The notes: generated by a model from the sequence alone, not told the origin. Positions 1 to 64,000 are shown, counted from the first letter of the stretch. The stretch is DNA of 64,000 bases from Kaistella solincola (GCF_000812875.1 NZ_JSYK01000002.1:434001-498000), one strand, 5' to 3'. Program-made: numbers and translations.

Positions 1-1
1 A

Positions 2-115
2 AAACTTTCGAGCAACAAAATCGCTATCGATTTCAAGGTTGATGATTTTGAAAATGATTTAAAATTGGGCCTTTTACGGGGAGATTTTGAAATTATTCCG
101 CTTCCGGAAAAATAA
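2..115 (+). CDS. C-terminal end of an unidentified protein (partial)
   Basis: The frame starting at base 2 is open from the window edge and ends with TAA at 113-115, giving 37 residues rich in Asp, Glu and Lys and ending in PLPEK. A promoter-like sequence begins two bases after the stop, so this is the last gene of its transcript. Too little is present to name a family, and the real start lies outside the window. Confidence 0.55.
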   Translation, partial: KLSSNKIAIDFKVDDFENDLKLGLLRGDFEIIPLPEK

Positions 116-116
116 A

Positions 117-149
117 TTGTTCAGATTTAAATTAAAAAATATATTTTTG
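117..149 (+). promoter_or_regulatory. Promoter of the lysA leader transcript
   Basis: TTG at 117-119 and TATTTTTG at 142-149, 22 nt apart, fit the Bacteroidota -33/-7 consensus. Transcription would start near 155, about 17 nt before the leader ORF and about 170 nt before lysA. Confidence 0.6.
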
Positions 150-171
150 TCAAAAATTTAGCAAAAATAAA

Positions 172-249
172 ATGTTGATTCTTAAATCTTCCAAACAGGT
201 TAGCGCAAAGGGAAAGAAGTTTTTCTCTAAGCAAATTTTGGTGGATTAA
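172..249 (+). CDS. Putative lysine-rich leader peptide upstream of lysA
   Basis: A 25-codon ORF runs from ATG 172 to TAA 247-249. Six of its 25 residues are lysine (positions 5, 8, 13, 15, 16, 20), including an AAG-GGA-AAG-AAG stretch at 208-219. It lies between a good promoter (117-149) and a strong intrinsic terminator (279-306) that stops 17 nt short of the lysA start. The order promoter, short ORF rich in the pathway's end product, terminator, biosynthetic gene is that of classical amino-acid attenuators. Against this, AT-rich genomes make Lys codons common, and I found no convincing antiterminator pairing with the terminator's 5' arm. It could be a chance ORF inside a small RNA or an unknown riboregulator. 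Confidence 0.4.
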   Translation: MLILKSSKQVSAKGKKFFSKQILVD

Positions 250-278
250 GAGCTCATGTTTTTTAACAATATTGTAAA

Positions 279-306
279 GCAGACTCTTTTCGGGGTCTGC
301 TTTTTT
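279..306 (+). terminator. Intrinsic terminator or attenuator immediately before lysA
   Basis: GCAGACTC (279-286) pairs with GGGTCTGC (293-300) with one T-G wobble and a six-base loop, followed by six T. The T run ends 17 nt before the lysA ATG. That leaves no room for another promoter, so lysA transcripts must read through this hairpin. Confidence 0.8.
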
Positions 307-323
307 AATTCAAAAATTAATTT

Positions 324-1523
324 ATGACTGATAAAATCTTACTGAAAATTGCGGAAGAATTCGGCACGCCGGTGTATGTTTACGATGCGGAAAGCATTAA
401 AATGCAATACGAAAAACTCACCTCCTCTTTTCACAAAAGCACGCGATTTTTTTATGCGGCGAAAGCGCTTACAAACATTAATATTTTAAAATATATTAAA
501 AACCTCGGCGCAAACCTGGACTGTGTTTCGATTAACGAGGTGAAATTAGGTTTAAAAGCCGGATTTTCTAATGACAAAATTCTCTTCACGCCGAACTGTG
601 TGGATTTGAAGGAAATTGAAGAAGCCATGGCGCTGAAAGTTCACATCAACATCGATAATATTTCGATTCTGGAACAGTTTGGAAACAAGTTTGGCAATTC
701 TTATCCGATTTTTGTCCGCATCAATCCGCATATTTACGCGGGCGGAAACCACAAAATTTCTACCGGTCATATCGACTCAAAATTCGGGATTTCCATTCAC
801 CAGCTTCGACATATAGAACGCGTGATGAAATCTACAAACCTTTTGGTGGAGGGCCTTCACATGCACACTGGAAGCGAAATTAAAGATGCGGATGTTTTTC
901 TACAAGGCCTGGAAATAATGTTTGAACTGGCGGAACATTTTCCGGATTTAAAATACGTCGACATGGGAAGCGGTTTCAAAGTTCCGTATCAGGACGGCGA
1001 CCTGGAAACCGATGTGAAAGCTTTGGGCCGAAAAGTGGAAAAAGCTTTGACAGATTATCACAAAGAAACCGGCAGAAAATTTCAGCTTTGGTTTGAACCG
1101 GGAAAATATTTGGTGAGCACCAGCGGACATTTCGTGGTGAAATCAAACGTGATTAAGCAAACTACAGCCACCGTTTTTGTGGGAATTAATTCCGGATTTA
1201 ACCACCTGATCCGTCCGATGTTTTACGATTCTTACCACATCATTGAAAATCTTTCGAACCCGAAAGGCGCGGAACGAATTTATACCGTGGTCGGAAATAT
1301 CTGCGAAACCGATACTTTTGCCTGGGACCGAAAATTACACGAAGTTCGCGAAGGCGATATTTTGGTTTTCCGCAACGCGGGCGCTTATGGTTTTGAAATG
1401 AGCTCGAATTTCAATTCACGTTTAAAACCGGCGGAAGTCCTTTATTTAGATGGAAAAGCTCACCTCATCCGAAAAAGAGAAGAATTTGATGATTTGCTGA
1501 AAAACCAGATTGAAGTTATTTAA
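324..1523 (+). CDS. lysA: Diaminopimelate decarboxylase (last step of lysine synthesis)
   Basis: The 399-residue protein is a PLP-dependent fold-III decarboxylase that converts meso-diaminopimelate to L-lysine and CO2 in the cytosol. The YAAKA motif places the PLP lysine at Lys47. HMHTGSEI (near 180), EPGKYLV (near 255), the C-E-T-D motif (near 325) and GAYGFEMSSNFNSR (near 350) are the usual substrate and cofactor segments. Length is normal for the family. The ATG at 324 is preceded by A/T-rich sequence only, typical of the phylum. The gene stands alone, with the leader/terminator at 172-306 upstream and its own terminator downstream. Ornithine or arginine decarboxylases of the same fold are alternatives, but the GSEI and CETD segments favour LysA. 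Confidence 0.95.
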   Translation: MTDKILLKIAEEFGTPVYVYDAESIKMQYEKLTSSFHKSTRFFYAAKALTNINILKYIKNLGANLDCVSINEVKLGLKAGFSNDKILFTPNCVDLKEIEEAMALKVHINIDNISILEQFGNKFGNSYPIFVRINPHIYAGGNHKISTGHIDSKFGISIHQLRHIERVMKSTNLLVEGLHMHTGSEIKDADVFLQGLEIMFELAEHFPDLKYVDMGSGFKVPYQDGDLETDVKALGRKVEKALTDYHKETGRKFQLWFEPGKYLVSTSGHFVVKSNVIKQTTATVFVGINSGFNHLIRPMFYDSYHIIENLSNPKGAERIYTVVGNICETDTFAWDRKLHEVREGDILVFRNAGAYGFEMSSNFNSRLKPAEVLYLDGKAHLIRKREEFDDLLKNQIEVI

Positions 1524-1593
1524 AAAAATTCGGTGCAAAAACATGCTTTTTTTTTAATTTTAATTAAAGTAAAGCGCCGAAATTGAAAATAAA

Positions 1594-1620
1594 AACTTTG
1601 CACTTGCTGCAAAGTTTTTT
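1594..1620 (+). terminator. Terminator of lysA
   Basis: A perfect 9-bp stem AACTTTGCA/TGCAAAGTT (1594-1602 and 1608-1616) with a five-base loop runs into a T tract. Confidence 0.85.
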
Positions 1621-1645
1621 ATATTTAAACCCAAAGCTAATTCAT

Positions 1646-1677
1646 AAAAATTTCCCGTTAAAAGGCGGAATTTTTTG
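1646..1677. repeat. Short intergenic palindrome, family 'P'
   Basis: An A/T-flanked imperfect inverted repeat, AAATTTCCCG then TTAAAAG then GCGGAATTTTTT, matches the pattern seen in many gaps of this window (arms like AAATTTGCC and GGCAAATTT around a TTTTAG or TTAAAA centre). Confidence 0.5.
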
Positions 1678-1705
1678 AATTTAAATTTAAAAGCAAATAC
1701 ATTTT
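1675..1705 (+). promoter_or_regulatory. Weak promoter candidate for the gene at 1731
   Basis: TTG at 1675-1677 and TACATTTT at 1698-1705, 20 nt apart. The last base of the -7 element departs from TAnnTTTG. Confidence 0.3.
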
Positions 1706-1730
1706 TCCTGATCACTTAAATATATCGTCA

Positions 1731-2453
1731 ATGAAAATAAAATTTCTACTTCTTTTTTCGCTTTTCACTTTTTCAAATGCTTATTCGCAGGACATTTACG
1801 AAAGTTATCCGGAAGGTCAGCAAAGCTACATCGGAGGTGATGTGCAGTTCTATAAAGACTTCCATCAGGTTTTGGTTGATAAAAAACTGGAGCCGTGTGC
1901 AAATAAAGATGAAGCATTTTTCTTTCGCTTCGTGGTTTATCCGGACAGCACGGTGAAATATTTAAAAACCGATGATGTGGAAATGCAGGAGAAAAACAAA
2001 TGTACTTTTGAATTAACGAAAACGGTGGCAAAACACCTGACCGGCTGGAATCCGCCTGTGGTTGACGGGAAAAAAGTGGGCGCAATATATGGTTTTTGGA
2101 TTGTGCCGTCTCAGCTTTTTCAAAATTTACGGCCCGGCTATGATCCATTTTTTGATACGCAAGACGCAAGCTACCAGGGCGGTATCAATAATTTCAGAAA
2201 AAAAGTTTTCCAAAGTGTTGATTTAAATGGTTTTAATATTGAGAGAACGTTCAGACTCGTGGTGACTTTCAACATAGAAAGCGATGGAAAAATGAGCAAT
2301 GTGGAATTGGCTGAATCGTCCGGTCTGAAAACTTTTGATGATATGGTAATTAAAAGCATTTCAACCATCAGAAGCAAATGGACACCTGCAAATATCAACG
2401 GTGTTCCCATCAGATCGAAATTCAAATTGCCTTTAGCCTTCGCAATACAATAA
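1731..2453 (+). CDS. Secreted protein with two TonB-C-like domains
   Basis: The 240-residue protein has a signal peptide (about residues 1-19, ending NAYSQ). Two similar segments follow. Residues about 22-125 contain a W-N-P-P-V-V-D-G-K-K-V stretch, and residues about 145-240 contain K-W-T-P-A-N-I-N-G-V-P-I. The W-x-P-A-x-x-x-G-x-P-V pattern is the signature of the TonB C-terminal domain, seen in many secreted Bacteroidota proteins that lack a TonB membrane anchor. No ExbB or ExbD gene is adjacent, so it is more likely a periplasmic or outer-membrane-associated domain protein than the energy transducer itself. Exact function unknown. It is a single gene between lysA and miaB. Confidence 0.6.
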   Translation: MKIKFLLLFSLFTFSNAYSQDIYESYPEGQQSYIGGDVQFYKDFHQVLVDKKLEPCANKDEAFFFRFVVYPDSTVKYLKTDDVEMQEKNKCTFELTKTVAKHLTGWNPPVVDGKKVGAIYGFWIVPSQLFQNLRPGYDPFFDTQDASYQGGINNFRKKVFQSVDLNGFNIERTFRLVVTFNIESDGKMSNVELAESSGLKTFDDMVIKSISTIRSKWTPANINGVPIRSKFKLPLAFAIQ

Positions 2454-2482
2454 ATTCGCTGCCATTCTGTCATAGAAATTCT

Positions 2483-2490
2483 TATCTTTG
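2483..2490 (+). promoter_or_regulatory. -7 element of the miaB promoter
   Basis: TATCTTTG is a perfect Bacteroidota -7 match 54 nt before the miaB start. No clear TTG sits at -33. Confidence 0.55.
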
Positions 2491-2544
2491 CACTTACATT
2501 TTGAATTTTAAATCCAAAATTCAAAACCAAAAATTTATACAAAA

Positions 2545-3984
2545 GTGCAGGAAAAATATATAGACGAAACCAAGCAGGGCGAAGCTTTCGCAATTGCGGA
2601 AAAACCTCAGAATACTAAAAAATTATTCTTAGAAAGCTACGGCTGTCAGATGAATTTCTCTGATTCAGAAATTGTTGCTTCCATTCTGAATGAGCAAGGT
2701 TATAACACCACTTTACAGGTGGAAGAAGCCGATTTAATCTTATTAAATACCTGTTCCATCCGCGAAAAAGCGGAACAAACCGTCCGCATGCGCCTTTCCC
2801 AGTTTAAAAACCTGAAAAAAGAAAAACCGAATTTAACTGTCGGAGTTTTAGGCTGCATGGCAGAACGTTTAAAAACCAAGTTTCTGGAAGAAGAACATCT
2901 GGTTGATTTGGTGGTCGGTCCCGATGCGTACAGAGATCTTCCAAATTTGTTGAAAGAAACCGAAGGCGGCCGCGATGCCATCAACGTGATTTTGTCCAAA
3001 GAAGAAACGTATGCCGACATCAGTCCGGTGCGTTTGGGCGGGAATGGCGTTACGGCTTTTGTTACCATTACGCGGGGTTGCGACAATATGTGTACGTTCT
3101 GCGTAGTTCCATTTACGCGTGGCCGTGAGCGCAGCCGCGATCCGCACTCGATTATCGAAGAATGTAAAGAACTTTGGAACAGTGGTTACAAAGAAGTTAC
3201 GCTGCTCGGCCAAAACGTAGATTCTTATCTTTGGTTTGGTGGCGGCGCGAAAAAAGATTTTAAAAAAGCCAGCGAAATTCAGCAGTTAACCGCGATTAAT
3301 TTTGCGCAGCTTATGGAAATGGTTGCCCTGGCAGTTCCAAAAATGCGAATCCGTTTTTCAACTTCCAACCCGCATGATATGAGCACCGATGTTTTCCAGG
3401 TTATGGCGAAATACGACAATATCTGCAAATATGTTCATCTTCCGGTTCAAAGCGGCAGCGACAGAATGCTCGAAAAAATGAACCGTCAGCATACGCGTGC
3501 GGAATATCTGTCATTGATAAATACCGCAAAAGAACTCATTCCGGAAATGTCTTTTTCTCAGGATATGATCATCGGATTCTGTGGTGAAACTGAGGAAGAT
3601 CACCAGCTGACTTTAAGCCTGATGCGTGAAGTGGAGTACGATTACGGCTATATGTTCGCTTATTCTGAAAGACCGGGAACGCCGGCGGAAAAGAAAATGG
3701 AAGATGATGTTCCCGCCGATGTTAAGCAAAGAAGACTCGCGGAAGTTATTGCCTTGCAGGGCGAACTTTCCCGAAAAAGAATGCAGGGTTACGTGGGTAG
3801 AACCCACGAAGTTTTGATTGAAGGAACTTCCCGAAAAAATGAAAACCAATGGAAAGGCCGAAATTCGCAAAACGCTGTTTGCGTATTTGACAAACTGGAA
3901 GGTCAGAAATTAGGAGACTTTGTGACCGTTTTTGTTCACGGCAATACGCAGGGAACACTTTTGGGGACAACGGTTGTGGAATAA
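2545..3984 (+). CDS. miaB: tRNA-2-methylthio-N6-dimethylallyladenosine synthase
   Basis: This 479-residue radical-SAM enzyme methylthiolates i6A37 of tRNAs reading UNN codons. The N-terminal UPF0004 domain carries Cys34 (SYGCQMN), Cys70 ([12 protein letters not shown]) and Cys104 (VLGCMAERL), ligands of the auxiliary cluster. The radical-SAM cluster is C-x3-C-x2-C at Cys179, 183 and 186. A C-terminal TRAM-like RNA-binding region follows. Translation appears to begin at a GTG (2545), since no ATG lies close upstream of the conserved region; this start is less certain than the rest. The gene has its own promoter. Confidence 0.95.
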
Positions 3985-4030
3985 TTTGAGCAGCTTTTTG
4001 ACTTCGTCGAACGCTAAATTTTAATTTTTT

Positions 4031-4094
4031 TTAGAAAGCGTTTCCGCCTTCCACTCCTTCCGATGCTTTGGCATCCGTTCAAGTCGGACTGCAG
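4031..4094 (-). repeat. REP-like intergenic element (family 'R')
   Basis: Read on the minus strand it contains TTGAACGGA, a GATGC-CAAA-GCATC hairpin, then GGAGTGGAAGGCGGAAA. The copy at 25318-25408 has the same order: TGAACGGA, a hairpin of different sequence, then GGAGTGGAGGACGGAAA. Conserved flanks around a variable hairpin suggest a REP/BIME-like dispersed element. Confidence 0.5.
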
Positions 4095-4105
4095 TATTTG
4101 AATAT

Positions 4106-4168
4106 TTAAAAATTTGCTGTTAAAGCAGCATGTTTTTTATTTTTTAGCCGCTTTTTCGGCATATTTTC
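4106..4168. repeat. Two adjacent family-'P' palindromes before the AAA+ activator gene
   Basis: AAAATTTGCTG-TTAAA-GCAGCATG followed by a T run (4108-4138), then TTTTAGCCGC-TTTTT-CGGCATATTTTC (4142-4168). Either can act as a terminator-like hairpin. They occupy most of the upstream region, so the promoter of the following gene is not obvious. Confidence 0.45.
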
Positions 4169-4191
4169 TTAAAATAGAACACAAGCAAAAA

Positions 4192-5472
4192 ATGACAGAA
4201 TTACAATCTATAAAAACGCGTTTCGGAATTATCGGAAATTATCCGGTTTTGAACCGTGCGCTGCAAAAAGCCATTCAGGTTGCGCCTACTGACATTTCTG
4301 TTTTGGTGATGGGTGAAAGTGGTGTTGGGAAAGAATTTATCCCGAAAATCATTCACGGCGAATCGCGCAGAAAACATCAGCCATATATCGTTGTAAACTG
4401 TGGCGCAATACCGGAAGGCACCATTGATTCTGAACTTTTCGGCCACGAAAAAGGCGCTTTTACCGGCGCAACTTCCACCAGAAAAGGATATTTCGAAGTC
4501 GCAGACGGCGGTACAATTTTCCTCGATGAAGTTGGTGAGTTGCCAGTTCAGACGCAGGTTCGTTTACTTCGTGTTTTAGAAAGCGGTGAATTTATGAAAG
4601 TGGGTTCGTCTCAAATTCAGAAAACCAATGTCAGAATTGTTGCTGCAACGAACGTAAATATGCTGAAAGCCATCAATGACGGAAGATTTCGTGAAGATTT
4701 ATATTACCGTTTGAATACCGTGCAAATTGATATGCCGGCTTTGCGCGAAAGAAAAGGCGACATTCACCTGCTTTTCCGAAAATTCGCCATCGATTTTGCT
4801 GAAAAATACAGGATGCCCGAATTAGAGCTTACCGACAGCGCGGTAAATTATTTGGAAAATTATGCCTTTCCCGGAAATGTGCGTCAGCTGCGGAATTTGG
4901 TGGAACAAATGACCGTGGTAGAAAAAGAACGTACGGTTGATGCTAAAAAACTGGAAGAATATATTCCGTTCCAGTCGCAACTTCCGGCGGTTATTCAAAA
5001 AGGTGGTGGCGTTTCACCAAATGAATTTCATTCGGAGCGTGAAATTATGTACAAAATCCTTTTTGACATGCGGAACGATCTGAATGATTTAAAATCATTA
5101 ACTTCAGAACTCATCAAAAACCGTGGAAACGGCGATTTAAGTCATCAGGAAAAAAACCTCATCAACCGCGTTTTCACGCCGGATAATTCTTCACAAAATC
5201 CGAATTCACTGCTGTATTTTGAAAATAAAAACGCGAATTCTTACCAAAATTCCTCGATGATGTCAGATTCCGACGAAAATTATGATGATGTGGAAGACAT
5301 CGAAATCGAAGAAACTAAAGCAGATTCGCTTTCACTTCAAAACAACGAAAGAGAACTGATTGTGCGAGCTTTAGACAAACATAAAGGAAGACGAAATAAA
5401 GCGGCCGATGAACTGGGAATTTCGCAGCGTACGCTCTATCGGAAAATTAAACAATACAATTTAGAAGACTGA
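4192..5472 (+). CDS. Sigma-54-type AAA+ transcriptional activator without receiver domain
   Basis: The 426-residue protein has an NtrC-like central AAA+ domain. Walker A is GESGVGKE (41-48) and the sigma-54-contacting loop GAFTGA is at 88-93. A Walker [10 protein letters not shown] and an arginine-finger region REDLYYRLN follow. After an acidic, low-complexity linker (about 300-375), the C-terminal 40 residues form a Fis-type helix-turn-helix. There is no receiver or other sensory domain before the AAA+ module, so activity may be set by expression or a partner protein. ATG 4192 is chosen over upstream in-frame codons because the conserved domain starts here and the upstream sequence is repeat DNA. 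The stop codon overlaps the lptE start, indicating co-transcription. Confidence 0.85.
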
Positions 5473-6020
5473 TGAATAACTTTCAAATCGAAAAAATTAC
5501 TTCAAACAGTGGCCTAAAATTGTTCTGTTTTCTGTCACTTTTTTTGTTGGCGAGCTGTTACAGTTTCACCGGCTCCTCTTTAAGCGCAGACACGAAAACC
5601 ATCGATATTCGTACATTTCCCAATAATGCGCCGCTGATGAACGCCTCGCTATCGCAGGAATTTTCCACCGCGATACAAAATCGGTTTTTGCAGCGAACGA
5701 CTTTAAAAGGAACGACGGACAGACCGGACATTTTAATTGAAGGTGAAATTACCGATTATTCCATCACGCCAACCACCATTTCAAGCTCCATAAATGCACC
5801 GGGCGGAAACATTCAGGCGGCGCAAAACAAGCTGACAATCGTGGTAAAAGTGCATTATGAAAACAAAATCGAGCCTGAAAAAAGTTTTGACAGAACTTAT
5901 TCCGACGAAGCGGTTTTCAGCAGCGACCTGGACATCAACGCGATCGAAGCATCGCAGGTAAAATTGGTGAATGAAAGAATCATCAATAAAATTTTTAATG
6001 ACATTGTAGCGAACTGGTAA
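5472..6020 (+). CDS. lptE: LptE-family lipopolysaccharide-assembly lipoprotein
   Basis: The 182-residue lipoprotein has a lipobox LLASC with the acylated cysteine at Cys29, then the Y-S-F-T-G-S-S-L start typical of Bacteroidota LptE. LptE is the outer-membrane plug of the LptD translocon that delivers LPS to the cell surface. The ATG overlaps the stop of the upstream AAA+ activator by one base and the next gene begins 2 nt after its stop, so the three are translationally linked. Sequence conservation of LptE is weak and the call rests on lipoprotein type, length, start motif and gene order. Confidence 0.75.
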   Translation: MNNFQIEKITSNSGLKLFCFLSLFLLASCYSFTGSSLSADTKTIDIRTFPNNAPLMNASLSQEFSTAIQNRFLQRTTLKGTTDRPDILIEGEITDYSITPTTISSSINAPGGNIQAAQNKLTIVVKVHYENKIEPEKSFDRTYSDEAVFSSDLDINAIEASQVKLVNERIINKIFNDIVANW

Positions 6021-6021
6021 G

Positions 6022-7872
6022 ATGAACGGACGAATATTACAAATAGCGAGAAACCCTGAATTAATACAGCTTACCGACCTGGATTTGCTGAAGAAAGAAA
6101 TTTCAACGCATCCATATTTGCAGAGTTTGCGGGCTTTACATTTGCTCGGCACGCATCGGTTGGATGCAGAAAATTACGACAATGAACTTTCGATAACCGC
6201 CGCTTACACCACCGATAAAAAAATTCTGTACCAACTCATCAATTCAAAAAAAGAAGAAAAAGCAGAAAGTTTAGATTCTGAATTTAATTCAGTGGAAGAA
6301 AAGGAAATTTCAGTAGAAAAGCCGCACGAAAAATATACCGCAGTTGCTTCGAAAGAAGTCGAACCGCTGGCGAAAGTTTATGTGAACGGTGAACTGAACC
6401 GCATTTTATTTCCAGGTGAAGAAGATTTCCTGACGCGTGAAAATCCGCACATTGATTTGGAAGCAACTTTGGAAGCGGGAAAAGTTGTAATGTTTGAAGA
6501 GGAAGAAACTTCTAAGCCGGTTTCAAATCTCGAAAACGAAGTTCCGGTTGAAGAAATTAAAACCGAAAAAATACCCGAAATAAAGGCCGAAAAATTCGAA
6601 TCTTTGGATTTAACTTCAAATTTAGAAATAGAAACCATTTCAGAAATTCCGGAAAAAACAGGCGAAAAGCAGGATATTTTTGAAAATGATTCGGAGCCGG
6701 AATTTAAAAGTTTGGATGCTGAAAATTTCAGCAAAGAAAAAATCATTCACGAGGAAGAAATTTCAGCGCAGAAAGAAGAAATTAAAGATGCTGAAAAACT
6801 CAGTTTTCATGGTTTGGATGAATTTTTACCGGAAGTGAAAATTGAAGCGCCGAAGCCGGAAAAGTTAATAACTGAACCGCCGAAACCCGCTCTGAATAAG
6901 CATGAGGAAGAAATGCAAAAACTTATTGCAGAAGTTGAGGCGAAAATGAAAGCTTCCAAAAAAAGGAAAACGGAAGAATCAGAGGAAATTTCTCAAAACT
7001 CGGATTTAAACTTTTCCGAAACGCAAGCTTTCGAAGTTTCAGCGGAAAAAACTTCTGATGAAGAAAATGAAAATTCCGAAAAAAATACGGATTTAACACC
7101 GAAAAATTCCACAGCGGAAGACGAAAAGCAGATTGCTGAGGTAAACTTTTCGGAAGCACAGTCCTTCGAAGTTTCAGCGGGAAAAAGTTCAGAAGATGAA
7201 TTAATAAATTCAGAAAAAAACATCGATACAGCACCGAAAAAATCTCCCTCGGGAACAGCAGAGGAAATGCCGGAAACACCTTCAGTTTGGAAACCAATGT
7301 CGTTTTCCAGCAACACGCCGGATGCTTTAATTAAAAAAAGATTTGCACAAAATACTGAGTTTGCTGAATCAAAACCAGAAATCCAGACAGAAACCGTTCA
7401 AGCTGAACTTGAAGAAAACATCGAAACAGAAGCGAAAAAACCTGAAGCTGAAGTTGAAACTGAGGAACCTAAAGCGGAAATAGAAACTGAAAAAACCGCT
7501 GAAAAACCGGTAGAAAGTAACGTGCCGAGTTTTATCAATACCTGGCAAAGATGGCTGAAAATCGACCGAAGCGAAGCGCAACCAAAAGCTGATGAAATTT
7601 CAATCACTGAAATCAAAAATAAAGTCATTGAAAATTTCATCGAAAAAGAGCCGAAAATTTCGAAGCTGAAAGAAGAATCTGATTTTGTCATCAAAGAACG
7701 CACGGACGACATTTCGCATCTGATGACCGAAACGCTGGCAAACCTTTATGTAGAACAGAAACTGTACGCGAAAGCGATTAAAGCTTATTTTGTTCTCACC
7801 GAAAAATATCCGGATAAAACGGCTTATTTTGAGGAAAAAATTAAGGAGATTAAAACTTTGAGACAAAAGTAA
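6022..7872 (+). CDS. Very acidic, Glu/Lys-rich protein with C-terminal TPR-like segment
   Basis: The 616-residue protein has no signal peptide. Residues 1-75 are well folded in appearance (ILQIARNPELIQLTDLDLL, then a helical HPYLQSLRALHLL). Residues about 80-500 are low-complexity Glu/Lys/Ser/Pro sequence, probably disordered, and include a 45-residue tandem duplication. The last 55 residues (TETLANLYVEQKLYAKAIKAY and following) look like one TPR hairpin, as in tetratricopeptide proteins. It sits in a tight operon with lptE and the AAA+ activator. Function unknown; an adaptor tying conserved ends through a flexible linker is an inference. A terminator follows directly. Confidence 0.75.
   Translation: MNGRILQIARNPELIQLTDLDLLKKEISTHPYLQSLRALHLLGTHRLDAENYDNELSITAAYTTDKKILYQLINSKKEEKAESLDSEFNSVEEKEISVEKPHEKYTAVASKEVEPLAKVYVNGELNRILFPGEEDFLTRENPHIDLEATLEAGKVVMFEEEETSKPVSNLENEVPVEEIKTEKIPEIKAEKFESLDLTSNLEIETISEIPEKTGEKQDIFENDSEPEFKSLDAENFSKEKIIHEEEISAQKEEIKDAEKLSFHGLDEFLPEVKIEAPKPEKLITEPPKPALNKHEEEMQKLIAEVEAKMKASKKRKTEESEEISQNSDLNFSETQAFEVSAEKTSDEENENSEKNTDLTPKNSTAEDEKQIAEVNFSEAQSFEVSAGKSSEDELINSEKNIDTAPKKSPSGTAEEMPETPSVWKPMSFSSNTPDALIKKRFAQNTEFAESKPEIQTETVQAELEENIETEAKKPEAEVETEEPKAEIETEKTAEKPVESNVPSFINTWQRWLKIDRSEAQPKADEISITEIKNKVIENFIEKEPKISKLKEESDFVIKERTDDISHLMTETLANLYVEQKLYAKAIKAYFVLTEKYPDKTAYFEEKIKEIKTLRQK
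7009..7270 (+). repeat. 135-bp tandem duplication inside the acidic protein gene
   Basis: Two copies starting at 7009 and 7144 encode related 45-residue units beginning NFSETQAFEVSAEK and NFSEAQSFEVSAGK. The spacing is exactly 135 bp. The 3' ends have diverged. Confidence 0.75.
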
Positions 7873-7880
7873 AAACGAAA

Positions 7881-7908
7881 AAAAACCTGCTTTTTGCAGG
7901 TTTTTTTT
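7881..7908. terminator. Bidirectional terminator between the acidic-protein and DUF4126 genes
   Basis: AAAACCTGC-TTTTT-GCAGGTTTT with A and T runs on both sides serves both convergent genes. Confidence 0.85.
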
Positions 7909-8554
7909 ATTCCAGATGCTTGCGGTCAATCGCTTCAACATCAATAGTTGTTGCAGGTTGCTGCCGCCTAAAACCCTGAAGTTTTCGCCAAAGTTTTCTT
8001 CCTAAAATAATCACTGTAATAATCAGCAAAATGGTGATGATAAAGGCGATAATGGGTGCTGCCATTGCAAGAAAAGACATGACACCGGCGCCTGCGGTTT
8101 CCGTAGTTGCAACGACAGAATTTCCAAAGCCGCCCGTAGTTGCTGTTGATGCCGCGCGCGTTCCGGCAAAACCTGAACTTATCGCGGCCGCCGTTCCGCC
8201 ACCCGCGATAAGCGCCAGAGCCCATTGCGGAAACGTGCCGACATCAGCAAACTGACTTGCAAACATAATGGAACCCGCGATGGTGGCCATCGGCACCGAC
8301 ATCGTATCTAAAATGTGGTCCACAAACGGAATGTAATACGCTAAAATTTCTACGACAGTGGCAATTGCGGTGGTAATTAAAACCGGCAGACCGCCGAGCC
8401 ACGCAAAATTCTCGTTAACCGGAATCCAGCCCATAAAGGAAGCTAAACTTACGGCGAACATCGGCAAAAAGACGCGGAAACCTGTGGCAGCCGCTAAGCC
8501 TATTCCCATAAAAGCGCTGAGAACATACGGTAAATACGGAATATTATCTAACAT
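7907..8554 (-). CDS. DUF4126 family membrane protein
   Basis: The 215-residue protein has about four to five hydrophobic segments, including residues 8-40, 50-75, 90-125 and 160-185. Gly/Ala-rich stretches such as GIGLAAATGFRVFLPMF and a conserved internal AGGGTAAAISS are typical of DUF4126. The C-terminus is basic and cytosolic in appearance. No biochemical role is known for the family. It stands alone with its own -7 element and shares a terminator with the convergent upstream operon. Confidence 0.75.
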   Translation of the reverse strand: MLDNIPYLPYVLSAFMGIGLAAATGFRVFLPMFAVSLASFMGWIPVNENFAWLGGLPVLITTAIATVVEILAYYIPFVDHILDTMSVPMATIAGSIMFASQFADVGTFPQWALALIAGGGTAAAISSGFAGTRAASTATTGGFGNSVVATTETAGAGVMSFLAMAAPIIAFIITILLIITVIILGRKLWRKLQGFRRQQPATTIDVEAIDRKHLE

Positions 8555-8582
8555 TTGGGTGATTTTTGAAATTACTGAAACT

Positions 8583-8590
8583 CAAATTTA
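8583..8590 (-). promoter_or_regulatory. -7 element for the DUF4126 gene
   Basis: TAAATTTG on the minus strand, 28 nt before the ATG. Confidence 0.45.
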
Positions 8591-8616
8591 CAAAAATCGG
8601 CTGGTGAAAACGCTGA

Positions 8617-8997
8617 TTATTTTGCGCTGCTGCACAACTTCAAAAAGTTGTTTTCGAGCGTTTTGAAATCCTCAGGTTTTTTAGGTGAAATCCAGAAAAT
8701 CATAGAAATGGAATTTTTGCCAAATTTCGCTATAAATTCTTCTTTGTTTAAGCGGTAAGCTTCGCGCAACAATCTTTTAACACGATTACGGTCCACGGCT
8801 TTTTTGAAATATCTTTTAGAAACTGAAACACCGACTTTCTGCGTGGTATAAGCAAAACCTTCTTGTGGTCTTTGGTCAAAATTCAGGGTTATAATGCGTA
8901 AATTTTCTGAAGTTGTCCACTTCCCTTTTTGAAAAAGTAGATCAATTTCTTTTTTCTGTTTTAATTTTTCGGCTTTCGGATAGCTAAATTCACTCAT
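8617..8997 (-). CDS. rnpA: Ribonuclease P protein component
   Basis: The 126-residue basic protein assists RNase P RNA in tRNA 5' maturation. The RNR signature is present as AVDRNRVKRLLREAYR. The N-terminal LKQKKEIDLLFQKGKW and the central VGVSVSKRYFKKA are standard. It is the last gene of a minus-strand operon tatD-tcdA-rnpA and overlaps tcdA by 8 nt. In many bacteria rnpA follows rpmH near dnaA; neither is here, so the usual linkage is broken. Confidence 0.95.
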   Translation of the reverse strand: MSEFSYPKAEKLKQKKEIDLLFQKGKWTTSENLRIITLNFDQRPQEGFAYTTQKVGVSVSKRYFKKAVDRNRVKRLLREAYRLNKEEFIAKFGKNSISMIFWISPKKPEDFKTLENNFLKLCSSAK

Positions 8998-9718
8998 CTT
9001 TTTTAATCAGATATTTAATGACTTCAGCTGCGGCGTAAAGCCCGAAAAGTGCTGGAATATAAGAAATGGTTCCGTAAAATGAACGTTTGTAATTGGTGCC
9101 GTCCGTTAATTTCAAGCTGTTTTCATCCTGAATTTCGGTTGAGAAAACGCAGCGCACGCCTTTGTCTATATTTTCTTTTTTCAGGCGTTTCCGAACTTGC
9201 TTTGCCAAAAAGCAACTTTGCGTTTTGTGAATGTCGCGAACCAAAACTTTCGAAGGATCTAATTTTCCGCCTGCGCCCATACAGCTTACGATCTTTACTT
9301 TTTTGCGCCGCGCACTTTTAATTAAATTGATTTTCGGTGAAACGCTGTCGATGCAATCCAAAACATAATCGAAATCCTGATCATTGAAAATATTTTCCAT
9401 GTCTTCGGGATTCAGGAACTGGTTTTTTCTGGTAAGTTTCAGTTCCGGATTGATGTCCAAAAGCCGGTCCCCTACCAATTCAACCTTAGATTTTCCCACC
9501 GTGGACTGCAAAGCCGGAAGTTGGCGGTTGATATTGGTAAGATCCACCACGTCGCCGTCAACAATCGTCATTTTTCCGACACCTGCGCGCGCTAAAAATT
9601 CTGCCGCAAAGGAACCGACACCTCCCAAACCAACAACCAAACAGTTGGCATTTTTCAGCTTCGTTATGCCGTCTTCGGTAATCAAGAGCTCGGTGCGCTC
9701 CAGCCAGTCTTTTTTCAT
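8990..9718 (-). CDS. tcdA: tRNA threonylcarbamoyladenosine dehydratase (ThiF/E1-like)
   Basis: The 242-residue protein is an E1-like adenylating enzyme that cyclises t6A37 to ct6A in ANN-decoding tRNAs. The nucleotide-binding loop GLGGVGS is at 30-36, followed by DGDVVDLTNINRQ and the D-C-I-D-S motif. Length matches TcdA and is shorter than MoeB or ThiF with rhodanese domains. Linkage with tatD and rnpA places it among tRNA-processing genes. Overlaps of 4 nt with tatD and 8 nt with rnpA indicate one transcript. Confidence 0.88.
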   Translation of the reverse strand: MKKDWLERTELLITEDGITKLKNANCLVVGLGGVGSFAAEFLARAGVGKMTIVDGDVVDLTNINRQLPALQSTVGKSKVELVGDRLLDINPELKLTRKNQFLNPEDMENIFNDQDFDYVLDCIDSVSPKINLIKSARRKKVKIVSCMGAGGKLDPSKVLVRDIHKTQSCFLAKQVRKRLKKENIDKGVRCVFSTEIQDENSLKLTDGTNYKRSFYGTISYIPALFGLYAAAEVIKYLIKKDE

Positions 9719-10350
9719 AAAATGTCGGGAATATTAAAAATTTTTAGATTTTGATAAATCTGATTTTTTAGGTCTTGTAAGAGCAAATTTTTCAGTTTAG
9801 CAACTTTTAAATAAAGCATTTCGAGATTAAAATCAGCTGAATCTGTTTCAAGAAAAGTTTTTTCCAGTGGAAAATCTTCTACAAACTGCTGCAAATTTAC
9901 ATCATGCAAAACCGATTTACCAAAACTTAAATAAAATTCCTGTTTCAAAAGCTCTTCGCCAATGCTTTTTTTCCTGTTATATCCGTGAAAAATTACGGGG
10001 ACTTCGGCATTTTTCAGCAGCGAAACCACTTGCGAATATCTACGGACGCAATGTATAATTAATGGTTTGCGGATTTTATTAGCGAGGTTAATTTGAAATT
10101 TAAATATTTTTTCCTGGTTTTCACGTGGAATATTTATTAAACCGTCTAAACCACATTCACCGATTGCGACGCAGTTTTTGTGCTGCGCTATTTCTTCTAA
10201 CCAAAGCAGATTTTCTTCTGAAATATTTTCGCTTTTGTTTGGATGAATTCCGGCCGAAAAATAATTTTCAGTGGTAGTTTCGAGAAAATTCAGGTTATAA
10301 ATGCCGTTTTTTTTCTCCGGCTGATGGTGGTGAAAATCAAAAAATTCCAT
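9715..10350 (-). CDS. TatD-family metal-dependent hydrolase
   Basis: The 211-residue protein is short for TatD (about 250-260). The metal sites are recognisable: FHHH at 6-9, GECGLDG near 72, IHCVRR near 105, FHGYNR near 127 and ETDSAD near 170. TatD proteins are TIM-barrel nucleases or deoxyribonuclease-like enzymes. It is the first gene of the operon with tcdA and rnpA. Specific substrate cannot be assigned. It contains a parS-like 13/16 match at about 10127-10142, probably coincidental. Confidence 0.82.
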   Translation of the reverse strand: MEFFDFHHHQPEKKNGIYNLNFLETTTENYFSAGIHPNKSENISEENLLWLEEIAQHKNCVAIGECGLDGLINIPRENQEKIFKFQINLANKIRKPLIIHCVRRYSQVVSLLKNAEVPVIFHGYNRKKSIGEELLKQEFYLSFGKSVLHDVNLQQFVEDFPLEKTFLETDSADFNLEMLYLKVAKLKNLLLQDLKNQIYQNLKIFNIPDIL

Positions 10351-10404
10351 GTTTAAAAGTATAAATTTAGCTTAATTGTATTAAACGGTTGTTTTAAAAT
10401 TCCC

Positions 10405-10412
10405 TAACTTTA
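10405..10412 (+). promoter_or_regulatory. Weak -7 element before the tetR gene
   Basis: TAACTTTA lies 16 nt before the ATG. The final base departs from consensus and no TTG is correctly spaced. Confidence 0.3.
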
Positions 10413-10428
10413 CTCGAAACTACACCTG

Positions 10429-11058
10429 ATGAAAAAAAAATTTACTGATAAACAGATTCATATTCTTAATGTTGCGGAAAAACTCATCGCAAAAAAAGGA
10501 TTTGAAGGAACCTCCGTTCGGGATATTTCCACGAGCGCGAACATTAATGTCGCGATGATTTCGTATTATTTTGGTTCGAAGGAAAAGATGATGTCTTATC
10601 TGTATCGCTTCCGCGTTCAGAAAACCCGGGAAAGCTTTGCAGAATTTGCAGAAATCATCCGTGATGGAAAACCGGAAATGCAGATGAAAGAGCTTATAAA
10701 ATATGTGGTAAATCAGCTATTTAAATTTAATTATTTTCATGGTTTCGTCACTCAGGAACTGCGTCATACCGAGCATTTGAAAGACGATTTACTGGAATTT
10801 TACAACACTTTTACGGCAAAAATTGATGGTGTCATAAAAAAAGGTGTTGCAAGCGGCGTATTTCATAATGCACCAAAACCGGAAGATATTTTAACCTTAA
10901 TTGTCGGTTCATCGCTGTTCGTCATCCGCAATAAAAATTTCTACGAAATGTATGTTACCGGCGACGAAGAAAATTACCTGGAAGATGCCGAAAAAAAAGT
11001 GCTGGCAAACTTGCTGGTAACGGTGTTTTCGCTTTTGGGCTATCAAACAACCAATTAA
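10429..11058 (+). CDS. TetR/AcrR family transcriptional regulator
   Basis: The 209-residue protein begins with a TetR helix-turn-helix: ILNVAEKLIAKKGFEGTSVRDI, then INVAMISYYFGSKEKMM (about residues 10-55). The C-terminal domain is all-helical and variable, as expected for ligand binding. It is divergent from tatD and followed by bamD, with no adjacent efflux pump, so its target is not evident. The FGSKEKMMSYLY stretch is a good match to recognition-helix ends in the family. Confidence 0.88.
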   Translation: MKKKFTDKQIHILNVAEKLIAKKGFEGTSVRDISTSANINVAMISYYFGSKEKMMSYLYRFRVQKTRESFAEFAEIIRDGKPEMQMKELIKYVVNQLFKFNYFHGFVTQELRHTEHLKDDLLEFYNTFTAKIDGVIKKGVASGVFHNAPKPEDILTLIVGSSLFVIRNKNFYEMYVTGDEENYLEDAEKKVLANLLVTVFSLLGYQTTN

Positions 11059-11087
11059 TTAGTTAAATTATCATAAAAAAAAATCTA

Positions 11088-11110
11088 TTGACAAAAAAGT
11101 TATATTTTTG
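11088..11110 (+). promoter_or_regulatory. Promoter candidate of bamD
   Basis: TTGACA begins at 11088 and TATTTTTG is at 11103-11110, followed by GCACAC. The gap of 12 nt is shorter than the usual 19, so only the -7 element is firm. Confidence 0.5.
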
Positions 11111-11160
11111 CACACTGAACCGCGGAAATTAGAACTTATAATTTCTGCCATATTTTATTT

Positions 11161-12123
11161 ATGAAAAAATACCTGATCCTGTTTCTTGCCTTTATCGCCT
11201 TAGCTGCCTGTAACAAACAGCAGGAACTGGCGCTGAAAAGTGCAGATAAAGATTATATTCTAAAAGTAGCGAACGAAAACTTTGCCAACAAAAAGTGGGC
11301 AGACGCGCTTGTTTTATACGAAAGACTTTCGAATCTGGTTGCGGGTACAGACGACGCGCCGAATGTGGTTTATAATTCTGCTTACGCCAATTATTACGAT
11401 AAAAATTACAAATTGGCCGGTCACCAGTTCAAGAATTTTGCTGTTACTTTCCCGCAGGATCCACGAGTAGAAGACGCTGCATATATGTCTGCGCTTTGCT
11501 ATTATGAAGGAAGTCTGGATTATAATCTGGATCAAAGTAACACTGAACTCGCGATTAATGAAATGCAAAATTTCCTGAACAATTATCCGAATTCTGAAAA
11601 ATCTAAAAACATCAACGAACTTATTGATGAGCTGACGTATAAATTGGAATTTAAAGCCTACGAAAACGCCAGACAATATTTTAAAATGGCGGATTATAAA
11701 GCATCAAGCACAGCTTTTGAAAATGTTTTAAATGATTTTCCAAGTACAAAGCTTCGCACAAAAATCTACGATTATATTTTGAAATCGAAATATGAACTGG
11801 CTGTAAATTCTATCTACGACTTGAAAAAAGACCGGCTGGAAGAAGCCAGCACTTTTGCAAAACAGGTAGAACGCGAAATGCCGGACAGCGAACTGTCTAA
11901 AACTGCAGCTGACCTTCGCGCTAAACTTCAGAAAGAAAAAGAAAATTTTGCTGAAGTGGAGAAAAAAGTAGAAGCCAGAAAAATAGAACTCGCTGAGAAA
12001 CAAAAAGAAGCCGAAGCTCAGCAAAACGCGGAAAAAGACCGCCGCGACGCCGAAAAAAAAGCGCGTGAAATGAAAAAAGATAGCGCAAGTGCTGCTAATG
12101 CCGTAGCCGCGCCATCTTTTTAA
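11161..12123 (+). CDS. bamD: Outer membrane assembly lipoprotein BamD
   Basis: The 320-residue lipoprotein has its lipobox cysteine at Cys17 (LAAC). TPR-type helical repeats run from about 33 to 215, including KKWADALVLYERL and DYKASSTAFENVLNDFP. The last 80 residues form a charged, probably coiled-coil tail rich in Glu, Lys and Ala, a common extension in Bacteroidota BamD. BamD acts with BamA in inserting beta-barrel proteins. It precedes rpoZ, coaBC, porD and recN, an order I recall as common in flavobacteria. Confidence 0.85.
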   Translation: MKKYLILFLAFIALAACNKQQELALKSADKDYILKVANENFANKKWADALVLYERLSNLVAGTDDAPNVVYNSAYANYYDKNYKLAGHQFKNFAVTFPQDPRVEDAAYMSALCYYEGSLDYNLDQSNTELAINEMQNFLNNYPNSEKSKNINELIDELTYKLEFKAYENARQYFKMADYKASSTAFENVLNDFPSTKLRTKIYDYILKSKYELAVNSIYDLKKDRLEEASTFAKQVEREMPDSELSKTAADLRAKLQKEKENFAEVEKKVEARKIELAEKQKEAEAQQNAEKDRRDAEKKAREMKKDSASAANAVAAPSF

Positions 12124-12139
12124 ATTCAAAGATAATACG

Positions 12140-12147
12140 TATATTTG
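12140..12147 (+). promoter_or_regulatory. -7 element for rpoZ
   Basis: TATATTTG matches the consensus and lies 29 nt before the ATG. Confidence 0.55.
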
Positions 12148-12176
12148 CAAACTCTAAATATAACAACCAACTGAAA

Positions 12177-12500
12177 ATGAGCGTAAAAGATTCTAAAGCC
12201 GAATTAAGTACAATTACTTACGACCGGGATAAAATTGAACAAAATGTAGGTTCTATCTATGAAGCGATTGTGGTGATGGGCAAAAGAGCAGAACAAATCA
12301 ACGCTGAAATCCGCTCTGAACTTCACAATAAACTGGATGAATTTGCGGTGCACAACTCTACTTTGGAAGAAGTTTTCGAAAATAAAGAACAGATTGAAAT
12401 CTCCAAACATTATGAAAAGCTTCCAAAACCAACGTCAATTGCCATCAGAGAATGGTTAGATGACGAGATTTACTACAGAAAAACAGAAGACAGAAACTAA
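12177..12500 (+). CDS. rpoZ: RNA polymerase omega subunit, Rpb6-like type of Bacteroidota
   Basis: The 107-residue protein contains the omega/Rpb6 core (DKIEQNVGSIYEAIVVMGKRAEQINAEI), in which a conserved basic-aromatic pattern contacts the beta' subunit. It is longer than E. coli omega (91) and has the acidic C-terminal extension usual in Bacteroidota. It lies between bamD and coaBC, with a strong terminator after it. Confidence 0.85.
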   Translation: MSVKDSKAELSTITYDRDKIEQNVGSIYEAIVVMGKRAEQINAEIRSELHNKLDEFAVHNSTLEEVFENKEQIEISKHYEKLPKPTSIAIREWLDDEIYYRKTEDRN

Positions 12501-12525
12501 TTATTTATTTCTTAATTATTATAAA

Positions 12526-12555
12526 GTCACAAGCCGCTTCGGTTTGTGGCTTTTT
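12526..12555 (+). terminator. Terminator of rpoZ
   Basis: An 11-bp stem (12526-12536 with 12540-12550) with two wobble pairs and a three-base CTT loop precedes TTTTT. Confidence 0.85.
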
Positions 12556-12602
12556 CTTTACGCCACTTCGGACTGCCGGGCTTTTGTTTGACAAAATTTA
12601 AG

Positions 12603-12610
12603 TAAATTCG
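12603..12610 (+). promoter_or_regulatory. -7 element for coaBC
   Basis: TAAATTCG is close to consensus. TTG at 12584-12586 is 16 nt upstream. Confidence 0.4.
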
Positions 12611-12631
12611 TTTCACCTTAAAATTGAGTTC

Positions 12632-13828
12632 ATGACACTTCAGGGCAAAAATATTCTCATTTGCATTTCCGGCGGCATTGCTGCCTATAAAATCACGTAT
12701 CTCGTTCGGGATTTTATAAAAAAAGGTGCTGAAGTTCAGGTTCTGATGACGCCGTCGGCGGAAAATTTCGTTTCTAAACTTACACTTTCCACACTATCAA
12801 AAAAGCCGGTTTTCAGTGATTTTTATTCTGAAAACGGCACATGGAACAATCATGTGGAACTGGCTTTGTGGGCGGATGTTATTTTAATGGCACCATGCAC
12901 CGCGAACACTTTGGCTAAAATGGTGCACGGCATGTGTGACAGCCTGGTTTTAGCAACGTATATGTCTGCAAAATGTCCTGTTTTCATCGCGCCTGCAATG
13001 GATTTAGATATGTATCAGCATCCATCAACAAAGCAGAATTTGGAATTGGCGGAAGATTTCGGGCATCACGTTATTCCTGCGGAATTTGGCGAATTGGCGA
13101 GCGGACTTTCCGGTCAGGGTAGAATGGCGGAACCGGAAACCATTTCACAAATTATTGAAGAATTCTTTAATGCTAAAAAAACTTTAGCCGGAAAAACTGT
13201 GCTGATTACGGCCGGACCGACGCATGAACAGATCGATCCCGTAAGGTTTATCGGCAATCATTCGTCGGGAAAAATGGGTTTTGCAATTGCCGAAGAAGCA
13301 GCGAAGCGTGGCGCAAAAGTCATTTTGATTTCCGGACCGAGCGCTGAAAATACAAATCACGAAAATATAGCCGTTTACCGGGTAAAATCTGCGAAGGAAA
13401 TGTTTTCGAAAGTTTTTGAGTTTTACGAACATGTGGACATTGCAATTGCAAGCGCAGCCGTGGCAGATTACGCGCCGAAAGACATCGCTTCCGAAAAAAT
13501 AAAAAAGAAAGAAGATTTTTTAACGCTTGAACTGGTGAAAAATCCGGATATTCTGAAAACGATGGGTGAGCGGAAAAGAAACCAGTTTTTGGTGGGTTTT
13601 GCTTTGGAAACCGAAAATGAAGAAGAAAATGCCAAAGTAAAACTGCTGAAAAAAAATCTGGATATGATTGTATTGAATTCGCTGCGCGACAAAGGTGCAG
13701 GTTTTCAGGGAACTACAAATAAAATTAAAATTTTAACCAGCGATTCGCTTCTGGAATTTTCATTAAAATCAAAAAAAGAAGTCGCCAAAGATCTCCTGAA
13801 TTTCGTGGAAAAACAGCTGGTGAAATAA
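12632..13828 (+). CDS. coaBC: Phosphopantothenoylcysteine decarboxylase / synthetase (coenzyme A synthesis)
   Basis: The 398-residue bifunctional protein couples 4'-phosphopantothenate to cysteine (CoaB, C-terminal) and decarboxylates the product using FMN (CoaC, N-terminal). In CoaC, ISGGIAAYK (12-20), the catalytic His75 (NHVELA) and PCTANT (88-93) are present. The usual PxMNxxMW reads PAMDLDMY (121-128), and the mobile-flap Cys of E. coli is replaced by Ser157 (ASGLSGQGRM). CoaB starts near 185 with the ITAGPTHEQIDPVRFIGNHSSGK segment. Length is standard. The gene is followed by porD 31 nt later. Confidence 0.93.
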   Translation: MTLQGKNILICISGGIAAYKITYLVRDFIKKGAEVQVLMTPSAENFVSKLTLSTLSKKPVFSDFYSENGTWNNHVELALWADVILMAPCTANTLAKMVHGMCDSLVLATYMSAKCPVFIAPAMDLDMYQHPSTKQNLELAEDFGHHVIPAEFGELASGLSGQGRMAEPETISQIIEEFFNAKKTLAGKTVLITAGPTHEQIDPVRFIGNHSSGKMGFAIAEEAAKRGAKVILISGPSAENTNHENIAVYRVKSAKEMFSKVFEFYEHVDIAIASAAVADYAPKDIASEKIKKKEDFLTLELVKNPDILKTMGERKRNQFLVGFALETENEEENAKVKLLKKNLDMIVLNSLRDKGAGFQGTTNKIKILTSDSLLEFSLKSKKEVAKDLLNFVEKQLVK

Positions 13829-13859
13829 TACACCGAAATTTCCGTTTCAAATTTTACAA

Positions 13860-14765
13860 ATGAAGAAATCTTTTACATTTTTAAGTCTTTTTTTTGCATT
13901 TCACCTCAGCTTTTCGCAGGAAATTCTGGCGAACGTTCAGGTGAATTCTCAGCAAATTGCCGGCAGTAACACGCAGGTTTTTCAAACTTTAGAAAAAAGT
14001 CTGCGCGACTTCATCAACAATACCAGCTGGACCGGCAAAAAATTACAGAACTTCGAAAAGATTAAATGTAATTTTTCCATCGTGATAACAGAAAGACCCG
14101 GAAACAGCAATTTTAAAGGAAGCATCGTGGTGCAGGCCGTTCGCCCGGTTTTTAACACGACTTACGAAACGCCGCTTTTAAACCTGAACGACACCAATTT
14201 CACATTCGATTATACCGAAAATGAAAACCTGGTTTTCAATGAAAGACAGTTTTCCGGTAAAAACCTCATCGATGTGGTGAGCTTTTATGTTTACACGATT
14301 TTGGGTTACGACGGCGACAGTTTTCGCGCACGTGGCGGCCAGGAATGGTTTGAAAAAGCGCTGAAAATCTCAAACAATTCTCAAAACCAAAACTTTGCCG
14401 GCTGGTCGCTGCTGGAAGGTCCGAGAACACGAGCAACATTAATTGATAATATTTTGAAACCTGAGCAAAATACCCTTCGAAATGTTTTTTATACGTATCA
14501 CCGCGCGGGATTGGATAATCTGGGAAAACAGGACCAAACACCCGCGAAAAAAATTATTGCCGATGCTTTGCTGCAGCTGAAAGTGTACGAAGATAATTTT
14601 CAGATGAATTATCCGGTGAGCATTTTTATCGACACCAAAACACAGGAAATTTTCAGTATTTTCAACACCGGAACTAACCCCGGAATTAATATGGCGGAAC
14701 TTAAAGCGCTTTTCACCACACTATCACCAAAAGATATTGACACCAAATGGAGTAAGTGGAAATAG
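13860..14765 (+). CDS. porD: PorD / DUF4835 family protein, type IX secretion-associated
   Basis: The 301-residue exported protein has a signal peptide ending LSFSQ (residue 20). The family pattern is clear: QEILANVQVNSQQI at the mature start, WTGKKLQNFEKIKC, FYVYTILGYDGDSF, and a C-terminal KDIDTKWSKWK. The family is known as DUF4835 and includes PorD, a component linked to the type IX secretion system of Bacteroidota. It lies between coaBC and recN, the order usual for this family. No other type IX gene is in the window. Confidence 0.85.
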   Translation: MKKSFTFLSLFFAFHLSFSQEILANVQVNSQQIAGSNTQVFQTLEKSLRDFINNTSWTGKKLQNFEKIKCNFSIVITERPGNSNFKGSIVVQAVRPVFNTTYETPLLNLNDTNFTFDYTENENLVFNERQFSGKNLIDVVSFYVYTILGYDGDSFRARGGQEWFEKALKISNNSQNQNFAGWSLLEGPRTRATLIDNILKPEQNTLRNVFYTYHRAGLDNLGKQDQTPAKKIIADALLQLKVYEDNFQMNYPVSIFIDTKTQEIFSIFNTGTNPGINMAELKALFTTLSPKDIDTKWSKWK

Positions 14766-14778
14766 CAAAAATTACCGC

Positions 14779-14797
14779 TTATTTTGCCCAAATTTTT
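14779..14797. repeat. Degenerate family-'P' palindrome
   Basis: A short TTATTTTGCCCAAATTTTTT sequence resembles one arm of the family. The gap 14766-14923 otherwise holds only the recN promoter. Confidence 0.3.
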
Positions 14798-14855
14798 TGG
14801 TTTAAAAATTTTTTACAATTGGCATTATTGTAGCTGTTTCCGTATTTTTTGCGGT

Positions 14856-14885
14856 TTGACGGTGTTTTTTAATATCGTAAATTCG
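14856..14885 (+). promoter_or_regulatory. Promoter of recN
   Basis: TTG at 14856-14858 and TAAATTCG at 14878-14885 are separated by 19 nt, a good match in spacing. Confidence 0.6.
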
Positions 14886-14923
14886 CATTCTGAATTTCAG
14901 ATTTCAAAATTGCTATTTAAACT

Positions 14924-16573
14924 ATGCTATCACGGATTTTCATTAAAAACTTCGCGCTTATAGATTCTCTTGAAATTACTTTAGACCAAGGTTTACAGGT
15001 AATTACGGGCGAAACCGGCGCAGGAAAATCCATTATTCTCGGCGCTTTACGCTTGATTTTGGGCGAAAGAGCCGATGTAAAAGTGCTGCAGAATTCTGAA
15101 AGCAAAAGTATTGCAGAAGCAGAATTTGTAGTGACTGAAAATTTTCGGAATTTTTTCGAGGAAAACGACCTGGATTTTGAAAAAAATACGGTCATCCGAC
15201 GGGAAATTTTACCAACCGGAAAATCGCGCGCTTTTGTAAACGATGTTCCCGTGACTTTGGAAACGCTGAAAAAACTGTCCGAAAAGCTTATTGATATTCA
15301 TTCGCAGTTCGAAACTTCAAATCTCTTCGATCAGGAATATCAGTTTCAAATGATTGACGGACTTTCGAAAAACAAAACCTTGGTTTTCAATTATCAGAAA
15401 GAATTTGAAATTTATAAAAAATGGGCAAAAGAGCTCGATATTTTTAAAAACCAACTTGCTGAAGGCAATAAAGAAAACGATTACAAAGCATTTTTACTCA
15501 CTGAGTTAAATGAGGTAAATCTGGATGAATTTGATTTGGAAGAAGTCCAGAACCAACTTTCAAAACAGGAAAATGCAGAAGCGATAGTAGAAAATCTTTC
15601 TTTAATTTTCAATAAAATGGATCAGGAAGAAATTGGTGTTCTGGATTCGCTGTTGGATGTAAAAACCAAACTCGGAAAAATTGCCGGTCTTTCGCACGAA
15701 TTTTCTAAAATCAGCGCGCGTTTTGAGGAAACTTTTGTTGAATTCAAAGATGTGCTTTTCGATCTTCAAAATCTGGCGGAACAGATGGAAACCGATCCGG
15801 AAGTTATTTTTGAACTGGGAAATCAGCTGAACAAGATAAATTCGCTGTTCCTGAAACACAAAGTAAATTCTGTAGAAGAATTACAGGCAATTCGCGACCA
15901 GCTTTTCTTGGAACAAAACGGTTTCGCGGATTTGGAAGTGACAATTTCTACACTTGAAACCGAAATTTCAAAGAAGAAAATTCAGTTAGAAAAATTAGCC
16001 GCTGAATTGTCCAAAAATCGTAAAAAAACAATTCCGGATTTCATTAATAAAATAGAAAAACTGCTGCATCAATTAGGTTTAGAAAAAGCCAAAATCGAAG
16101 TTCAGTTAACCGATTTAGAAAACTTTACGCCGCGCGGAAAAGAAAGTATTCAGCTTTTATTTCAGGCGAATTCCGGTTTTCCTTTAAAACCGATTCAAAC
16201 CGCAATTTCCGGTGGTGAAAGATCGCGCGTGATGCTTTCCATTAAAAAATTAATGGCTGAAAACACCGAATTGCCAACATTGATTTTAGATGAAATCGAC
16301 ACCGGAGTTTCCGGAAAAGTTGCAGAAGAAATCGGCAACGTAATGAAAGAAATGTCGGAAAATATGCAGCTCATTATCATCAGCCACCTTGCGCAGGTAG
16401 CTGCAAAAGGAAACAGCAATTATAAGGTGATCAAGCGGGAAATTTCCGGGAAAACCCAATCGACCATTATTCGCCTCAACGAAGAGGAAAAACTTCAGGA
16501 AATTGCGCAACTTCTTTCAGGCGCGCAAATTACCGAAGCTGCCGTTGCACAGGCGCGCGAATTAATGAAGTAA
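14924..16573 (+). CDS. recN: DNA repair protein RecN
   Basis: The 549-residue SMC-like ATPase works in double-strand break repair. Walker A is GETGAGKS (29-36). A coiled-coil-rich middle (about 150-390) follows. The signature ISGGERSRVMLSIK and Walker B TLILDEIDTGVSG are near the C-terminus, then the D-loop IISHLAQVAAKG. Length agrees with the family. It has its own promoter. Confidence 0.95.
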   Translation: MLSRIFIKNFALIDSLEITLDQGLQVITGETGAGKSIILGALRLILGERADVKVLQNSESKSIAEAEFVVTENFRNFFEENDLDFEKNTVIRREILPTGKSRAFVNDVPVTLETLKKLSEKLIDIHSQFETSNLFDQEYQFQMIDGLSKNKTLVFNYQKEFEIYKKWAKELDIFKNQLAEGNKENDYKAFLLTELNEVNLDEFDLEEVQNQLSKQENAEAIVENLSLIFNKMDQEEIGVLDSLLDVKTKLGKIAGLSHEFSKISARFEETFVEFKDVLFDLQNLAEQMETDPEVIFELGNQLNKINSLFLKHKVNSVEELQAIRDQLFLEQNGFADLEVTISTLETEISKKKIQLEKLAAELSKNRKKTIPDFINKIEKLLHQLGLEKAKIEVQLTDLENFTPRGKESIQLLFQANSGFPLKPIQTAISGGERSRVMLSIKKLMAENTELPTLILDEIDTGVSGKVAEEIGNVMKEMSENMQLIIISHLAQVAAKGNSNYKVIKREISGKTQSTIIRLNEEEKLQEIAQLLSGAQITEAAVAQARELMK

Positions 16574-16620
16574 ACTGTAACAAAACGCGGTTTTTGCGCA
16601 CTTATTAGCAAACAATCGCC

Positions 16621-18090
16621 ATGTATGGTAAACTTTTAAAATTAGAACTCCAAAGTTTTTTTAGAAATCCACAATTCGGCGCGAATCTCGCCATGAAAAT
16701 CCTGATGGGTTTTACCTACATGTGGCTCGGTTTTTCGCTGGTGGCGATGGCGTTTGGACTTTATTTCTACAGCCGCGAAGAGCTTAGCGCCGATCCAGTG
16801 CGCATTTTCAGCAAATATTTTCTTTATTACGCCGTGGCAGATTTGGTGATCCGGTATTTCATGCAGCAAATGCCAACGCAGAATATTAAACCTTTTCTGA
16901 GCCAAAATATTTCCAAAAAAACTTTGGTAAATTATACCATTTTAAAAATATTTTTTAATTTTTTCAACTGGGGTTACCTGCTGTTTATGTTGCCGTTTTG
17001 TGGATTGCTCATCTTCCATGGCGGATTTTCGGTGATAAAAGTTCTGATGTTTTTAACCGGAATTATGTTTGTTTTTTACTTTAATAATTTTCTGAATATC
17101 TTGCTGAACAAGAAAAACGCGGTTTTATATGCGGTGGGAGCTATTGTTGCTGCAATTGGTGTTGCGGAATATTATGGTTATATAAAACTGTCCGATTATT
17201 CGGAGCAGATTTTCTACTCATTTTACCAAATTCCGGGAATGTTTTTAATTCCGGTTTTGCTTACTGCGTTAACAGCTTATTTAGCGTACCGAAATATTTT
17301 AGCTAATTTCTACCTGGACCGCGGTCTTGAAATGGAAAAAGAAGTTGGTAAAACCGAAAATATTGAATTTCTGAACCGTTTCGGCACCACCGGAACTTTC
17401 ATCAATAATGACATCCGGCTTTTGAAAAGAAGCAAAGCCGCAAAATCTGCGCTTTTTGCGGGCATTATGTTTCTGTTTTACGGTTTGCTTTACTTCAGCG
17501 GAAAAGCGTACAGCACAGATTTTATGCGCATTTTCCTAGGCCTTTTTGTGACCGGCGGTTTCCTTTTTATGTTTGGTCAACGGGTTCCCGCCTGGGACAG
17601 TTCGTATTACCAGCTGATGATGACGCAAAATGTGCCGTACAAAGATTACCTGAAAGCGAAATGGAGCGTCGTGGTTTTAGCGACAATTATTTCGATGGTT
17701 TTGGCCGTTTTTTATGTGTTTATCAGCTGGGAATTTTACCTAACCATCTTTGCAGCAGGGCTTTATAATCTTGGTGTAAATTCTTACCTCACACTGCTTG
17801 CCGGTGCGTACAACAAAAAACCAATTGACCTGAATTCCCGGGCAAAATCTTTCGGTGGCGGCGCCAATAATATGAATATGAAAGTTGTGCTGATCATGGT
17901 TCCGCAAATGGTACTTCCGATGGCAGTTTTTGCAGCGGTAAAATACTTTTTCAGTTTGGAAATGGCAGTCGCGAGTTTAGCAGTTCTGGGCTTAACCGGT
18001 TTTTTATTACGTGACAAAATCTTTGACCTGATCGTTAAAACCTACAAAAACCAAAAATATTCAACCATTAGCGCCTTTAAAAAAATATAA
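16621..18090 (+). CDS. DUF5687 family ABC transporter permease
   Basis: The 489-residue protein has about a dozen hydrophobic segments and an N-terminal YGKLLKLELQSFFRNPQFG amphipathic stretch typical of ABC-2-like permeases. The family (DUF5687) is specific to Bacteroidota. The ATP-binding partner begins 2 nt after the stop, so the two form one transporter, probably an exporter. Substrate unknown. Confidence 0.8.
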   Translation: MYGKLLKLELQSFFRNPQFGANLAMKILMGFTYMWLGFSLVAMAFGLYFYSREELSADPVRIFSKYFLYYAVADLVIRYFMQQMPTQNIKPFLSQNISKKTLVNYTILKIFFNFFNWGYLLFMLPFCGLLIFHGGFSVIKVLMFLTGIMFVFYFNNFLNILLNKKNAVLYAVGAIVAAIGVAEYYGYIKLSDYSEQIFYSFYQIPGMFLIPVLLTALTAYLAYRNILANFYLDRGLEMEKEVGKTENIEFLNRFGTTGTFINNDIRLLKRSKAAKSALFAGIMFLFYGLLYFSGKAYSTDFMRIFLGLFVTGGFLFMFGQRVPAWDSSYYQLMMTQNVPYKDYLKAKWSVVVLATIISMVLAVFYVFISWEFYLTIFAAGLYNLGVNSYLTLLAGAYNKKPIDLNSRAKSFGGGANNMNMKVVLIMVPQMVLPMAVFAAVKYFFSLEMAVASLAVLGLTGFLLRDKIFDLIVKTYKNQKYSTISAFKKI

Positions 18091-18092
18091 TT

Positions 18093-18812
18093 ATGATTAC
18101 AATTAACAATATTTCTAAAGTTTACGGCAACAAAAAAGTGCTTCAAATCGATCTTCTGGAAATCCCGAAAGGTCAGAGTTTTGGTTTGGTTGGAAATAAT
18201 GGCGCCGGGAAAACCACGCTTTTCAGCCTTCTTCTGGATTTAATTGAGCCTTCAAGCGGCTATATTGAAATTGAAGGAAATAAAGTAAACGAAAATGAAC
18301 TCTGGAAAAAGCAGGTTTCAGCTTTCATTGACGAATCTTTTTTAATCGGTTATTTAACGCCTGAAGAATATTTTAATTTTTTAGGTGAACTGCGCGAACA
18401 AAATAAAGCGGACGTTGCGGAATTTTTGCAGCAATTTACGGACTTTTTTAATGGTGAAATTTTAAATGCCGGAAAATACATCCGTGATCTCTCAAAAGGT
18501 AACCAGAAAAAAGTGGGAATTGTGGGCGCTTTAATCGGCAAACCTGAAATTATTGTTTTAGATGAACCTTTCGCAAATCTTGATCCGTCTACACAGATAA
18601 AACTAAAAAAACTCATCAAAAACTGGTCAGAAAATGAAAAAGTAACTTTTCTGATTTCAAGTCACGATCTGGCGCACACCACCGAAGTCAGCGACAGAAT
18701 TGTGCTGCTTAACAAAGGCGAAGTCGCGAAAGACATCATCACGACACCGGAAACTTTGGAAGAGCTTGAAGAATTCTTTGCTACGTCGGTTGAAAGTGAA
18801 GTTTTAGCTTAA
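18093..18812 (+). CDS. ABC transporter ATP-binding protein, partner of the DUF5687 permease
   Basis: The 239-residue ATPase has Walker A GNNGAGKT near 36, the signature LSKGNQKKVGI near 135, Walker B IIVLDEPFANLDP and the switch His in SSHDL. It starts 2 nt after the permease stop codon and shares its transcript. It resembles exporter ATPases of the ABC-2 type. Confidence 0.9.
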   Translation: MITINNISKVYGNKKVLQIDLLEIPKGQSFGLVGNNGAGKTTLFSLLLDLIEPSSGYIEIEGNKVNENELWKKQVSAFIDESFLIGYLTPEEYFNFLGELREQNKADVAEFLQQFTDFFNGEILNAGKYIRDLSKGNQKKVGIVGALIGKPEIIVLDEPFANLDPSTQIKLKKLIKNWSENEKVTFLISSHDLAHTTEVSDRIVLLNKGEVAKDIITTPETLEELEEFFATSVESEVLA

Positions 18813-18821
18813 TTTAAAAAC

Positions 18822-18851
18822 AAAAATTCCGGGCAAAAACCCGGAATTTTT
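18822..18851. terminator. Bidirectional terminator between the ABC genes and fumC
   Basis: AAAATTCCGGG-CAAAAA-CCCGGAATTTT is an 11-bp stem with A and T flanks, serving both convergent transcripts. Confidence 0.85.
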
Positions 18852-18890
18852 CAATTAATTAATAACCTAAAACTATATCATTTCTATTTC

Positions 18891-20273
18891 TTAAACCATA
18901 TCGCCAGGTTTCACCCATTCATCAAATTGGTCTGCGGTTAATAAACCAAGGTTCACCGCTTCTTCTTTCAAAGTCGTACCGTTTTTATGGGCTGTTTTGG
19001 CAATTTTTGCTGCATTTTCATAACCGATATGCGTGTTCAGCGCAGTTACCAACATCAATGATTTATCCACCAGTTCGGTAATTCTTTCATTGTTTGGCTC
19101 GATTCCTACCGCGCAATGGTCATTAAACGAAATACACGCATCGCCCAAAAGCTGCGCAGACTGTAAAAAATTGTACGCCATTACCGGCTTGTACACATTG
19201 AGTTCAAAATTCCCCTGAGTTCCGGCAAAAGAAATCGTGGTATCATTACCTAAAACCTGCGCGCAAACCATGGTCATCGCTTCATTTTGCGTCGGGTTTA
19301 CTTTTCCTGGCATGATGGAAGAACCCGGTTCGTTTTCCGGAATATAAATTTCGCCAATTCCACTTCGCGGGCCGGAAGCTAAAAAGCGAATATCCTGCGC
19401 AATTTTATAAAGCGCCACAGCAAGTTGCTTCAAAGCGCCGTGCGTTTCTACAATCGCGTCGTGTGCTGCAAGCGCTTCAAATTTATTTGGTGCCGTTTCG
19501 AACGGAAGACCTGTAAATTCAGAAATATATTTCGCAACCAAAACGTCGTAACCTTTTGGTGTATTTAATCCGGTTCCAACTGCAGTTCCGCCCAAAGCGA
19601 TTTCCTGCAAATGATCCAAAGTATTGGTAATGGCTTTCATGGCATAATCCAGCTGCGCAACGTAACCTGAAAATTCCTGACCTAAAGTTAATGGCGTAGC
19701 ATCCATTAAATGCGTACGTCCGATTTTCACGACAGACTGAAATTTTTCGGCTTTTTCGTTCAAAGTATTTCTTAGTTTTTCTACCGCCGGTAAAGTATGC
19801 TCCACTACTTTCTTATAAGCAGCAATGTGCATTGCGGTTGGATACGTGTCGTTTGAACTTTGAGATTTGTTGACATCGTCATTCGGGTGAATTTCAGATT
19901 TTTCGCCCAAAACACCGCCATTTTTTACGTGAGCCCTGTTCGAAACCACTTCGTTCACATTCATGTTTGATTGCGTCCCGGAACCGGTTTGCCAGATAAC
20001 GAGCGGAAACTGGTCGTTCAGTTTGCCTTCCAAAATCTCATCGCAAACTTTTGCGATCATATCTCTTTTTTCGCTGGCCAAAACACCTAATTCTGCATTG
20101 GTATAAGCGGCAGCCTTTTTCAGATAAGCAAAAGCTTCGATGATTTCGTGTGGCATAGAAGCCTCGGGACCAATTTTAAAATTGTTGCGGGACCGCTCGG
20201 TTTGTGCGCCCCAAAATTTATCTGCAGGCACCTGAACATCACCCATCGTATCTTTTTCTGTTCTGTAATTCAT
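18891..20273 (-). CDS. fumC: Fumarate hydratase, class II
   Basis: The 460-residue enzyme hydrates fumarate to L-malate in the TCA cycle. The superfamily signature [15 protein letters not shown] is present, along with [14 protein letters not shown] and [15 protein letters not shown]. The start is set at ATG 20273 ([16 protein letters not shown]), which agrees with other class II fumarases; an in-frame upstream extension of 16 residues is not typical. The ATG has an AAAAGGA purine run just before it. Confidence 0.95.
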
Positions 20274-20290
20274 TCCTTTTATTTTATGCC

Positions 20291-20321
20291 TAAAATTAAG
20301 AATTTTAAAAATGTCGGGCAA
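20291..20321 (-). promoter_or_regulatory. Promoter of fumC
   Basis: On the minus strand TTG (20319-20321) and TAATTTTA (20291-20298) are 20 nt apart. The -7 element lies 18 nt before the ATG at 20273. Confidence 0.5.
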
Positions 20322-20467
20322 AGTTTTTTGAATGATAAATATCTCACATTAACGCGCATCTTTAATTTAACCTCCAAAAAAATTCCGGCCTTATATTGGC
20401 AAAAAATTGCAAAACGTCTTTAGCGAATTTAAAATCAGTTTAAATAAGAAAAATCGGCGCAAAATCT

Positions 20468-20497
20468 TTGTACCAATCAAAATTTATCCTATTTTTG
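20468..20497 (+). promoter_or_regulatory. Strong promoter of the small membrane protein gene
   Basis: TTG (20468-20470) and TATTTTTG (20490-20497) have the ideal 19-nt spacing. The ATG follows only 15 nt after the -7 element, giving a leader of roughly 10 nt. Confidence 0.65.
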
Positions 20498-20512
20498 CCT
20501 AAAATCTACGAG

Positions 20513-20797
20513 ATGATGTTATTATCAGCGTTTTGGCCTTTCTATCAGTTCCTTTGGACCGTGTATTTCGTAATCATGTTCCTGGTTGGGTTCTGGTGTA
20601 TTTTTATGTTTTTCGGTTATGTAATCCCGATCTGGTTAACTTCAGGGTTAGCAGAATATTTCGGCAAAACCAAAGCTTTTGATCCGGAAGAAGTACGCAG
20701 AAAAACTTTGCCGGAACAGGGTGCAGAAATTGTTTTCAGCAATCCAAAAGGTCGTGGTCCATTTCTCCACACCGGCGACAGTCACGGTCATCACTAG
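20513..20797 (+). CDS. Small two-helix membrane protein with His-rich tail
   Basis: The 94-residue protein starts MMLLSAFWPFYQF and contains two hydrophobic segments (about 3-45). A short polar C-terminal half with SNPKGRGPFLHTGDSHGHH follows. The six C-terminal residues include three His, suggesting metal contact or simply a soluble tail. It has a strong own promoter and its own terminator, so it is a monocistronic gene and probably well expressed. I do not recognise its family. The start could also be the second Met (20516). Confidence 0.65.
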   Translation: MMLLSAFWPFYQFLWTVYFVIMFLVGFWCIFMFFGYVIPIWLTSGLAEYFGKTKAFDPEEVRRKTLPEQGAEIVFSNPKGRGPFLHTGDSHGHH

Positions 20798-20862
20798 TTG
20801 ATGTCATTGCTTTCCCACCATAATTCCGGAAAAAGCAATCACAAAGCAAAACCATATATAGC

Positions 20863-20897
20863 ATCAGTTTCTATTTTTTAGAAGCTGATTTTTTTTT
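20863..20897 (+). terminator. Terminator of the small membrane protein gene
   Basis: ATCAGTTTCTA pairs with TAGAAGCTGAT (one wobble) and is followed by nine T. Confidence 0.85.
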
Positions 20898-20940
20898 GCA
20901 AAAATTAGGAGCTTGAAGGGCATTTTTTTCGTACACTGCT

Positions 20941-21020
20941 ACAACCCGCTCTTCATTGCAATTCCTCAGCGCGGCTTTGCAGCCGCGCTTCCGGGATTTC
21001 CACTGCGATCGGGGCTAGAA
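20941..21020 (-). repeat. REP-like intergenic element (family 'R')
   Basis: On the minus strand it reads CTAGCCCCGATCGCAGTGGA, then a GCGCGGCT-GCAA-AGCCGCGC hairpin (20969-20988), then TGAGGAATTGCAATGAAGAG. The words TAGCCCCGAT..AGTGGA and a GC hairpin recall repeats I remember from flavobacterial genomes. The copy at 60915-61020 shares GATAGCAGCGG and a GC hairpin. Confidence 0.55.
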
Positions 21021-21053
21021 TTCCTTTTCAGCATCTTCCGACGGGAGAATTCT

Positions 21054-21086
21054 TGCCGTTCTTTTGCCTCATTTTCGCTATCTTTG
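21054..21086 (+). promoter_or_regulatory. Promoter of prfA
   Basis: TTG (21054-21056) and TATCTTTG (21079-21086) are 22 nt apart and 20 nt lie between the -7 element and the ATG. Confidence 0.55.
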
Positions 21087-21106
21087 CAGACACAAAAATC
21101 CAGAAA

Positions 21107-22195
21107 ATGTCTAAGTCTCTTATACCAAAACTACAAGCCATAAAGCAACGTTACAACGAAGTTGCTGACTTAATTATTCAGCCTGACATTATTTCTGACC
21201 AGAAAAAATACTCTGCTTTAAATAAAGAATACAGCGATTTAGGTAAAATCGTGACCGTTTTCGACAAATATCAGCAAGCTTTAAATACCATTGAAGAATC
21301 CGACGAAATCATTGCAGACGGGTCCGACAAGGAATTTGTGGAAATGGCAAAACTTGAAAAATATGAAATGCTGGATAAAATTCCGGCACTGGAAGAAGAA
21401 CTGAAAGTTTTGCTTATCCCAAAAGATCCTACCGATGACAAAAACGTCATCGTGGAACTCCGTGCAGGAACCGGCGGCGACGAAGCTGCAATTTTCGTGG
21501 AAGATGTTTACCGTGCGTACGCCATGTATTTCAAATCAAAAGGTTGGAAACACGAGATTACCGATGCCAGCGAAGCTGCAAAAGGTTACAAAGAGCTTAT
21601 TTTGAAGGTTGAAGGTAACGACGGCGTTTACGGAATTATGAAGTTCGAATCCGGTGTGCACCGCGTTCAGCGTGTTCCGGAAACTGAATCTCAAGGACGC
21701 GTTCACACTTCAGCAATTACCGTCGCGGTTTTACCCGAAGCTGAAGAAGTTGATTTTGAACTAAATCCGGCAGATATCGAAATGCAGACTTCCCGATCCG
21801 GCGGTGCTGGTGGTCAGAACGTAAATAAGGTTGAAACCAAGGTTCAGCTTACGCACAAACCAACCGGAATGGTGGTTGTCTGTCAGCAGGCACGCTCGCA
21901 ATTAGCTAACCGTGAACTTGCGATGGAAATGCTGAGAACCAAACTATACGACATCGAACTTCAAAAAGCAGTTGGCGATATTGCGGCACAAAGAAAATCT
22001 ATGGTTTCTACCGGCGACCGTTCCGCGAAGATTAAAACCTACAATTATTCTCAGGGAAGAGTTACGGATCACCGCATTAACAAGTCCATGTACAATCTTG
22101 ATGCGTATATGAACGGCGATTTGCAGGAAATGATCGATGCTGTAATTATGGCAGAAAATGCGGAAAAAATGAAAGGTGAAGAAGAAAATTATTAG
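21107..22195 (+). CDS. prfA: Peptide chain release factor 1
   Basis: The 362-residue factor ends translation at UAA and UAG. The catalytic GGQ is at 235-237, in [16 protein letters not shown]. The stop-codon-reading tripeptide P-x-T appears as PET at 191-193 where E. coli has PAT. The start at 21107 ([16 protein letters not shown]) fits the family, with an upstream extension rejected because it would include promoter sequence. [11 protein letters not shown] motif near 121-130 confirms RF1/RF2. Confidence 0.95.
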
Positions 22196-22247
22196 GAGTA
22201 TAATAATAATTTAATATATTAGCGGAAATATTTAAAACAAACGTATT

Positions 22248-22532
22248 ATGAAAAAATCAATTTTTATTCTAGGAGCAGTTGGATTTCTTGCTTTGACATC
22301 TTGTAAAAAAACAGAAACGGTAGCTACTGATTCTGATATGGACACTACTGCATCAGTTGTTGTTGTAGATAACGATTCCATGCCAATCACCAATGATTCT
22401 ACTGTAAATGAAGTAGACAACGCAGCAGAAAACGCTGTTGATGCTACAGGTGACGCAATCAAAGACGGCGCAAACGCTGTAAAAGATGCTTCTAAAGACG
22501 CTACAGACGGAGATGGCGACATCACCAACTAA
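22248..22532 (+). CDS. Small lipoprotein with Ala/Asp-rich amphipathic repeats
   Basis: The 94-residue protein has a lipoprotein signal with lipobox LTSC (Cys19). The rest is very polar: Thr/Asp/Val-rich at first, then helical segments of the kind NAAENAVDATGDAIKDGANAV resembling LEA-type 11-mer patterns. A terminator follows at once. The next gene encodes a similar small lipoprotein, suggesting an old duplication. Function unknown. Confidence 0.7.
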   Translation: MKKSIFILGAVGFLALTSCKKTETVATDSDMDTTASVVVVDNDSMPITNDSTVNEVDNAAENAVDATGDAIKDGANAVKDASKDATDGDGDITN

Positions 22533-22553
22533 TTAAATTTACTTTTTATATCG

Positions 22554-22588
22554 GAAACCCTGCACGAAAATTGCAGGGTTTCTGCTTT
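22554..22588 (+). terminator. Terminator of the first small lipoprotein gene
   Basis: GAAACCCTGCA pairs perfectly with TGCAGGGTTTC around a seven-base loop, followed by a partly interrupted T tract. Confidence 0.85.
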
Positions 22589-22605
22589 TACACCTTGCAA
22601 ATTTT

Positions 22606-22613
22606 TATATTTG
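22606..22613 (+). promoter_or_regulatory. -7 element for the second small lipoprotein gene
   Basis: TATATTTG is a perfect match, 23 nt before the ATG at 22637. Confidence 0.55.
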
Positions 22614-22636
22614 AAACACACAAAAAAATTGAAATT

Positions 22637-22942
22637 ATGAAAAAACTGATTTTTGGCCCCTTTATTTTGCTTTTGGCTTTTACGTCCTGCGAAAAAAAGG
22701 TCACCACTACGATTGAAGATGATGGCGACCGCACCACGGTAGAAACCGTAGGCCTCGATAAAGAAAGAATTGATTCCACCGCCGAAAAAGTTGGTGATAA
22801 AATAGAAGTCGTAGCGGAACAAACCGGCGATGCATTACAGGAAACCGGTGAAAACATCAAAGAAGAAATTAATAAAGCCGACCACGAAGTAACAATCCAG
22901 AAGGAAAGACGCGAAACTCGCAAAAAACCTGACAGTCTTTAA
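22637..22942 (+). CDS. Small lipoprotein, probable paralogue of its neighbour
   Basis: The 101-residue protein begins MKKLIFGPFILLLAFTSC, with the lipobox Cys at 18. Its mature part is charged and helical, including ERIDSTAEKVGDKIEVVAEQ and GDALQETGENIKEEINKADH. The mix of D/E/K/T with regular hydrophobics suggests a surface amphipathic helix, as in LEA-like stress proteins. Start chosen at ATG 22637 because the signal peptide begins here. It has its own promoter and terminator. Confidence 0.7.
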   Translation: MKKLIFGPFILLLAFTSCEKKVTTTIEDDGDRTTVETVGLDKERIDSTAEKVGDKIEVVAEQTGDALQETGENIKEEINKADHEVTIQKERRETRKKPDSL

Positions 22943-22947
22943 AATAA

Positions 22948-22980
22948 AAAATCCGTCTCCACACGAAACGGATTTTTTTT
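22948..22980 (+). terminator. Terminator of the second small lipoprotein gene
   Basis: AAAATCCGT pairs with ACGGATTTT across an 11-base loop, with a T run. Confidence 0.8.
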
Positions 22981-22982
22981 AC

Positions 22983-23005
22983 CTGTTATTTGGGCAAATT
23001 TTTCG
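22983..23005. repeat. Family-'P'-like motif before methylmalonyl-CoA mutase
   Basis: CTGTTATTTGGGCAAATTTT carries the GGCAAATTTT arm of the palindrome family. A near-identical TATTTGGGCAAATTTTTT is at 27744-27761 in the sufC-sufB gap. Confidence 0.4.
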
Positions 23006-23059
23006 GTTTTCCTAAAAACTTCATATTTCCACCGAAAGCTTCTACTCCTGAAAAAATTG

Positions 23060-23067
23060 TAACTTTA
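23060..23067 (+). promoter_or_regulatory. Possible -7 element for methylmalonyl-CoA mutase
   Basis: TAACTTTA, 21 nt before the ATG at 23089; last base departs from consensus. Confidence 0.35.
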
Positions 23068-23088
23068 CCTCCATTAAAGTCAACATCA

Positions 23089-25212
23089 ATGCGCCACGCC
23101 ATTAAAAATACCACTCCGGATTTCTCCATAAAATTACCGGCTAAAACGCCCTATTTTTTCGAAAAAGACGGTTTGGAAATGAAATCTTCCTACACCGAAA
23201 AAGATTCTGAAAAATTTACCGAACAGCAATTTTCCGCCGGATTAGCGCCGTATTTACGCGGCCCGTATTCCACGATGTACGTTCAGAAACCCTGGACAAT
23301 CCGCCAGTATGCGGGTTTTTCTACCGCTGAAGAATCCAATGCTTTTTACAGAAGAAATTTAGCAGCGGGACAAAAAGGTTTGTCTGTAGCTTTTGATTTA
23401 GCAACGCACCGCGGTTACGATTCCGATCATCCGCGTGTTCAGGGTGACGTGGGAAAAGCCGGTGTTGCTATCGATTCTGTGGAAGACATGAAAATTTTAT
23501 TTAATGAAATTCCTTTGGATGAAATCTCTGTTTCAATGACGATGAACGGCGCAGTTTTACCCGTTTTGGCCTTTTATATTGTGGCTGCGGAAGAGCAAGG
23601 TGTATCTCAGGAAAAACTTTCCGGAACCATTCAGAATGATATTCTGAAGGAATTCATGGTGCGTAACACCTATATTTATCCGCCGACTCCGTCGATGAAA
23701 ATTATCGCGGACATTTTTGAATATACCTCGAAAAATATCCCGAAGTTCAACTCGATTTCAATTTCGGGTTATCATATGCAGGAAGCCGGCGCGACACCGG
23801 TTCTCGAAATGGCTTACACTTTAGCCGACGGTTTGGAATATGTACGCACCGGAATAAAAGCGGGAATGAACATCGATGATTTTGCGCCAAGGCTTTCGTT
23901 TTTCTGGGCGGTTGGCATGAACCATTTTATGGAAATTGCAAAAATGCGCGCGGCGCGGTATATTTGGGCAAATCTTTTAACGCAGTTCGATCCCAAAAAT
24001 CAAAAATCTTTAGCTTTACGAACGCATTCCCAGACTTCCGGGTGGAGCTTAACCGAGCAGGAACCTTTCAATAATATTACGAGAACCACGATTGAAGCGC
24101 TGTCAGCTGCTTTGGGCGGAACCCAATCTTTGCACACCAATGCTTTGGACGAAGCCATTGCTCTTCCAACCGATTATTCCGCAAAAATTGCCCGAAATAC
24201 CCAGATAATTTTACAACAGGAAAGCGGCATCTGCGACGTCGTAGATCCGATGGGCGGAAGCCATTTGGTTGAAGGTCTGACGCAGCAGATGATTGATGAA
24301 GCCATGAAATTCATTGAAGAAGTGGAAAAAGAAGGCGGAATGACGAAAGCCATCGAAGCCGGAATCCCAAAAATGAGAATTGAAGAAGCTGCAGCGAAAA
24401 AGCAGGCAAAAATCGACAGCGGCGAAGAATTTATTATTGGTGTAAATTCTTTTCAATCCACGCAAAAACAGATGGAACTGGAGATTTTAGACATCGATAA
24501 TTCTGAAGTTCGGCGGAAACAGATAGAAAGGTTAAATCACATAAAAGCCTCAAGAAACCCGGAAAAAACGGCAGAAATACTCGAAAAAATTAAAGAATGC
24601 GCGAAATCAGGGGAAGGAAATCTTTTGGAAATCTGCATCGAAGCTGCGCGCCGACGCGTAACTTTAGGTGAAATGAGCGACGCGATGGAAGAAAGTTTCG
24701 GGCGTTATAAAGCCAACATTAGAACTATTGAAGGAATTTATGCCATGAACGCAAGCAAAAATGAATATTTCGGAAAAGCACTTTCTTTAGCGGAGAAATT
24801 TGAGGAAAATGAAGGCCGCAGACCGAGAATTATGGTGGTGAAAATGGGTCAGGACGGTCACGATCGCGGTGCAAAAGTAGTCGCAACCGCATTTGCAGAC
24901 ATGGGTTTTGACGTTGATGTCGCGCCGCTTTTCCAAACTCCGGAAGAAGTGGCAAAACAGGCGGTGGAAAACGACATTCATATTTTGGGTGTTTCATCTT
25001 TGGCTGCAGGACACAAATATCTGGTTCCGGAAGTCGTAGCAGAGCTGAAGAAATTGGGTGCTGACGATATTACGATTGTCGTTGGCGGCGTCATACCGAA
25101 GCAGGATTACGATTTTCTTTACGAAAACGGCGCGGATTTTATTTTCGGGCCTGGAACGAATTTACCGAAATCTGCGTGCGAGATTTTGGAAGGTTTTCTT
25201 AAAAACGAATAA
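23089..25212 (+). CDS. Methylmalonyl-CoA mutase, single-chain large subunit type
   Basis: The 707-residue enzyme interconverts succinyl-CoA and methylmalonyl-CoA with adenosylcobalamin. The TIM-barrel domain has [18 protein letters not shown] and [12 protein letters not shown]. The C-terminal B12 domain has the base-off motif DGHDRGAKV near 590, then SSLAAGH and VVGGVIP. It is the catalytic large subunit; the small subunit (mutA) is not adjacent. Start set at ATG 23089 ([13 protein letters not shown]), since the in-frame upstream part is not conserved-looking. In Bacteroidota it serves propionate metabolism. Standalone with its own terminator. Confidence 0.92.
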
Positions 25213-25247
25213 AGAATTACTTTTTAAAATAATTTTGGTAAAACGAA

Positions 25248-25274
25248 AAAAAACGGTCTTTTAGCCCGTTTTTT
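25248..25274 (+). terminator. Terminator of the mutase gene
   Basis: AAAAAACGG pairs with CCGTTTTTT around TCTTTTAGC. Confidence 0.75.
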
Positions 25275-25317
25275 CTATTTCTGATATTGGTTAGAACGTT
25301 TGGTTTCCTTTAAGGAC

Positions 25318-25408
25318 GTATTCGCGACCCGGCCTGAACGGAGCTCTTTTTGCGAAGCGAAGCGGAGCAAAAAAGCGGGAGTGGAGGACGGAAAAAGTCG
25401 CCCGAAAA
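25318..25408 (+). repeat. REP-like intergenic element (family 'R')
   Basis: TGAACGGA (25335-25342), a CTTTTTGC...GCAAAAAAG hairpin with GCGAAGCGGAGC at its tip, then GGAGTGGAGGACGGAAA (25378-25394) and GCCCGAAAA. The words are shared with 4031-4094 (reverse) and the GCGAAGCGGAGC tip with 60961-60980. Confidence 0.6.
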
Positions 25409-25429
25409 ACCAGATTTACAAAATAGAAA

Positions 25430-25460
25430 AATTGGCCCTTTTAGCGGCAAATTTTCCTGA
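25430..25460. repeat. Family-'P' palindrome
   Basis: AATTGGCC-CTTTTAGC-GGCAAATTTTCC. The core GCCCTTTTAGCGGCA is identical in the copy at 52903-52932. Confidence 0.6.
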
Positions 25461-25495
25461 ATTGCAAAGTTGAACTTTACAGATCATTTCGTAAA

Positions 25496-25530
25496 CCAAA
25501 AAAAAATGCCGTTTAAACGGCAAATTTTTA
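25496..25530. terminator. sufD terminator, also a family-'P' palindrome
   Basis: The perfect GCCGTTTAAACGGC stem is followed by T runs on both strands. Confidence 0.75.
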
Positions 25531-25533
25531 TTT

Positions 25534-26853
25534 TTAGAATATATCTTCAAAAGCCATATCGACTTCCAGTTTTTCGGCGAGAAGTTTTGATATTTTTATG
25601 CGAAGTGGCTCAATATCAATGTTTTCCATCGCGTCATTAGCGAAAGCGAAAAGTAACATGGCCTGCGCTTCTTTGTGTGAAATTCCGCGCGCGCGCAGGT
25701 AAAACAGCGCATCTTCATTGAGCTGACCGACGGTACAGCCGTGGGAACATTTCACATCATCAGCGAAAATTTCAAGCTGCGGTTTACTATCCACCGAAGC
25801 GCCTTCGTTCAGCAAAACATTGTTGTTTTGCTGATAAGCATTGGTTTTCTGCGCGATTTTGTCCACGTAAACTTTGCCGTTGAAAACGCCGTGAGATTTG
25901 CCTTTGTAAATCCCTTTATAATTTTGGTAGCTTTCACAATTCGGCGTTTTGTGATGCACGGCTGTGTGGTGATCCACGTGCTGCTCGTTGTCGATAATCG
26001 TGATTCCGTTCATGAACGAGTTGATGTTTTCGCCGTTATGAATGAAATCCAGGTTGTTTCTTACGAGTTTTCCGCCGAAGGAAAAAGTGTTCACGGTGGT
26101 TAAACTGTCGCGCTCCTGTTTTGCAAAAGTGTGGTCCACTAGGTAAGATGTGTCGCTGTCGTTCTGCACTTTGTGCCAGTCTGCCTTCGCGTTCTGATAA
26201 GTGAAAATTTCGGTAACCGTGTTGGTGAAAACGTAGGTTTCATCGAAGTTATGGTGACTTTCAATGACCTCGATTTTGGAACCTTCTTCTGCAATCAGCA
26301 AATTTCTGGTGTTGTAAAAGGTATTTTCGTCCTGATTTTGCGAAATGTAAAAAACGTGGATGGGTTTTTCAATCACCACATTTTTCGGTACTTTCAGGAA
26401 AAATCCCTGCTTGCAGTATGCCGTGTTTAAATTGGTGAAGGCCAGATTTTGGTCGGCGATGGTATTGAAATAATGCTCGAAAACATCTTTATGATTCGGA
26501 TCGTTCAGCGCGAAATTAAATGATAATAATTCCACGTTTTCGATCGAAATTTTTGAAAGTTCCTTGTGCAGTCTTCCATTAATAAAGACAATCCAGTCGA
26601 AATTTTCTTCGCCTAGATGAAGTTCAGCTATCTGTTCCTTGGAAATGGTGTGCGCTTCTGTCGGGAAAAAATTATAATTTTTTTCGGTTATTTCGCGCAA
26701 ATTTGTGTATTTATATTCTTCGTCTTTCTTTGTGGGAAAGCCAAAATGAAAGAACTTTTGCAGGGCTGCCTTTCGGTTTTCATCAAGAAAACGGTGCTGA
26801 AGCGTATCTAAAAAAGCCGCGTGGTTATTTTGTATATTTTCTAATAAAGCCAT
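25534..26853 (-). CDS. sufD: Fe-S cluster assembly scaffold protein SufD
   Basis: The 439-residue protein is the SufD partner of the SufBC2D scaffold. Typical parts are the N-terminal helix-rich segment, the beta-helix core with ESYQNYKGIYKGKSHGVFNGKVYVDKIAQ, and the C-terminal CSHGCTVGQLNEDALFYLRARGI. It is the last gene of sufA-B-C-D. Length is typical. Confidence 0.95.
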   Translation of the reverse strand: MALLENIQNNHAAFLDTLQHRFLDENRKAALQKFFHFGFPTKKDEEYKYTNLREITEKNYNFFPTEAHTISKEQIAELHLGEENFDWIVFINGRLHKELSKISIENVELLSFNFALNDPNHKDVFEHYFNTIADQNLAFTNLNTAYCKQGFFLKVPKNVVIEKPIHVFYISQNQDENTFYNTRNLLIAEEGSKIEVIESHHNFDETYVFTNTVTEIFTYQNAKADWHKVQNDSDTSYLVDHTFAKQERDSLTTVNTFSFGGKLVRNNLDFIHNGENINSFMNGITIIDNEQHVDHHTAVHHKTPNCESYQNYKGIYKGKSHGVFNGKVYVDKIAQKTNAYQQNNNVLLNEGASVDSKPQLEIFADDVKCSHGCTVGQLNEDALFYLRARGISHKEAQAMLLFAFANDAMENIDIEPLRIKISKLLAEKLEVDMAFEDIF

Positions 26854-26915
26854 TATTTAGTTTGATATTTGAAGTTTGATATTTTAAAAGAAATCAGCGT
26901 AGTTCAAATCTCAAA

Positions 26916-27659
26916 TTAATTCAAAAGCCAATCGTATCCTTTATCTTCAAGTTCCAAAGCCAGCGATTTGTCGCCTGTTTTAATGATTTTTCCGTCAGCC
27001 AGAACGTGTACAAAATCTGGTTCGATATAATCTAAAAGTCTCTGGTAATGGGTAATCAATAGAACAGCGTTTCCGGCGTTACGGAAAGAATTTACACCAT
27101 CTGCTACAATTCGAAGCGCGTCAATATCAAGACCAGAATCAGTTTCATCCAGAATCGCTAATTTCGGATTGAGCATCATCATCTGGAAGATTTCGTTACG
27201 TTTTTTCTCACCACCAGAAAAACCCTGGTTTAAAGAACGTGAAAGGAAATCTCTTTTAATGTTCAGCTTTTCGGAGTTTTCTTTCACCAAAGCCAACATT
27301 TCTTTCGCCGACATATTTTCTAAACCTTTTGCTTTTCGGTTTTCGTTGATGGCAGCTTTTATAAAATTGGTCACGGTAACACCAGGAATTTCCACAGGAT
27401 ATTGAAAAGAAAGAAAAATGCCTTCGTGCGCTCTTTCTTCCGGCGCATCTTCCACGATATCTTTTCCTTCGAAAAGAATTTCACCGTCGGTAACTTCGTA
27501 ATCTTCTTTCCCGGCGATTACCGAAGCTAAAGTTGATTTTCCGGCACCGTTTGGTCCCATAATCGCGTGAACTTCACCCGGATTTATTTGAAGATTAATT
27601 CCTTTCAGAATTTCTGCTCCGTCTTCGATCTTTGCGTGTAAGTTGTTAATTTTTAACAT
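26916..27659 (-). CDS. sufC: Fe-S cluster assembly ATPase SufC
   Basis: The 247-residue ABC-type ATPase has Walker A GPNGAGKST, signature FSGGEKKRNEI and Walker B LAILDETDSGLDIDAL, the last a hallmark of SufC. It powers cluster assembly on SufBD. It lies between sufB and sufD. Confidence 0.96.
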   Translation of the reverse strand: MLKINNLHAKIEDGAEILKGINLQINPGEVHAIMGPNGAGKSTLASVIAGKEDYEVTDGEILFEGKDIVEDAPEERAHEGIFLSFQYPVEIPGVTVTNFIKAAINENRKAKGLENMSAKEMLALVKENSEKLNIKRDFLSRSLNQGFSGGEKKRNEIFQMMMLNPKLAILDETDSGLDIDALRIVADGVNSFRNAGNAVLLITHYQRLLDYIEPDFVHVLADGKIIKTGDKSLALELEDKGYDWLLN

Positions 27660-27743
27660 AATATGAAATGAGGTAATTAGATAATTAAAGGTTAATTACT
27701 TCCTGTTTTTTATTTTAAATATTTAATGAAATTTTCTGGCAGG

Positions 27744-27761
27744 TATTTGGGCAAATTTTTT
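27744..27761. repeat. Family-'P'-like motif between sufB and sufC
   Basis: TATTTGGGCAAATTTTTT in the 114-nt sufC-sufB gap shares TATTTGGGCAAATTTTT with 22983-23005. It is absent from the sufC-sufD gap. Confidence 0.4.
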
Positions 27762-27773
27762 GCTTTTGGCAAA

Positions 27774-29222
27774 TTAACCGACGCTACCTTCCAAAGAAAT
27801 TTCTAATAATTTTTGTGCTTCGATGGCAAATTCCATCGGTAATTTGTTCAGTACTTCTTTTCCGAAACCATTTACAATCAGCGCAATTGCTTTTTCAGTG
27901 CTGATTCCTCTTTGGTTACAGTAGAAAATCTGGTCTTCACCAATTTTTGAAGTTGTGGCTTCGTGCTCAAGCTGCGCTGTCGGATTTTTTACTTCAATAT
28001 ATGGGAAGGTGTGTGCGCCACAATCATTACCCATCAATAAAGAATCACACTGTGAAAAGTTCCGCGCACCTTTTGCAGTCGGCATTACTTTCACCAAACC
28101 ACGGTAAGAATTGTTGGATTTACCGGCTGAAATTCCTTTAGAAATTATGGTGGATTTCGTGTTTTTTCCGATGTGAATCATCTTTGTTCCCGTATCTGCG
28201 TACTGATGGTGATTGGTAACCGCGATGGAATAAAATTCACCGATGGAATTATCACCTTTTAATATACAGCTCGGATATTTCCAAGTTACGGCAGAACCTG
28301 TTTCCACCTGAGTCCAGGAAATTTTTGCGTTTTTCTCACAAATTCCGCGTTTTGTTACGAAATTAAAAACACCACCTTTACCTTCGGAGTCTCCAGGGAA
28401 CCAGTTTTGTACAGTTGAATACTTAATTTCTGCATCATCTATAGCAAATAATTCCACTACGGCAGCATGCAACTGATTTTCGTCGCGCGCTGGTGCGGTG
28501 CATCCTTCCAGATAAGAAACGTAGCTTCCTTCATCAGCGATAAGCAGCGTTCTTTCGAACTGCCCACTACCCGACTGGTTAATACGGAAATACGTGGAAA
28601 GTTCCATCGGGCATTTTACCCCTTTCGGAATGTAGCAAAAACTTCCGTCGGAAAAGACCGCGGAGTTCAGGGCTGCATAGAAATTATCGCCTCTTGGGAC
28701 AACTTTTCCGATATATTTACGAACCAATTCGGGATAATCGCGGATCGCTTCGGAAATAGCGCAGAAAATAATGCCTTTTTCCTTTAATGTTTTCTGAAAC
28801 GTGGTTTTAACTGAAACTGAATCGACCACGATGTCCATCGCAACGCCGGTCAGCCTCTTCTGCTCATTAATATTGATGCCGAGCTTTTCGAAAGTCTTCA
28901 ATAATTCCGGATCAACTTCATCTAAACTCGCCAATTCCGGTTTTTTCTTTGGTGCCGCGTAATATTGAATCGACTGAAAATCAACCTTTTCATATTTCAC
29001 ATTCGCCCAATCCGGTTCTTCCATTTTTTGCCAGATGCGGAAAGCTTCAAGGCGCCATTCCGTCATCCATTCCGGTTCTTCTTTTTTTGCCGAAATCATC
29101 CGGACAATTTCTTCGCTTAAGCCGATGGGGAAATCGTCATACTCAATATCTGTGGTAAAACCGTATTCGTATTTCTGATTTTCAAGATCAACCCGAAGGT
29201 CGTCTTCTGTATATTTTGCCAT
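27774..29222 (-). CDS. sufB: Fe-S cluster assembly protein SufB
   Basis: The 482-residue scaffold contains the conserved core [36 protein letters not shown] and the C-terminal [13 protein letters not shown], with [21 protein letters not shown] as cluster site. Length and motifs agree with SufB rather than SufD. It follows sufA by 21 nt. Confidence 0.97.
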
Positions 29223-29243
29223 TTTCTTAAAAATTATAGGAAT

Positions 29244-29573
29244 TTACAGGGAAAAACTTTCACCACAACCGCAAGTTCTGTTCGCGTTTGGGTTGTTGAA
29301 GATGAACCCTTTTCCGTTTAAACCTCCTGAATATTCCAAAGTAGTTCCTGCCAGATAAAGAATTGATTTTTTATCGATGATAATTTTAATACCATTATCC
29401 TCAAAAACCTGGTCAGCGTCGTCTTTTTGGTTATCAAATCTCAGTACATATTCCAATCCAGAACAACCGCCGCTTTTTACACCGACTCTTATATAATCTT
29501 CAAAAGGCCTAAAACCTTCTTCAGTCATTAACTGAATGGCTTTGTCTTTTGCGTGATCGCTAACTTTTATCAT
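29244..29573 (-). CDS. A-type Fe-S carrier (SufA/IscA/ErpA)
   Basis: The 109-residue protein has the three conserved cysteines: SGGCSGLEY and a terminal RTCGCGESF. It transfers clusters to apoproteins. It heads the operon and is preceded by a promoter. A sub-family label between SufA, IscA and ErpA is not possible from the sequence alone, though the operon context favours SufA. Confidence 0.9.
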   Translation of the reverse strand: MIKVSDHAKDKAIQLMTEEGFRPFEDYIRVGVKSGGCSGLEYVLRFDNQKDDADQVFEDNGIKIIIDKKSILYLAGTTLEYSGGLNGKGFIFNNPNANRTCGCGESFSL

Positions 29574-29601
29574 TGTTTTTATTTAGAATCATTTTAGATT
29601 G

Positions 29602-29631
29602 CAAAATTACTAATAATAAAATGAAAATCAA
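29602..29631 (-). promoter_or_regulatory. Promoter of the suf operon
   Basis: TTG (29629-29631) and TAATTTTG (29602-29609) with 19-nt spacing on the minus strand. It is divergent from and close to the GLPGLI promoter at 29643-29650. Confidence 0.65.
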
Positions 29632-29642
29632 ATTAGGACGTA

Positions 29643-29650
29643 TATATTTG
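29643..29650 (+). promoter_or_regulatory. -7 element for the GLPGLI gene
   Basis: TATATTTG, 69 nt before the ATG at 29720. Confidence 0.5.
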
Positions 29651-29719
29651 TCTATACCTTCAATAGCTTTAAAAATTTAACTATTGCAGGCGAATTTCAT
29701 CCAAAACCAAATTAAAATA

Positions 29720-30559
29720 ATGAAAAAATTAGGATTGTTTTTTTTGGCCTTAACGAGCCAATTTTTTTTCGCACAAGCCACGCGTTTTGTTTATCAGGTT
29801 TCAATGAAACCGGATTCTACCAACCGAAACAATATTAAAACCGAAAACGCTTACCTTGATATTACTCCGGAAAAATCGGTTTTTTATGCTGAAAACCGGC
29901 TAAAAAGAGATTCCATTATGGGTAAAGCACGACAAACCGGCAGCTTTAATTTCGACAGAAGCCAAATGCAGTCATTGCGTACAAACCTGGATTTTCTTAT
30001 TGAAAAAGATTATAAAACAGGTAAAAAATTGTACAACGCCAGAATTTTGCGCGATCAATACTCTTACGAAGAAGACCGCCAGATGGACTGGAAAATTCTT
30101 CCAGAAATCGCCACAATTGGTGAATATAAAACCCAAAAAGCGCAAACAGATTTTGCAGGAAGAACCTGGTCCGCCTGGTTTACGACAGAAGTATCGTTTC
30201 AGGACGGACCATATAAATTTTCGGGTCTACCGGGTTTAATTGTAAAAGTTGAAGATGCGAAAGGTGATTATTCCTTTGACTTGAAAGAAACCAAAAAAAT
30301 TGCTGAAATGCAGGATTTTAACCAGCGTGGAAATTTAGTGAAAGTAAAACGGAAAGATTTTGAAAAGCAGGAAGCACAGTTCCGCAAAGATCCCGCAGCT
30401 TTTGTTCAGGCAGCGATGGGCGCGCGTGGCGGCTCCGGAATCAGCGCACCGCAAAGCCGTGGTTCCATGAGAAGCCCGGACCCCAATCAGCGCCGGCAAA
30501 TGGAAACCAGAATGGCCGAGGAGCAAAAGAAAAACAACAACCCGATTGAACTGAAATAA
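29720..30559 (+). CDS. GLPGLI family protein
   Basis: The 279-residue secreted protein has a signal peptide ending QFFFAQ and the family motif SGLPGLIVKVEDAKG near residue 174. The family is widespread in Bacteroidota with no established function. The last 60 residues are low-complexity, rich in Arg, Gln and Met. The start at ATG 29720 (MKKLGLFFLAL) fits the signal peptide; an upstream in-frame ATG was rejected. Confidence 0.85.
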   Translation: MKKLGLFFLALTSQFFFAQATRFVYQVSMKPDSTNRNNIKTENAYLDITPEKSVFYAENRLKRDSIMGKARQTGSFNFDRSQMQSLRTNLDFLIEKDYKTGKKLYNARILRDQYSYEEDRQMDWKILPEIATIGEYKTQKAQTDFAGRTWSAWFTTEVSFQDGPYKFSGLPGLIVKVEDAKGDYSFDLKETKKIAEMQDFNQRGNLVKVKRKDFEKQEAQFRKDPAAFVQAAMGARGGSGISAPQSRGSMRSPDPNQRRQMETRMAEEQKKNNNPIELK

Positions 30560-30565
30560 AAAAAT

Positions 30566-30588
30566 AACCCGCTATTTGCGGGTTTTTT
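30566..30588. terminator. Bidirectional terminator, GLPGLI and L,D-transpeptidase genes
   Basis: AACCCGC-TATTT-GCGGGTT with T run on the plus strand. Confidence 0.8.
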
Positions 30589-30601
30589 TATGTTTTGCTG
30601 T

Positions 30602-31366
30602 TTAGGAATTTACCTCTGCTTTCAACCATTTCGAGCTCGAAAGATATTGCTGATCAGGATAATAAATAAAGAGACAGTTTTCGTTTTTTATCGTGTTGAT
30701 GATCGGCTGCGCCAATTCACGCGGCACCGCCGGGCAACCCCAACTTCTACCCAAACGTTTCTGGCTCTTAATAAAATCATCACTCACATAATCTGCGCCG
30801 TGCATTACAATTGCGCGCTGCAGCGCCGCATCATTGTAACCCGCGTCCATGCCGATGAGCTTCAGCGAATATCCGTTTGAACCATTATAAGAACCTTCGG
30901 TGATATAAAAACCCAAACTGCTTTGGTAAGAACTTTCAATATTCGAAAATTTCTGCGCAAATTCTTCACCGGTATTTTTTCCGTGTGCGACAAGTGAATT
31001 AAACAGAACTTTCTTTTCAGCAAGATCTATTACCCACAATCTTTTTTCGGTGGAAGAAAGTGAAAAATCGCAGATGGTTAAAAGATTGGAATTTTCGGGC
31101 ATTTTTCCGGCTTTTTTTAAGTTTTCAAAACCAAGAAAAGCTTTTTCAAAAACTTCGGGATTAAGTTTTTTCATATCGGAAAAAGAAATGCTGTTATAAA
31201 TTTCTGCCGCCTTTTCGGCCGAATTTTTTGCTTTTGACTTCAGCGGAATATTTGTGGTTTCAGCTTTAATAATATTTGCTGTGTGCTTTTCGCTTTTGCT
31301 TTTAATGGTGTAGAAAGAAGTGCTGAAAAACAGAACAGAAACTAAGATTAAAAGGAATTTTTGCAT
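30602..31366 (-). CDS. L,D-transpeptidase family protein (YkuD-like catalytic domain)
   Basis: The 254-residue exported protein has an N-terminal hydrophobic segment and a catalytic domain near 170-225. IVMHGADYVS gives the His and GRSWGCPAVP the catalytic Cys. Such enzymes make 3-3 cross-links in peptidoglycan or attach proteins to it. The SWGC motif matches the variant of the family named murein L,D-transpeptidase catalytic domain proteins. Convergent with the GLPGLI gene; own promoter. Confidence 0.82.
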   Translation of the reverse strand: MQKFLLILVSVLFFSTSFYTIKSKSEKHTANIIKAETTNIPLKSKAKNSAEKAAEIYNSISFSDMKKLNPEVFEKAFLGFENLKKAGKMPENSNLLTICDFSLSSTEKRLWVIDLAEKKVLFNSLVAHGKNTGEEFAQKFSNIESSYQSSLGFYITEGSYNGSNGYSLKLIGMDAGYNDAALQRAIVMHGADYVSDDFIKSQKRLGRSWGCPAVPRELAQPIINTIKNENCLFIYYPDQQYLSSSKWLKAEVNS

Positions 31367-31392
31367 AGGTAATGTTTGGTAATTTGGAGGCG

Positions 31393-31400
31393 CAAAAATA
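31393..31400 (-). promoter_or_regulatory. -7 element for the L,D-transpeptidase gene
   Basis: TATTTTTG on the minus strand 27 nt before the ATG. A TTG lies 15 nt further upstream. Confidence 0.5.
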
Positions 31401-31490
31401 CAATTATTTAATTATCAAGCCTTTAAATGATAAATTTTTAACTTTTTCTTATGAAGGTTTAACAGTGTTCGTAGATCGGAAATTAATTAG

Positions 31491-31498
31491 TAATTTTG
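31491..31498 (+). promoter_or_regulatory. -7 element of the metal cassette
   Basis: TAATTTTG stands just 7 nt before the ATG of the Cys-rich protein, so transcripts may have almost no leader. Confidence 0.55.
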
Positions 31499-31505
31499 CA
31501 TCAGC

Positions 31506-31883
31506 ATGTTGAAAACTTTAAAAATACTTTTTATCGTCTTGGGTCTTGGAATTTTTATTCTGCCCAAACAAATGGTATTTGCACAAAGCCCCGTTGAACA
31601 TTGCGACAAAAAAATGAATGACGCCAAGAACTGCTGCGACACGAAAAAGTCCACCGACTGTCATTCGAAAACCACAAAAGATTCACCTAAAAAAGACGAC
31701 TGTAACCACGATTGCAACGACTGTAAATCGTGCACTGTTCAGTTTACCGTAAATTTCCTTTCGGCGGAATTCAATTCACCTTTTGAAAAGCATTTTTTTG
31801 CTTCAAAGGCAAATTTTGATTACCAAACGCTGCACTTTACTTCTGCTCTTCAAAACATTTGGCAACCGCCAAAAATTGGTTAA
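31506..31883 (+). CDS. Cys-rich secreted protein, candidate metal-binding component
   Basis: The 125-residue protein has a signal peptide (about 1-26, ending FAQ). Eight cysteines fall within residues 33-76, in EHC, NCC, TDC, DDC, HDC, NDC and KSC, interspersed with His, Asp and Lys. The C-terminus ends NIWQPPKIG. The EHC, CC and PP elements recall Bacteroidota proteins of the HYC_CC_PP type, but I am not sure of that assignment. It is the first gene of a cluster with an HMA-fused TonB-dependent receptor, so metal binding is likely and copper is the first guess, not shown by the sequence. Its stop codon lies inside the structured element 31879-31933. Confidence 0.7.
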   Translation: MLKTLKILFIVLGLGIFILPKQMVFAQSPVEHCDKKMNDAKNCCDTKKSTDCHSKTTKDSPKKDDCNHDCNDCKSCTVQFTVNFLSAEFNSPFEKHFFASKANFDYQTLHFTSALQNIWQPPKIG

Positions 31884-31933
31884 CATACCTCGTACAGCCG
31901 AAAGTTTGTACTTTCGGTAATTTCTATGTTAAC
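31879..31933 (+). promoter_or_regulatory. Structured intercistronic RNA, candidate switch
   Basis: An outer 9-bp stem GTTAACATA/TATGTTAAC (31879-31887 with 31925-31933) encloses a 7-bp hairpin CCGAAAG/CTTTCGG (31898-31904 with 31911-31917). A competing hairpin GTACA/TGTAC (31892-31896 with 31907-31911) cannot form together with the inner one. The structure begins on the upstream stop codon and ends 16 nt before the receptor ATG. No T tract follows, so it is not an ordinary terminator. Confidence 0.5.
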
Positions 31934-31949
31934 TAATTTATTTTAAAAA

Positions 31950-34613
31950 ATGAAAACTTTATTAAGAAGTCTCTTAGTATTTATATTCTTAATTTCCTCT
32001 TTTATTTCCGCTCAAACGCTTACAAAATCTACTTTTACCGTAAAAGGAGAATGCGGAATGTGTGAAGAAAGAATTGAAACCTCAGCCAAAAAATCCGGCG
32101 CTGAAACCGCTGTGTGGAACGCTGAAACCCAAAAACTTGAAGTAGAATTTGATCCGGCAAAAACATCGGCGGATTTAATTTTAAAAAATATCGCTGATGT
32201 GGGCCACGACAACGAAAAATACCGTGCTTCAGATGCAATTTATGACAAGTTACCAAGCTGCTGTCATTATGAACGAAGCCCAGATTTATTGTCAGCAACT
32301 ACAGAAACTGTAATTGCAGCACCCACTCAGGAATACTTTGTGCGTGGCAATTGCGATATGTGTAAAGCCAGAATTGAAACTGCAGCAAAAAGCGCCGGCG
32401 CCACAGATGCAAACTGGAGTGCAGAAACGCAAAAGGTTTCTCTGGAATTCGATCCTGCAAAAACGTCTGCTGAAGCTATTTTGAAAAAAATCGCTGATGT
32501 TGGGCACGATAATGAAAAGTTTTTAACCACCGGTACGGTTTATAAAAAGTTGCCTGGCTGTTGTCTTTATGACCGCGACGCAGAATTTGGTGTGCAGGGC
32601 GAAGGCGTGCATTCCGATGCGCCAAAACCTAAAAAAGATTTCAGCAACTTCGATGACCATTTTCAAAAATCCATCGACGAAGTTCGGCTTATAAAAACGG
32701 CTGATGCAACGGCTCTAAGCAAGAAGGAAACCGGATTAACCTTTAATATCGGAACAAAAGAATTGCTGAAAGCGGCATGTTGTAACCTTTCTGAAAGTTT
32801 TGAAACCAACGCCACTGTGGACGTTTCCTTCAGCAACGCAGTCACGGGAACAAAACAACTGAAAATGCTTGGTTTAGACCAAAAATACACCGCTTTAACT
32901 AAAGAACTTTTACCTTCTGTTCGCGGTTTAGCGGCGCCTTATGGTTTAAATTTGATTCCGGGACGCTGGATTGGCGGGATTCAACTGACCAAAGGTGGCA
33001 GCACCGTGGTGAACGGCTACGAAAGTATTACCGGCCAGATCAATACCGAGCTTTTAAAATTCAATGAAACTCCGGAAACTGCATTAAATGTTTTCGCTGA
33101 CGCGAACGGCCGCGTGGAAACCAACATCACTTCTACTACTCCTTTGAACGAAAAATGGAACCAAACAGTGTTGCTTCACGGCAACGCAACTTTAGGTGAA
33201 ATTGATTCTAATGACGATGGATTTCTGGATCAACCGACCGGGAACCAAATTAATGCTGCTTATTTGCTGAATTATAACGATTTGGAAAATTCGGGCTGGG
33301 GAACGCATTTCGGAATAAGTTTTGTGAAAGACGAGCGTTTCGGTGGACAAACTGCATTTGACAAAAAAATTGATCAGTCTCAGCAGAACGCTTATGGTGT
33401 GGGAATCGATCTTTCGCGCTTTGAAATCTGGAACAAAACCGGCTATATTTTTAAAGATAAACCCTACCAAAGTATCGGTTGGATGAACCAGTTCACCACG
33501 CACCTGCAGGACAGTTTTTTTGGAAACCGAAATTATTGGGGCAAACAGAACACTTTTTATTCAAATTTGGTTTTTGAAAGTATAATCGGCAACACCAATA
33601 ATAAATTTAAAACCGGCGCAAGTTTTCTGTATGACAATTACGACGAAGATTATTTAACGCAAAATTACCAAAGAACTGAAACGGTTCCCGGTTTATTTTT
33701 CGAGTACACGCTTTCAGGTTTGAAATATACTTTGGTTGCAGGTGTCCGAACAGATTTCCACAACTTAGCCGGAACTCAGTTTACACCGCGTTTGAACTTC
33801 AAATATGATCTTTCACCGAAAACCATTTTGAGACTTTCTGCTGGACGAGGTTTCCGTACAGCGAATGTTTTCGCGGAAAATCAGCAGTATTTCGCTTCAA
33901 ACCGTGAGATTGAAATCTTAGGAAATGGCGGAAAAATATATGATTTAGAGCCGGAAATTGCCTGGAATTACGGTGCAAGTCTTCAGCAGGAATTCAAATT
34001 ATTTAATCGTAAAGCAAGTTTAGTTGCTGATTTCTTCAGAACAGATTTTCAAAATCAGGTCCTTACGGATTTAGACGTTTCACCGCAGAAAATCGTGTTT
34101 TACAACTTAGACGGAAATTCGTTTGCAAACAGTTTCCAAACACAGGTTGATTTTTCACCAGCCAGAAATCTGGAAATGAGATTGGCGTATAAATATTATG
34201 ATGTTCAGGCTGATTTTAAAGGTGGAAGCAGAGAAATTCCATTCATGGCAAAAAACCGTGGATTCTTTAATGCTTCTTACTCCACAACTAAAAATGAAAA
34301 AGAAGGTTTCTGGAATTTTGACACCACTTTACAATTGGTGGGACAGCAAAAACTTCCGAACTTAAATTCAAACCCGGCAGAATATAGACTTCCGGAATAT
34401 TCGAAAAGCTACGCGACGCTAAATGCACAGATTTCGCGAAACTTCAACAAAAATTTCCGTGCTTATATTGGTGGTGAAAATTTAACAAGTACAATGCAAG
34501 CCAACCCGATTTTGGATGCTGAGAATCCGTTTGGAAATTATTTCGATGCCGGAATGGTGTACGCACCGATTATGCCTGCAAATGTTTACGTGGGTGTAGA
34601 TTTTAAATTTTAA
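31950..34613 (+). CDS. TonB-dependent receptor with two N-terminal heavy-metal (HMA) domains
   Basis: The 887-residue outer-membrane receptor has a signal peptide (1-21) and two HMA domains, with GECGMC (Cys35/38) and GNCDMC (Cys135/138). Each is followed by a di-cysteine segment, LPSCCHYER and LPGCCLYDR (Cys104/105, Cys204/205). A plug with the motif LLKAACCNLSESFETN and a large beta-barrel ending in Phe (VDFKF) follow. The usual carboxypeptidase-like domain before the plug is missing, its place taken by HMA domains. The two HMA units are offset by exactly 100 residues. The barrel imports a ligand driven by TonB. The HMA and CC motifs point to a soft metal such as copper, but this is inference. 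It lies between the Cys-rich protein gene and the twin-motif lipoprotein gene. Confidence 0.85.
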   Translation: MKTLLRSLLVFIFLISSFISAQTLTKSTFTVKGECGMCEERIETSAKKSGAETAVWNAETQKLEVEFDPAKTSADLILKNIADVGHDNEKYRASDAIYDKLPSCCHYERSPDLLSATTETVIAAPTQEYFVRGNCDMCKARIETAAKSAGATDANWSAETQKVSLEFDPAKTSAEAILKKIADVGHDNEKFLTTGTVYKKLPGCCLYDRDAEFGVQGEGVHSDAPKPKKDFSNFDDHFQKSIDEVRLIKTADATALSKKETGLTFNIGTKELLKAACCNLSESFETNATVDVSFSNAVTGTKQLKMLGLDQKYTALTKELLPSVRGLAAPYGLNLIPGRWIGGIQLTKGGSTVVNGYESITGQINTELLKFNETPETALNVFADANGRVETNITSTTPLNEKWNQTVLLHGNATLGEIDSNDDGFLDQPTGNQINAAYLLNYNDLENSGWGTHFGISFVKDERFGGQTAFDKKIDQSQQNAYGVGIDLSRFEIWNKTGYIFKDKPYQSIGWMNQFTTHLQDSFFGNRNYWGKQNTFYSNLVFESIIGNTNNKFKTGASFLYDNYDEDYLTQNYQRTETVPGLFFEYTLSGLKYTLVAGVRTDFHNLAGTQFTPRLNFKYDLSPKTILRLSAGRGFRTANVFAENQQYFASNREIEILGNGGKIYDLEPEIAWNYGASLQQEFKLFNRKASLVADFFRTDFQNQVLTDLDVSPQKIVFYNLDGNSFANSFQTQVDFSPARNLEMRLAYKYYDVQADFKGGSREIPFMAKNRGFFNASYSTTKNEKEGFWNFDTTLQLVGQQKLPNLNSNPAEYRLPEYSKSYATLNAQISRNFNKNFRAYIGGENLTSTMQANPILDAENPFGNYFDAGMVYAPIMPANVYVGVDFKF
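32019..32579 (+). repeat. 300-bp tandem duplication encoding the two HMA units
   Basis: Residues about 24-110 and 124-210 align without gaps at an offset of 100 residues (300 bp). The nucleotide sequences are clearly related, for example the stretch encoding EFDPAKTSA and IADVGHDNEK in both copies, but have drifted at synonymous sites. Confidence 0.85.
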
Positions 34614-34639
34614 TTAATACTTTTGATAAAACAGAAAAT

Positions 34640-35083
34640 ATGCGAAAAATACCGCTAATAATTGCAGGCGCTGCGCTTTTGTATTCCTGCGACAAAAATG
34701 CGCCGGCGGCGAAAAATATCGAGCCGCTGAACACGCCACAAAAAGATGCGATGGTCGTCGCTGACACTACATCTGCAAACACAACTTTAAGCGAAAATAC
34801 TGCTGCTACAGCACAGAAACCGACTTTAAATCCGGAACACGGGCAGCCGTATCACCGATGCGACATTCAGGTTGGTGCACCACTGGACAGTGCGCCGCAA
34901 AATGTACAGTCGCTACCGACGCCGGGCAGTATTGCACCTGGCTTTAATACCAGTCCGATTGCACCGGCAGTGTCATCTTCGGCAGCGCCCGTTCAGGTTA
35001 GCGGACCAAAACCGGCTTTCAATCCGGCTCATGGTGAACCGCACCACCGTTGTGATATTCAGGTTGGCGCACCTTTAATTTAA
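34640..35083 (+). CDS. Lipoprotein with two His/Cys motifs (NPxHGxPxHRCDIQVGAPL)
   Basis: The 147-residue protein starts MRKIPLIIAGAALLYSC, with the lipobox Cys17. Two near-identical 23-residue motifs are at 60-82 and 124-146: NPEHGQPYHRCDIQVGAPL and NPAHGEPHHRCDIQVGAPL. They are joined by a Ser/Pro/Ala linker. The conserved H-G-x-P-x-H-R-C cluster could bind a metal. It lies 26 nt after the receptor gene on the same strand, so is probably co-transcribed. I recall the motif in other Bacteroidota proteins of unknown function. It ends with a bidirectional terminator. Confidence 0.75.
   Translation: MRKIPLIIAGAALLYSCDKNAPAAKNIEPLNTPQKDAMVVADTTSANTTLSENTAATAQKPTLNPEHGQPYHRCDIQVGAPLDSAPQNVQSLPTPGSIAPGFNTSPIAPAVSSSAAPVQVSGPKPAFNPAHGEPHHRCDIQVGAPLI
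34817..35077 (+). repeat. Duplicated 69-bp unit within the lipoprotein gene
   Basis: Positions 34817-34885 and 35009-35077 encode the two HRCD motifs; 21 of the 23 encoded positions are identical or similar. Confidence 0.75.
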
Positions 35084-35103
35084 ACATTAAAAGCTAAAAA
35101 CAA

Positions 35104-35132
35104 AAAAATGCAGCAATAAGCTGCATTTTTTT
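35104..35132. terminator. Bidirectional terminator, metal cassette and msrB
   Basis: AAAAATGCAGC pairs perfectly with GCTGCATTTTT around AATAA. Confidence 0.85.
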
Positions 35133-35691
35133 AATTGTTATTTGCTGTTTTCGAGTCGGGAACAAAATCCAGACTTACGGAATTCATACAGAAACGTGTG
35201 CCTGTAGGTGGCGGACCGTCGTTAAAAACGTGTCCTAAATGAGAGTCGCAGCGTTTGCATAAAACTTCGGTTCTTTCCATGCCGTAGCTTGAATCTCTTT
35301 TATAGATGACGCCTTCTTTATCAGCTTCAAAAAAACTTGGCCAGCCACAGGTTGAGGAAAATTTAGAATCTGAGCGGAAAAGATGGTTTCCGCAAACAAC
35401 GCAGTAATATTCACCTAATTCGTCGAACTGGTTATATTTCCCGGTCCCGGGTCTTTCCGTTGCGGCTTCCCGAGCAACTGCGTAAACTTCCGGTGAAAGT
35501 ATTTTTTTCCATTCCGAGTTGGGAACATTCAGTTTGGTGCGGTCGGTGCGGGAATAATAAGGGTTTTCTTTTTGAGTGGTGGAATTTTCCATTGAAATTG
35601 AATTTTTATTCTGTTGAGAAATTTCGGGTTTTTGAACTTGCGAGCACATCTGTAACGACATACAGAAGGCAAAAAAAAGAAAGTATTTCAT
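35131..35691 (-). CDS. msrB: Peptide-methionine (R)-S-oxide reductase, lipoprotein form
   Basis: The 186-residue protein has a lipoprotein-type signal (FCMSLQMC, Cys16) before a full MsrB domain. The zinc cysteines are CVVC and CKRC. SSTCGWPSFF and HLGHVFNDGP are standard, and the catalytic Cys is in RFCMNSVSLDF. Start is ATG 35691, where the signal begins; in-frame codons further upstream would extend across the divergent gene's start. It repairs oxidised methionine in envelope proteins. Convergent with the metal cassette. Confidence 0.92.
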   Translation of the reverse strand: MKYFLFFAFCMSLQMCSQVQKPEISQQNKNSISMENSTTQKENPYYSRTDRTKLNVPNSEWKKILSPEVYAVAREAATERPGTGKYNQFDELGEYYCVVCGNHLFRSDSKFSSTCGWPSFFEADKEGVIYKRDSSYGMERTEVLCKRCDSHLGHVFNDGPPPTGTRFCMNSVSLDFVPDSKTANNN

Positions 35692-35754
35692 AGATTGATA
35701 AACTGATTTTTGTGTAAAATCGTATGAAGTAAAAATTGTAAAACTCAAATTTAG

Positions 35755-35762
35755 TACATTTG
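35755..35762 (+). promoter_or_regulatory. -7 element for the DUF445 gene
   Basis: TACATTTG ends only 5 nt before the ATG; a TTG is at 35736-35738. Confidence 0.45.
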
Positions 35763-35767
35763 AAACA

Positions 35768-37012
35768 ATGAACGATTTTGAAAAAAAAGCGCAACTGCGT
35801 AAGTACAAAATGTTTGCCACCGGGCTTTTCTTACTGATGGCGCTTATTTTCGTCACTACAACAATATTAGCAAAAGAAAATCCGGCGCACTGGATCGGTT
35901 ACCTCAAAGCATTTTCAGAAGCTGCGATGGTCGGCGCTCTGGCAGATTGGTTCGCGGTTACCGCACTTTTCAATTATCCTCTCGGGCTGAAAATTCCGCA
36001 CACCAATCTCATCGAAAACAGCAAAGAGCGCATTGGTGACAATTTGGGAAATTTCGTGGTTGATAATTTTCTTTCGCCACAAAATATCCGGCCTTACATC
36101 CAAAAAATTATGATTTCCCATTTTGTAGGCGAATGGCTTTCCGCTTCTCGAAATCAGGAAAAGCTGATTAAAGAAGTTTCGAACATTGTTCTGGATATTT
36201 TAAATAAACTGGACGACACCGAAGTTGTAAATTTTATTGAAAAGAAAGCCAAAGAAATGACCGACGATGTAAAAATCAACCAAATAATCGGCAACGGACT
36301 GGAATATATTTTAGATAAAAATGACCACCAACGCCTGATAACCAATCTTTCAAAACAAATTAAAGAATATGTTCTGAAAAATCAGCAAATGGTGAAAGAA
36401 CGGGTAAAAAGCGAAAGTTTTTTTCTGGTTCCGAGGTTTGTCGAAGATAATATTGCAGACAAAATCACCGTTGGTCTTTCGAAGTATTTTGAAGAGGTGG
36501 AACATGATGAAAACCACTCTTTACGGCACGAAATTTCTAGCAAATTGTACACTTTTTCAAACGAAGTAAAAACCGAAAACCAATGGGCTGAAGAATTTCG
36601 GAACATTAAAGATGATTTTCTTACATCCGAAAAAATCACGCAATATTCTGCCGATATCTGGAACTCCATTAAAAAATCGCTCAGCAAAGAATTGGAAGAC
36701 GAAAATTCTGCGCTGAAAAATTATGTTCAAAAAAACCTCACAGAACTGGCAAAAAATTTAAAAACCGACGAAAAGTTTCAGAATAAAATCGACCATTGGG
36801 TGCGCGTTACGGCGTATAAATACATTTTAAAAAACACGCATCAAGCCGGAAATCTCATCAGCTCCACAGTTGGTAACTGGCAGGGAAAAGAGTTGAGCGA
36901 AAAACTGGAACTTGAAGTAGGGAAAGATTTACAATTTATCCGAGTGAATGGAACAATTGTCGGTGGTTTGGTGGGCTTGATCATTTATACCGCGACGAAT
37001 TTTTTCCTCTAA
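35768..37012 (+). CDS. DUF445 family membrane protein
   Basis: The 414-residue protein has one N-terminal hydrophobic helix (16-36), the family motif AAMVGALADWFAVTALFNYPLG, long helical regions, and a C-terminal hydrophobic segment GTIVGGLVGLIIYTATNFFL. This fits the YjiN/DUF445 family, whose role is unknown. It is divergent from msrB with short spacing, and convergent with pyrD. Confidence 0.82.
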   Translation: MNDFEKKAQLRKYKMFATGLFLLMALIFVTTTILAKENPAHWIGYLKAFSEAAMVGALADWFAVTALFNYPLGLKIPHTNLIENSKERIGDNLGNFVVDNFLSPQNIRPYIQKIMISHFVGEWLSASRNQEKLIKEVSNIVLDILNKLDDTEVVNFIEKKAKEMTDDVKINQIIGNGLEYILDKNDHQRLITNLSKQIKEYVLKNQQMVKERVKSESFFLVPRFVEDNIADKITVGLSKYFEEVEHDENHSLRHEISSKLYTFSNEVKTENQWAEEFRNIKDDFLTSEKITQYSADIWNSIKKSLSKELEDENSALKNYVQKNLTELAKNLKTDEKFQNKIDHWVRVTAYKYILKNTHQAGNLISSTVGNWQGKELSEKLELEVGKDLQFIRVNGTIVGGLVGLIIYTATNFFL

Positions 37013-37015
37013 AAA

Positions 37016-38023
37016 TTACATTTTTTCCAGAATTTGCTCGTTGATTTTCCGGATGAGTTCCGGACCTTCATAGATAAATCCGGTATAAAGCTGAATTAAA
37101 CTGGCGCCTGCTTCCAGTTTTTCCAGTGCATCTTCCGCTGAATGAATTCCGCCCACCCCAATAATCGGAAATGCTTTTTCACTTTTTTCAGAAAGAAACC
37201 TAATGACTTCGGTGGAACGTTTTGTTAAAGGTTTCCCAGAGAGTCCGCCTGTTTCGCTTTTATTTTCGGACACCAAATTTTCGCGCGAAAGCGTCGTATT
37301 GGTTGCAATTACACCGGCTATTTTGGTATCTTTTACGATATCGATAATTTCTAAAAGTTGATCATCAGAAAGATCGGGCGCGATTTTCAGCAGCATTGGT
37401 TTTGGTTTTTCCTTTTTGGAATTGATTTCCTGTAATGTACCAAGCAGTTTTGTTAAAGGTTCCTTGTCCTGAAGTTCACGAAGGTTGGGTGTGTTTGGCG
37501 AACTTACATTCACCACAAAATAATCCACAACCGGAAACAGTTTTTCAAAACAGATGATATAATCGTTCACCGCGTCTTCATTTGGTGTAATTTTATTTTT
37601 ACCAATATTACCGCCTATAAGCACGTTTTTTTTCGATTTTAACCGAGCGACAGCGGCATCTACTCCACCATTATTAAAACCCATTCGGTTGATAATTGCG
37701 GAATCTTCTTTCAGTCGGAATAATCTTTTCTTCGGATTTCCCTCCTGAGCTTTTGGTGTTAAAGTGCCGATTTCTATAAAACCAAAACCGAGATCTGAAA
37801 GTTCCTGGAACATCTTCGCGTCTTTGTCAAAACCTGCCGCCAAACCGACAGGATTTTTAAATTTCAAACCGAAAACTTCGCGCTCCAGACGTGGATCTTC
37901 GAGTGGTTTTGGCAGAAAAATTTGCGGTAAAAAGCGCAGATTTTTTAGAACTGAAAAAGTAAAATAATGAACTTTTTCGGGATCGAAATTGAAAAGAATC
38001 GGGCGGATAATGCTTTTGTACAT
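37016..38023 (-). CDS. pyrD: Dihydroorotate dehydrogenase, quinone-dependent (class 2)
   Basis: The 335-residue enzyme oxidises dihydroorotate to orotate in pyrimidine synthesis, passing electrons to quinone. The class 2 features are the N-terminal amphipathic helix segment ([21 protein letters not shown]) and the catalytic Ser in [14 protein letters not shown] contacts include LKIAPDLSD and [15 protein letters not shown]. Start set at ATG 38023, the usual MYK start, six codons inside the longest frame. Confidence 0.95.
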
Positions 38024-38038
38024 GGAAGAAAAGTTTAG

Positions 38039-38046
38039 CAAATTTA
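38039..38046 (-). promoter_or_regulatory. -7 element for pyrD
   Basis: TAAATTTG on the minus strand, 15 nt before the ATG. Confidence 0.5.
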
Positions 38047-38086
38047 AGGTTTTCTGCGTGCTGCAAAAAACAATTTGTGTGGTTTC

Positions 38087-38119
38087 AAAAATTTGCCTTT
38101 TTTAGCCGGAAAAATTTTT
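38087..38119. repeat. Family-'P' palindrome before the frameshifted gene
   Basis: AAAATTTGCC-TTTTTTAG-CCGGAAAAATTTTT ends at the ATG at 38120, so it forms the 5' region of that gene. Confidence 0.55.
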
Positions 38120-38598
38120 ATGAAGAAAATTCTACTGTTAAGCGCTGTCCTCAGCTTTCAAACCGCTTTTTCACAAGTTTCTATGACCGGAATAAACTAG
38201 AAAAAGACGGACAAACCTACAAAATGTGTAAATCAAATGATGTTTTCAGCAATCCTGAAGCACAGAAAGCCTTCAAAAAAGCAAGAACCAACAACACTGT
38301 AGGACAGATTTTCGCGATCAGCGGCGGCTCTCTTATCGGCATTGGAATAATACCGGCTTTAAGCGGTAAAAAACAGGAAGTAAGAAACGGCGTGGTTTAT
38401 GAAAACCAACCCTCTCGCGGCTGGACGGTAGTCGGAATGGGTGCGGGTTTGGTGGGAATTGGAATTCCGTTTGCGATTGCAGCTAATAAAAATGCCCAAA
38501 AAGCCTTGGAAATTGAAAACGGAGGTTCAACCGCATTTCAACCATATTTCAGATTGGAAACTGCAAGCAACGGCATGGCTTTGAGCTACAACTTCTAA
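38120..38598 (+). pseudogene. Exported protein gene with a 1-nt frameshift near 38180
   Basis: ATG 38120 opens a normal signal peptide (MKKILLLSAVLSFQTAFSQ) in one frame but stops at TAG 38198-38200. The rest of the protein continues in another frame from about 38181: YDRNKLEKDGQTYKM, a glycine-rich pair of hydrophobic helices (SGGSLIGIGI and GMGAGLVGIGIPFAIAA), and FQPYF...NGMALSYNF at the end. Adding one T to the run at 38178-38180 would restore a single frame reading SQVFYDRNKLEK, the kind of junction expected of an intact exported protein. It may be a recent null mutation, a sequencing error or, less likely, a slippage site. An intact frame is about 159 residues. Function unknown. Confidence 0.75.
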
Positions 38599-38670
38599 GA
38601 AAACGAAAAAACATATAAAAGGGCGGAATATTTTTCTGCCCTTTTCTTTTTACCGAAGTTTTTTTATTAA

Positions 38671-38785
38671 CCCAAAAGCCATAGCCTGATTGAAGCGGCA
38701 TCCTTTTGCAGAGCGCAGCGGAGCAAAAGATACAGCGGAAACCTAGCGAAGTGGTTCGGCGTAGCCAAAGCAGGTTCCCGGCTCC
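38671..38785 (+). repeat. REP-like intergenic element (family 'R')
   Basis: CTTTTGC-GAGCAAAAG hairpin with GCGCAGCGGAGC tip (38701-38729), followed by TACAGCGGAAACC and GCAGGTTCCCGG. It sits between the frameshifted gene and glyS. The gap 38599-38830 otherwise contains only the glyS promoter. Confidence 0.5.
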
Positions 38786-38806
38786 TGAAATGAGAATTAA
38801 ATTCCC

Positions 38807-38814
38807 TATTTTTG
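38807..38814 (+). promoter_or_regulatory. -7 element for glyS
   Basis: TATTTTTG, 16 nt before the ATG. Confidence 0.6.
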
Positions 38815-38830
38815 CACAAATTCAAAAAAA

Positions 38831-40372
38831 ATGGCTAAACAGGAGGATGTTTTTAAAAAACTGATTTCCCACGCGAAAGAATATGGCTTTATTTTTCCTT
38901 CAAGTGAGATATATGACGGATTATCAGCAATTTACGACTACGGACAAAATGGTGCAGAGCTGAAAAACAACATCAAACAGTATTGGTGGAAAGCGATGGT
39001 GCAGATGAATGAAAATATTGTGGGAATTGATTCTGCGATTTTCATGCACCCCACGATCTGGAAAGCTTCCGGCCATGTTGACGCCTTTAATGATCCTTTG
39101 ATCGACAATAAAGATTCAAAAAAACGCTTCCGCGCCGATGTTTTGCTGGAAGATTATTGCGCAAAACTGGAAGATAAAGCGAAAAAAGAGATCGAAAAAG
39201 CGGCGAAAAGATTCGGTGACGCCTTTGATAAAAATGAATTTGAAAGCACCAACGGCCGTGTTTTAGAATACCGTGAAAAGCAGAAAACAATTTTGTCGCG
39301 AATGGCAAAATCTTTGGAAAACGAAGACTTGGCCGATGTAAAAGCACTTATTGAAGAGCTGGAAATCGCTGATCCGGACACGGGTTCTAAAAACTGGACC
39401 GATGTTCGTCAATTCAACCTCATGTTTGGAACGAAACTCGGTGCTTCTGCAGACTCGGCGACAGATTTATATTTGAGACCGGAAACGGCGCAGGGAATTT
39501 TTGTGAACTTTTTGAATGTGCAGAAAACTTCGAGACAGAAATTGCCATTTGGAATTGCACAAATTGGGAAAGCTTTTAGAAATGAGATCGTTGCACGACA
39601 GTTTATTTTCCGTATGCGCGAATTTGAGCAGATGGAAATGCAGTTTTTTGTACCGCCGGGAACTGAACTTGGCTTTTATGAGGAATGGAAAGAAAAACGC
39701 TTGAACTGGCATTTGGCCTTAGGTTTGGGCGAGGAAAACTATAAATTTCATGACCACGAAAAATTGGCGCATTATGCGAATGCTGCGGCTGATATTGAAT
39801 TTAAATTCCCGTTTGGTTTCAAAGAACTGGAAGGAATTCACTCGCGAACTGATTTTGATTTAAGCGCTCACGAAAAACATTCCGGCAGAAAACTGCAATA
39901 TTTTGATGCGGAAAGAAATGAAAATTATGTTCCGTATGTCGTAGAAACTTCGGTTGGTTTGGATCGGCTATTTTTGGCGATATTCTCGAGTTGTCTGAAA
40001 GACGAAGTTTTAGAAGACGGCTCAGAACGCACCGTTCTTTCGCTTCCGCCGGCTTTAGCACCGGTAAAAGCCGCGATTTTACCTTTGATGAAAAAAGACG
40101 GTTTGGGCGAATATGGCGAAAAAATCTTCAATGAATTGAAATACGATTTCAACATGATTTACGAAGATAAAGACAGCATCGGGAAACGTTACCGCCGCCA
40201 GGACGCCATCGGTACGCCATTCTGTATTACCATCGACCACGACTCTTTAACCGACAACACGGTGACCTTGCGCGACCGCGACACGATGAAGCAGGAAAGA
40301 GTTGCTGTTGCAGATCTCCGCAGAATTATCGACGAGAAAACGAATTTCAGAAACCTGCTTTCTAAGATTTAA
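38831..40372 (+). CDS. glyS: Glycyl-tRNA synthetase, homodimeric type
   Basis: The 513-residue class II synthetase charges tRNA-Gly. Motif 2 is FRNEIVARQFIFRMREFEQMEM and motif 3 VETSVGLDRLFLAIFSS. The C-terminal anticodon-binding domain includes KRYRRQDAIGTPFCITIDHDS. It is the single-chain type found in Bacteroidota and Archaea, not the E. coli alpha/beta type. Own promoter and terminator. Confidence 0.96.
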   Translation: MAKQEDVFKKLISHAKEYGFIFPSSEIYDGLSAIYDYGQNGAELKNNIKQYWWKAMVQMNENIVGIDSAIFMHPTIWKASGHVDAFNDPLIDNKDSKKRFRADVLLEDYCAKLEDKAKKEIEKAAKRFGDAFDKNEFESTNGRVLEYREKQKTILSRMAKSLENEDLADVKALIEELEIADPDTGSKNWTDVRQFNLMFGTKLGASADSATDLYLRPETAQGIFVNFLNVQKTSRQKLPFGIAQIGKAFRNEIVARQFIFRMREFEQMEMQFFVPPGTELGFYEEWKEKRLNWHLALGLGEENYKFHDHEKLAHYANAAADIEFKFPFGFKELEGIHSRTDFDLSAHEKHSGRKLQYFDAERNENYVPYVVETSVGLDRLFLAIFSSCLKDEVLEDGSERTVLSLPPALAPVKAAILPLMKKDGLGEYGEKIFNELKYDFNMIYEDKDSIGKRYRRQDAIGTPFCITIDHDSLTDNTVTLRDRDTMKQERVAVADLRRIIDEKTNFRNLLSKI

Positions 40373-40387
40373 GCACTTTTATATTTT

Positions 40388-40420
40388 TAAAAAATTTCCG
40401 GTTTTAGGCCGGAATTTTTT
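40388..40420 (+). terminator. Terminator of glyS
   Basis: AAATTTCCGG-TTTTAGG-CCGGAATTT with a T run; its core matches the family-'P' palindromes. Confidence 0.75.
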
Positions 40421-40446
40421 TTATCTAAAAATGCCGATTATAATTC

Positions 40447-40454
40447 TAAATTTG
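40447..40454 (+). promoter_or_regulatory. -7 element for the serine hydrolase gene
   Basis: TAAATTTG, 16 nt before the ATG. Confidence 0.55.
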
Positions 40455-40470
40455 TAAAAAAGGTTAAAAT

Positions 40471-41610
40471 ATGGCGCAAAAAATACTTCAGGGTTTTCTG
40501 GTGGCGGTGGCGGCAGCAATTGCTTTGTCGTACACTTTTGGCTACAGCTATCTTTTCAAAGGAATCCGCGAAACTTATCTGCGCGGCACCACCGGATCTT
40601 CAATCGACGACGGAACGTATTTTCCCTCGCACACCATTGCGAAAGGCGTTCCGATCCCGTGGAAAAAAGATTCAACTTATAACAAAAAGTCTTTACCGAA
40701 AGATTTCGTTGAGGATTTGAAAAATGCAAAAACAGCTTCTTTTTTGGTTATTAAAAACGGAAAATTAGTTCACGAAGAATATTGGGACGGCTACATGCAG
40801 ACTTCGAAAACCAATTCATTTTCGATGGCTAAACCCGTGACCGTAATGCTTGTAGGAAAAGCCATTGAAGAGAAAAAAATTACCGGCTTTAACGCCAAAT
40901 TTTCGGATTTCTTCGAAAATTATAAAAATATAGAGTTTGGTAAAAATTTAACCTTACGAAATCTTGCTGAAATGGAAGCTGGTTTAAATTGGGACGAAAA
41001 TTACAACAATCCTTTTTTGCCAAATGCCAAAGCGTATTACGGCAAATCGCTGGAAGAAGCAGTTTTGCTGCGTGGCTTTAAAGCTGAACCTGGAACGAAG
41101 TTCGAATATCAATCCGGTGCCACACAACTTTTGGGGTTTGCATTGCGAAAGTCATTAAATAAAACTATTGCGGAATATGCTTCAGAAAAATTATGGCAGC
41201 CACTCGGCATGGAGCAAAACGCGGAATGGAATACCGATGATTTCGGAATGGAAAAAACATTTTGCTGCATCAACGCAACGTCGCGCGATTTTGCAAAACT
41301 GGGTCAATTATTTCTGCAGGACGGAATTTTTAATGGTGAACAGATTTTAAATAAAAGTATTATTGAGGAAATGCACATGCCCACGAAATTATCAAATGGC
41401 GCTTACGGAATGGGACTTTGGATTAATAACGATTCGGCAACCAAGCATTATTATTTCCGCGGTTTGTATGGGCAATACATCATCATTATTCCCGAAAAAA
41501 ATATGGTAATTGTGCGCACCGGAATGAACAAAAATGAAAATCTGGACCAAAAAGGCCGGCCGAAAGAAGTGGAAAAATATGTTCACGAAGCCGTTAAAAT
41601 TTTCGATTAA
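40471..41610 (+). CDS. Beta-lactamase-fold serine hydrolase
   Basis: The 379-residue protein has an N-terminal hydrophobic segment (7-30) for export or anchoring. The S-x-x-K motif is Ser118-Met-Ala-Lys121 and the Y-x-S motif is Tyr213-Gln-Ser215. The third motif, usually K-T-G or H-x-G, is not clear (RGLYGQY). Overall it resembles the class C-like serine hydrolases and D-aminopeptidases, so it is more likely an esterase or peptidase than a resistance enzyme. Confidence 0.8.
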   Translation: MAQKILQGFLVAVAAAIALSYTFGYSYLFKGIRETYLRGTTGSSIDDGTYFPSHTIAKGVPIPWKKDSTYNKKSLPKDFVEDLKNAKTASFLVIKNGKLVHEEYWDGYMQTSKTNSFSMAKPVTVMLVGKAIEEKKITGFNAKFSDFFENYKNIEFGKNLTLRNLAEMEAGLNWDENYNNPFLPNAKAYYGKSLEEAVLLRGFKAEPGTKFEYQSGATQLLGFALRKSLNKTIAEYASEKLWQPLGMEQNAEWNTDDFGMEKTFCCINATSRDFAKLGQLFLQDGIFNGEQILNKSIIEEMHMPTKLSNGAYGMGLWINNDSATKHYYFRGLYGQYIIIIPEKNMVIVRTGMNKNENLDQKGRPKEVEKYVHEAVKIFD

Positions 41611-41660
41611 ACTGTTTTTTAGCCGCTCGGATTGTACGAAATATTCAATTAAAAATTGCG

Positions 41661-41668
41661 TAAATTTG
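41661..41668 (+). promoter_or_regulatory. -7 element for sufS
   Basis: TAAATTTG, 20 nt before the ATG. A TTG at 41632 is too far (26 nt). Confidence 0.5.
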
Positions 41669-41688
41669 AAGCATTCTAAATAAGCAAT

Positions 41689-42909
41689 ATGTTCGACATT
41701 GAAAATATACGCGCGCAGTTCCCAATTCTTACGCAAACCGTAAACGGAAAACCTTTGGTTTACCTCGATAACGGCGCAACTTCGCAAAAACCAATTTCGG
41801 TTTTAGATTCCTGGCAGAAATATTACACCGAAATCAACGCTAATGTTCACCGCGGAATACACACTTTGAGCCAACTTGCGACGGAAGAAATGGAAATTGC
41901 CCGTAAAAAGGTGCAAAAATTCATTAATGCTAAAAATGATTTTGAAGTAATTTTCACCAAAGGAACGACTGAAGGTTTGAACCTCATCGCCTACTCGATG
42001 ACGAATTTCATTAAAGAAGATGATGAAATTATCATTTCCTATCTCGAACACCATTCGAATATTGTCCCGTGGCAGCTGCTTTGCGAAAGAACCGGCGCGA
42101 AACTGAAAGTCATACCGATGGATGAAAACGGTGTTCTTCGGCTGGATTTTTTAGAAAATAATTTAAGCGAAAAAACCAAAATTGTTTCTTTTAACCAGGT
42201 TTCAAACGCGCTTGGAGTCATCAACCCGATCGAAAAAATCATCGAAATAACCCGGAAAAATTCCAGCGCGCTGATTGTAATTGATGGTGCGCAGTCCGTG
42301 CCGCATTTTAAAATCGATGTACAGAAAATGGATTGTGATTTTTTTGTTTTCAGCGGTCACAAAATGTACGCGCCGATGGGAACCGGAATTCTTTACGGAA
42401 AAGAGGAGATTTTAAGAAAAATACAGCCTTTTCATGGCGGCGGAGAAATGATTGCCACGTGTACTTTCGAAAAAACAACGTACGCGGATTTGCCTTTTAA
42501 ATTCGAAGCAGGGACACCGAATGTTGGCGGAAATATCGCGCTCGGCGCAGCGGTTGATTTTATGGAAAATATCGGTCACGAAAATATTCAAAAGCACGAA
42601 AATGCTTTGCTGGAATACGCCCAGAAAAAACTGCTTGAAATTGAAGGTTTGAAAATTTATGGTGAAAAGGCGAAACGCACCGGTGTGGTTTCCTTTAACC
42701 TCGAAGGAATTGGTATTGCGTCGGATGTCGGGATGATTCTGGACAAACTTGGTATCGCCGTAAGAACGGGACACCACTGCACGCAACCGATTATGGAATT
42801 TTTCAATATCGCCGGAACGGTCCGCGCGAGTTTCGCGGTTTACAATACCTTCGACGAACTTGATATTTTGGCAGAAGGTGTGCGGAAAGCGCAAAAAATG
42901 CTGGGCTAA
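41689..42909 (+). CDS. sufS: Cysteine desulfurase SufS
   Basis: The 406-residue PLP enzyme removes sulfur from cysteine for Fe-S cluster assembly. PLP lysine is Lys225 in FSGHKMYAP and the persulfide Cys is Cys364 in RTGHHCTQP. Motifs and length are those of SufS (type II desulfurase). It is about 12 kb from sufABCD, and no sufE is adjacent. It ends 2 nt before the convergent bcp. Confidence 0.93.
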   Translation: MFDIENIRAQFPILTQTVNGKPLVYLDNGATSQKPISVLDSWQKYYTEINANVHRGIHTLSQLATEEMEIARKKVQKFINAKNDFEVIFTKGTTEGLNLIAYSMTNFIKEDDEIIISYLEHHSNIVPWQLLCERTGAKLKVIPMDENGVLRLDFLENNLSEKTKIVSFNQVSNALGVINPIEKIIEITRKNSSALIVIDGAQSVPHFKIDVQKMDCDFFVFSGHKMYAPMGTGILYGKEEILRKIQPFHGGGEMIATCTFEKTTYADLPFKFEAGTPNVGGNIALGAAVDFMENIGHENIQKHENALLEYAQKKLLEIEGLKIYGEKAKRTGVVSFNLEGIGIASDVGMILDKLGIAVRTGHHCTQPIMEFFNIAGTVRASFAVYNTFDELDILAEGVRKAQKMLG

Positions 42910-42911
42910 AA

Positions 42912-43364
42912 TCACGTATTTTTCAGGATTTGCTTTGCGGCATTTTTAGTGTTTACTTTTTCGATGACGCGCGTACACACGCCGTTTTCATCAAAAATAA
43001 AAGTGGTGCGCACGATTCCCATGTATTCTTTACCCATGAATTTTTTTAGCTGCCAAACACCGAATTTTTCTAAAATTTCTTTGGATTCATCAGCGATTAA
43101 ATCATATTGAAAACCAAATTTTTCATGAAATTTTTTCTGTGCTGAAACCGAATCTGCGGAAATTCCGAGGAGTTCGTAACCTTCTTTTTTCAGTAACGAA
43201 ATATTGTCATTAAGGTCGCAGGCTTCGGCTGTACAACCCGGCGTATTGGCTTTTGGATAAAAGAATATAACCAGTTTTTTACCGGCAAAAACGGCAGATT
43301 TTACCGTTTTACCATCTTGGTTTACACTTTCGAATTCCGGTAAATGATCGCCTACTTGTAACAT
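42912..43364 (-). CDS. bcp: Thioredoxin-dependent peroxiredoxin (BCP)
   Basis: The 150-residue peroxiredoxin has the peroxidatic Cys44 and resolving Cys49 in NTPGCTAEACD. It reduces peroxides with thioredoxin. Its promoter overlaps that of nth on the other strand (43371-43388). Confidence 0.93.
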   Translation of the reverse strand: MLQVGDHLPEFESVNQDGKTVKSAVFAGKKLVIFFYPKANTPGCTAEACDLNDNISLLKKEGYELLGISADSVSAQKKFHEKFGFQYDLIADESKEILEKFGVWQLKKFMGKEYMGIVRTTFIFDENGVCTRVIEKVNTKNAAKQILKNT

Positions 43365-43370
43365 AATGTT

Positions 43371-43378
43371 TAATTTTG
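43371..43378 (+). promoter_or_regulatory. -7 element for nth
   Basis: TAATTTTG, 18 nt before the ATG at 43397. Only GA separates it from the bcp -7 element at 43381. Confidence 0.5.
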
Positions 43379-43380
43379 AT

Positions 43381-43388
43381 CAAATTTA
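43381..43388 (-). promoter_or_regulatory. -7 element for bcp, overlapping the nth promoter
   Basis: TAAATTTG on the minus strand, 16 nt before the bcp ATG. With the nth element it forms the near-palindrome TAATTTTGATCAAATTTA. Confidence 0.5.
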
Positions 43389-43396
43389 GTTTTAAA

Positions 43397-44014
43397 ATGT
43401 TGAAAAAACAAAGAGCGGAAATTGTAAGAACGGAACTTGAAAAATTATATCCAAACGTCGGAATTCCGCTCGATCATACGGATCCTTTTACTTTACTGGT
43501 GGCAGTTGCACTTTCCGCGCAAACTACCGACAAAAAAGTAAACCAAATTACACCGAAACTTTTCGAAGTTGCCGGCGATCCGTTTAAAATGAAGGAGCTT
43601 GAAGTCGACGAAATTAAATATTTAATTAAGGAAATCGGGCTAAGCAATACAAAAGCAAAAAATCTGCGCAGAATGGCCGAAATTTTAGTGGAAAAACATC
43701 AGGGAATTGTACCGCAGAGTTTTGAAGAACTGGAAGCGCTGCCGGGTGTGGGCCACAAAACTGCATCTGTCGTGATGAGCCAGGCATTTGGAGTTCCGGC
43801 TTTTCCGGTTGATACGCACATTCACCGGCTGATGATCCAGTGGAAACTGACGTCGGGAAAAAATGTGGTGGAAACTGAAAAAGATGCTAAAAAATCATTT
43901 CCGAGAGACAGCTGGAATAAACTTCACCTGCAAATTATTTACTACGGCAGAGAATTTTCGCCGGCGCGGGGAAATAAAGAGAAAGACTTTATAACAAAAA
44001 TGCTATTTGAGTAG
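43397..44014 (+). CDS. nth: Endonuclease III homologue lacking the C-terminal Fe-S cysteines
   Basis: The 205-residue protein has the helix-hairpin-helix ALPGVGHKTASVVM with catalytic Lys121 and the aspartate Asp139 in FPVDTHIHR. It should excise oxidised pyrimidines and cut at abasic sites. The last 20 residues (YYGREFSPARGNKEKDFITK and following) contain no cysteine, whereas classical Nth ends with a C-x6-C-x2-C-x5-C cluster. The stop is followed by the end of a convergent gene, so no truncation by frameshift is seen. Loss of the cluster is known in some family members. Confidence 0.9.
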   Translation: MLKKQRAEIVRTELEKLYPNVGIPLDHTDPFTLLVAVALSAQTTDKKVNQITPKLFEVAGDPFKMKELEVDEIKYLIKEIGLSNTKAKNLRRMAEILVEKHQGIVPQSFEELEALPGVGHKTASVVMSQAFGVPAFPVDTHIHRLMIQWKLTSGKNVVETEKDAKKSFPRDSWNKLHLQIIYYGREFSPARGNKEKDFITKMLFE

Positions 44015-44016
44015 AA

Positions 44017-44394
44017 TTATTTCGCCTTTAATTCCGGGTTTTTTGCTAAAAGATTTTGAACCTTATCTACTAAATCATCAATTTCAAAGGGTTTTGCAAG
44101 AAAGTCATCAGCCCCGATTTCTTCACAAATTCTGCCGGCATCCGGATGCGCAGACATCAGCATCACTTTTACATCAGCAGTTGCCTCGTTTTTTTTCACG
44201 TCCTTGGTTAAAGTCCGTCCATCAAAACCCGACATCAGCATATCTGTAATAATAAGTTCCGGTATGGATTTGGTGAGTTTTTCCTTGTATTCTGCAGGAT
44301 TGCAGCATGATTCCACATCATATCCATCAGCGAGCAAAATACTTTCGATGAGCATACAAATATCTTTGTTGTCATCAACAACCAATATTTTCAT
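44017..44394 (-). CDS. Single-domain response regulator
   Basis: The 125-residue protein is only a receiver domain: Asp7, Asp8, phosphoryl acceptor Asp51 (ELIITDMLMSG), Ser81 and Lys101 (AKPFE). It has no output domain. The histidine kinase gene lies just upstream (6 nt), so it probably takes a phosphoryl group from it and acts by protein contacts. Confidence 0.9.
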   Translation of the reverse strand: MKILVVDDNKDICMLIESILLADGYDVESCCNPAEYKEKLTKSIPELIITDMLMSGFDGRTLTKDVKKNEATADVKVMLMSAHPDAGRICEEIGADDFLAKPFEIDDLVDKVQNLLAKNPELKAK

Positions 44395-44400
44395 ATTTTT

Positions 44401-46644
44401 CTATACATTTTCTTTCAGCGGCAGTGAAAAAGAGAACTTACTTCCTTTATTTTTCTGGCTTTCAACCCATATTTTTCCGTTATGGCGGTCCATAATATCT
44501 TTAACAATGAAAAGCCCGATGCCGAATCCCGGAAAGGTCATTTCATCTTTACCCGAAACGCGGTAGAAACGGTCGAAGATTTTGGTGAGCTCTTCTACAT
44601 CCATCCCAATTCCGTAGTCTCGGACAGAAACAATTGCGCAATTTTCTTCCACGAGAAGCTCCACGTCCACCTTTGTGGCATTTGGGGAGTATTTAATGGC
44701 GTTGGTTAGCAAATTATTGAGCACCTGGTTTATGCGGTGCTTATCTGCTAACACCTCAATATCTGAAATGTGGCGCAGTTCAAAGTTTATTTGGTGTGTG
44801 TGGTGCGCTGCTTTTATGTCTTCGATGGTTTCTGTGACAAGTTTGACAAGGGAGAACACATTTTTATGAAGCGGCAACTGGCCGGATTCAATTTTGGAAA
44901 TATCCAAAAGATCGCCCATCAAACCGTTTAGTTTATTGATTTGGTTTTCGATGGTATTTAAGGTATTTACCAAAAATTTGTCTTCGGAATCACCACGCAT
45001 TTTTTTCAGCAGCTGCACATAACCTTTAATGGTTGTTACCGGCGTTTTCAGCTCGTGATTAGCGATTTTCATGAAATCGTTTTTATGCTGATCCTGGCGT
45101 TTCATGTCATCAATGTCCGTACTTGTGCCCACCCACTTATCTACTTTGCCGGCTTCATCGAAGTGCGGAATCGCGCGGCTGAGAAACCAGCGAAACTCTC
45201 CATTTTTATTCCGGAAACGGTGTTCGTTGAAATAGGGTATTTTTTGGGAAACACTTTTTAACCATCGGCGTTTGTTTTCCCAGCGTTCATCCGGATGAAT
45301 TAAATCCAGCCAGCCATCGGCCTCCAACATATTTTTATAGTTGAGGCCGGAATAATCCATAGTTGCCTGGTTGAAGTAGGTCAGGCTTCCATCACTTTCG
45401 GCAAGCCACACAATTTGAGGAATAGCATCCGCTAAAAAGCGATATTTTTCTTCGCTTTCTTTGATATTTTTTTCGTATTCTTTAACAGTCGTAATATCGC
45501 GGATCGTTCCTGAGATATATGGTTTGGTTTCACCCAAATTCTTCATCAAGCGCCCGTAAATTTCAACCCACTTTATTTCGCCACTTCGCAATATGATTTT
45601 GCACTGGTAAAAAAGGTCGCCGGTTTCTTTTGCCTTTTTTAAAGCTTCGCTGCGCGCCTCCGCAAAGTCCGGGTGAATATGTTTTTCAAAAACATTTGAA
45701 GGAATGGTTTCTGTCTCCGGGTCATATCCCAAAATAGCGAGCGAGCGCGCAGAAAAATTATATTTTCTTTGCGTCTCATAATCCATATCAAACCGGCCGA
45801 GTTTGGTCGCTTCCAGCGCGGTGTTTAACTGATGGTGACTTTTTTGGAGGAGAATTTCATTGTTTTTTCTTGAAGTGATATTCTGCATGACGCCCAACAT
45901 CCTAGTCGGTTCATCTTTCGAGTCACGGAAAATTTTACCGTTGGTAAAAATCCATTTTAGCTCACCATTTTTGTCGATTATCCGGGCTTCGTATTTGTAA
46001 ATTCCCGTTTTTAAAGCTTTAGCAAATGCTTTTTCCACGATATTTACACGGTCAAAATCTATTAGATGACTTTTTAACTGTTCATGCGTGAGCTTTTCAT
46101 CTTCTTCGTAACCGAAAATTTTGGTTAAATACGGCGAATGGATGATGTCGCTGTTTTTCAGGTTGAGATCCCAGGTCGCGGTGTGGGAGCTTTCGGTTGC
46201 TAAACGAAGTCTTTCTTCTTCGTCGCGAATTTTGCTGCGAATCCCCACCAAATCAGTAACTTCAATAACAACGGTAGCAAAATACTGCAACTGGCCACTG
46301 TCACCGTAAATCGGCTGATATACAAAATTGAAATACACGTCCTGAAGCACGCCGTCTCTTTTGAGACGCACGCTGTGTTCCGGCGCATAAAAGGGTTGCC
46401 CGGTACGTTTTACATTATCAAAAATGGAAAGAAGCTGATCTTCAGTCTCCGGGAAGAGTTCAAACATATTTTTCCCGATAACCTCTTCACTGGTTTTCTG
46501 AACGATGTCTAGCCATGCAGTATTCGCATATTCGAAAATATAATCCTCATTAACGAGAGAAAAACCAAACGGTGTTTTCTGCATTACATTTTCTAAAACA
46601 TGTTCTTTCAGTGAAAGCTGATTATGAGGAAAGTTTGCCTCCAT
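44401..46644 (-). CDS. Cytosolic histidine kinase with four PAS domains
   Basis: The 747-residue protein has four PAS/PAC units before the kinase (roughly 10-130, 145-265, 275-395, 400-525). The H-box is NHELKTPV with His530, the N-box NQVLNNLLTNAIKYSP and G-boxes RDYGIGM and GFGIGLFIVKD. No membrane segment is seen, so it senses an intracellular signal. ATG 46644 is preferred to an upstream TTG. Translationally close to the receiver protein downstream, making a two-gene signalling unit. Confidence 0.9.
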   Translation of the reverse strand: MEANFPHNQLSLKEHVLENVMQKTPFGFSLVNEDYIFEYANTAWLDIVQKTSEEVIGKNMFELFPETEDQLLSIFDNVKRTGQPFYAPEHSVRLKRDGVLQDVYFNFVYQPIYGDSGQLQYFATVVIEVTDLVGIRSKIRDEEERLRLATESSHTATWDLNLKNSDIIHSPYLTKIFGYEEDEKLTHEQLKSHLIDFDRVNIVEKAFAKALKTGIYKYEARIIDKNGELKWIFTNGKIFRDSKDEPTRMLGVMQNITSRKNNEILLQKSHHQLNTALEATKLGRFDMDYETQRKYNFSARSLAILGYDPETETIPSNVFEKHIHPDFAEARSEALKKAKETGDLFYQCKIILRSGEIKWVEIYGRLMKNLGETKPYISGTIRDITTVKEYEKNIKESEEKYRFLADAIPQIVWLAESDGSLTYFNQATMDYSGLNYKNMLEADGWLDLIHPDERWENKRRWLKSVSQKIPYFNEHRFRNKNGEFRWFLSRAIPHFDEAGKVDKWVGTSTDIDDMKRQDQHKNDFMKIANHELKTPVTTIKGYVQLLKKMRGDSEDKFLVNTLNTIENQINKLNGLMGDLLDISKIESGQLPLHKNVFSLVKLVTETIEDIKAAHHTHQINFELRHISDIEVLADKHRINQVLNNLLTNAIKYSPNATKVDVELLVEENCAIVSVRDYGIGMDVEELTKIFDRFYRVSGKDEMTFPGFGIGLFIVKDIMDRHNGKIWVESQKNKGSKFSFSLPLKENV

Positions 46645-46793
46645 AAACAAAAATTGTTTTTTAACCGGTAAAAATACATATTTTATTTAATCCTTTCCTA
46701 AAATAATTTCAAAAGATCAAATAAAAAAACATTCATAAAGACTTTTCGGTGGTAAACCTGCTAAAAGATTATGGTGTTTACTGATGATAATCG

Positions 46794-46828
46794 AAAAAAA
46801 GCAAATCCGCAGAAAAACGCTGCGGATT
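46794..46828 (-). terminator. Terminator of the DUF885 gene
   Basis: AATCCGCAG pairs with CTGCGGATT (46804-46828), and the minus strand continues with a T run (46794-46800). Confidence 0.8.
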
Positions 46829-46854
46829 ATAAAGTTACAAAATTTACTGTTTTA

Positions 46855-48648
46855 TCACTGCTTTTTTGCCCACAAACTCATTTTGCGGTCCAGTACATCC
46901 AGTGGTAAACAACCTTGATTCAGAATTTCCTGGTGAAATTTTGCCAAGTTGAATTTGCTGCCTAACTGCTTTTCGTACAGCGTGCGCAATTCGCGCATTT
47001 TCAATGAGCCAATTTTGTAGCTCACGGCCTGTCCGGGCATCGCCATATATCTTTCAACTTCCGCTGTCGCGCTGCCCTCATCGTAGGAAATATTGCTGAG
47101 GAAATATTTGATAGCTTCTTCTCTGTTCATCGTTCCGGTATGTAAACCTGTGTCGATGACAAGCCGCACCGCACGCAACATTTGGTCGCTTAAATAACCC
47201 ATTTTCTGGTACGGATCGGTGTACAGACCAAACTCAGGTCCTAAAGTTTCGCAGTAATGCGCCCAACCTTCACCATAAGCACCGAACCAGCCAAAACGCA
47301 TAAATTTCGGCAGCTGCAAATTTTCCTGCTGAAGCGAGATTTGATAATGATGTCCCGGAATTGCTTCATGTAAAAACAGAGATTCCATACCGGAAGTCAC
47401 ATTAAATTTGGTGGGATCCGGAATGGGAATATAGAAAATCCCCGGTCTTTTTCCGTCTGGTGTTCCCTGAATGTATTCAGCGCTCGCGGTGGCTTCACGG
47501 AATTTTTCAGTTTGCCGGATTTCAAAAGGTGTTTTCGGATTTACGCCGAACATTGCACCGAGTTTAGGTTTAATTTTCTCTAAAATGCCGTTAAAAGCAG
47601 CCAAAATTTCTTTTTCATTTTTGTACGGCATCGCTTTCGGATCCGCTTTCACGAAAGTGATGAACTCCTCTAAAGTTCCTTCGAAACCAACTTCTTTTTT
47701 TACTTTTTCCATTTCACCACGCAGCATCGCCACCTGCTCCAAACCCAATTTGTTGATTTCTTCAGGAGTTTTTCCGGTGGTGCTCCAGCTTTTTACGTAA
47801 TAAGCGTAGATTTCATTTCCCTTCGGCAAAGCATTAATTCCGTCTGTTGTCCGTGCTTTCGGCAAATATTCCTGCTCCAGAAAACTTCCCATTTGGGTAT
47901 AAGCCGGAATGATTTTTTTGGTAATTACATTGCCGTATTCCGTGGTGAATCGTTCTTTTTCAGCAGCTGAAAATTTCTTCGGAAAATTACGGATCGGGCC
48001 GAAAAAAATATTTTTTTCTAAAGACGGATCTGTTAATTCGGCGGCGTTCATCTGAACAATCATTTTTGCCACCAAAGATTTTGGTAAAACGATGCCGTTT
48101 TTCATTCCGGTGCGGAAATTTTCAGTCGCGGTTTCCATCCATTCCGGGAATTTTTCCATTCTTTTCAACCAATCTTCGTAATCTTTCACGGTTTTAAAGG
48201 GCTGACTTCCTTCACCACTTCCCAATAGCGGAAAGTCCAAAGGCAAACCACCGAACTGCGTGAACGGAATATATTCCGGATGATAAGCGTAGCGTTCAAT
48301 TTTATCCTTTAAAGTATAATCCAAAACATCGTAAACTGTTTTATCATTGTCATTCAAACCGTCATAATCCACTTTTTTTAGCTGGTTTTGAACTGAAGCG
48401 TAAAACGAAATTTCTCCGGAAATAAAATCTTTATCAATATTATTCGGTAGCTGATCATTATACCTTGGATCGCCTTGTGCTGTGGCTTCGAGCGGATACA
48501 GTTTCAGATATTGTTCGTAATAATTTGCGGCGATAGAATCAATTGAAACCGGTGTGACTTTAGTTAAAGGCGAATCGGTTTTTTTGCATGCTACAGCACC
48601 GAATAAATAAGTGATAGAGAAAAGAATGACGTAAAAAGAATTTTTCAT
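46855..48648 (-). CDS. DUF885 family lipoprotein, probable metallopeptidase
   Basis: The 597-residue lipoprotein has its lipobox Cys21 (GAVAC). The family zinc motif HEAIPGHHYQ is near residue 420 and a Glu in GEGWAHYCE follows, as in DUF885 proteins that resemble M32-type peptidases. It should act in the periplasm or at the outer membrane. Substrate unknown. Confidence 0.83.
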   Translation of the reverse strand: MKNSFYVILFSITYLFGAVACKKTDSPLTKVTPVSIDSIAANYYEQYLKLYPLEATAQGDPRYNDQLPNNIDKDFISGEISFYASVQNQLKKVDYDGLNDNDKTVYDVLDYTLKDKIERYAYHPEYIPFTQFGGLPLDFPLLGSGEGSQPFKTVKDYEDWLKRMEKFPEWMETATENFRTGMKNGIVLPKSLVAKMIVQMNAAELTDPSLEKNIFFGPIRNFPKKFSAAEKERFTTEYGNVITKKIIPAYTQMGSFLEQEYLPKARTTDGINALPKGNEIYAYYVKSWSTTGKTPEEINKLGLEQVAMLRGEMEKVKKEVGFEGTLEEFITFVKADPKAMPYKNEKEILAAFNGILEKIKPKLGAMFGVNPKTPFEIRQTEKFREATASAEYIQGTPDGKRPGIFYIPIPDPTKFNVTSGMESLFLHEAIPGHHYQISLQQENLQLPKFMRFGWFGAYGEGWAHYCETLGPEFGLYTDPYQKMGYLSDQMLRAVRLVIDTGLHTGTMNREEAIKYFLSNISYDEGSATAEVERYMAMPGQAVSYKIGSLKMRELRTLYEKQLGSKFNLAKFHQEILNQGCLPLDVLDRKMSLWAKKQ

Positions 48649-48747
48649 CTAAAATGGATTTTGTGATGCTAAATTAATGTTTTTGAATAAAGATTCGAAC
48701 AATAAAATGCGTCGTGGAAGGCAAAACGAAAAAAAACTTTAAAAATT

Positions 48748-48776
48748 TTGCGCAATCGTGCAATTTTTTATCTTTG
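48748..48776 (+). promoter_or_regulatory. Promoter of the acidic protein gene at 48820
   Basis: TTG (48748-48750) and TATCTTTG (48769-48776), 18 nt apart. Confidence 0.6.
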
Positions 48777-48819
48777 TTCACTAAGTTTTATAAACATTAA
48801 CACTTTTTTTTCTTTAGCA

Positions 48820-49281
48820 ATGAAAGGGATTTTGAAAATCTACCACCCGGATGAAACCCTGAAATATCACATCCAAAGTACCTATTGCAAAGCCGTTTAC
48901 AGTAATACGCAACATTTGCTGGAAGTAGAAATTATCACCGATGATTCTTTGGATCATGTAGATGACGATTCGCTGCAATATCATTTTCCGCAGATCGCGC
49001 TCAACATTTCAGATTTTCCGGTCGCGGATGGTGAATTATGTGGTAAATGCCTTACGGTTGAAGACAGTGAGGATGAAACCTACACGGCGGTAGACCTTTT
49101 CGATGACGACGACGCTTACCTTTCTAATAGCAAACTTTCTTTCCGGAACAATGCTGAGGGCGTACTGGAGCTTTTCTGGGAAGGAAATATCGATGATTTT
49201 TATACCGGAAGTTCAGAATCCATTCCTTTTAAACTGAAGTGCAATTTCAAACCGGATGAAATTGTTGTTGATGAAGATTAA
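48820..49281 (+). CDS. Uncharacterised acidic protein
   Basis: The 153-residue protein (start ATG 48820, MKGILKIYHPDETLKYH) is strongly acidic, with Asp-rich stretches such as TDDSLDHVDDDS and VDLFDDDDAY. It has no signal peptide and no membrane segment. A predicted beta-rich composition suits a soluble cytosolic protein. I do not recognise the family. It has its own promoter. An upstream in-frame start is rejected because it would include the promoter region. Confidence 0.65.
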   Translation: MKGILKIYHPDETLKYHIQSTYCKAVYSNTQHLLEVEIITDDSLDHVDDDSLQYHFPQIALNISDFPVADGELCGKCLTVEDSEDETYTAVDLFDDDDAYLSNSKLSFRNNAEGVLELFWEGNIDDFYTGSSESIPFKLKCNFKPDEIVVDED

Positions 49282-49321
49282 GTCCTAATTTCCAGACCGT
49301 TTTCTGTTTTTTCGCCTTAAT

Positions 49322-49343
49322 CCGTAATATTACGGTAATTTTG
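49322..49343 (+). promoter_or_regulatory. exbB promoter with adjoining 14-bp palindrome
   Basis: CCGTAATATTACGG (49322-49335) is a perfect palindrome that abuts TAATTTTG (49336-49343). It lies where a repressor could block the promoter, as for an iron-responsive operator, but the sequence is not a classical Fur box. Confidence 0.45.
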
Positions 49344-49372
49344 CCGTTCCATTTTTAATCTAAAATAAACTC

Positions 49373-50053
49373 ATGTTTTTACAAACTCCCACACCAATCA
49401 CCACAACCACCACAGAAAAGCACGTTTTTTCGCTTTGGGAAATTCTATTTGGCGGCGGCATGCTGGGAAATATCATTATGATTGCGATATTTTTACTGGG
49501 AATTTTAGCACTTTATATCTTCCTTGAAAGGTATTTCTTCATTAAAAGAGCTTCGAAAGAAACGCCGAACTTTTTAGAAAATATTAAAGATTTCGTGCAG
49601 GAAGGTAAAATTACCACCGCGATTGATTATTGCAAAACTTTAGATTCTCCCGAAGCGCGGATGATTGAAAAAGGTTTGGCCCGAATCGGACGCCCGATTT
49701 CCGATATTTCAAACGCGATGCAAAATCAGGGACAACTGGAAGTTTCTAAACTCGAAAAAAACCTCAATATTTTAGCTTCAGCTTCGGGTGCAGCTCCGAT
49801 GCTCGGGTTTTTAGGAACGGTTGTCGGAATGATCATGGCGTTTTTCGAAATCTCAAACGTTACAGGCGCAGTAAGTCCAAAACTCTTGGCATCAGGAATT
49901 TATACCGCAATGGCAACCACGGCAGTTGGTTTAATCGTGGGTATTCCTGCCTATTTTTTCTATAATATTTTGGTGACCAATGTGGACCGTTTGGTTTTGA
50001 AAATTCAAACTCATGTGAATGAATTTCTGGATACTTTAAATACGCCACTATAA
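49373..50053 (+). CDS. exbB: ExbB/TolQ/MotA-type proton channel protein
   Basis: The 226-residue protein has three membrane helices, with the family core SGAAPMLGFLGTVVGMIMAF near 141-160 and a later AMATTAVGLIVGIPAYFFYNIL. ExbB forms the inner-membrane motor with ExbD that drives TonB, or with TolR drives TolA. The stop overlaps the next gene by one base. The operon also encodes a TonB-like protein, supporting ExbB. Confidence 0.9.
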   Translation: MFLQTPTPITTTTTEKHVFSLWEILFGGGMLGNIIMIAIFLLGILALYIFLERYFFIKRASKETPNFLENIKDFVQEGKITTAIDYCKTLDSPEARMIEKGLARIGRPISDISNAMQNQGQLEVSKLEKNLNILASASGAAPMLGFLGTVVGMIMAFFEISNVTGAVSPKLLASGIYTAMATTAVGLIVGIPAYFFYNILVTNVDRLVLKIQTHVNEFLDTLNTPL

Positions 50054-50451
50054 TGGAGTTGAAAAGAAGAAACAGGGTAAACGCCGAGTTTAGCATGGCT
50101 TCGATGACAGATATTATCTTTCTGTTACTCATCTTTTTCATGATTACAAGTTCTGCCATCAGCCAAAGTTCAATTGAAGTGAAACTACCAAGCGCAGACA
50201 CCACGAACGCGAGTGTACAAGATCCGGCCGTTGTTACAATTAAAGAAGACGGCAACTATTTTGTTAATGATAAACCTATTGGAAAAAGCGAACTGGAGCA
50301 ATATTTGGTAAATACCTTAAAAGGTGAAGAAAATCCCTCTTTCACCATCCGTGCAGACGAAAATACAAAACACAAAGATGTGGTATTCGTAATGGGAATT
50401 GCGGAAATGCACCGGTTTAATTTAGCAATTGCTACCATCCAGGAAAACTAG
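50053..50451 (+). CDS. exbD: ExbD/TolR-type protein
   Basis: The 132-residue protein has one N-terminal membrane helix with the proton-channel aspartate in MASMTDIIFLLLIFFMIT and a periplasmic domain. The Asp in the helix is the expected proton site. It partners with the preceding ExbB homologue. Confidence 0.9.
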   Translation: MELKRRNRVNAEFSMASMTDIIFLLLIFFMITSSAISQSSIEVKLPSADTTNASVQDPAVVTIKEDGNYFVNDKPIGKSELEQYLVNTLKGEENPSFTIRADENTKHKDVVFVMGIAEMHRFNLAIATIQEN

Positions 50452-50483
50452 ACGATCAATTCTTGCAGAAAGAATTCCGTATT

Positions 50484-51317
50484 ATGAATTACATTCTTCA
50501 ACATAAAAAAAACGAACAGAAAGACCGCACGAAAAGCCTGATTATCACTTTTCTCTTGTCAGTGCTGGTTTTTTTGCTTATTTTCTTTTATTCCTTTACC
50601 AAAGAAATCCAGAAACCTGCCGAGTTTACCACTATGCTCATCAATTTCGGTGATAATCAAAACGGTGCGCAGCTGGAAGAACCTGCAAATCAGGAAGGAA
50701 GTTTAGCCGCAGCAGCAGAAGTAGACCAACCGCAACCTGCCGAAGAAGTAGCAAAACCTGTGGTTCCGGAAAAAATTATCACCGGAAACAATCCTGTGGT
50801 GAAAGCGCCAAAAGCAGAAAAAACGGCCAAAACACCGGTAAAAACTGAAACTAAAAAAACAACACCTACAAAAAATTCCGCGACAAAAACCACTACACCA
50901 AACGCAAAAACCGGAACCGGAGACGGCAAAGGAACGGCTGCAATTGGAAATCTTTTGAAAGGCCGCGGCACCAAAACCGGCACGCAGGGAACAGACGGAA
51001 CAACAGGAAATTCCGGTGATCCTCTTGGCGGTGACGGAAACGGCGACAGCAAAATAGGAATTGACCGCCAATTGGTTGGTTTTATTCCCGGAACAATGGG
51101 TCGCGGTGGCGCGCAGCCTTCGCATAGCTGTAGCGCAAGTGGCACCATTAACATAGCGTATACTGTAGACAAAGCCGGAAACGTGGTTTCCGCAAGACGC
51201 AGCGGTGGTGTTTCAGATGCTTGCGTGGTTTCAACTTCAGTAAGCTGGGTGAAACGTTATGTAAAAGCAGAACGAGCTACGTCCTCCTCCACCGGAACCT
51301 ACAGCATTACCTTCTAA
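50484..51317 (+). CDS. TonB-like energy transducer
   Basis: The 277-residue protein has a cytosolic N-terminus, one membrane helix (about 22-42), a long Pro/Lys/Thr/Gly-rich region (about 70-200) and a C-terminal domain with GTINIAYTVDKAGNVVSARRSGG. The architecture is that of TonB/TolA. The C-terminal domain departs from canonical TonB, and two Cys are conserved-looking (HSCSASG, DACVVS). ATG 50484 is chosen over an upstream TTG. The gene is 32 nt after exbD and 27 nt before folC, so probably one transcript. Confidence 0.8.
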   Translation: MNYILQHKKNEQKDRTKSLIITFLLSVLVFLLIFFYSFTKEIQKPAEFTTMLINFGDNQNGAQLEEPANQEGSLAAAAEVDQPQPAEEVAKPVVPEKIITGNNPVVKAPKAEKTAKTPVKTETKKTTPTKNSATKTTTPNAKTGTGDGKGTAAIGNLLKGRGTKTGTQGTDGTTGNSGDPLGGDGNGDSKIGIDRQLVGFIPGTMGRGGAQPSHSCSASGTINIAYTVDKAGNVVSARRSGGVSDACVVSTSVSWVKRYVKAERATSSSTGTYSITF

Positions 51318-51344
51318 AACCGCGAAATTTCAAAAATTTCTCAC

Positions 51345-52583
51345 ATGACAAACCAGGAATATCAGGAAGCGATCGACTGGCTTTTTGCACAATTGCCCAA
51401 TTACCAAAAGGAGGGTAAAACTGCATATAAACCCGGTTTTGACAACATAAAAAAGCTGTGTGAAATCTTCGGAAATCCGCAGGAAAAACTGAAAATGATA
51501 CACATTGGCGGCACCAACGGCAAAGGTTCTACCAGTAATATGCTCGCTTCTGTTTTGCAGGAAGCAGGTTTTAAAACCGGACTTTACAACTCGCCACACC
51601 TCATCGATTTTACCGAAAGAATTAAAATAAACGGCGAAAACTGCAACAAAAATTTCGTTTTTAATTTTATTAAAAAAATGCGCGGTTTGCCGTCAGAATT
51701 TAAACCTTCATTTTTTGAATTTACCACAGTGATGGCTTTCGAATATTTTTACCAGAACCAGGTAGATTTCGCCATTATTGAAGTGGGTTTGGGCGGCCGA
51801 CTGGATTCCACAAATATAATTAAGCCCATGCTCAGCGCAATTACCAACGTGGCGCTGGATCATCAGGAACTTTTGGGCGAAACTTTGGAGGAAATCGCGG
51901 GCGAAAAAGCAGGAATTATCAAGCCACATATCCCAATAGTTTCTGGTGATGAAAATGATGTGGTGAAAAACATCATTAAAGCTAAAGCCGAGATAGAAAA
52001 CGCACCGTTTATCGATGCTACAGCTTTTGGAACCAATTTAAAATCCGACCTGGAAGGAAATTATCAGTCAAAAAATATTCGGGTTGTTTTGGCATTAGTT
52101 CAGGCATTGGGAAAACTTGGAACTTCAATTTCAGACGAAAATGTAAAAAAAGGCCTTTTAAACGTCCAAAAAAATACAAACTTTATCGGCCGATGGTTTA
52201 AATTTTCCGAAGATCCGCTAATCATTTGCGATACTGCACATAACCTTGCGGGTTTAGAGCTTGTTTTTGAGCAACTTAACGAAATTCCGGCCTTTAAGCA
52301 CCTGATTTTTGGTTTTGTCGCAGAGAAGAAAATTGAAGGTGTTTTGAAAATTTTGCCTCGTAATGCGGCAAATTATTTCATTAAACCAAATAACAACCGC
52401 GGTAGACACCCGAAGGATTATGAAGAATTGCTGAAAAAATTTAAAATTAATTATAAAATTTTTGATCATCTGCAGGATGCCTATCTTTTTGCGAGACAGG
52501 AACTTAAAAAAGACGAAATGATTTTTGTCGGCGGCAGCAACTTTGTAGTGGGAGAATTTTTAGAAAATAATTTGGAGAAATAA
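51345..52583 (+). CDS. folC: Bifunctional folylpolyglutamate synthase / dihydrofolate synthase
   Basis: The 412-residue ligase has the ATP loop IGGTNGKGSTSNMLA near residue 51, and DSTNIIKPMLSAITNV and DHQELLGETLEEIAGEKAGIIK, which are Mur-ligase-like family marks. It adds Glu to dihydropteroate or folates. The last gene of the ExbB operon by spacing. The tRNA promoter overlaps its 3' end. Confidence 0.93.
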   Translation: MTNQEYQEAIDWLFAQLPNYQKEGKTAYKPGFDNIKKLCEIFGNPQEKLKMIHIGGTNGKGSTSNMLASVLQEAGFKTGLYNSPHLIDFTERIKINGENCNKNFVFNFIKKMRGLPSEFKPSFFEFTTVMAFEYFYQNQVDFAIIEVGLGGRLDSTNIIKPMLSAITNVALDHQELLGETLEEIAGEKAGIIKPHIPIVSGDENDVVKNIIKAKAEIENAPFIDATAFGTNLKSDLEGNYQSKNIRVVLALVQALGKLGTSISDENVKKGLLNVQKNTNFIGRWFKFSEDPLIICDTAHNLAGLELVFEQLNEIPAFKHLIFGFVAEKKIEGVLKILPRNAANYFIKPNNNRGRHPKDYEELLKKFKINYKIFDHLQDAYLFARQELKKDEMIFVGGSNFVVGEFLENNLEK

Positions 52584-52601
52584 AAAAACATTGTATATTT
52601 G
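52572..52601 (+). promoter_or_regulatory. Promoter of the tRNA-Val genes
   Basis: TTG (52572-52574, within folC) and TATATTTG (52594-52601) at 19 nt. Confidence 0.65.
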
Positions 52602-52635
52602 CCGAACCAAAATTTGAGAAATCAATGACGGTATC

Positions 52636-52710
52636 GGGCTCTTAGCTCAGTTGGTTCAGAGCATCTGGTTTACACCCAGAGGGTCGGGGGTTCGAATCCC
52701 TCAGGGCCCA
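52636..52710 (+). tRNA. tRNA-Val (anticodon TAC)
   Basis: Acceptor arm GGGCTCT pairs with AGGGCCC. The anticodon stem TCTGG/CCAGA encloses the loop TTTACAC, giving anticodon TAC. The T-loop is TTCGAAT. The 3' CCA is not encoded. Confidence 0.95.
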
Positions 52711-52717
52711 CAAAAAA

Positions 52718-52743
52718 AACCTCAGCTTGTCTGAGGTTTTTTT
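52718..52743 (+). terminator. Terminator-like hairpin between the two tRNA-Val genes
   Basis: AACCTCAG pairs with CTGAGGTT around CTTGT and a T run follows, leaving only 6 nt before the second tRNA. Unless a promoter lies within the first tRNA, the second is expressed by read-through. Confidence 0.75.
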
Positions 52744-52749
52744 ATTTCC

Positions 52750-52824
52750 GGGCGGTTAGCTCAGTTGGTTTAGAGCGTTGCGTTGACATCGCAGAGGTCG
52801 CTGGTTCGAACCCAGTACCGCCCA
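52750..52824 (+). tRNA. tRNA-Val (anticodon GAC)
   Basis: Acceptor GGGCGGT pairs with ACCGCCC. The anticodon stem TTGCG/CGCAG encloses TTGACAT, giving anticodon GAC. The T-loop is TTCGAAC. No encoded CCA. Confidence 0.93.
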
Positions 52825-52836
52825 CACTTACAAAGA

Positions 52837-52864
52837 AATCCCCTGCTGTTTGGCAGGATTTTTC
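52837..52864 (+). terminator. Terminator after the second tRNA
   Basis: AATC-CC-CCTGC-type arm pairs with GCAGGATT (two unpaired C) followed by a T run. Confidence 0.65.
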
Positions 52865-52902
52865 GTTTTTGCTGATGAAAACGGCTTTCTTTTAAACCTG
52901 AA

Positions 52903-52932
52903 AAATCAGCCCTTTTAGCGGCATACTTTTCC
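52903..52932. repeat. Family-'P' palindrome upstream of comM
   Basis: GCCCTTTTAGCGGCATACTTTTCC; the core GCCCTTTTAGCGGCA is identical to 25430-25460. Confidence 0.6.
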
Positions 52933-52954
52933 TTTTTAACAATCTGAAAATCAT

Positions 52955-52962
52955 TATTTTTG
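52955..52962 (+). promoter_or_regulatory. -7 element for comM
   Basis: TATTTTTG, 40 nt before the ATG. Confidence 0.5.
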
Positions 52963-53002
52963 TTTTATAATATTTTACTAATTTTATCTAAAATCACAAA
53001 GG

Positions 53003-54538
53003 ATGTTAGTAAAGATTTACGGCAGCGCCATCCACGGTGTTTCCGCGCAAACCATTACTATTGAGGTGAATGTGGATACCGGCGGCGTTGGTTATCATCT
53101 CGTCGGCTTGCCGGACAACGCTATTAAGGAAAGCAGCTATCGAATTTCTGCCGCGCTGAAAAATATCGGCTTCAAAATTCCGGGCAAAAAAATTACCATC
53201 AATATGGCGCCAGCGGATCTTCGGAAAGAAGGTTCAGCTTACGACCTCAGTATCGCGCTGGGGATTCTTGCCGCTTCCGAGCAGATTAAAGCTGAAAACA
53301 TCGGTGATTACATCATTATGGGAGAACTTTCGTTGGACGGTGGTTTATTGCCGATTAAAGGGGTTTTGCCCATCGCCATTAAAGCCAAAGAAGAGGGTTT
53401 CCGCGGGATTATTTTACCGAAACTGAATATCCGTGAAGCCGCAATCGTCAGTGATTTAGAAGTCTACGGCGTTGATAATATTAAAGAAGTTGTCGATTTT
53501 TTTAATGATGGAAAACCGCTGGAAAGAACAACCATCGATATCCGGAAAGAATTTCAGGAGAAAATACACTTTTTTCCCAATGATTTTTCGGAGGTGAAAG
53601 GTCAGGAAACCGCAAAACGTGCGATGGAAGTTGCGGCAGCGGGCGGACATAATATTATTCTCATCGGACCGCCGGGCAGCGGAAAAACCATGCTTGCAAA
53701 ACGTGTCCCGACAATTTTGCCGCCTTTGACTTTACGTGAAGCTTTAGAAACCACAAAAATCCATTCGGTAGCCGGTAAAATCGGTACAGAAACTTCATTA
53801 ATGACCGTTCGGCCGTTTCGCAGCCCACATCATACGATTTCGGATGTTGCATTAGTCGGTGGTGGAAGCTACCCGCAACCGGGCGAAATTTCATTAGCAC
53901 ATAACGGCGTGCTTTTTCTGGACGAAATGCCGGAATTTAAAAGAACCGTGCTGGAAGTCATGCGCCAGCCGCTGGAAGACCGCGAAGTCACTATTTCCCG
54001 CGCCAAATTCACGGTGAATTATCCCGCAAGTTTTATGCTCGTCGCAAGCATGAATCCCAGTCCGAGCGGCTTTTTTCCGGATGATCCGAACAACACTTCA
54101 TCACATTTTGAAATGCAGCGGTATATGAATAAACTTTCCGGGCCGTTGCTGGACCGGATCGATATTCACATTGAAGTTCAAAAAGTGGAATTCGACCAGC
54201 TTGCAGACCGCCGAAAAGGTGAACAAAGCAATGACATCCGAAAGCGGGTTTTACTTGCTCGCGAAATTCAAACTAACCGCTATAAAGATTCAGCAATACA
54301 TTACAACGCGCAAATGGGACCAAAAGAAATTGAGAAGTTTTGCGAACTCGACGAAGCTTCACAGCAGCTTATAAAAACTGCGATGGATAAACTGAATCTT
54401 TCCGCGCGCGCTTACGACCGGATTTTAAAAGTCGCACGTACTATCGCTGATCTCGAAAGCATCGAAAAATTAAATCCTGCACACATTTCCGAAGCAATAC
54501 AATACCGAAGCCTGGACCGAGAGTTTTGGAATACATAA
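53003..54538 (+). CDS. comM: YifB/ComM-family AAA+ ATPase (Mg-chelatase-like)
   Basis: The 511-residue protein has the N-terminal YifB domain (GLPDNAIKESSYRISAALKN), then an AAA+ domain with Walker A GPPGSGKTM near 222 and the LFLDEMPEF Walker B. FRSPHHTISDVALVGGG is a family signature. In naturally transformable bacteria the homologue ComM is a helicase promoting branch migration during recombination. DprA is encoded 3 kb away. Confidence 0.93.
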   Translation: MLVKIYGSAIHGVSAQTITIEVNVDTGGVGYHLVGLPDNAIKESSYRISAALKNIGFKIPGKKITINMAPADLRKEGSAYDLSIALGILAASEQIKAENIGDYIIMGELSLDGGLLPIKGVLPIAIKAKEEGFRGIILPKLNIREAAIVSDLEVYGVDNIKEVVDFFNDGKPLERTTIDIRKEFQEKIHFFPNDFSEVKGQETAKRAMEVAAAGGHNIILIGPPGSGKTMLAKRVPTILPPLTLREALETTKIHSVAGKIGTETSLMTVRPFRSPHHTISDVALVGGGSYPQPGEISLAHNGVLFLDEMPEFKRTVLEVMRQPLEDREVTISRAKFTVNYPASFMLVASMNPSPSGFFPDDPNNTSSHFEMQRYMNKLSGPLLDRIDIHIEVQKVEFDQLADRRKGEQSNDIRKRVLLAREIQTNRYKDSAIHYNAQMGPKEIEKFCELDEASQQLIKTAMDKLNLSARAYDRILKVARTIADLESIEKLNPAHISEAIQYRSLDREFWNT

Positions 54539-54567
54539 AAATTGCCTGCTTAAGCAGGCAATTTTTT
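54539..54567. terminator. Bidirectional terminator, comM and DUF4382
   Basis: The perfect palindrome TTGCCTGCTTAAGCAGGCAA is flanked by A and T runs. Confidence 0.85.
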
Positions 54568-54584
54568 TACTTTTGGAGAAGCAT

Positions 54585-55361
54585 TTATTTTATTAAAGTC
54601 TTAGTGCCAAGGTCTAATACTTTTCCAAAAGTCACCGTTACATCCTGTGTAACATCTTTATAATTCGTGGTGTCCAAAGCGTCGTACATCAGTTTATAGT
54701 TGCCTTCCGGAATACCGCGCAACATAAAATATCCGTTTGCTTCCGGAATCGCAGTCATAATTTCTTCGTTTGTTGTCGCGTTCAGAAGTTTAACCGTAGT
54801 TTGTGCTTCCGCCGGCGCTACATAACCTTTGATCTGACCATCGGTTTCTTTACTGAAAATTCTGATTACAGGTTTCAGCAAATAATTACCGTTCCCTTGT
54901 TTTACCACAGATTTGTCAGCATCAAAATCTAACCAGATCTCATAAGCGCCGTCTGGTTGTAAAGTCTGATTCCAGTTTAATTTAATTCCGGACTGCTGCG
55001 CAGAAGGAGTTGCCAACGGATAACGTACACCATCAACAGTTACGTAGTTTTCTGTACCTAAAATCATTCGCATCTGCGTAACAGCGCCAGCCGGTAAAAC
55101 GGTTTCACCTAAAAGTACATCTACGCCATTATTTAAATCCAAAAGGTTATAGATTCCTATTTTAGCCATGTTTAACGTGGACCATTCAGCATCGGATTTT
55201 CCAAGTTCCAGTTTCTGGATGTCAACTTCTACCTTGTCGTATTTCGCCGGAGCGTCGGTTAGGTGCACTTTTAAAGATGCATTTCCATCAGAAGTCCCGT
55301 CGTTCTGGCAGGATGTGAATGCCAGAAGCGTTGCGCTGAGCGCCAGAAATAGATTTTTCAT
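54585..55361 (-). CDS. DUF4382 lipoprotein
   Basis: The 258-residue lipoprotein (lipobox LAFTSC, Cys18) has a beta-rich DUF4382 domain (LKVHLTDAPAKYDKVEVDIQ) and a C-terminal carboxypeptidase-regulatory-like segment (GQIKGYVAPAEAQTTVKLLN then GYFMLRGIPEGNYKL). It is a surface or periplasmic protein of unknown role. Convergent with comM. Confidence 0.83.
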   Translation of the reverse strand: MKNLFLALSATLLAFTSCQNDGTSDGNASLKVHLTDAPAKYDKVEVDIQKLELGKSDAEWSTLNMAKIGIYNLLDLNNGVDVLLGETVLPAGAVTQMRMILGTENYVTVDGVRYPLATPSAQQSGIKLNWNQTLQPDGAYEIWLDFDADKSVVKQGNGNYLLKPVIRIFSKETDGQIKGYVAPAEAQTTVKLLNATTNEEIMTAIPEANGYFMLRGIPEGNYKLMYDALDTTNYKDVTQDVTVTFGKVLDLGTKTLIK

Positions 55362-55437
55362 TTGTTTTATGTTTTGATTAAACGATCATTTAAGATTTAA
55401 GCAATCGAATTATCTTTCAAACGAAAAAAGTGCCGAA

Positions 55438-55472
55438 ATATTTTTTATCGCCTTAAAACGGCAAATTTTTGG
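55438..55472. repeat. Family-'P' palindrome between DUF4382 and DUF3078 genes
   Basis: ATTTTTTATCGCCTTAAAACGGCAAATTTTTGG contains CGCC-TTAAAA-CGGC and the GGCAAATTTTT arm. On the minus strand the T run may end the DUF3078 transcript. Confidence 0.5.
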
Positions 55473-55507
55473 ATTTTTCCAGCTGAAGTTTATTGCCGGC
55501 AAAAGTG

Positions 55508-56617
55508 CTAATTAGAAACGAACGGCTTGATTTGCTTTTTGTTACGCTCTTTAAATTCGTAACCAAGATTGTAAGAAAAACCAACGCCTAAAGTCTGCTT
55601 CATTTGCAGTTTCTGCAGTTGGTCGTGATCATAAATTAAATCCAAGCTGATGACCGTTGTGATAAACTTGTTGAATTTAATATTTAAAGCACCGTTGTAC
55701 GCAATATCCACGCGCTCCGGATGCGAAACATAATTGCTGAAGAAATTTACCTGGTTCACCAAATTGATGTCTTTGTATATTTTCAAACGGTAAAGCACAT
55801 TCACCAGGGCACCGAGTTCCGCACGTGCCGACTGACCATCACGTTCCAAACCATATCTGCCGGCTTTCTGCAAAAGCGGATCATTAACAAAGGTAAATTT
55901 GCCGTTTACAGGCCGAAAAATTACCTGAAAGTTTTCACTCGGATTATACAAAATTCCGAGCCCGGCGTACAGATATCCGGGTGACATAAACCTGGAAATT
56001 CGGTCTGCAAAAGTTGGATTCGGCGTTGCAGAATAATTATATCCGGCTGCAAACTGCGACAGAAACTGAAAACCCGTAGAAAGGTAGAAATTTTTCCCAA
56101 CATCGTAACCGTAATTGCTCATGATGTTTATGTAATCTTCTGTTTTCCGCGAAGCTTCATTTTGCGAAGCTACAAAACCATAACCAAGCTGAATATTATT
56201 GTCTAAAAAGTGTCGGCGGTTTTTGTAGCTGAGGTTGTAGTTGATTTTACCGATAATTCCGATGTTGTTGTTTCCTCCGGAATTCCAGTTCGAATAGGAA
56301 GACTGGTTGAAAACCAAATTATTCTGGCCGTAATAAAACCATTTTATCGGATCTTTCAGTTGAAGAAGATTGTACGGGGTCACCGGAATCTCCTCATTTT
56401 CCGGGATTATTGCAGTTTTATCTTTGATGACCAAAGTATCTTTAAACTTTACTTCAAATTTTTCGAATTTTGGGTCCGCTAAGCTGTCGAGATCCAAAGC
56501 GCGGGCTTTCCAGCGGTTTTGCGAAATAGAGTCGATTTCTGCGAGAATACTTTTTTCCTCTTGCGAAAAAGCAGTTACGGCAAGAAACAGCGACACGAGT
56601 ACCAATAATTTTCTCAT
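55508..56617 (-). CDS. DUF3078 family outer-membrane beta-barrel protein
   Basis: The 369-residue exported protein has a signal peptide (ending AFSQ) and alternating beta-barrel-type strands over the last 250 residues (RRHFLDNNIQLGYGF, FYLSTGFQFLSQFAAGYNY). DUF3078 proteins are Bacteroidota specific, with unknown function. ATG 56617 is used rather than an upstream TTG. Confidence 0.82.
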   Translation of the reverse strand: MRKLLVLVSLFLAVTAFSQEEKSILAEIDSISQNRWKARALDLDSLADPKFEKFEVKFKDTLVIKDKTAIIPENEEIPVTPYNLLQLKDPIKWFYYGQNNLVFNQSSYSNWNSGGNNNIGIIGKINYNLSYKNRRHFLDNNIQLGYGFVASQNEASRKTEDYINIMSNYGYDVGKNFYLSTGFQFLSQFAAGYNYSATPNPTFADRISRFMSPGYLYAGLGILYNPSENFQVIFRPVNGKFTFVNDPLLQKAGRYGLERDGQSARAELGALVNVLYRLKIYKDINLVNQVNFFSNYVSHPERVDIAYNGALNIKFNKFITTVISLDLIYDHDQLQKLQMKQTLGVGFSYNLGYEFKERNKKQIKPFVSN

Positions 56618-56623
56618 AGCCAG

Positions 56624-56631
56624 CAAAAATA
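56624..56631 (-). promoter_or_regulatory. -7 element for the DUF3078 gene
   Basis: TATTTTTG on the minus strand, 6 nt before the ATG, implying a very short leader. Confidence 0.45.
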
Positions 56632-56764
56632 AGACAACTATTTAAAATTAAAAACCGGAAATCCAAAACTTGGCATTATTTGGCCGATTTTTTTTACATT
56701 TAGAAAAGTATTAGCCATATTTTCTTCAATTATTTTTTGGTCAAAGTTTTGACAAAAACACCGA

Positions 56765-57535
56765 ATGTCTGATAAAACCCTAAACTTTTCCGCTGTCCTG
56801 TATGCCGCACTGGTGGTCGCTGCGATGTGGTTTGGTTTTCTGCTGCAGAATTTGGGGTGGTTCAGCGGATGTTCCGGCGCCATTATTCCCTTAAGTCCAT
56901 ACGGCTTGAAAGGAATTTTTCTTTCACCTTTTTTACACGGCGGTTTGGAGCATATTTTCGGAAATTCTGTGCCTATTTTTGTGCTTATTTTTCTGCTTTT
57001 TCAATTCTATCCGTTTATCGCTAAAAAAGTTTTTATTGTCGGCTGGGTTCTTACCGGTTTTTTAGTTTGGCTCCTGCCGCCGATCGACATTTTTACCGGT
57101 GAATATAATCAGGTTTGTATTATCGGTGCCAGTGGAGTTGTGTATGTTTTGGCTTTTTTTCTGTTTTTCAGCGGCGTCTTCCGCTGGAATATGAAATTCC
57201 TCACTGTTTCCATGGTCGTTGCGCTGTATTACGGAAGTTTAATTTGGGGCGTTTTGCCGGAAGAATTATTTTCTCACCTTGAGGAACCGAGCAGAATTTC
57301 GTGGCAGTCGCATTTATCGGGCGCGGTTGTCGGAATTATCATGGCTTTTGTTTTCCGGAAGAACGGTGAGCGTAAACTGAAATTTATCTGGGAATTTCCA
57401 AATTATTACAGCGAAAAAGACGACAAACTTTGGCAGGAATATAAAGAAAATCACCCTGATGATTTTCTGGAACTACCTCAAAAAAAGAAAGATACCGTCT
57501 GGAATCACCTGGATAAAATCCGCCGGAATGAATAA
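56765..57535 (+). CDS. Rhomboid family intramembrane serine protease
   Basis: The 256-residue protein has the catalytic Ser in CIIGASGVVY and His in SWQSHLSG, with the helix-1 asparagine in HGGLEHIFGNS. About six membrane helices run between 9 and 198. A charged cytosolic tail follows. Rhomboids cut membrane proteins within the bilayer. Substrate unknown. Tight to dprA downstream (29 nt). Confidence 0.9.
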   Translation: MSDKTLNFSAVLYAALVVAAMWFGFLLQNLGWFSGCSGAIIPLSPYGLKGIFLSPFLHGGLEHIFGNSVPIFVLIFLLFQFYPFIAKKVFIVGWVLTGFLVWLLPPIDIFTGEYNQVCIIGASGVVYVLAFFLFFSGVFRWNMKFLTVSMVVALYYGSLIWGVLPEELFSHLEEPSRISWQSHLSGAVVGIIMAFVFRKNGERKLKFIWEFPNYYSEKDDKLWQEYKENHPDDFLELPQKKKDTVWNHLDKIRRNE

Positions 57536-57564
57536 TTTTTGATATTTTTATAAAAATTTTTCGC

Positions 57565-58674
57565 ATGCATTCCGAAGAGGTTTTATATTCCATCGCGCTT
57601 CGCCGCTGCCCGCTTATTGGCGATGTCATTTTTCAGAAGCTGATAAACGAAGCCGGCTCTGCGAAGCAGGTTTGGCAACTGTCAAAATCCGGTTTGCGGA
57701 ACATTTTCGGTATCGGCAAAAAAATAGCGCTTGAAATCGGAAATAAAGAGCATTTGCATTTCGCGGGACAGGAAATTAAATTTTGCGAAAAACATGATAT
57801 TAAAATTAACCTCCGCCATTTAGGAGACTTACCTCAACTTTTAAATTCCTGTGATGACGCACCCGCCATTCTTTACCAAAAAGGAAATTTAGCAAAAACC
57901 GCAAATTTCGTGAGCATTGTCGGAACGCGGAATATTTCTGCTTATGGAAAAAGCTTTATCCACGATTTTTTGCATCAAATCAAAGCGCAAAGTGTAGCAA
58001 CAGTAAGCGGTTTAGCATTAGGTGTAGATTCTGAAGTTCATGAAATTTCGCTACAAAATTCTCTGCCGACCGTCGCGGTTTTAGCGCACGGTTTTCACAC
58101 CCTTTATCCGGCAAAAAACCGCCGATTAGCCGAAAGAATTTTAGCTGAAGGTGGAATGCTTTTAACTGAATTCAATTCTTCACAAAAACCCGACCGCGAA
58201 AACTTCATTCAGCGGAACCGCGTCATTGCAGGCTTGTCGCCGGCAACAATTGTGGTAGAGACCGCATTTGGCGGCGGTTCCATAAGTACCGCAACTTTTG
58301 CTAATAATTATAACCGCGACGTTTACGCGCTTCCCGGTAGAATTGACGAAAAATACAGCCAGGGTTGCAACCAGCTAATATTTCAAAATAAAGCTACCGC
58401 AATTTCCACCATTTCCGGTCTCATTACAGAACTTGGTTACAACAGGGAAAAAGAAAAAACCGGCGAACTTTTTCCGTCTTCGGAAATTAGGTTGCTTTTG
58501 CCCCAAAATCAGCAGGATATTTTAGATCAACTTCATAAGTCGATTCCGCTTTCTCTGGATGAAATTTCCGAAAACCTAAAATTGCCTTCTTATAAAATTT
58601 TGCCTGATTTGCTCGAACTGGAAATTTCAGGATACATTCGTGCACTTTCCGGCAGACAATATTTGCTTTTGTAG
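57565..58674 (+). CDS. dprA: DNA processing protein DprA
   Basis: The 369-residue protein has the Rossmann-like domain with VGTRNISAYG, VSGLALGVDSEVHEISL and the FIQRNRVIAGLS and GGGSISTATFANNYNRDVYALPG signatures. DprA loads RecA on incoming single strands. The C-terminal winged helix is present (LDQLHKSIPLSLDEISENL). Confidence 0.93.
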   Translation: MHSEEVLYSIALRRCPLIGDVIFQKLINEAGSAKQVWQLSKSGLRNIFGIGKKIALEIGNKEHLHFAGQEIKFCEKHDIKINLRHLGDLPQLLNSCDDAPAILYQKGNLAKTANFVSIVGTRNISAYGKSFIHDFLHQIKAQSVATVSGLALGVDSEVHEISLQNSLPTVAVLAHGFHTLYPAKNRRLAERILAEGGMLLTEFNSSQKPDRENFIQRNRVIAGLSPATIVVETAFGGGSISTATFANNYNRDVYALPGRIDEKYSQGCNQLIFQNKATAISTISGLITELGYNREKEKTGELFPSSEIRLLLPQNQQDILDQLHKSIPLSLDEISENLKLPSYKILPDLLELEISGYIRALSGRQYLLL

Positions 58675-58828
58675 TTTTTTACCGTTTATAAGAATTTACC
58701 ATTCACAGCATTACATTGGTTTTTCCGCACCTAAAAAACACTTTCTTTACCGCTAATTTAGGGATTTTAGGGTTTATATGAATTTCTGAAAAGATGAAAT
58801 TTTGTAGCTAAAGTTTTTAAAAAAAAAT

Positions 58829-58836
58829 TAAATTTG
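58829..58836 (+). promoter_or_regulatory. -7 element for gdhA
   Basis: TAAATTTG, 21 nt before the ATG; TTG at 58802 is 24 nt upstream. The gap 58675-58857 shows no other feature. Confidence 0.5.
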
Positions 58837-58857
58837 TTTGTAAAATAACACCTTTTT

Positions 58858-60216
58858 ATGGAACAATATAATGTAGAACAAAAAATCCAGGACTTCATCG
58901 CAGACATTGAAGCGAGAAATCCAAACGAACCAGAATTTCTTCAAGCCGTAAAAGAAGTAGCTGTTACCGTGATCCCGTTTATTGCCGCTCATAGCCAATA
59001 TGACGGTAAAAAACTTCTGGAAAGAATGGCGGAGCCGGAAAGAACAATCATCTTCCGTGTACCATGGGTTGACGATTCCGGAGAAATTCAGGTGAACAGA
59101 GGATTTAGAATTCAGATGAATTCTGCTATTGGACCATACAAAGGTGGTATCCGTTTTCACCCAACTGTAAATCTTTCCGTTCTTAAGTTTTTGGCCTTCG
59201 AGCAGACTTTTAAAAACTCGCTGACTACATTGCCAATGGGCGGTGGAAAAGGTGGCGCAGATTTCGATCCGCAGGGCAAAAGCGATATGGAAATTATGAG
59301 ATTCTGCCAGGCCTTCATGACCGAACTTTGCAAACACATCGGCCCTGAAACCGACGTTCCAGCTGGTGATATCGGTGTAGGCGCACGTGAAATCGGTTAT
59401 TTGTTCGGACAGTACAAAAAAATCAGAAATGAATTTACAGGTGTTCTTACCGGAAAAGGTCTTGCCTACGGTGGTTCGCTAATCAGACCGGAAGCTACTG
59501 GCTACGGTGTGGTATATTTCTGCGAGCAAATGCTCAAAACAATCGGACAGGATATTAAAGGGAAAACTTTCGCTGTTTCAGGTTTCGGAAATGTAGCTTG
59601 GGGCGTGGTAAAAAAAGTAACCGAATTAGGCGGAAAGGTTTTAACAATCAGCGGACCAGATGGTTACATCTACGATGAAGACGGGATTTCCGGTGATAAA
59701 ATCGATTATTTGCTGCAACTTCGCGCTTCCGGAAACAACAGGGCAGAAGATTACGCAACCAAATACCCAAGTGCGAAATTCTTCGCTGGCAAACGTCCGT
59801 GGGAAGTGAAATGTGACGTTGCAATCCCGGCTGCTACACAAAACGAACTGTATTTAGAAGATGCTGAAATGCTTGTCGCAAACGGAGTAATCTGTGTAAC
59901 CGAAGCGGCAAACATGCCTTCAACTTTGGACGCAATCAATTATTTCCTTGACAATAAAGTTTTATTCTCCCCGGGAAAAGCTTCGAACGCTGGTGGTGTT
60001 GCCACGTCCGGTTTGGAAATGACGCAAAATTCCATCAGGCTGAACTGGTCTTCCGAAGAAGTTGATATGAGATTAAAAGAAATCATGATCGGTATTCACA
60101 AAGCGTGCAGCGATTATGGTAAAGATAAAGACGGCTACGTGAATTACGTAAAAGGCGCAAACATCGCCGGATTTGTAAAAGTAGCTGAAGCAATGCTTGC
60201 GCAAGGTGTTGTCTAA
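58858..60216 (+). CDS. gdhA: Glutamate dehydrogenase
   Basis: The 452-residue hexameric enzyme links 2-oxoglutarate and ammonia to glutamate. The catalytic lysine region is GGIRFHPTVN and LPMGGGKGGADFDP, with GDIGVGAREIGYLFGQYK. Length and the N-terminal part suggest the NADP-type biosynthetic form, but cofactor preference is not certain. Own promoter and terminator. Confidence 0.95.
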   Translation: MEQYNVEQKIQDFIADIEARNPNEPEFLQAVKEVAVTVIPFIAAHSQYDGKKLLERMAEPERTIIFRVPWVDDSGEIQVNRGFRIQMNSAIGPYKGGIRFHPTVNLSVLKFLAFEQTFKNSLTTLPMGGGKGGADFDPQGKSDMEIMRFCQAFMTELCKHIGPETDVPAGDIGVGAREIGYLFGQYKKIRNEFTGVLTGKGLAYGGSLIRPEATGYGVVYFCEQMLKTIGQDIKGKTFAVSGFGNVAWGVVKKVTELGGKVLTISGPDGYIYDEDGISGDKIDYLLQLRASGNNRAEDYATKYPSAKFFAGKRPWEVKCDVAIPAATQNELYLEDAEMLVANGVICVTEAANMPSTLDAINYFLDNKVLFSPGKASNAGGVATSGLEMTQNSIRLNWSSEEVDMRLKEIMIGIHKACSDYGKDKDGYVNYVKGANIAGFVKVAEAMLAQGVV

Positions 60217-60225
60217 ATAAAAATA

Positions 60226-60250
60226 AAGCCGGTTTTTGCCGGCTTTTTTT
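60226..60250 (+). terminator. Terminator of gdhA
   Basis: AAGCCGG-TTTTTG-CCGGCTT with a T run. Confidence 0.85.
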
Positions 60251-60296
60251 ATAAACCTGTCCCGGGGAAATGGGAGAAAAAGTAAAGTGAAAGGAT

Positions 60297-60327
60297 AAAA
60301 AGCATTGAATTTTCAATGCTTTTTATT
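60297..60327. terminator. Second hairpin after gdhA, bidirectional
   Basis: AAAAGCATTGAA-TT-TTCAATGCTTTT is a perfect 12-bp stem; it may end the YkgJ-type gene transcript on the minus strand. Confidence 0.7.
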
Positions 60328-60331
60328 ATTT

Positions 60332-60362
60332 AAAAATTTGCCTCTAAATGGGCATTTTTTTC
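60332..60362. repeat. Family-'P' palindrome
   Basis: AAAAATTTGCC-TCTAAAT-GGGCATTTTTTT lies just after the convergent terminators. Confidence 0.55.
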
Positions 60363-60373
60363 AAAAATTTCCG

Positions 60374-60868
60374 CTATTTATTTTTCAGGACTTTTTCCTG
60401 CATGCGTTCTACAAATTCAAAAGCGGCGGGACAGATCACCGTATTTTTCACGGTTAAATGATTGATCTGGTAAATCTTTTTGCGGTCAGTATGCGGAAAT
60501 GCGCGGCACGCTTTGGGCCGGATTTCGTAGATTGAACAGGTGTTGTCTTCATTCAAAAACCAACACGGCAGATTTTGCAAAACTTTGTCCTGGTCTTCAT
60601 CGGTGCGCAAATATTTCGCTTCAAATTCTGCCGGCTTCATCCGGAAATTTTTTGATATTATTTCAATGTCTTTTTCGGTGAAAAGCGGTCCGGTGGTTTT
60701 GCAGCAGTTGGCGCACTGCAGACAATCTACCTTGCTGAAAACCTCGTCGTGGGTTTCCTGCGCAAGATAATCTAGGTTGCGTGGCGGTTTTTTCTTCAGG
60801 CCGGCGAGAAACTTTTGGTGTTCCTTATTTTTGGCGAGTGCCTGCTGTTTGTAAAACTCTAAATCCAT
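60374..60868 (-). CDS. YkgJ-family cysteine cluster protein
   Basis: The 164-residue protein has a C-x2-C-x2-CC arrangement (DCLQCANCCK), further cysteines in LPCWFLNEDNTCSIYEIRPKAC and a C-terminal VICPAAFEF. This Zn- or Fe-binding pattern is the YkgJ/UPF0153 signature. Some members have been linked to protein or cofactor demethylation-type chemistry, but the role here is unknown. Confidence 0.88.
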   Translation of the reverse strand: MDLEFYKQQALAKNKEHQKFLAGLKKKPPRNLDYLAQETHDEVFSKVDCLQCANCCKTTGPLFTEKDIEIISKNFRMKPAEFEAKYLRTDEDQDKVLQNLPCWFLNEDNTCSIYEIRPKACRAFPHTDRKKIYQINHLTVKNTVICPAAFEFVERMQEKVLKNK

Positions 60869-60914
60869 TTTGCAAAAATACGGGTAAAAGTTTTAAAAAA
60901 ATGCCTGATTAGCA

Positions 60915-61020
60915 GCCAAAAACCGCGGCCGTGATAGCAGCGGCTACCCCGCAGGGCGGCGGCGGAGCGAAGCGGAGCCGCCAACCGAGGAGTAATAGCG
61001 GATAGCACGAAATGTCCGCC
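60915..61020 (+). repeat. REP-like intergenic element (family 'R')
   Basis: GTGATAGCAGCGG, a GGCGGC...GCCGCC hairpin with GCGAAGCGGAGC in the arm (60961-60980), then AGTAATAGCGGATAGCACGA and GTCCGCCCGAAAA. It shares hairpin tip and ending with 25318-25408. Only this element, the palindrome at 61025-61056 and the hemoglobin promoter fill 60869-61082. Confidence 0.6.
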
Positions 61021-61024
61021 CGAA

Positions 61025-61056
61025 AAAAAACGCCCTGAAAACGGCAAATTTTCCGC
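61025..61056. repeat. Family-'P' palindrome before the truncated hemoglobin gene
   Basis: AAACGCCC-TGAAAA-CGGCAAATTTTCC, directly after the R element. Confidence 0.55.
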
Positions 61057-61070
61057 ATTAAAAATTTGAC

Positions 61071-61078
61071 TAATTTTG
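61071..61078 (+). promoter_or_regulatory. -7 element, possibly giving a leaderless hemoglobin transcript
   Basis: TAATTTTG ends 4 nt before the ATG at 61083, so transcription could begin at or next to the start codon. Confidence 0.5.
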
Positions 61079-61082
61079 CATC

Positions 61083-61466
61083 ATGAAACAATTAGAAAGC
61101 CGGGAAGATATTGAAAACCTGGTGAATTTTTTTTACGAAAAGGTGCAGAAAGACGCGACGATTGGCTTCTTTTTCAATGATGTGGCGAAGGTTGACTGGT
61201 CGCACCACTTGCCGAAAATGTATTCTTTTTGGGAAACGCTGCTTTTCGGACAGATTTCTTACAAAGGCAACCCGATGTCGAAACATTTTCCCATCAATGC
61301 TGAGGTTCCGATTGAAAAATTTCATTTTGCACACTGGATAAAACTCTGGACGGAAACCGTGGAGGAAAATTTTACGGGTGAAATGGCGGAACTTGCCATT
61401 TATAAAGCCACGAATATTGCAAATCTCATGGGCCACAAAATGGAAGTTGCGCGCAAACTTTCCTGA
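61083..61466 (+). CDS. Group III truncated hemoglobin
   Basis: The 127-residue protein has the group III pattern: VDWSHHLPKMYSFWETLLFG, GNPMSKHF and a proximal His in FHFAHWIKLW (His81 or His84). These proteins bind heme and may handle oxygen or nitric oxide. A single gene with a very short leader. Confidence 0.88.
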   Translation: MKQLESREDIENLVNFFYEKVQKDATIGFFFNDVAKVDWSHHLPKMYSFWETLLFGQISYKGNPMSKHFPINAEVPIEKFHFAHWIKLWTETVEENFTGEMAELAIYKATNIANLMGHKMEVARKLS

Positions 61467-61519
61467 GGTGAAAAGTGCTTAAAGTTTTGCAACAGCAATT
61501 AAGCTAAAACCAGAAAATC

Positions 61520-61546
61520 GGGCGGTTTTGCCGGTAAAAAATTTTA
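61520..61546. repeat. Degenerate family-'P' palindrome
   Basis: GGCGGTTTTGCCGGTAAAAAATTTT in the hemoglobin-glsA gap, a weak match. Confidence 0.3.
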
Positions 61547-61571
61547 AGCAAACTAAAAGCAAAGCAGCAGC

Positions 61572-61587
61572 TATTTCACGTGGAACA
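61572..61587. other. parS-like site in the hemoglobin-glsA convergent gap
   Basis: TATTTCACGTGGAACA differs from TGTTTCACGTGGAACA, a common ParB-binding parS variant, at one base, and matches 14 of 16 bases of the core consensus TGTTTCACGTGAAACA. It lies between convergent genes, not in coding DNA. A weaker 13/16 match (10127-10142) is inside tatD. No parA or parB is in the window. Confidence 0.55.
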
Positions 61588-61622
61588 TTGCTGAAAAATC
61601 CGGTGCTGTTTGGTGCTTTTTC

Positions 61623-62543
61623 TTAGAAAATACTTTCGCCAGATTGTGTGGTAAATTCTTCCAGAAACTTCATGCCGCGGTAAGAATTTCCTTTGGAATT
61701 CAGCTTTGGACTCCATACCGTGATGCAGTAATGGCTCGGATAAAGCGCGATAATTCCACCGCCTACACCACTTTTTCCTGGTAAACCGACGCGGAACGAA
61801 AATTCACCTGATTCGTCGTAAAAACCACAAGTGAGCAAAATTGCGTTGATTCTTTTGACTTTGCTAAAAGGTAAAATTTGTGCTTCTGAGCCCGGAATTT
61901 TTCCTTCATTGGCGAGGAATAAAAGGCTTTTGCTGAGCTGTTTGCAACTCATTTCTATTGCGCAGAGATGACAATAAATTTCAATAACGTCTGCCGGCGA
62001 ACTTCTAATATTGCCGAAAGATTTCATGAAATTGCAAATGGCGGAATTGCGGAAGCTGTTCTGCATTTCGCTTTTCGCCACTTTTTCGTTGAAAGTAATA
62101 TTATTGTCGCCCGCAAGATTTCGGATGAAAGCCAGAATTTCTTCTTTCGGATCGGTACATCTTTCCAACAGAATATCGCAGATGACAAGCGCGCCTGCAT
62201 TAATAAACGGATTGCGCGGAATTCCTTTGTCTGCTTCAAGCTGAACAAGCGAGTTAAACGGATTTCCGGAAGGTTCTACGTCCACGCGGGACCAAAGCTT
62301 TTCGCCCAACCTTTCGTAAACGTACGCGAGGGCGAAAACCTTGGAAATGCTTTGAATTGAAAATTTTTCTTCAAAGTCGCCAAAACCAAAATTTTGGCCG
62401 TTTAAGCCGGTAAAATTTACACCAAACTTTTCAGTAGAAATATCAGCAATTTCAGGAATGTAATCTGGGATTTTACCTAAATTTTCCTCAGCTCTTACCT
62501 GCGTAAAAACTTCTGAGATTATTTTTTGATAGTCGGGCGTCAT
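61623..62543 (-). CDS. glsA: Glutaminase
   Basis: The 306-residue enzyme hydrolyses glutamine to glutamate and ammonia. The S-x-x-K motif is in FSIQSISKVFALA and the other marks are GNPFNSLVQLEADKGIPRNPFINAGAL and GLPGKSGVGGGIIA. The length agrees with bacterial glutaminases. It follows hflX by 41 nt on the same strand, so may share its transcript. Confidence 0.94.
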   Translation of the reverse strand: MTPDYQKIISEVFTQVRAEENLGKIPDYIPEIADISTEKFGVNFTGLNGQNFGFGDFEEKFSIQSISKVFALAYVYERLGEKLWSRVDVEPSGNPFNSLVQLEADKGIPRNPFINAGALVICDILLERCTDPKEEILAFIRNLAGDNNITFNEKVAKSEMQNSFRNSAICNFMKSFGNIRSSPADVIEIYCHLCAIEMSCKQLSKSLLFLANEGKIPGSEAQILPFSKVKRINAILLTCGFYDESGEFSFRVGLPGKSGVGGGIIALYPSHYCITVWSPKLNSKGNSYRGMKFLEEFTTQSGESIF

Positions 62544-62557
62544 GAGCTAAAACGAAA

Positions 62558-62590
62558 AAATTAGGTGAAATAGCGGCAAATTTTTTAAAG
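62558..62590. repeat. Family-'P' palindrome between glsA and hflX
   Basis: AAATTAGGTGAAATAGCGGCAAATTTTTT has the GGCAAATTTTT arm and an incomplete 5' arm. Confidence 0.4.
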
Positions 62591-63811
62591 TTCCTCGGTG
62601 GATTCTTCTTCCTCGTCGAAATATTGGAAAAGGAAATCGTTGTACGGGAAACGTGAAATATGAATTTTTAAAACCTCGTCATAAATCATTTTTTTCAGCT
62701 CCGGGAAATTTTCTTTTTTCAGTGCGGAAATGAAAACCGTTGGATATTTTGATTTCGACATCCAGGTTTTCATCCATTCTTCAAGTGAGATATTTTTGCG
62801 TGTTTCCGGGCTTAAATCATCATCACTTTTTTTCTCGTAAGCAAAAGCATCGATTTTATTGAAAACCATGATCATCGGTTTTTGATGCGCTTCAATTTCC
62901 ATCAACGTTTGGTTTACGGAATTAATGTGGTCTTCAAAACTTTCATGCGAAATATCCACCACGTGAATTAAAAGATCGGCTTCGCGAACTTCGTCCAACG
63001 TTGATTTGAAACTTTCTACCAGCTGTGTCGGCAATTTTCTGATGAAACCTACGGTGTCTGTCAGAAGAAATGGCAGATTTCCGATGACCACCTTTCGTAC
63101 GGTCGTGTCTAAAGTTGCAAAGAGTTTGTCTTCTGCAAAAACATCGGACTTCGAAAGCGCGTTCATCAAAGTTGATTTTCCCACATTCGTATAACCAACA
63201 AGCGCGACGCGCACCATTTTTCCGCGGTTGTTACGCTGTGTCGCCATTTGTCGGTCGATGGTTTTCAGCTTGTCTTTTAATAATGATATGCGGTCGCGGA
63301 TAATCCTTCTATCGGTTTCGATCTCCGTTTCACCCGGGCCGCGCATCCCGATACCACCCTGCTGACGCTCGAGGTGAGTCCACATTCTGGTAAGTCGTGG
63401 CAAAAGATATTCGTATTGCGCGAGTTCAACCTGAGTTCGTGCGTAGGAAGTTTGAGCGCGCTGAGCGAAAATATCGAGGATCAAATTGGTTCTGTCGAGG
63501 ATTTTAACCTCAATTTCTTTTTCGAGGTTTTTTAGCTGAGAAGGCGAAAGTTCGTCATCGAAAATTACGGTACCGATTTCGTTTTCTTTTACATAATCCC
63601 GTATTTCCTGTGCTTTTCCGCTACCGATAAATGTTTTCGAATCCGGCTTTGTAAGCCTTTGCGTAAATCTTTTGTCTACGCTGGCGCCCGCAGTGTACGC
63701 GAGAAATTCCAGCTCATCGAGATATTCTGTTAATTTTTCTTCGCTTTGATTTTGAGTGATTAAACCGACTAAAACGGCTTTTTCGTATTGATGGTCGTTT
63801 TTTTCTAACAT
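62585..63811 (-). CDS. hflX: Ribosome-associated GTPase HflX
   Basis: The 408-residue GTPase has the N-terminal HflX domain (GSGKAQEIRDYVKENEIGTVIFDDELSPSQ), then a G domain: GYTNVGKST (G1), DTVGFIRKLP (G3) and NKID (G4). The MRGPGETEIETDRR linker is typical. It rescues stalled ribosomes during stress. The gene reads away from the right edge. Confidence 0.95.
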   Translation of the reverse strand: MLEKNDHQYEKAVLVGLITQNQSEEKLTEYLDELEFLAYTAGASVDKRFTQRLTKPDSKTFIGSGKAQEIRDYVKENEIGTVIFDDELSPSQLKNLEKEIEVKILDRTNLILDIFAQRAQTSYARTQVELAQYEYLLPRLTRMWTHLERQQGGIGMRGPGETEIETDRRIIRDRISLLKDKLKTIDRQMATQRNNRGKMVRVALVGYTNVGKSTLMNALSKSDVFAEDKLFATLDTTVRKVVIGNLPFLLTDTVGFIRKLPTQLVESFKSTLDEVREADLLIHVVDISHESFEDHINSVNQTLMEIEAHQKPMIMVFNKIDAFAYEKKSDDDLSPETRKNISLEEWMKTWMSKSKYPTVFISALKKENFPELKKMIYDEVLKIHISRFPYNDFLFQYFDEEEESTEEL

Positions 63812-63831
63812 AAATTGCTACGGCATTTAAA

Positions 63832-63839
63832 CAAAGATA
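63832..63839 (-). promoter_or_regulatory. -7 element for hflX
   Basis: TATCTTTG on the minus strand, 20 nt before the ATG. Confidence 0.55.
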
Positions 63840-63859
63840 CTACTTTGCATTTTTTTATT

Positions 63860-63885
63860 AAAAAATCTCAGGCATTTAACCTAAG
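63860..63885 (-). terminator. Weak terminator of the right-edge gene
   Basis: CTTAGG pairs with CCTGAG (one wobble) around a seven-base loop. The minus strand continues with six T. Confidence 0.55.
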
Positions 63886-63906
63886 ATAATTTTTTTGCTG
63901 ATCATT

Positions 63907-64000
63907 TTAATCCCAGTCGGCAGCTGCGAATTTCATTTGCTCACCGCTCGGTGCGCTTAAAGTCAGAAACTGACCTTCCACTTTATATCTCGTCATTTTT
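63907..64000 (-). CDS. C-terminal end of an unidentified protein (partial)
   Basis: Reading in from the right edge on the minus strand, the frame ends YKVEGQFLTLSAPSGEQMKFAAADWD before TAA at 63907-63909. The L-x-L-x-x-x-x-G-x-x-M-x-F pattern recalls the end of META-domain proteins, but 30 residues are too few to be sure. A weak terminator follows. Confidence 0.5.
   Translation of the reverse strand, partial: KMTRYKVEGQFLTLSAPSGEQMKFAAADWD

Follow-up and report, generated by a model that had tools for sequence, protein, structure and literature searches.

Bacterial copper acquisition is poorly understood, and the copper-sensing nascent peptides with an experimentally resolved mechanism are, to our knowledge, few (CruR, CutF). 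In CruR of Bordetella, a CXXC motif (residues 90-93) and a RAPP motif (residues 139-142) lie 47 residues apart, and this spacing matters for regulation (PMC9426467). In the SecM system, the stalled ribosome opens a stem that hides the start of the next gene (PMC10987492). Copper-related upstream open reading frames (uORFs) of the RAPP/RGPP type have been reported to be absent from Bacteroidota (EMBO J 2025, PMC12992588). A further study lists, in silico, CutF-like proteins in Bacteroidota as well as TonB-like neighbours of CutF-like genes (PMC9973294).

We analysed a stretch of 64,000 nucleotides from Kaistella solincola (GCF_000812875.1 NZ_JSYK01000002.1:434001-498000), which we refer to as the window. 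Three adjacent ORFs on its plus strand, separated by gaps of 66 nt (gene 1 to gene 2) and 26 nt (gene 2 to gene 3), are as the original prediction described them and probably form a copper-import operon under the control of a copper-sensing nascent peptide. The features of the locus, numbered from the first nucleotide of the window, are as follows:

31506-31883, plus strand: gene 1, a uORF of 125 aa encoding an exported, Cys-rich, CruR/CutF-like candidate copper-sensing nascent peptide (55-sequence homolog alignment)
31506-31586, plus strand: signal peptide, residues 1-27 (...FAQ), assigned by inspection (basic start, hydrophobic core, ILPKQ..FAQ conserved in the alignment)
31713-31733, plus strand: CNDCKSC, residues 70-76, candidate copper-binding CxxC motifs, the first 47 and the second 44 residues before the PP
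31860-31880, plus strand: WQPPKIG, C-terminal candidate arrest motif
31873-31887, plus strand: 5' arm of the outer stem, comprising the last K-I-G codons, the stop codon and 4 nt beyond
31897-31918, plus strand: inner hairpin GCCGAAAGT-TTGT-ACTTTCGGT, conserved, with compensatory changes
31925-31939, plus strand: 3' arm of the outer stem, over the translation-initiation region of the receptor, with its last nucleotide 10 nt short of the ATG
31950-34613, plus strand: gene 2, a TonB-dependent receptor of 887 aa with two N-terminal (periplasmic) HMA domains, LPxCC tails and the AACCNLSESFETN plug motif
34640-35083, plus strand: gene 3, an accessory lipoprotein of 147 aa with two NPxHGxPxHRCD(I/L)xVGAPL units
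35102-35132: terminator-like bidirectional hairpin 3' of gene 3, possibly shared with a convergent MsrB-like gene

Gene 1 encodes eight Cys within about 44 residues, which agrees with the earlier description of a Cys-rich secreted protein with 8 Cys in about 45 residues; most of its relatives have 7 to 12. Searches of Pfam and NCBIfam returned no meaningful match and no curated family. The window protein matched neither DUF2946 (PF11162) nor, at E up to 1, HYC_CC_PP (NF047658), and it ends in WQPPK in place of the C-terminal RAPP motif of DUF2946. Two of 55 relatives match DUF2946 (best E 0.003), short of the curated cut-off, so direct membership in that family was rejected. Weak matches to the CzcI profile were found in 10 of the 55 (best E 5e-5), and these profile links together point to a place for the gene 1 family in the CutF-like class. 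The protein also has the features by which CutF/CruR-like uORFs are recognised: a length below 150 aa (125 aa), an N-terminal export signal (by inspection), a CxxC/CxxxC about 45-47 residues before a PP (47 from CNDC), a PP in the last 15 residues (WQPPKIG-stop), and a same-strand metal-homeostasis gene less than 1000 nt downstream (the HMA-bearing receptor, at 66 nt). Judged by these features, gene 1 looks like a copper-sensing leader ORF of the CruR/CutF type.

Conservation in the 55-sequence alignment is concentrated at a few positions. C70, P121, P122 and K123 are invariant, and the last residues, within 5 residues of the stop, are nearly so; mean column identity is only 31%, and the mature middle is poorly conserved. 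The first CxxC is 46-48 residues from the PP in most members, and a clean CxxC is missing in some distant relatives (e.g., L076, L081-L083). Almost all sampled Weeksellaceae uORFs end in IWQPPK(I/L)x-stop or, in distant genera, in WNPPK or FQPPK. Among 888 ORFs from 80 relative loci and the window, 24 have WxPPK ends, all of them small Cys-rich ORFs of the gene 1 type; only 7 other ORFs carry a PP in their last 15 residues. The WQPPK coding pattern occurs once in the genome, at the end of gene 1.

The gene had first been taken for a sequestration protein. A related possibility is that it encodes a conventional secreted copper-binding protein, metallothionein- or chaperone-like, which buffers metal for the receptor, and that the RNA stem described below reflects ordinary translational coupling. 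The export signal and the abundance of Cys would suit such a role, and one protein could both bind copper and regulate. We nevertheless regard this explanation as distinctly improbable: the end is near-invariant beside a variable middle, and a plain binding protein would not be expected to keep a fixed CxxC-PP distance or covarying pairing between its end codons and the start of the next gene. Because of the signal peptide, the fixed distance and the base pairing with the receptor start region, we read gene 1 as a regulatory nascent peptide rather than a sequestration protein.

At the junction between gene 1 and the receptor, the window segment folds with -31.4 kcal/mol (z -5.74), and the mean z across 28 loci is -3.46. 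RNAalifold on the plain alignment recovered only the inner hairpin, so each sequence was folded separately, arms were swapped between loci and pairs were counted to test the outer stem. Cognate arms paired at -9.46 kcal/mol versus -6.05 for non-cognate arms, with none of 10000 permutations as good, and pairing fell from 83% to 33-56% when the arms were shifted by one to three columns. Pair counting in 25 sequences revealed two-sided changes at 13 pairs, and none of 500 shuffles reached any of five measures, although these counts are not strict probabilities because the aligned sequences are related. A covariance model matched 74 of 148 family genomes and 15 of 33 genera, its strong matches sitting at the uORF-receptor junction; the model includes the conserved WQPP codons, so sequence as well as structure contributes to its matches. 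Rfam gave no relevant match, only a sub-threshold sau-19 outside the element.

The prediction that a terminator follows only the last gene stood in part. The hairpin at 35102-35132 is strong, is followed by a T tract and appears terminator-like in either direction, and it may also serve the convergent MsrB-like gene; a second hairpin does, however, follow gene 1 (31897-31918). A main role as terminator was rejected for the latter, which lacks a proper T tract and is nested in the conserved larger stem. Its terminator-like score nevertheless counts in favour of a uORF that acts on transcription, controlling termination (Rho-dependent or by attenuation) instead of receptor translation. CruR itself works through Rho-dependent termination (PMC9426467). 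We consider such control unlikely here: the T tract is weak, the 66-nt gap is short compared with 162 nt in cruR-bfrG, and the conserved outer stem joins the uORF end to the region before the ATG, which is the geometry of translational occlusion in SecM and CutF.

The predicted pair of HMA domains with added CC motifs was recovered in the receptor. PF00403 matches in two stretches (E 3e-11), the HMA domains contain CxxC, and the AlphaFold model has two HMA folds (beta-alpha-beta-beta-alpha-beta) at pLDDT of about 80-89; the CC motifs are LPSCCHYER and LPGCCLYDR. The TonB beta-barrel (PF00593, E 5e-24) is modelled at lower confidence, and Foldseek matched the model, itself of modest confidence, to TonB-dependent transporters in general (E about 1e-18). 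The plug carries the invariant AACCNLSESFETN (ACCN motif), and its residues KAACCNL and ESFETN are invariant in 44 receptor homologs, whether HMA domains are present or not. Members of the receptor family turned up in 50 of the 139 genera sampled across the phylum, and the literature on Riemerella ZntR and others contained nothing that could be linked to it. Sequence analysis supports the proposed outer-membrane import unit for a metal, most likely copper, built around an HMA-fused TonB-dependent receptor.

As to the metal, the receptor HMA domains match copper ATPase/CopZ domains best. MerP and Zn ATPase domains also match, and among solved structures the barrel comes nearest to receptors for enterobactin, B12 and others, OprC being just one of these, which would allow that zinc, mercury or silver is sensed and transported, or that the receptor takes up another ligand. 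This seems to us rather unlikely, given the ranking of the HMA matches and the position of sister uORFs in copper islands; moreover, the worked-out uORFs of this plan sense copper (PMC9426467, PMC9973294). The receptor is probably a copper importer.

The arrangement recurs beyond what chance would produce, being found throughout the genus and in a large part of the family, and both the receptor and the lipoprotein genes are single-copy in the genome. In almost all of the Weeksellaceae genera sampled, the same receptor has a homolog of gene 1 upstream, in some cases with a gene for a secreted HMA protein between the two; these homologs are exported, Cys-rich and about 113-153 aa long. Nearly every sampled receptor locus contains a small Cys-rich ORF ending in (W/F)xPPK 1-5 residues before the stop, which lies either immediately upstream of the receptor or upstream of a receptor that has its own, separate HMA gene in front. 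In the phylum as a whole, homologous uORFs were found in 28 of 139 sampled genera (E<=0.01). Away from the receptor, sister uORFs elsewhere in Bacteroidota come first in copper islands, whose genes encode secreted HMA/DUF3347 proteins, HMBD/HMA heavy-metal P-type ATPases, multicopper oxidases, AraC-type regulators and RND pumps. The HMA/DUF3347-type loci show modest structure only (mean z -1.9) and no clear occluding stem, and we do not claim occlusion there.

Outside Weeksellaceae, the same type of receptor is often preceded by HYC_CC_PP proteins; the uORFs of other Bacteroidota match this profile, and 12 such loci show a similar stop-to-start pairing (mean z -3.2). The PP of these relatives lies about 14 codons before the stop, so a stalled ribosome would fall short of the stem and the mechanism may not generalise unchanged. 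We judge the chances to be even that the IWxPPK and HYC_CC_PP types make up a phylum-wide Bacteroidota class of copper-sensing arrest peptides with non-RAPP motifs, which would control copper receptors and copper islands, at receptors through an RNA stem hiding the translation start region.

The lipoprotein has a lipobox-like LLYSC and the two predicted H-G-x-P-x-H-R-C units (HGQPYHRC and HGEPHHRC). Its product has no Pfam match; its closest named relative in the search is from Kaistella treverensis (99%), and members of its family carry two or three NPxHGxPxHRC(D/E)(I/L)xVGAPL units after the lipobox. In 54 of 64 lipoprotein-bearing family genomes it lies within 1.5 kb of the receptor. In Kaistella and Epilithonimonas it follows the receptor; in Chryseobacterium and others it comes before the uORF. 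Bacteroidota as a whole contain more than 500 relatives, and around 57 of the 80 best of these neither such a receptor nor such a uORF lies within about 6 kb; neighbours vary in Flavobacterium, Pedobacter, Chitinophagaceae and Prolixibacteraceae. The expected co-occurrence of all three families clearly extends beyond this genome for the uORF and receptor, but for the lipoprotein only within the family. Its linkage in Kaistella, Epilithonimonas and Chryseobacterium agrees with the proposed partnership, but an essential role was rejected. With varied neighbours outside Weeksellaceae and a standalone existence in most other Bacteroidota, the lipoprotein is, on this distribution, an accessory or passenger and not a core part.

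We infer the following mechanism for the operon. Gene 1 would be translated and exported co-translationally, and its C-terminal IWQPPK would slow or arrest the ribosome when only a few codons remain to the stop. Under the usual toeprint geometry, stalling at the PP would bring the ribosome's leading edge to about the stop codon, where it would melt the outer stem, as in the logic of SecM (PMC10987492) and CutF (PMC9973294). With its final codons and stop covered, gene 1 could no longer pair with the sequence immediately 5' of the receptor ATG, and the receptor start would open. Binding of copper to the nascent-chain CxxC, about 47 residues from the PP, could then relieve the arrest; the ribosome would leave, the stem would reform and receptor synthesis would fall. 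This sign is CruR-like, though regulation might also run the other way, as with CutF. Copper would cross the outer membrane through the receptor in the form of a complex and be passed to the receptor's own periplasmic HMA domains, with the HG.P.HRC lipoprotein as a putative accessory envelope protein. Two points weigh against parts of this scheme: the motif is WQPPK and not the RAPP/RGPP of tested arrest peptides, and Shine-Dalgarno pairing is seldom used in Bacteroidota, which bears on how strongly the stem could block initiation.

In a library with few subscription journals, our literature search turned up nothing about the IWQPPK motif, the stem or receptors of this type. If the mechanism is correct, metal-responsive nascent-peptide control operates in a phylum said to lack copper-related RAPP/RGPP uORFs (PMC12992588). 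The locus would make such control open to experiment in another phylum, and it supplies a candidate arrest sequence that is new and a covariation-supported RNA switch. It also suggests a possible function for the named but unexplained family HYC_CC_PP, and points to a class of probable copper receptors with built-in HMA domains.

Several described systems resemble parts of the locus. The SecM-secA system and Sec-related Bacteroidota uORFs (NAP-stop, NSP-stop; PMC10987492) share an exported leader peptide with a C-terminal arrest motif, but monitor protein export, not metal, and are unrelated to gene 1 in sequence. The artificial arrest peptide FXXYXIWPPP (PMC11669330) resembles gene 1 in IW and PP only and was kept as a lead. 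OprC is likewise a TonB-dependent barrel, one Foldseek match among many, but it is about 12% identical to the receptor and has no HMA domains, and no specific relation is shown. HYC_CC_PP proteins are small, Cys-rich and exported, carry a PP near the C-terminus and precede the same AACCNLSESFETN receptors in other Bacteroidota, but their model does not match the window protein and their PP is farther from the stop.

In layout, the locus is close to the CruR-CrtA(BfrG)-bp2921 operon of Bordetella pertussis (PMC9426467, PMC12914433), also of three genes, with a small exported protein carrying CxxC and a C-terminal PP first and a TonB-dependent transporter second. The CxxC-PP distance is 47 residues in both leaders, whereas CruR has RAPP, gene 1 has WQPPK and no confident DUF2946 match, and where the Bordetella operon has a 162-nt gap and Rho termination, the gap here is 66 nt and contains a stem that would occlude the receptor start. 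In CrtA neither Cys nor Met is conserved, and in most loci a PepSY_TM gene lies next to it, as in the Bordetella operon; the receptor here has HMA domains and an invariant plug CC, and is followed by a lipoprotein, features that set it apart from CrtA. In CutF-CutO of Rhodobacter capsulatus, an exported copper-sensing nascent protein with a C-terminal proline motif is likewise joined to a stem-loop that masks where the next gene begins; that target is a copper-induced multicopper oxidase, whereas the target here is a probable importer (PMC9973294).

Of 83 distinct loci with a W.PPK uORF (a small Cys-rich ORF with W.PPK near its stop), about half carry the short element ACAGCCnnA 10-13 nt 3' of the stop codon of that uORF, against a rate of 1.5% in shuffled sequence. 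The element is present upstream of receptors and upstream of HMA/DUF3347 genes alike. Its position in the window and those of the surrounding genes are as follows.

30602-31366, minus strand, YkuD-type L,D-transpeptidase gene, divergent from the operon
31895-31903, ACAGCCnnA element, also found at relative loci L034-L050 and L109-L127
34640-35083, plus strand, HG.P.HRC lipoprotein gene, with relatives at L132-L211
35131-35856, minus strand, methionine sulfoxide reductase B-like gene (assigned by visual inspection), convergent on the operon

A bidirectional terminator at 35102-35132 may be common to the operon and the methionine sulfoxide reductase B-like gene. The lipoprotein family, which matched none of the Pfam or NCBIfam families, is widespread in Bacteroidota (>500 loci), and its neighbours there are unrelated in most cases.

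The receptor has a single HMA domain in Epilithonimonas and in some related genera, where a separate gene downstream of the uORF and upstream of the receptor encodes the other HMA domain as a secreted protein (L067, L068, L069, L089, L133, L134, L136).

Upstream of AACCN-plug receptors of other Bacteroidota, proteins of the HYC_CC_PP family (NF047658) are encoded (L220-L228, L085, L086, L100, L234). Pairing of the uORF stop region with the receptor pre-ATG region is frequent at these loci, as it is at W.PPK loci with a receptor, although PP lies approximately 14 codons upstream of the stop in HYC_CC_PP proteins.
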